A DNA stretch of 12,719 nucleotides, taken from contig JAEEYS010000188.1 of the NCBI GenBank assembly GCA_016288255.1, positions 1 through 12,719 of the forward strand, in the 5' to 3' direction. Of this stretch, positions 1-12,719 are shown piece after piece. Source of the stretch: Bacillota bacterium (lineage in GTDB: Bacteria > Bacillota > Tb-RUG-66). The position numbers were made by a program, and so were the translations under genes. Position 1 is the stretch's first letter. Every line of letters begins with the position of its first letter. The notes under the pieces were generated by a model, which worked only from the letters and a program-made list of their open reading frames with translations, made no database searches and was not told where the DNA came from.

Positions 1-34
1 CGGCATGCTTTTTTATTGGTAAAGGAGGGAGCTT

Positions 35-289
35 ATGAGAAAAATAGCTATTATCAGCGCCATTTTGGAAAACCCGGGAGAATGTCAAAAAGAGTTCAAT
101 GAAACGGTGCATCAATATCAAAAGATGATTCGGGGCAGACTGGGAGTACCTTTCCCGGAAGAAAACATAGGGGCTGTTTCACTGACGGTCATGGGGACCA
201 TGGATGAAATCAACAGCTTTACGGGAAAGTTAGGAAAAATCGAGCATGTTTCGGTAAAAACAGCAGTTTCAAAAAAGGAAATAGAATAA
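35..289 (+). CDS. TM1266-family iron-only hydrogenase system putative regulator
   Basis: This 84-residue protein matches the TM1266 family, small single-domain proteins found next to [FeFe]-hydrogenase maturation genes. They have a ferredoxin/ACT-like fold resembling the ligand-binding part of NikR. Visible features are the N-terminal strand KIAIISAILENP, a middle segment ending in ENIGAVSLTVMG, and a C-terminal strand HVSVKTAVSKK. No separate DNA-binding domain is present, so the regulator label is a family convention, not something the sequence shows. AGGAGG at 23-28 lies 6 nt before the ATG, which fixes the start. The gene is followed 41 bp later by hydG on the same strand, which supports the assignment strongly. 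Its biochemical role is unknown. Confidence 0.85.
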   Translation: MRKIAIISAILENPGECQKEFNETVHQYQKMIRGRLGVPFPEENIGAVSLTVMGTMDEINSFTGKLGKIEHVSVKTAVSKKEIE

Positions 290-330
290 AATAAGAAAAA
301 TAAGATCGAAAGAAAAGAGGAGAAACGGAT

Positions 331-1710
331 ATGGCACAAATGTCAATTGATTTAGAGTATATCAATGGATTATTGGAAGAAGCAAAAGGGATGACAGGGG
401 AAGAAATCGATAAGATACTGGATAAAGCGGAACGGTTTGAAGGACTCAACCATAAAGAAGTGGCCGGTCTGCTCCAGACAGAAGATGAAAAGCACATTGA
501 CCGGATCTATCAAATTGCCGGCAAGATCAAAAAAGAGATATACGGGAACCGTATCGTAATGTTTGCTCCGCTCTATGTCAGCGACTACTGCGTAAACAGA
601 TGCCGCTACTGCGGGTATAACTGCACCAATAAATTTGAAAGAAAACGTCTCAGTATGGACGATGTTCGAAAAGAAGTAAAAGTACTGGAAAAAATGGGGC
701 ACAAAAGACTGGCTTTGGAAGCGGGAGAAGACCCGAAGAATTGTGATATCGACTATATCGTAGATTGCATCAAAACCATTTATGATATGAAATTTAAAAA
801 CGGAGAGATCAGAAGAGTCAATGTCAATATCGCTTCCACTACAGTGGAAAACTATAAAAAATTGAGCGAAGTAGGGATCGGCACTTATATCCTGTTCCAA
901 GAAACCTACCACAAACCGTCTTATCTGGAACAGCATTTGGGCGGTCCGAAAAGAAACTTTGAATATCATTTGACCGCTTTTGACAGAGCTATGGAAGCAG
1001 GCATTGAAGACGTAGGCGGCGGCGTGCTCTTTGGGCTGGCGGATTATAAATTCGAAGTATTGGGACTGATGATGCACAACGAACATTTGGAAAAAGAATA
1101 TAAAGTAGGATTCCATACCGTATCCGTACCCAGACTTCGTCCCGCGTTTGGGAACGATCTATCGGATTATCCGCATTTGGTAGATGACAAAGACTTCAAA
1201 AAATTGGTAGCGATTATCCGATTGGCGATCCCTTATACAGGAATGATCATCTCTACCAGAGAAACCAAGGAAATGCGGGAAGAACTTTTAAAAATCGGTA
1301 TTTCGCAGATCAGCGCCGGTTCCAATGTGGAAGTAGGCGGCTACCATGCCAGCGAAAACGCAGGCGCGCAGTTTGATGTTGCGGATGAAAGAACACCGAT
1401 AGAAGTATTGTCTTGGCTCATCGATCAAGGGCTGGTGCCCAGTTTCTGCACCGCTTGCTACAGAAAAGGCCGGATCGGGGAAGCCTTTATGAAGATCACC
1501 AAAGAAGGCCATATCAAAAACTTGTGCCATCCCAACGCCATGACGACACTGTATGAATATGCGCTGGATTACGGTGATGAAGCGTTCCAAGAAAAAGTCA
1601 GAGAAGTTTTGAAACGGGAAATCAATAACATCGAAGAAGATATGATCCGAGATATTACCGCTAAGAATTTGAAGCTTTTGGAAGAAGGAAAACGGGATCT
1701 ATATCTCTAA
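331..1710 (+). CDS. hydG: [FeFe] hydrogenase H-cluster radical SAM maturase HydG
   Basis: HydG is a cytosolic radical-SAM tyrosine lyase. It cleaves tyrosine to p-cresol and dehydroglycine and turns the latter into CO and cyanide, which become iron ligands of the H-cluster subsite. The N-terminal radical-SAM cluster motif CX3CX2C is at C87, C91 and C94, in the context SDYCVNRCRYCGYNC. The HydG-specific C-terminal auxiliary cluster motif CX2CX22C is at C373, C376 and C399; this separates HydG from ThiH and HydE. The length of 459 residues is normal for the family and nothing is broken. The ribosome binding site AGAGGAG (316-322) lies 8 nt before the ATG. The gene sits between the TM1266-family gene and hydF, 15 bp from the latter, clearly in one operon. 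Confidence 0.97.
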   Translation: MAQMSIDLEYINGLLEEAKGMTGEEIDKILDKAERFEGLNHKEVAGLLQTEDEKHIDRIYQIAGKIKKEIYGNRIVMFAPLYVSDYCVNRCRYCGYNCTNKFERKRLSMDDVRKEVKVLEKMGHKRLALEAGEDPKNCDIDYIVDCIKTIYDMKFKNGEIRRVNVNIASTTVENYKKLSEVGIGTYILFQETYHKPSYLEQHLGGPKRNFEYHLTAFDRAMEAGIEDVGGGVLFGLADYKFEVLGLMMHNEHLEKEYKVGFHTVSVPRLRPAFGNDLSDYPHLVDDKDFKKLVAIIRLAIPYTGMIISTRETKEMREELLKIGISQISAGSNVEVGGYHASENAGAQFDVADERTPIEVLSWLIDQGLVPSFCTACYRKGRIGEAFMKITKEGHIKNLCHPNAMTTLYEYALDYGDEAFQEKVREVLKREINNIEEDMIRDITAKNLKLLEEGKRDLYL

Positions 1711-1725
1711 GTCGGAGGTGCTATC

Positions 1726-2925
1726 ATGCAGAATACACCGATCGCGTCCAGAAAGCAGGTCGCGATTTACGGCAATACCAATGTAGGAAAATCCACCTTG
1801 TTCAACTGTATTTTTGAGCAGAATGCGGCTATCGTATCGGAAGAAAAAGGAACGACCACGGATCCGATCATCAAAGCGATGGAACTGATCCCTTTTGGCC
1901 CTATCGCGCTCATTGATACGGCGGGCCTTAAAGACGACAGCATTTTGGGCAAAAAACGGTTAAAGAAAACAGGGGAGATCCTAAACAGAACGGATTTCGC
2001 GATCTATGTGATGGACGCGACAGAGCCGGATGAAAAAAGCTATGCAAAAATGGCAGAACAGTTTCAAAAACGGCGGATCCCGCATCTTTTGGTGTTGTCC
2101 AAATACCGTTTGGCAAAAGAGTCTGTACTGGATCGTCTGCAGAAAACTTACCCCGACGCGCTTTTGATGGAAGCGGAAGAGAGGGGATCCATTGCCGCGA
2201 TCAAGAAAAGATTGGCAGAGGAATTGTCCAAGCTGGAGGAAAAAGAGGAAACGATTTTAGGAGATATCGTATCGGCGGGAGAGAATGTGGTGATGGTGGT
2301 ACCGGTGGATTCGGAAGCGCCGAAAGGCAGATTGATCCTGCCCCAGGTACAGCTGATCCGAGACGCGCTGGATCACGGGATCAAGTGCCTTGTGACACGG
2401 GATACGGAACTAAAGGACGCGCTCGATTCTTTAACAAAAGTCGATTTGGTGGTGACAGATTCCCAGGCGTTTCGAAAAGTGGATCAGATCGTGCCAAAAG
2501 AGATCCCTCTTACTTCTTTTTCTATTTTGCTGGCAAGACAAAAAGGGGACCTAAAAGCCTATTTAGAAGGGATCGAGGCGGTGTCCCGTTTGAAAGACGG
2601 TTCCAAAATATTGATGGCGGAAGCCTGTTCTCATAACGTAGGGCATGAAGACATCGGCAGAGTCAAGATCCCGAACGGACTGAAGAAATTTACGGGAAAA
2701 GAGCTGACTTTTGATTTTGTGATGAGCTATGATTTTCCGGAAGAAGAGCGCCTGAAAGAATACGATCTGGTGATCCATTGCGGCGCCTGTATGGTGAACA
2801 AAAAATCGGTGCTGTCCCGGATTGTTTTGTGCGAAGAGGCAAATGTGCCGATCACAAATTACGGGCTGATTTTGGCGCTTTTTGCGGGGATTTTGGACAG
2901 AGCCACAGAAAAGGTCAGGGTATAA
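1726..2925 (+). CDS. hydF: [FeFe] hydrogenase H-cluster maturation GTPase HydF
   Basis: HydF is the GTPase scaffold on which HydE and HydG products assemble the diiron subcluster before delivery to the hydrogenase. The N-terminal GTPase domain shows the P-loop GNTNVGKST (residues 16-24), the switch region KGTTTDP (41-47) and DTAG (64-67). A dimerisation region follows. The C-terminal metal-cluster domain carries the family signature CxH...HCxxC at C301, H303, H351, C352 and C355, with 47 residues between the two His, inside the usual range. The 399-residue length is typical. GGAGGTG at 1714-1720 precedes the ATG by 5 nt. It is the last gene of the operon, with a strong terminator about 80 bp downstream. 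HydE is not found in this window. Confidence 0.97.
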   Translation: MQNTPIASRKQVAIYGNTNVGKSTLFNCIFEQNAAIVSEEKGTTTDPIIKAMELIPFGPIALIDTAGLKDDSILGKKRLKKTGEILNRTDFAIYVMDATEPDEKSYAKMAEQFQKRRIPHLLVLSKYRLAKESVLDRLQKTYPDALLMEAEERGSIAAIKKRLAEELSKLEEKEETILGDIVSAGENVVMVVPVDSEAPKGRLILPQVQLIRDALDHGIKCLVTRDTELKDALDSLTKVDLVVTDSQAFRKVDQIVPKEIPLTSFSILLARQKGDLKAYLEGIEAVSRLKDGSKILMAEACSHNVGHEDIGRVKIPNGLKKFTGKELTFDFVMSYDFPEEERLKEYDLVIHCGACMVNKKSVLSRIVLCEEANVPITNYGLILALFAGILDRATEKVRV

Positions 2926-3002
2926 AAATCGGTTGAACAAGAATTTGAAACAAGAAAAAGAAATGTCATGAAGATCGGTATTGAACCGGTATTGAAAAGA
3001 AT

Positions 3003-3043
3003 AAAATACGTCCTGCCTGTTTAGATCGGCAGGGCGTATTTTT
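3003..3043 (+). terminator. Intrinsic terminator of the hyd operon, probably bidirectional
   Basis: The arms 3003-3017 and 3028-3042 pair over 15 bp with one G:U and a 10-nt loop, and the 3' arm ends in a run of T. The 5' flank is A-rich, so the minus-strand transcript also has a short U-run (TTTTATT) after the hairpin. It lies 78 bp past the hydF stop and between convergent transcription units, as expected for a bidirectional terminator. Confidence 0.9.
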
Positions 3044-3088
3044 ATGAGCAGCGGTCCAAACCGGTGTAAAACGTGAGAAACAAAGTAC

Positions 3089-3117
3089 AAAAAAATTGCA
3101 GGTAAAATATACCTGCA
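3089..3117 (-). terminator. Intrinsic terminator for the minus-strand T-box/trpB-stub transcript
   Basis: On the minus strand the 7-bp stem TGCAGGT (3117-3111) and ACCTGCA (3103-3097) has a 7-nt loop and is followed by A and seven T (3095-3089). There is no T-run on the plus side, so it serves minus-strand transcription. It lies about 70 bp beyond the stop codon of the trpB remnant. Confidence 0.75.
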
Positions 3118-3188
3118 GAAAAAAATAAAAAGAGATAAAAAAATGAAAAAGAGGATGAAAACAAAAACGAAGACTATTATCAAAGAAA

Positions 3189-3383
3189 TCAGACAATAGC
3201 TTCTTTCGTGATTTTACATAATAAAGAAAGGCGCTTTGCGTGTTCTTTCAAAAGCGTGGCCGGTTCCTTCTGAACCTTGGAATCATCTTGAAAGCGGCAG
3301 TAAACTTTTATTGATCTCATTACCGTGTTCATCAAGGTTTCCGGCATATATTGACCGCAGTGAATACCGAATCTTCCTTTCAT
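3189..3383 (-). pseudogene. trpB: N-terminal remnant of tryptophan synthase beta chain (TrpB), about 64 codons
   Basis: The start is ATG at 3383, with AGGAAG (3396-3391) 7 nt upstream. The frame encodes MKGRFGIHCGQYMPETLM, very close to the conserved TrpB N-terminus (MKGRFGxxGGQYxPETLM). Weaker but recognisable similarity follows through the FQDDSKVQKE and LLKEHAKRLSLL segments. In intact TrpB the latter reads roughly LLxxYxGRPSLLYYA. The frame then stops at TGA 3191-3189. Intact TrpB has about 390-400 residues, so the PLP-lysine region and both catalytic domains are absent, and none of the frames downstream resumes TrpB sequence. One normally invariant Gly is Cys (HCGQY). The open frame continues upstream to 3626, but that part is T-box leader RNA, not protein. 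The identification is by recalled family consensus. I infer a decayed gene, although a retained small ORF cannot be excluded. Confidence 0.8.
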
Positions 3384-3439
3384 ATGATCACTTCCTATCC
3401 ATCTTACAGTGTTTTTATAAGCGTTTGTATTGCAAGAAA

Positions 3440-3721
3440 AATAAAAAAAGCCTTTGCCCCTTATAAAAGGGACAAAAGCTTGACCTTCTGCGGTACCACC
3501 CAATTTGATGTTATACATCCACTCGTTTGCATATCGATTAAAATATGCGCCCTCTTGATAACGGATCGGGTTTCCGTCAGCGCCTACACCCAAAAGGTTC
3601 GGACTGCCCTCGCAAGTCCATTCCATAAACGTCCTGATACTGCATTTTCACCGGCCGGCAGCTCTCTGAAACATTCTTGTTTATGTACTCTTCTTGCTCT
3701 ACGGTTTCGTGTTTTTTTATT
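3440..3721 (-). ncRNA. T-box leader (tRNA-Trp responsive, UGG specifier)
   Basis: T-box RNAs bind uncharged tRNA through a specifier codon and the tRNA acceptor end, and so choose between terminator and antiterminator. The canonical core TGGGTGGTACCGCAG lies at 3502-3488 on the minus strand. The Stem I landmarks AGTA (about 3690), CAGAGAGC (3668-3661) and GGTGAAAA (about 3653-3646) precede it. The specifier region reads GAA-TGG-A, with TGG at 3620-3618 as the likely specifier codon for tryptophan, matching the downstream trpB remnant. The core is followed by a 13-bp terminator hairpin with arms 3481-3469 and 3460-3448 (two G:U pairs) and a T-run (3447-3441). All key elements look intact. Stems II and III were not folded here. 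Confidence 0.93.
3441..3481 (-). terminator. T-box regulated intrinsic terminator
   Basis: This is the attenuator of the T-box leader. The 5' arm AAGCTTTTGTCCC (3481-3469) pairs fully with GGGGCAAAGGCTT (3460-3448), allowing two G:U, around an 8-nt loop, and a run of six or more T follows. It lies 7 nt beyond the T-box core, the normal arrangement for transcription attenuation. Confidence 0.88.
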
Positions 3722-3727
3722 ATTCAA

Positions 3728-3756
3728 ATTATAGTCTGATGAAAAATATTTGTCAA
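3728..3756 (-). promoter_or_regulatory. Perfect sigma-A promoter of the T-box transcript
   Basis: The minus strand reads TTGACA (3756-3751), then exactly 17 nt, then TATAAT (3733-3728): full consensus at both hexamers. Transcription should start near 3721, a few nt before the T-box leader begins. It is the strongest promoter visible in the window, yet it serves a stub gene. Confidence 0.88.
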
Positions 3757-3785
3757 TCTTTTTATATATTTTGTAAAACAGATCA

Positions 3786-3804
3786 TAAAAGCGGATTTGG
3801 CCGC
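3786..3804 (-). terminator. Weak candidate terminator after the hemolysin-III-like gene
   Basis: On the minus strand GCGG (3804-3801), a 6-nt loop and CCGC (3794-3791) are followed by four T. The stem is only 4 bp, so this is a weak call, supported mainly by its place immediately downstream of the stop at 3811 and before the T-box promoter. Confidence 0.35.
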
Positions 3805-3810
3805 GGGGCC

Positions 3811-4479
3811 TTATGCCAAATAAAGAAAGATACCGATAAAATGGCAGACACTGCCCGCCAATACGAAAAGGTGCCATACAGCGTGCATATAAGGCTTTTT
3901 TTTCACATAAAAAACGCATCCCACGGTAAAAAAAAGACCGCCGATCAAAATCCAAAGAAGAAAGGAAAAAGGTACTGCCGCCAATGTGGGTTTGATGGCA
4001 AAAATCACGATCCAGCCCATCAAAATATAAAGAAGGGTGGAGACCTTTTTATATTTGTCATAGTTTCCGTAAGTGACGATTTTAAATCCGATGCCAAAAA
4101 GAGCGATAGCCCATACGCTGCCTAGAATGCCCCATTTTAAAGCACCGGTAAAAGCGATCAGGGCAATGGGCGTATAGGTGCCTGCAATAAATAAAAAGAT
4201 GGAACAATGATCGAAGATCCGCAGTATTTTCTTTGGCTTTTCAAAAGGAATACTGTGATACAAAGTCGAAAAAAGATATAAACAAGTAGAACATAACCCG
4301 TATATACTAAAAGCGACGATCTTGACCGCGTTTTTTTCTTTTGCGGCATCGATCAATAAAATAATTGTCATCACCAAACAAAAAACAACACCGATCCCAT
4401 GCGTAATGGCATTGATCAGTTCTTCTTTGTGTTGATAGGACATAGTCTCTGCGGAATGTAATGACTTGGATTCTGTCAT
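3811..4479 (-). CDS. Hemolysin III / PAQR-family (YqfA/YplQ-like) membrane protein
   Basis: This 222-residue integral membrane protein of the HlyIII/PAQR family has about seven hydrophobic segments. Conserved family motifs are present: ITHGIG (25-30), S71-x3-H75 in STLYHS, D90 in FDHCSIFLFIAGTYTP, and the C-terminal H199-x3-H203 in HAVWHLF. The Ser, Asp and His residues correspond to the metal site that in PAQR relatives is linked to amide hydrolase activity. The true substrate in bacteria is unknown, and the hemolysin name is historical. The start at 4479 is chosen because GAGGTG lies 6 nt upstream; an in-frame ATG 14 codons earlier has no such site and would overlap mntP by 4 nt. It lies 38 bp downstream of mntP on the same strand, so co-transcription is likely. 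Confidence 0.9.
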   Translation of the reverse strand: MTESKSLHSAETMSYQHKEELINAITHGIGVVFCLVMTIILLIDAAKEKNAVKIVAFSIYGLCSTCLYLFSTLYHSIPFEKPKKILRIFDHCSIFLFIAGTYTPIALIAFTGALKWGILGSVWAIALFGIGFKIVTYGNYDKYKKVSTLLYILMGWIVIFAIKPTLAAVPFSFLLWILIGGLFFTVGCVFYVKKKPYMHAVWHLFVLAGSVCHFIGIFLYLA

Positions 4480-4517
4480 ATCAATCACCTCTTTTACAGA
4501 GGGCGTTTGAAGCGGTA

Positions 4518-5078
4518 TCATGATAGAAACAAATGCTCTATCAGGATCTTAAAGCCGATACCGATCAAAATCAGCCCTCCCAAAATATTGGAATATTTGG
4601 AGTAGCGTCCTTCTCCTACTATTTTACCCAAAAAAACGCCGCAAAAAGAAAAGAGAAAGGAGATCACGCCGATCAGCAAGGACGGCATAAGGATTTTTAT
4701 ATACAAAGCGGAAAAACCGATCCCCACTGCCAGCGCGTCAATGCTGGTCGCGACAGCCAGCGCAAAAAGCATCTTATAGCCGGTCAGCTTTAAGGGAGTG
4801 CCTTCCTCTCCCATGGATTCTTTGATCATTTTGATCCCGATAAAACCAAGAAGGAAAAAAGCGAGCCAATGATCTATCGGCTCTATCCATCCCCGAAAAA
4901 ACAGACCCAACGAATACCCCAACAGGGTCATAGCGGTTTGGAAAAATCCAAAAGCAATGCCGCACTTGAACCCGTTTTGCAGCGCAAAACCGGGGTCGGA
5001 AATGCCGCAGGAGATACTGACGGCAAAAGCGTCCTGGGCTAATCCCACAGCAGCTAAAAGTATCATATAAAAAGACAA
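4518..5078 (-). CDS. mntP: Manganese efflux pump MntP (DUF204 family)
   Basis: MntP exports Mn2+ across the cytoplasmic membrane. The protein has about six membrane segments and an internal two-fold repeat, each half carrying a conserved acidic motif: QDAFAVSIS around D16 and SIDALAVGIG around D114. The length of 186 residues fits the family. I place the start at TTG 5078 because AAAGGAG (5093-5087) sits 8 nt upstream. The ATG four codons further in (5066) would be 20 nt from that site, and the longer ATG frame from 5147 reads through the ribosome binding site. No yybP-ykoY manganese riboswitch is recognisable in the roughly 140-nt leader. The hemolysin-III-like gene follows closely. Confidence 0.93.
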   Translation of the reverse strand: MSFYMILLAAVGLAQDAFAVSISCGISDPGFALQNGFKCGIAFGFFQTAMTLLGYSLGLFFRGWIEPIDHWLAFFLLGFIGIKMIKESMGEEGTPLKLTGYKMLFALAVATSIDALAVGIGFSALYIKILMPSLLIGVISFLFSFCGVFLGKIVGEGRYSKYSNILGGLILIGIGFKILIEHLFLS

Positions 5079-5221
5079 TGGTATGACTCCTTTGAGGTAA
5101 AATGAATGTCGATCCGATGTTTTAACATCTTTCTGATAAAACAGCAAAATAAAAGGAAAAGAGCTTCTATATACTTTATTCCATAAAATGAGATTTCATT
5201 ATTTTTTATTGATTTTATTTC

Positions 5222-5250
5222 ATTATAGCTTTTTTTGCCAAAAATGAAAA
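5222..5250 (-). promoter_or_regulatory. Candidate mntP promoter with overlapping repeats
   Basis: The minus strand has TTTTCA (5250-5245), 17 nt, and TATAAT (5227-5222), giving a start near 5215. The plus-strand decamer ATTTCATTAT occurs twice, at 5217-5226 over the -10 box and at 5193-5202 just downstream, and AATGA/TCATT arms (5187-5191, 5196-5200) form a dyad. These could be operator half sites, but no known regulator box was matched. Confidence 0.5.
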
Positions 5251-5253
5251 CAA

Positions 5254-5268
5254 GAAAAGGGGCTTTTC
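5254..5268 (-). terminator. Weak candidate terminator after the small lipoprotein gene
   Basis: On the minus strand GAAAAG, loop CCC and CTTTTC form a 6-bp, A/T-rich stem, followed by a T-rich stretch (TTGTTTTCATTTTT). It is weak, but it is the best hairpin between the lipoprotein stop at 5310 and the mntP promoter. Confidence 0.35.
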
Positions 5269-5309
5269 GGTCACAAAGTGATCAGACGGGGAGAGAGACA
5301 AAAGACAGA

Positions 5310-5726
5310 TCAGGAAGGATTGCATAAGCTGCAGGGGGTCAGTCCCTGGGCTCTTGCTTCCCACAAGGGGACCGGTTCGGCGTCTTTTGCATAAGTACAG
5401 GAAGCTTGGTGGTATTTGGAGCCGTTTTCCGTGACATAAACGATGGTATCTTCTTCATCGGAAGATGGCTGGAGCGCCTCTGTATCGGAGGAGGAAGGCG
5501 TTCCTTTGGCCGACTGCTCGGAGGCGGATAAAGCGGACCGCGCTTCTGAAAGCTCTTGTTCCAAAACTTCGATCCGATATTCCAGTTCGATCACTTTGTT
5601 TTCCAGCGCAAGAAGGGACGAATCGGTTTCTTTGTGCGTTTCCGTACAACCGCATAAAGCAAATAAAAAAATAGAGATCAATAAAATTAAGATTCCGATT
5701 TTTATTGTCCGATAAAGTCGTTTCAT
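5310..5726 (-). CDS. Small lipoprotein with coiled coil and Cys/His-rich C-terminal domain
   Basis: This 138-residue protein of unknown function is predicted to be exported. Residues 7-24 form a hydrophobic signal peptide ending in a lipobox-like LCGC with C27 as the lipidated Cys. Residues about 35-70 (LLALENKVIELEYRIEVLEQELSEAR) have clear heptads and should be a coiled coil. A Ser/Glu-rich linker follows. The last 45 residues (VYVTENGSKYHQASCTYAK ... TPCSLCNPS) resemble the small Ada-like metal-binding module seen at the C-termini of secreted nucleases and competence-like proteins, with one His and three Cys as likely ligands. AGGAGG (5738-5733) lies 6 nt before the ATG at 5726. A longer open frame to 5915 runs into the antisense of the FMN riboswitch and is not used. 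Any function beyond lipid anchoring and metal binding would be guesswork. Confidence 0.75.
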   Translation of the reverse strand: MKRLYRTIKIGILILLISIFLFALCGCTETHKETDSSLLALENKVIELEYRIEVLEQELSEARSALSASEQSAKGTPSSSDTEALQPSSDEEDTIVYVTENGSKYHQASCTYAKDAEPVPLWEARAQGLTPCSLCNPS

Positions 5727-5802
5727 AAGATGCCTCCTGAGATGAAAAAGTGATGTCTGGTTTAAACATACCACAAACGGTGAAAAAATACGAGTAAAAC
5801 TG

Positions 5803-5831
5803 TTGCATTTTTGAAAGGGGCGGCGTATAAT
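5803..5831 (+). promoter_or_regulatory. Sigma-A promoter of ribU
   Basis: TTGCAT (5803-5808), a 17-nt spacer and a perfect TATAAT (5826-5831) place the start near 5838, just before the FMN aptamer. Confidence 0.82.
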
Positions 5832-5851
5832 GACTTTTGGAAATAAAGAAG

Positions 5852-5978
5852 AATCGTTTTCAGGGCAGGGTGCGATTCCCGATCGGCGGTAATATAGGAG
5901 ACTATTAGCCCGCAAGCTTTAGCAGATTTTGGTGAGATTCCAAAGCCGACAGTAAAGTCTGGATGAAAGAAAAGGATT
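5852..5978 (+). ncRNA. FMN riboswitch (RFN element)
   Basis: This is the conserved FMN aptamer. It contains CAGGGCAGGGTG (from 5861), GATTCCCGATCGGCGGTAAT (from 5875), AGCCCGC, GCAGATTTTGGTGAGATTCC (5922-5941), AAGCCGACAGT and GGATGAAAGAAAAGGAT. The closing P1 helix pairs 5852-5861 with 5969-5978. It controls the downstream riboflavin transporter gene: FMN binding should favour the terminator at 6038-6067, shutting off riboflavin uptake when flavin is abundant. Confidence 0.97.
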
Positions 5979-6037
5979 GTCATCTTATGATAAAATCATG
6001 ATAAAGAAACAATAAGATGCTCACTTTGTTATGAATT

Positions 6038-6067
6038 TGCTCTGAGACGGTTGCTCAGAGCATTTTT
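6038..6067 (+). terminator. FMN-riboswitch expression-platform terminator
   Basis: Perfect 9-bp arms TGCTCTGAG (6038-6046) and CTCAGAGCA (6054-6062) around a 7-nt loop are followed by TTTTT. The left arm can instead pair with UCAGGGCA inside the aptamer (5860-5867), giving a plausible antiterminator. Confidence 0.9.
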
Positions 6068-6089
6068 ATGGTGAAAAGAGGGTATGAAC

Positions 6090-6662
6090 ATGAACATCAC
6101 AACCAGAAAACTGGTCAATATCGCAATGTTATCCGCATTATCTGTTATTTTGATTTTTTTATTGAGGTTTCCCCTTGTAGCGGCGGCGCCTTTTTTGGAA
6201 TATGACCCGGGGGATATCCCCATGCTGATCGGCTCCTTTTCCTTTGGCCCTTTGGCAGGAATGTTTATTGTGGTCGTGGCATCCATTATCCAAGGACTTA
6301 CGGTAAGCGCCGGCAGCGGCTGGATCGGTATCGTTATGCATATCATCGCTTCCGGAACGTTTGTTTTGACAGCCGGATTGATCTATAAAAAGATCCATAC
6401 CAAAAAGGGAGCTTTGATCTCCTTGATCTGCGGCTCTTTGGCCATGGCATTGATCATGATCCCCACCAATTTATTCTTTACGGTAAAATTCTGGGGAATG
6501 CCGTTAGAAACGGTAAAAGCATTGATCTTGCCCGGGATCATTCCTTTTAATTTGATCAAAGCGGGGATTAATTCCGTCGCGGTATTTTTACTGTATAAGC
6601 CATTACAGCATTTGATGGGTCAAAAGAAGGAAACAACAAGTAAAAAGAAATCCATCGCTTAA
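6090..6662 (+). CDS. ribU: Riboflavin ECF transporter S component RibU
   Basis: RibU is the substrate-binding membrane subunit that captures riboflavin and works with the shared energising module (EcfT and two EcfA ATPases), which is not encoded here. The 190-residue protein has about six membrane segments. It starts with the S-component-type helix LVNIAMLSALSVILIFLLRFP and contains the riboflavin-family segment LEYDPGDIPMLIGSFSFGPLAG, plus a Lys-rich cytosolic tail. The FMN riboswitch in front supports the substrate assignment. ATG 6090 is preferred: AAGAGG (6077-6082) lies 7 nt before it, whereas the in-frame ATG at 6084 is only 1 nt away. It is a monocistronic unit ended by the terminator at 6700-6730. 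Confidence 0.95.
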   Translation: MNITTRKLVNIAMLSALSVILIFLLRFPLVAAAPFLEYDPGDIPMLIGSFSFGPLAGMFIVVVASIIQGLTVSAGSGWIGIVMHIIASGTFVLTAGLIYKKIHTKKGALISLICGSLAMALIMIPTNLFFTVKFWGMPLETVKALILPGIIPFNLIKAGINSVAVFLLYKPLQHLMGQKKETTSKKKSIA

Positions 6663-6699
6663 AAGATGAAAAAGATTGTTTTTATCAGCGAAAAAGAAC

Positions 6700-6730
6700 G
6701 GCCAATAAGGGATTCCCTTATTGGCCTTTT
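6700..6730 (+). terminator. Intrinsic terminator of ribU
   Basis: Perfect 12-bp arms GGCCAATAAGGG (6700-6711) and CCCTTATTGGCC (6715-6726) with a 3-nt loop are followed by TTTT, 38 nt past the ribU stop. Confidence 0.92.
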
Positions 6731-6780
6731 CTGCGAAAGAAGAAAATGAAATAAAAAAAGTCATTTTTTAAAAGAAATTC

Positions 6781-6809
6781 TTGGCAATTCTGTATATTGG
6801 GTAGATAAT
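6781..6809 (+). promoter_or_regulatory. Candidate sigma-A promoter of the FAD oxidoreductase gene
   Basis: TTGGCA (6781-6786), 17 nt and GATAAT (6804-6809) each match consensus at five of six positions. The predicted start is near 6816, leaving a leader of about 57 nt before the gene at 6873. Confidence 0.65.
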
Positions 6810-6872
6810 TAAATGGGAAATTGTTAAAATAAATGCAGAAAGTAATCTTATTTTGTCGAGAGAGAAGGATCC

Positions 6873-8036
6873 ATGCAAAAAATGTATGATATTGCGATCG
6901 TTGGCGGCGGCCCGGCGGGAAGTTGTCTTGCTATGCTGCTTGCATCCGTAAAAGGACTCAAAATTGCGGTCATTGATAAAAGGGAGCTTCAAAAACCTTA
7001 TGAAGGAGAAGGGTATATCAAAAGCTGCGGCGGCCTTTTGGCGCCGGACGCGCAGAAGACCATATCCAGAATGGGGCTGGATCTGCCGAAAGAGGTTCTT
7101 GCCACACCGCAGATTTTTTGTGTCAGGACCATTGATCTCAAACGAAATCTAGAGCGCTTTTATCAGCGCTTCTATATCAATATGGACAGAGAAAAGTTTG
7201 ATCGATTCTTGGCAAGTAAGATCGATGCGGAAAATGCGGAAACTTTCTTTGGGTATACGGTTAGTGGTATCCGTTATAATGAAAAAGAAAAGGTATTCTG
7301 TGTTTCTATGAGAAGTAGGGGAAACACAAAAGAGCCTGTGATCATCCGCGCCAATATGCTGGTGGGAGCGGACGGGGCTATGTCCATCGTGCGAAGGAAG
7401 CTGTTCCCAAAGCTGAAATTTAAGGAATATGTTTCTCTGCAGGAGGTTTTTCATCAGGAGCACAATAATAATCTGCCGTATTTTTCTTCTTTGTTCCATC
7501 CGAAGATCACAGATTATTACGCCTGGAGTTTGCCGAAAGACGATACTTTTATTTTTGGCGCGGCTATCCCGGCAGGAAAAGGCGCTATAAAAAAATATGA
7601 GGAATTAAAAGAAATGGTCAAGGATTTCGGCTATGACTTAAAGACACCCCTGAGAAAAGAAGGCACGGTGATCTTGAGAACGACCGGATTGACGCAGATC
7701 CCCAAAGGGTATGATGATAAGGCTTATCTGATAGGAGAGGCGGGAGGCTATATCTCTCCCAGTTCCGCGGAAGGGATCAGCTATGCTTTCAACAGCGCCA
7801 TCAAACTGTATGAAAGCATCCGAAAAGCAAGAGAAGAGGCTCCTTTTGACAGCAAAGCGTATTATCAAAAAATCCACAGTAATTTTAAACGAAAAGTGGT
7901 GCCGCTGCGGTGTAAGATCGTCTTAAAATGCTTAAAGAAACCGTTTATGTATCAGCCGACTTTACGGTATTTGGTGATGAAATCCAAATTAAAAGCGATC
8001 CATATGATCGAAAAAGAAGGCCCTTATGGGCTGTGA
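6873..8036 (+). CDS. FAD-dependent oxidoreductase, geranylgeranyl-reductase-like (FixC/COG0644 type)
   Basis: This 387-residue flavoprotein has an N-terminal Rossmann FAD-binding motif, VGGGPAG (residues 10-16). The family-typical SCGGLLAPDA follows at 51-60, with Cys52 at the position conserved in geranylgeranyl-reductase-like enzymes. MLVGADGAMSIVRR lies in the middle, and the second FAD contact is LIGEAGGYISPSSAEGISYAF. Relatives reduce isoprenoid double bonds or act on other hydrophobic substrates; the substrate here cannot be read from sequence. The C-terminal region is basic (KRKVVPLRCKIVLKCLKKP), possibly for membrane association. AGAAGG (6863-6868) lies 4 nt before ATG 6873; a second ATG at 6882 is an alternative. 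It is isolated between the ribU terminator and the envelope gene group. Confidence 0.82.
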   Translation: MQKMYDIAIVGGGPAGSCLAMLLASVKGLKIAVIDKRELQKPYEGEGYIKSCGGLLAPDAQKTISRMGLDLPKEVLATPQIFCVRTIDLKRNLERFYQRFYINMDREKFDRFLASKIDAENAETFFGYTVSGIRYNEKEKVFCVSMRSRGNTKEPVIIRANMLVGADGAMSIVRRKLFPKLKFKEYVSLQEVFHQEHNNNLPYFSSLFHPKITDYYAWSLPKDDTFIFGAAIPAGKGAIKKYEELKEMVKDFGYDLKTPLRKEGTVILRTTGLTQIPKGYDDKAYLIGEAGGYISPSSAEGISYAFNSAIKLYESIRKAREEAPFDSKAYYQKIHSNFKRKVVPLRCKIVLKCLKKPFMYQPTLRYLVMKSKLKAIHMIEKEGPYGL

Positions 8037-8070
8037 GCAAATGGGGAAAATAAAAAACATTACTGCTTCC

Positions 8071-8097
8071 GTAAACTTTTTTTAAAAAAGGAACATC
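8071..8097 (+). promoter_or_regulatory. Possible ECF-type promoter upstream of the SGNH-sigV group
   Basis: GTAAAC (8071-8076), a 17-nt spacer rich in T then A, and CATC (8094-8097) resemble the AAC ... CGTC pattern used by SigW/SigM/SigV-type sigma factors, with mismatches in both boxes. It is offered because the downstream group encodes such a sigma factor, and autoregulation would be expected. The evidence is weak. Confidence 0.35.
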
Positions 8098-8131
8098 TAA
8101 CTAAGGGAGGCAGAATATAAGGAGAATACCT

Positions 8132-9040
8132 ATGTCGTACTACGAATATCGGGAGTTATCGGATTATATCAATTATGAAAAAAGACAAAAAAAGAAAAAG
8201 ATCGGAAGGATCATCATTCTCCTTGTTTTGTTTCTGCTTATCCTGGGGGTCTTTTTCGGAGTCAGATGGGCTTATCGCGCAATTGTGAACGCAAGGGATC
8301 GGGCAAGAAACGAGACCGTAGAGATAACGGGGATCAAAGATATAACTTGTGTATTGGATCCCGAAGAACTGTTTGAGAAGACGAAACTGATCATGCCGTA
8401 TCTGGGTTCTTATAATTACAGCATGCCGGTGCCGCAGCTTGACGAGCCTGTGGGAGAAGAATTTTTTGCGGATGCCACCTTTATCGGCAATTCTCTCATG
8501 CAGGGATTTGAAGCCTACTCGGGAATAGAGAACACGACGGTGCTGGCGGGAAAAGGCTTGAGCGTCGAAACGGTTTTCACAAAAAAAGTGGTGGGCTCCG
8601 GCAACGGGCAGACAACGGTATTGGAAGCCTTAAAAAATACCAAACATAAAAAAGTATATCTCATGTTTGGGATCAATGAGCTGGAGTGGCCGAACGAAAA
8701 CAAGTTCAAGGAACGATACGGAGAACTGATAGACAATATCAAGAAAATCTGCCCGGGGGATGACATCTATATTGAGTCGATCTTACCCATCGGTGCAAAG
8801 AGAATCAATAAAGAAAAGCACTTTGATAATGAGCAGGTAGCGCATTTCAATGCGCTGCTGCAGGGGTTGGCTGCGGAAAAGCGGGTCTATTATTTGGCAG
8901 TCGATGAAGCATACAAAGATGAAAACGGGAATTTATTTGAAGACGCCAGCACAGACGGGCTTCATCTTAAAAAAAGTTATGTAAAAATGTGGGTGGATTA
9001 TTTAAAATCCCATGCGATAACGGAGGATAAAAAAGTATGA
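8132..9040 (+). CDS. Membrane-anchored SGNH/GDSL-type hydrolase
   Basis: The 302-residue protein has a basic cytosolic N-terminus, one membrane segment (about 24-48, IGRIIILLVLFLLILGVFFG) and an extracellular SGNH domain. The four blocks are visible: Ser121 in FIGNSLMQGF, Gly142 in AGKGLS, Asn182 in FGINELEW, and the D275-x2-H278 pair in STDGLHL. These form the expected catalytic set of an esterase or O-acyl-transfer enzyme acting outside the cell, plausibly on peptidoglycan or surface-polymer O-acetyl groups; the substrate is inferred only from family habit. AAGGAG is 7 nt upstream of ATG. It overlaps the next gene by 4 bp (ATGA), so the two are translationally coupled. Confidence 0.88.
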   Translation: MSYYEYRELSDYINYEKRQKKKKIGRIIILLVLFLLILGVFFGVRWAYRAIVNARDRARNETVEITGIKDITCVLDPEELFEKTKLIMPYLGSYNYSMPVPQLDEPVGEEFFADATFIGNSLMQGFEAYSGIENTTVLAGKGLSVETVFTKKVVGSGNGQTTVLEALKNTKHKKVYLMFGINELEWPNENKFKERYGELIDNIKKICPGDDIYIESILPIGAKRINKEKHFDNEQVAHFNALLQGLAAEKRVYYLAVDEAYKDENGNLFEDASTDGLHLKKSYVKMWVDYLKSHAITEDKKV

Positions 9041-9543
9041 CAAAAAGAATAATAAAAGGGATTTGTTTGATTTTGGCATTTTGTATGATTATGATGACAT
9101 TTGGATGTTCCGCCTCAGAAAACGATAACGATGAAAACGGTGAAGAAGCTTTATCCGTGGATATAGAACAATTAGGCAACGCCTTGATCACAGATATTGA
9201 ATTCGCAGATGAACTGGATGCGGTAGAAGACCGGGTAGCTGCGGGATTATACGGGTATACGGAAGAGACCGGGGTAGAAAAAGCATTGGTATATCTTTCC
9301 AGCGGCGCTACGGCAGAGGAAATCGCTCTTTTTGAAGCGAAAGACAAAGAAAGCGCGGCAAAAATAGAAGAACTTGTGAAAGCAAGAGTGGAAGGGCAGA
9401 TCGTATCTTTTCGGGATTATGTCCCGGATGAAGTGCCGAAACTGGAAAACTGCGTGCTCAAGGTAAAAGATCGTTATGTCGCTCTTTGTGTTTCCAATCA
9501 TAATGAAAAGGCAGAAGAAATTATTGCAGGTTACTTTAAGTAA
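9037..9543 (+). CDS. DUF4358-type lipoprotein
   Basis: This 168-residue putative lipoprotein has a signal segment (residues 5-22) and the lipobox-like TFGC with C24 as the lipid attachment site, followed by an acidic linker. The remainder (DIEQLGNALITDIEFADELDAVED ... AGLYGY ... VYLSSGATAEEIALFEAKD ... KDRYVALCVS) matches the pattern of DUF4358 proteins, found in Clostridia next to SGNH hydrolases and often MBOAT acyltransferases. No MBOAT gene is present here. Function is unknown; a role in extracellular acyl modification together with the preceding SGNH protein is an inference from the 4-bp overlap and common co-occurrence. Confidence 0.8.
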   Translation: MTKRIIKGICLILAFCMIMMTFGCSASENDNDENGEEALSVDIEQLGNALITDIEFADELDAVEDRVAAGLYGYTEETGVEKALVYLSSGATAEEIALFEAKDKESAAKIEELVKARVEGQIVSFRDYVPDEVPKLENCVLKVKDRYVALCVSNHNEKAEEIIAGYFK

Positions 9544-9577
9544 AAAATAGAATCGTGGAAATTAAGGAGATAATGAA

Positions 9578-10072
9578 GTGTTCAGCCCGGGAGAAGACAA
9601 AAAATATGATTTGTTTGTCGAATATGTGAAAGAGAATCAGCAGAATTTTTATAGACTGGCCTTTAGCTATGTAAAAAATGAAGACGCTGCCTTAGACATT
9701 GTGCAGGAGGCAATCACAAAAGCATTGTATAAGATACATACCTTGAGGCAGACACAATATATGAAAACTTGGTTTTACCGAATCATTATCAATGAGTGTA
9801 TGAATTATTTCAGGACCAACAAAGCGATGACGGAATTTGATGATAATTTGGAAAACCTGATGTATGAAAGCAAAGATGTTTCGGAAAGTTTGGATCTTTA
9901 TAAAGCCATTGATCAACTGGAACTGAAATTAAAAACAGTGATCATTTTACGATTTTATGAAGATATGAAGCTGCAGGATATCGCCAAAGCGACAGGCACG
10001 AATCTCAGCACAGTAAAAAGCAGACTATATACAGCTCTTGATCGGTTGAAAGCTATAATAGGAGAGATATAA
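9578..10072 (+). CDS. sigV: ECF RNA polymerase sigma factor, SigV-like
   Basis: This 164-residue ECF sigma factor has region sigma-2 at about 21-82 (FYRLAFSYVKNEDAALDIVQEAITKAL ... YMKTWFYRIIINECMNYFR) and region sigma-4 at about 105-162. The latter has the helix-turn-helix LQDIAKATGTNLSTVKSRLYTALDRLK. The start is GTG at 9578, set by AAGGAG (9564-9569) 8 nt upstream; no ATG fits. It ends 1 nt before the RsiV-like gene, and this pairing with a DUF3298-type anti-sigma factor is what points to the SigV group. In Bacillus and Enterococcus, SigV responds to lysozyme. The exact subgroup cannot be proven from the sequence alone. Confidence 0.88.
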   Translation: MFSPGEDKKYDLFVEYVKENQQNFYRLAFSYVKNEDAALDIVQEAITKALYKIHTLRQTQYMKTWFYRIIINECMNYFRTNKAMTEFDDNLENLMYESKDVSESLDLYKAIDQLELKLKTVIILRFYEDMKLQDIAKATGTNLSTVKSRLYTALDRLKAIIGEI

Positions 10073-10073
10073 A

Positions 10074-10949
10074 ATGGAAGAAAAATTAAGAAAATCGAAA
10101 GAGGTTTATGACAAAATACCGATACCGAACCGTTTGCATTTTGTAGTGGAATCGGCTATTTTAAAGCATGAATCGTCCAAAAAATCCATATTTTACCGCA
10201 AGCGCAAGCCGTATCTCAAACCATGCGCATGTATGCTGGTCATTTTCTGTTTGTTGTTTGTGGGGATGGTCAACGGAAGCCCGGCGGTCAAAGGCAGATT
10301 GTTGGAGATCCCGGTCTTAAGCGGTTTGGCGGAAGCGGTGACCTTTACAAAAGGCAATAATTTAGAACAGGAGATCTTGGATAGTAAAAACATTACGGTA
10401 GACATGCCTCTCTTAAAAGAAGGGGATACAAAAACGGAAAAAAGGATCTGCGCCGAAATTTCGGATAGGCTTTTGGCTATTATCAAAAGCGCGGACGCAA
10501 AAGCCGGTGAGTATCGAAAAGCCTATGTTGCGGCAGGGGGAAAAAGAGATCAGTTCCAGCCCATTGCTGTGGACATTCGATATGAGATCAAACATTCCAC
10601 CGAAAACATGCTGTCTTTTATGGTGATCAAAAGCGAAACCATGGCCACCTATTATGAAGAACTGCATTGCTATACCATAGACCTTCGTTCCGGAAAAGAG
10701 CTTACGCTAGAACAGCTTTTGGGAAAAGATTACGAATCCATCGCTTATGATACGATCCGGAAAGAAATCAAAAAGAGAGAAGAAGAAAATCCGGAAGAGG
10801 AATATTTTTCAGAAGACATGTGGGAATTCACCGCAGACGATATGAAGTTTTATCTCAATGAAGAGGGCAAAGTGGTGCTGATCTTTGAAAAATATGAATT
10901 GGCGCCGGGATATATGGGAAATCAGGAATTTGTGGTAGAAAACAACTGA
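10074..10949 (+). CDS. rsiV: RsiV-like anti-sigma factor (DUF4163/DUF3298 domains)
   Basis: This 291-residue single-pass membrane protein has a cytosolic N-terminus of about 48 residues, expected to hold the sigma factor, and one membrane segment (about 49-67). The extracellular part carries a DUF4163-like region (about 125-195, ending in ATYYEELHCYTIDLRSGKELTLEQLL) and the DUF3298 C-terminal signature VVLIFEKYELAPGYMGNQEFVV. In characterised RsiV the extracellular domain binds lysozyme, which triggers regulated proteolysis and frees SigV. The architecture and the 1-nt gap to the sigma gene agree with that model. The lysozyme ligand is inferred from the family. It is the last gene of the group, followed by a strong terminator. 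Confidence 0.87.
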   Translation: MEEKLRKSKEVYDKIPIPNRLHFVVESAILKHESSKKSIFYRKRKPYLKPCACMLVIFCLLFVGMVNGSPAVKGRLLEIPVLSGLAEAVTFTKGNNLEQEILDSKNITVDMPLLKEGDTKTEKRICAEISDRLLAIIKSADAKAGEYRKAYVAAGGKRDQFQPIAVDIRYEIKHSTENMLSFMVIKSETMATYYEELHCYTIDLRSGKELTLEQLLGKDYESIAYDTIRKEIKKREEENPEEEYFSEDMWEFTADDMKFYLNEEGKVVLIFEKYELAPGYMGNQEFVVENN

Positions 10950-10965
10950 ATCGGAAAGGAATATG

Positions 10966-11005
10966 AAAGCGGTATGATCTTAGGAAAGATCATACCGCTT
11001 TTTTA
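10966..11005 (+). terminator. Intrinsic terminator after rsiV
   Basis: Perfect 16-bp arms (10966-10981 and 10986-11001), containing AGCGGTATGATCTT and its complement, enclose a 4-nt loop and run into six T. It lies 17 nt past the rsiV stop. Confidence 0.93.
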
Positions 11006-11011
11006 TTTGAT

Positions 11012-11042
11012 TTCACGCTGACGGTAGAGCGTGAAGCTTTTT
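11012..11042 (+). terminator. Second, tandem terminator-like hairpin
   Basis: TTCACGCT (11012-11019) and AGCGTGAA (11028-11035) form a perfect 8-bp stem with an 8-nt loop, followed by GC and TTTTT. It comes 10 nt after the previous terminator and before the next promoter, so it acts either as a backup terminator or as an unexplained inverted repeat. Confidence 0.6.
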
Positions 11043-11066
11043 ATGAGGCAAAACGAAAAATAAGGC

Positions 11067-11095
11067 TTGCATTTGAGAATCGCCTAGTCTATAGT
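11067..11095 (+). promoter_or_regulatory. Candidate sigma-A promoter of the nitroreductase-like gene
   Basis: TTGCAT (11067-11072), 17 nt and TATAGT (11090-11095) give a start near 11102, 26 nt before the gene. The -35 hexamer is identical to that of the ribU promoter. Confidence 0.65.
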
Positions 11096-11127
11096 TAATT
11101 TATCCAAATAAGAAGGGGCGCAGAGAA

Positions 11128-11874
11128 ATGAACGACTTATATTATGACATGATTTTCAAACGGAAATCGTTTCATACGTTTAAAGGGAAAAAGAATCTTT
11201 CGGAAAGTGAATTGGAAGAGATCAAAAATCAAATTGAAACCTTGAAGCCTTTGGAAGAGGGCATCAAGACAAAATTCAAGATCGTGCCCAGAACAGAAAC
11301 TACCTGCAGGTGGGGAGAATACGCCGTTTTGATCTATAGCGAAAAGAAAGAACATTATCTGCAGAATGTGGGATATATGGGAGAACAGCTGGATCTGTGG
11401 CTGGCTTCCAAAAATATCGGTGCATGCTGGTACGGAATGGCAAAACCCAAAGAAGTGCCAGAAACGGATCTGGAATTTGTGATCATGATCATAATCGAAA
11501 AAGTGGGAGAAGAAGAGTTTCGAAAAGAGTCAGGCGGGTTAAAACGGAAAACGGAAAGTGAGATCTGGTCAGGAGAAGATCCCGAAAAGATCGCTTCCGT
11601 GGCAAGATGCGCTCCCAGCGCGGTCAACTCGCAGCCGTGGTTCATAGAATCTCGGGAAAACGCATTATATGTCTATCAGGTAAAAGGGAAATGGGGATTT
11701 ATGATGCGAAATGCCATGACTCATTTTAACAGAGTGGATATGGGCATTTTTCTGCTGATCCTTGAGGTCTGTTTAAACCAAAGAGGGCTCTCTTTTCAAA
11801 GAGAACTTTGTCCCGAAACGGCAAAAAAGCAGGATCAGATCTTAACGGCGGTCTATAAGCTGGAAAAAGAATAG
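11128..11874 (+). CDS. Nitroreductase-family protein (TM1586-type)
   Basis: The 248-residue protein resembles the putative TM-nitroreductase family, a single-chain protein built from two nitroreductase-like halves. The N-terminal half begins IFKRKSFHTFKGKKNLSE, like the RRSxRxF FMN-phosphate-binding start of nitroreductases. GYMGEQLDLWLASKNIGACWYGMAKPKE follows (about 86-113), and the second half has the typical VARCAPSAVNSQPWFIE (158-174). Members bind FMN and probably reduce small electrophiles with NAD(P)H; the substrate is unknown. A GGGG-containing Shine-Dalgarno-like site lies about 9 nt before ATG 11128. It has its own promoter and stands alone, with the WYL regulator 97 bp downstream. 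Confidence 0.82.
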   Translation: MNDLYYDMIFKRKSFHTFKGKKNLSESELEEIKNQIETLKPLEEGIKTKFKIVPRTETTCRWGEYAVLIYSEKKEHYLQNVGYMGEQLDLWLASKNIGACWYGMAKPKEVPETDLEFVIMIIIEKVGEEEFRKESGGLKRKTESEIWSGEDPEKIASVARCAPSAVNSQPWFIESRENALYVYQVKGKWGFMMRNAMTHFNRVDMGIFLLILEVCLNQRGLSFQRELCPETAKKQDQILTAVYKLEKE

Positions 11875-11971
11875 ATCAAAATAAGATTTTGGTTTAAAGG
11901 GACAACAAAAAATACGGGCTTGTACTGCATAGAAGGCATATACCAAAAACAAAATCAAAGAGGAGAATCTT

Positions 11972-12719
11972 ATGGCAAAATCAGCGAATCAAAAATTAAA
12001 GCTGCTGGTTTTAAAGGATTATTTACTTCGCAGCAGCGATGAGAACCATCCTGTTACAATGGCGCAGATCATTGCGGAATTGGACCGCCATAATATCAAA
12101 GCAGAACGAAAAAGTCTTTATGACGATATAGAGGCTTTGCGTGTTTATGGAATGGATATCATGCAAGAGAGAGGAAACTATTATGTGGGACAGCGCGATT
12201 TTGAAGTACCGGAATTAAAACTACTGGTGGACAGTATCCAGTCTTCTAAATTTGTAACGCAAAAGAAGACGCTCTCTTTGATCAAAAAGATCGAGGGATT
12301 GGCAAGCGTTTATGACGCGCAGGCTTTGGAACGGCAGGTCTATGTGCGCAATCGTGTCAAAAGCATGAACGAAAGCGTTTACTATAATGTGGATCGTATT
12401 GCCGATGCCATCAATCAGGATCGGGCGATCCGTTTCAGATATTTTGAATTTACCGTAGCGAAAGAGCGGAGATTCCGCAAAGAAGGAGCATGGTATCAGG
12501 TCAGTCCCTTGGCGCTGATGTGGGACGATGAGAATTATTATCTGCTGGCATGGGACGCAGAGGCCGGTGTTCTCAAACACTATCGGGTGGATAAGATGAT
12601 AGAGATCACCGCGCTTGATAGGGCCCGGGAAGGAAAAGACGTATTTAAAAAAGTGGATATGTCAGCCTATTCTAAAAAAGTTTTTGGCATGTTTACCGGA
12701 GAGGAACGCCGCATAAAGA
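11972..12719 (+). CDS. WYL-domain transcriptional regulator, 3' end outside the window
   Basis: The open frame begins at ATG 11972 (AGAGGAGAATCTT in front) and stays open to the window edge, giving 249 codons of a family usually around 300 residues. Residues 1 to about 65 form a DeoR/HTH_11-like winged helix (KLLVLKDYLLRSSDENHPVTMAQIIAELDRHN, then RKSLYDDIEALRVYGMDI). The WYL domain follows from about residue 150 (IRFRYFEF ... YQVSPLALMWDDENYYLLAWD ... KHYRVDKM), with the YYLLAWD segment at 189-195 in the place of the name-giving motif. WYL proteins sense a ligand, often nucleic-acid related, and control nearby genes. The target here is unknown; the nitroreductase-like gene just upstream and genes beyond the window are candidates. 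Confidence 0.88.
   Translation, partial: MAKSANQKLKLLVLKDYLLRSSDENHPVTMAQIIAELDRHNIKAERKSLYDDIEALRVYGMDIMQERGNYYVGQRDFEVPELKLLVDSIQSSKFVTQKKTLSLIKKIEGLASVYDAQALERQVYVRNRVKSMNESVYYNVDRIADAINQDRAIRFRYFEFTVAKERRFRKEGAWYQVSPLALMWDDENYYLLAWDAEAGVLKHYRVDKMIEITALDRAREGKDVFKKVDMSAYSKKVFGMFTGEERRIK

Follow-up and report, generated by a model that had tools for sequence, protein, structure and literature searches.

A tryptophan T-box leader of intact appearance in front of a decayed trpB remnant in a Bacillota bacterium

The window analyzed here, a stretch of 12,719 nucleotides, is contig JAEEYS010000188.1 (C36) of GCA_016288255.1 (G000), a Bacillota assembly of 1,374,628 bases in 203 contigs that is 75.4% complete with 1.65% contamination. 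A short transcription unit occupies its minus strand in the interval flanked by trhA/hlyIII (3811-4521) and by hydF (1726-2925), which is convergent to it. The unit consists of a sigma-70 type promoter (3728-3756), a T-box leader RNA (3465-3710) with its terminator (3448-3481), an AGGAAG ribosome-binding site evident in the sequence (3391-3396), an open reading frame (ORF) of 64 codons (3189-3383), and a second terminator (3097-3117) that closes the unit before hydF. Each of these elements had been named in the original prediction, and all were located on the minus strand at the positions proposed for them. The stretch from the leader to the closing terminator (3117-3097) contains the 64-codon ORF alone, and no intact amino acid gene stands under the T-box. 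HydF itself belongs to an [FeFe] hydrogenase maturation cluster on the plus strand (35-2925), together with a TM1266-type regulator and HydG. Also on the plus strand, an FMN riboswitch (5852-5978; 110.1 bits) lies upstream of an ORF (6084-6662) encoding a 192-residue membrane protein that, by eye, has the look of the riboflavin transporter RibU.

The promoter matches the consensus at 12 of 12 bases, with TTGACA at 3756-3751, a spacer of 17 bases, and TATAAT at 3733-3728. A match of this quality occurred once, and shuffled sequences averaged 2.4 sites with at least nine matches. Twelve T-box leaders from other genomes, described below and referred to as peers, have promoters at the same place that match at 8 to 12 of 12 bases; 11 of these reach at least 10, and that of L107 is no better than shuffles. 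Because two of the 12 peers likewise score 12 of 12, the perfect promoter of the window is not special.

Covariance-model (CM) search matched the leader to the T-box family RF00230 from Stem I to the antiterminator (3710-3465), over the full model (positions 1-219 of 219), with 105.6 bits against a gathering threshold of 93 and an E-value of 5.4e-23. CM alignment and sequence place a UGG (Trp) specifier codon at 3618-3620, which is shared by all 12 peer leaders aligned, and a UGGU bulge at 3495-3498 that pairs with the GCCA 3′ end of the tRNA through a G:U wobble at the discriminator base. A tRNATrp with the CCA anticodon and a G73-CCA 3′ end is present in the same assembly (contig C124); it was recovered with a looser search pattern after the first had given nothing. 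In the accessible text of PMC7778990, U is found opposite G73 in 46% of Trp T-boxes, and the bulge of the window forms this same wobble pair with G73. The leader terminator has a 15-pair stem followed by a T run, and the piece from 3482 to 3441 folds at -22.0 kcal/mol (z -7.0; none of 200 shuffles equaled it). The competing antiterminator folds at -9.0 kcal/mol and has bases 3480-3468 in common with the terminator; by itself it is unremarkable against shuffles (z -0.4), a value computed without its tRNA partner. The second terminator, identified by stem scan and folding, reaches -12.5 kcal/mol (z -5.6). With a score above the gathering threshold, a UGG specifier with its cognate tRNA, and competing antiterminator and terminator structures, the RNA is classed as a Trp T-box, in agreement with the original prediction. 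The leader is most likely switch-capable in appearance, with tRNA-dependent antitermination as its predicted mode of action. Three of its bases (3700, 3597, and 3588) are changed among the 95 columns invariant in the 12 peers, where individual peers differ at 0 to 8, and these changes are the sole hint of possible wear in the leader. The perfect promoter and intact leader first described therefore stand as to the 12 matching bases and the complete T-box, but three leader bases are altered and the promoter is not exceptional.

The assembly contains 11 T-box matches, and the UGG specifier, read by eye from the alignments, occurs only in this one. A second Trp T-box was accordingly rejected within the assembled 75% of the genome, the other specifiers read by eye not being UGG. 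One of the other matches (L012 5261-5454, contig C129; 83.7 bits) has a CUC specifier by eye and follows an rsfS-like ORF, with the contig stopping before the gene it would control. The base of Stem I and Stem II are largely absent from its CM alignment, yet it is 75% identical to the leader of the window over 98 bases.

The 64-codon ORF is homologous to the beginning of TrpB. It matches the NCBIfam trpB model TIGR00263 over profile positions 1-55 of 385 (E-value of 2.5e-6), and its 26.8 bits against a cut-off of 392.45 leave it outside TrpB proper, both below the curated threshold and not full length. A profile of 11 peer TrpBs gave 41 bits, again over positions 1-55, and with some of the loci compared tblastn extended the match as far as residue 61; no reading frame of the window gave the same profile a second convincing TrpB match. 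The stub of 64 codons at 3383-3189 that had been predicted to match the start of TrpB is thereby confirmed for residues 1 to about 55. No Pfam family matches it at E-values up to 1. Compared with the peers by eye, the stub has a net, in-frame loss of three codons near its end, and it stops before the HTGxHKIN stretch present in the full peers. The lysine that binds pyridoxal phosphate (PLP) sits in the HKIN motif. The ORF is most likely a trpB pseudogene remnant and is classed as such, not as TrpB. A longer frame (3189-3626) was rejected as the gene, its start falling inside the T-box, and a double frameshift in codons 21-33 was rejected in favor of point changes, which by eye fit better. Behind the stub, at 2926-3189, DNA matches to trpB or trpA were of 20 bases or fewer and protein matches had E-values of 0.02 or worse; they were not taken as homology.

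No homologue of the 64-residue protein was found among 5.8 billion proteins under the word rule of that search. This is little evidence against the stub because the closest available relative of its neighbor HydF is only 69% identical, this being the best among protein-database candidates of which the top 7998 by shared words were scored. Across 398 sampled genomes of the phylum, HydF identity does not exceed 55-56%. The lineage is thus poorly sampled: the collections searched contain no other genome from the genus or family of this bacterium, and the relatives drawn on here share only its phylum.

Searched against 61 genomes, the leader of the window found its best matches in T-box leaders in G030 and G041, where they precede trpB, and in G020, where the gene is of the TrpB2 type. 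Among the loci gathered with the stub, 12 leaders (L016 included) resemble that of the window and lie 119 to 484 bases before trpB; their alignment has the UGG, the UGGN bulge, and the terminator in common. By eye, a TrpA-like ORF is recognizable behind trpB in six of the seven T-box loci whose ORFs were inspected, all but L134. Since, elsewhere in the phylum, the closest leaders head trpB or trpBA and in one case TrpB2, the leader is attributed to a lost trpB(A) operon, and its ancestor was probably, to judge from sequence, a Trp T-box with trpB or trpBA. The expectation that the UGG specifier marks a tryptophan gene is likewise supported by the same specifier in the trpB and trpBA leaders elsewhere. 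The leader nearest to that of the window among the 61 genomes (L016 133-1371, minus strand, in G030) precedes a divergent TrpB of 412 residues, which starts FGQFGGQFIPPE and exceeds the peer frames inspected by 15-20 residues; similar leaders therefore serve different types of TrpB. At L018, a T-box (1365-1618) stands before a TrpB2-type gene (1728-3143), and L019 (1324-1613), which looks the same by eye, appears to be another Trp salvage arrangement under tRNA control.

Truncation of trpB to this length was found nowhere else among the loci and genomes examined. When 111 loci were examined for TrpB length, 110 gave a match (L016 gave none), four of which ran off the end of the contig or sequence (L048, L051, L116, and L129), and in all 106 rows with a readable end the stop lies at least 391 codons on; L017 and L137 are one and the same place. 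Among the 398 genomes of the phylum, 146 have a TrpB match, the window's own genome included. Apart from it, the frame is short in G006, G210, and G095, and the others listed span at least 386 codons. The G095 frame (219) runs off the contig end. In G006, trpB lies in two pieces inside a trp operon (L150 2520-2837 and 2915-3703), with a short frame of 105-106, which makes a frameshift likely. In G210, a frame of 165-170 (L151 164-661) follows other trp genes near a contig end. The short frames in G006 and G210 are probably frameshifts or assembly errors.

Leader and coding part have not diverged alike. With L016, whose TrpB is divergent, left out of the pairwise means, the peer TrpB profile, the invariant-site test, and the branch comparison, the leader of the window is as close to the 11 remaining peers (mean identity of 0.665) as these are to one another (0.662), whereas over 54 codons its amino acid identity to them is 0.507 against 0.725 among themselves. 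Of the sites that do not vary among the 11 peers, 96 lie in the leader and 59 in the coding part; the window has changed at 3 of the former and 12 of the latter (Fisher p = 0.0011). On a common topology, its terminal branch is 0.294 for the leader, within the range of the peers (0.047-0.320), and about 0.61 (0.608) for codon positions 1 and 2, where the 11 peers range from 0.000 to 0.274. Scaled to the remaining tips, the window branch was longer in codon positions 1 and 2 than in the leader in all 60 bootstraps of each of two runs. In the stub, 7 of 17 residues invariant in the 12 peers are changed, and so are 16 of the 38 columns that show at least 90% conservation in 112 other TrpBs, which themselves depart at a median of 0 and a maximum of 15; 7 of the 112 depart at five or more positions and one at 15. 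The contrast between regulator and gene that had been singled out in the original prediction is therefore real. The peers used in this test were picked for the resemblance of their leaders to that of the window, and a comparison of the peer leaders with 109 upstream regions indicated that no additional leader had been missed by this choice; two upstream regions with the GGTGGNACC motif (L042 and L126) were left out. With L137 removed, 103 columns are invariant and the leader of the window is changed at 6 of them, up from 3. By these comparisons, constraint on the leader outlasted that on the TrpB part.

In the 75%-complete assembly, no trpB or TrpB2 scores over the cut-off (best 27.4 bits), nor does any trpA (best 20 bits) or trpC; with roughly 25% of the genome not assembled, these absences should be taken as provisional. 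A TrpB2 would have been detected, as that of L018 scores 147.7 bits on the same trpB model. A hidden second trpB was rejected, the weak TIGR00263 matches being thrC, ilvA, and cysK. A full trpB elsewhere, the search for which had been suggested at the outset, was thus not found in the assembled 75% of the genome.

The locus is probably the leftover of a trpB or trpBA operon once controlled by tRNATrp, a still switch-capable leader on a pseudogene. By analogy with the T-box family, uncharged tRNATrp would ancestrally have read the UGG in Stem I and paired its GCCA end with the UGGU bulge, whereupon the antiterminator would have formed and RNA polymerase proceeded into trpB. The lineage would then have ceased to need TrpB, losing all but the first ~60 codons, and the remainder would have drifted. 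TrpB function must have ended well before now because the stub departs at so many conserved columns and has so long a coding branch. A single early event followed by pure neglect is nevertheless incompatible with the state of the leader: at the per-site rate of the stub (0.2), the probability of three or fewer changes in 96 leader sites is 1e-6, and it is 0.01 at half that rate. For a relic, an extra step is therefore needed. The longer constraint on the leader than on the coding part is probably due to another gene, such as trpA or a transporter, which the operon drove until a later deletion; a late final deletion following an earlier loss of TrpB function is possible. We infer this order of events, as well as the present lack of function. 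The locus is probably still transcribed into a short attenuated RNA and, with tRNATrp uncharged, would yield an RNA of ~0.6 kb ending at 3117-3097 that carries the 64-codon ORF without TrpB function. Two observations speak against such a relic: no trace of a second operon gene is found at 2926-3189 beyond weak matches at chance level, and the frame of the ORF is still open. If the locus is a relic, it offers a dated view of an operon being lost, with an RNA switch that outlived its gene and a measured difference in decay between the two.

It is possible, if unlikely, that the unit has instead been kept for a purpose, either as a stand-alone RNA responsive to tRNATrp or as a T-box-controlled mini-protein derived from the start of TrpB, in the manner of anti-TRAP. 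The promoter and leader have changed no faster than those of working peers, unlike the TrpB part, the unit is complete with start signals and a terminator of its own, and a Trp T-box is known before a small regulator (in the accessible portions of PMC2494555 and PMC11255114). Its frame has also stayed open through ~50% amino acid divergence and a net in-frame deletion, which is weak evidence: with 0.3 changes per site, neutral simulations kept the frame open in 0.3-21% of cases across the indel rates used, and both indel rates and base frequencies were assumptions. Preservation is better in residues 3-19, where 13 of 14 conserved positions are unchanged, than in residues 20-55, where 8 of 17 are (p = 0.009); this too is weak evidence, as the groups were chosen after seeing the data. 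Against a retained function, the unit is present in one genome only, and the stub has neither a Pfam family nor a homologue in the protein search, the latter saying little given the lack of a close relative. Residues conserved at 99-100% in the 112 TrpBs (G9, F37, Y48, and P52) have been lost with no sign of a new motif, and three leader bases invariant in the 12 peers are changed. A second gene deleted later is preferred over a retained RNA or ORF because it needs no new function and the unit is seen in a single genome. In its specific form, a stand-alone tRNATrp-sensing unit selected to make the ~0.6 kb RNA, or a 64-residue TrpB-derived regulatory peptide, under tryptophan shortage in a lineage without tryptophan synthesis, the proposal is doubtful. 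If it is in fact maintained, the unit would represent a T-box at work in the absence of the metabolic gene that such leaders are known to accompany.

A very recent single deletion of a trpB functional until then, with no time for decay, was one of the options first raised. The good order of leader and promoter and the open frame would fit it, but the remaining TrpB part is too divergent, with 16 of 38 conserved positions changed, an amino acid identity of 0.51 against 0.72, and a codon position 1 and 2 branch of 0.61 against 0.00-0.27 in the 11 peers. The deletion would have had to strike an already unusual TrpB, of a kind approached by few of the 112, and is very improbable. Least credible of all is a misjoin cutting a whole trpB during metagenome assembly, which the fragmented and incomplete state of the 203 contigs might suggest: it would not alter conserved residues within the remaining 64 codons, a terminator and convergent hydF come next behind the stub, and no other piece of trpB is found in the assembly.

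Returning to the favored reading of a trpB(A) relic, the nearest systems are the UGG T-box leaders before trpB or trpBA (L134, L138, L125, L095, and L137), which have the same promoter, Stem I UGG, Stem II, UGGN bulge, antiterminator, and terminator. Their mean identity to the leader of the window is 0.67, equal to that among themselves, and the 105.6 bits of the window compare with 100.0 for L134, 113.4 for L138, and 102.7 for L017. In contrast to these leaders, that of the window controls a 64-codon remnant and not a full trpB, and it has changed at the three otherwise invariant bases. Anti-TRAP carries a CxxC zinc-binding motif. In Bacillus subtilis, this small protein (rtpA/yczA, BSU02530) lies behind a Trp T-box, according to the accessible text of PMC2494555 and PMC11255114. 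The window resembles it in having a Trp T-box over a very short ORF, but the stub is derived from TrpB, belongs to no Pfam family, and lacks the CxxC motif. The accessible text of PMC2494555 also places Trp T-boxes before trpB-like genes in Dehalococcoides; there, as at L018 with its TrpB2, a leader responsive to tRNATrp likewise precedes a single TrpB-type gene, though the genes are full length. Among open-licence papers, as far as their accessible text goes, none was found on a T-box heading a truncated gene, which is not a claim that none exists. Known T-boxes cover every part of the unit except the remnant.
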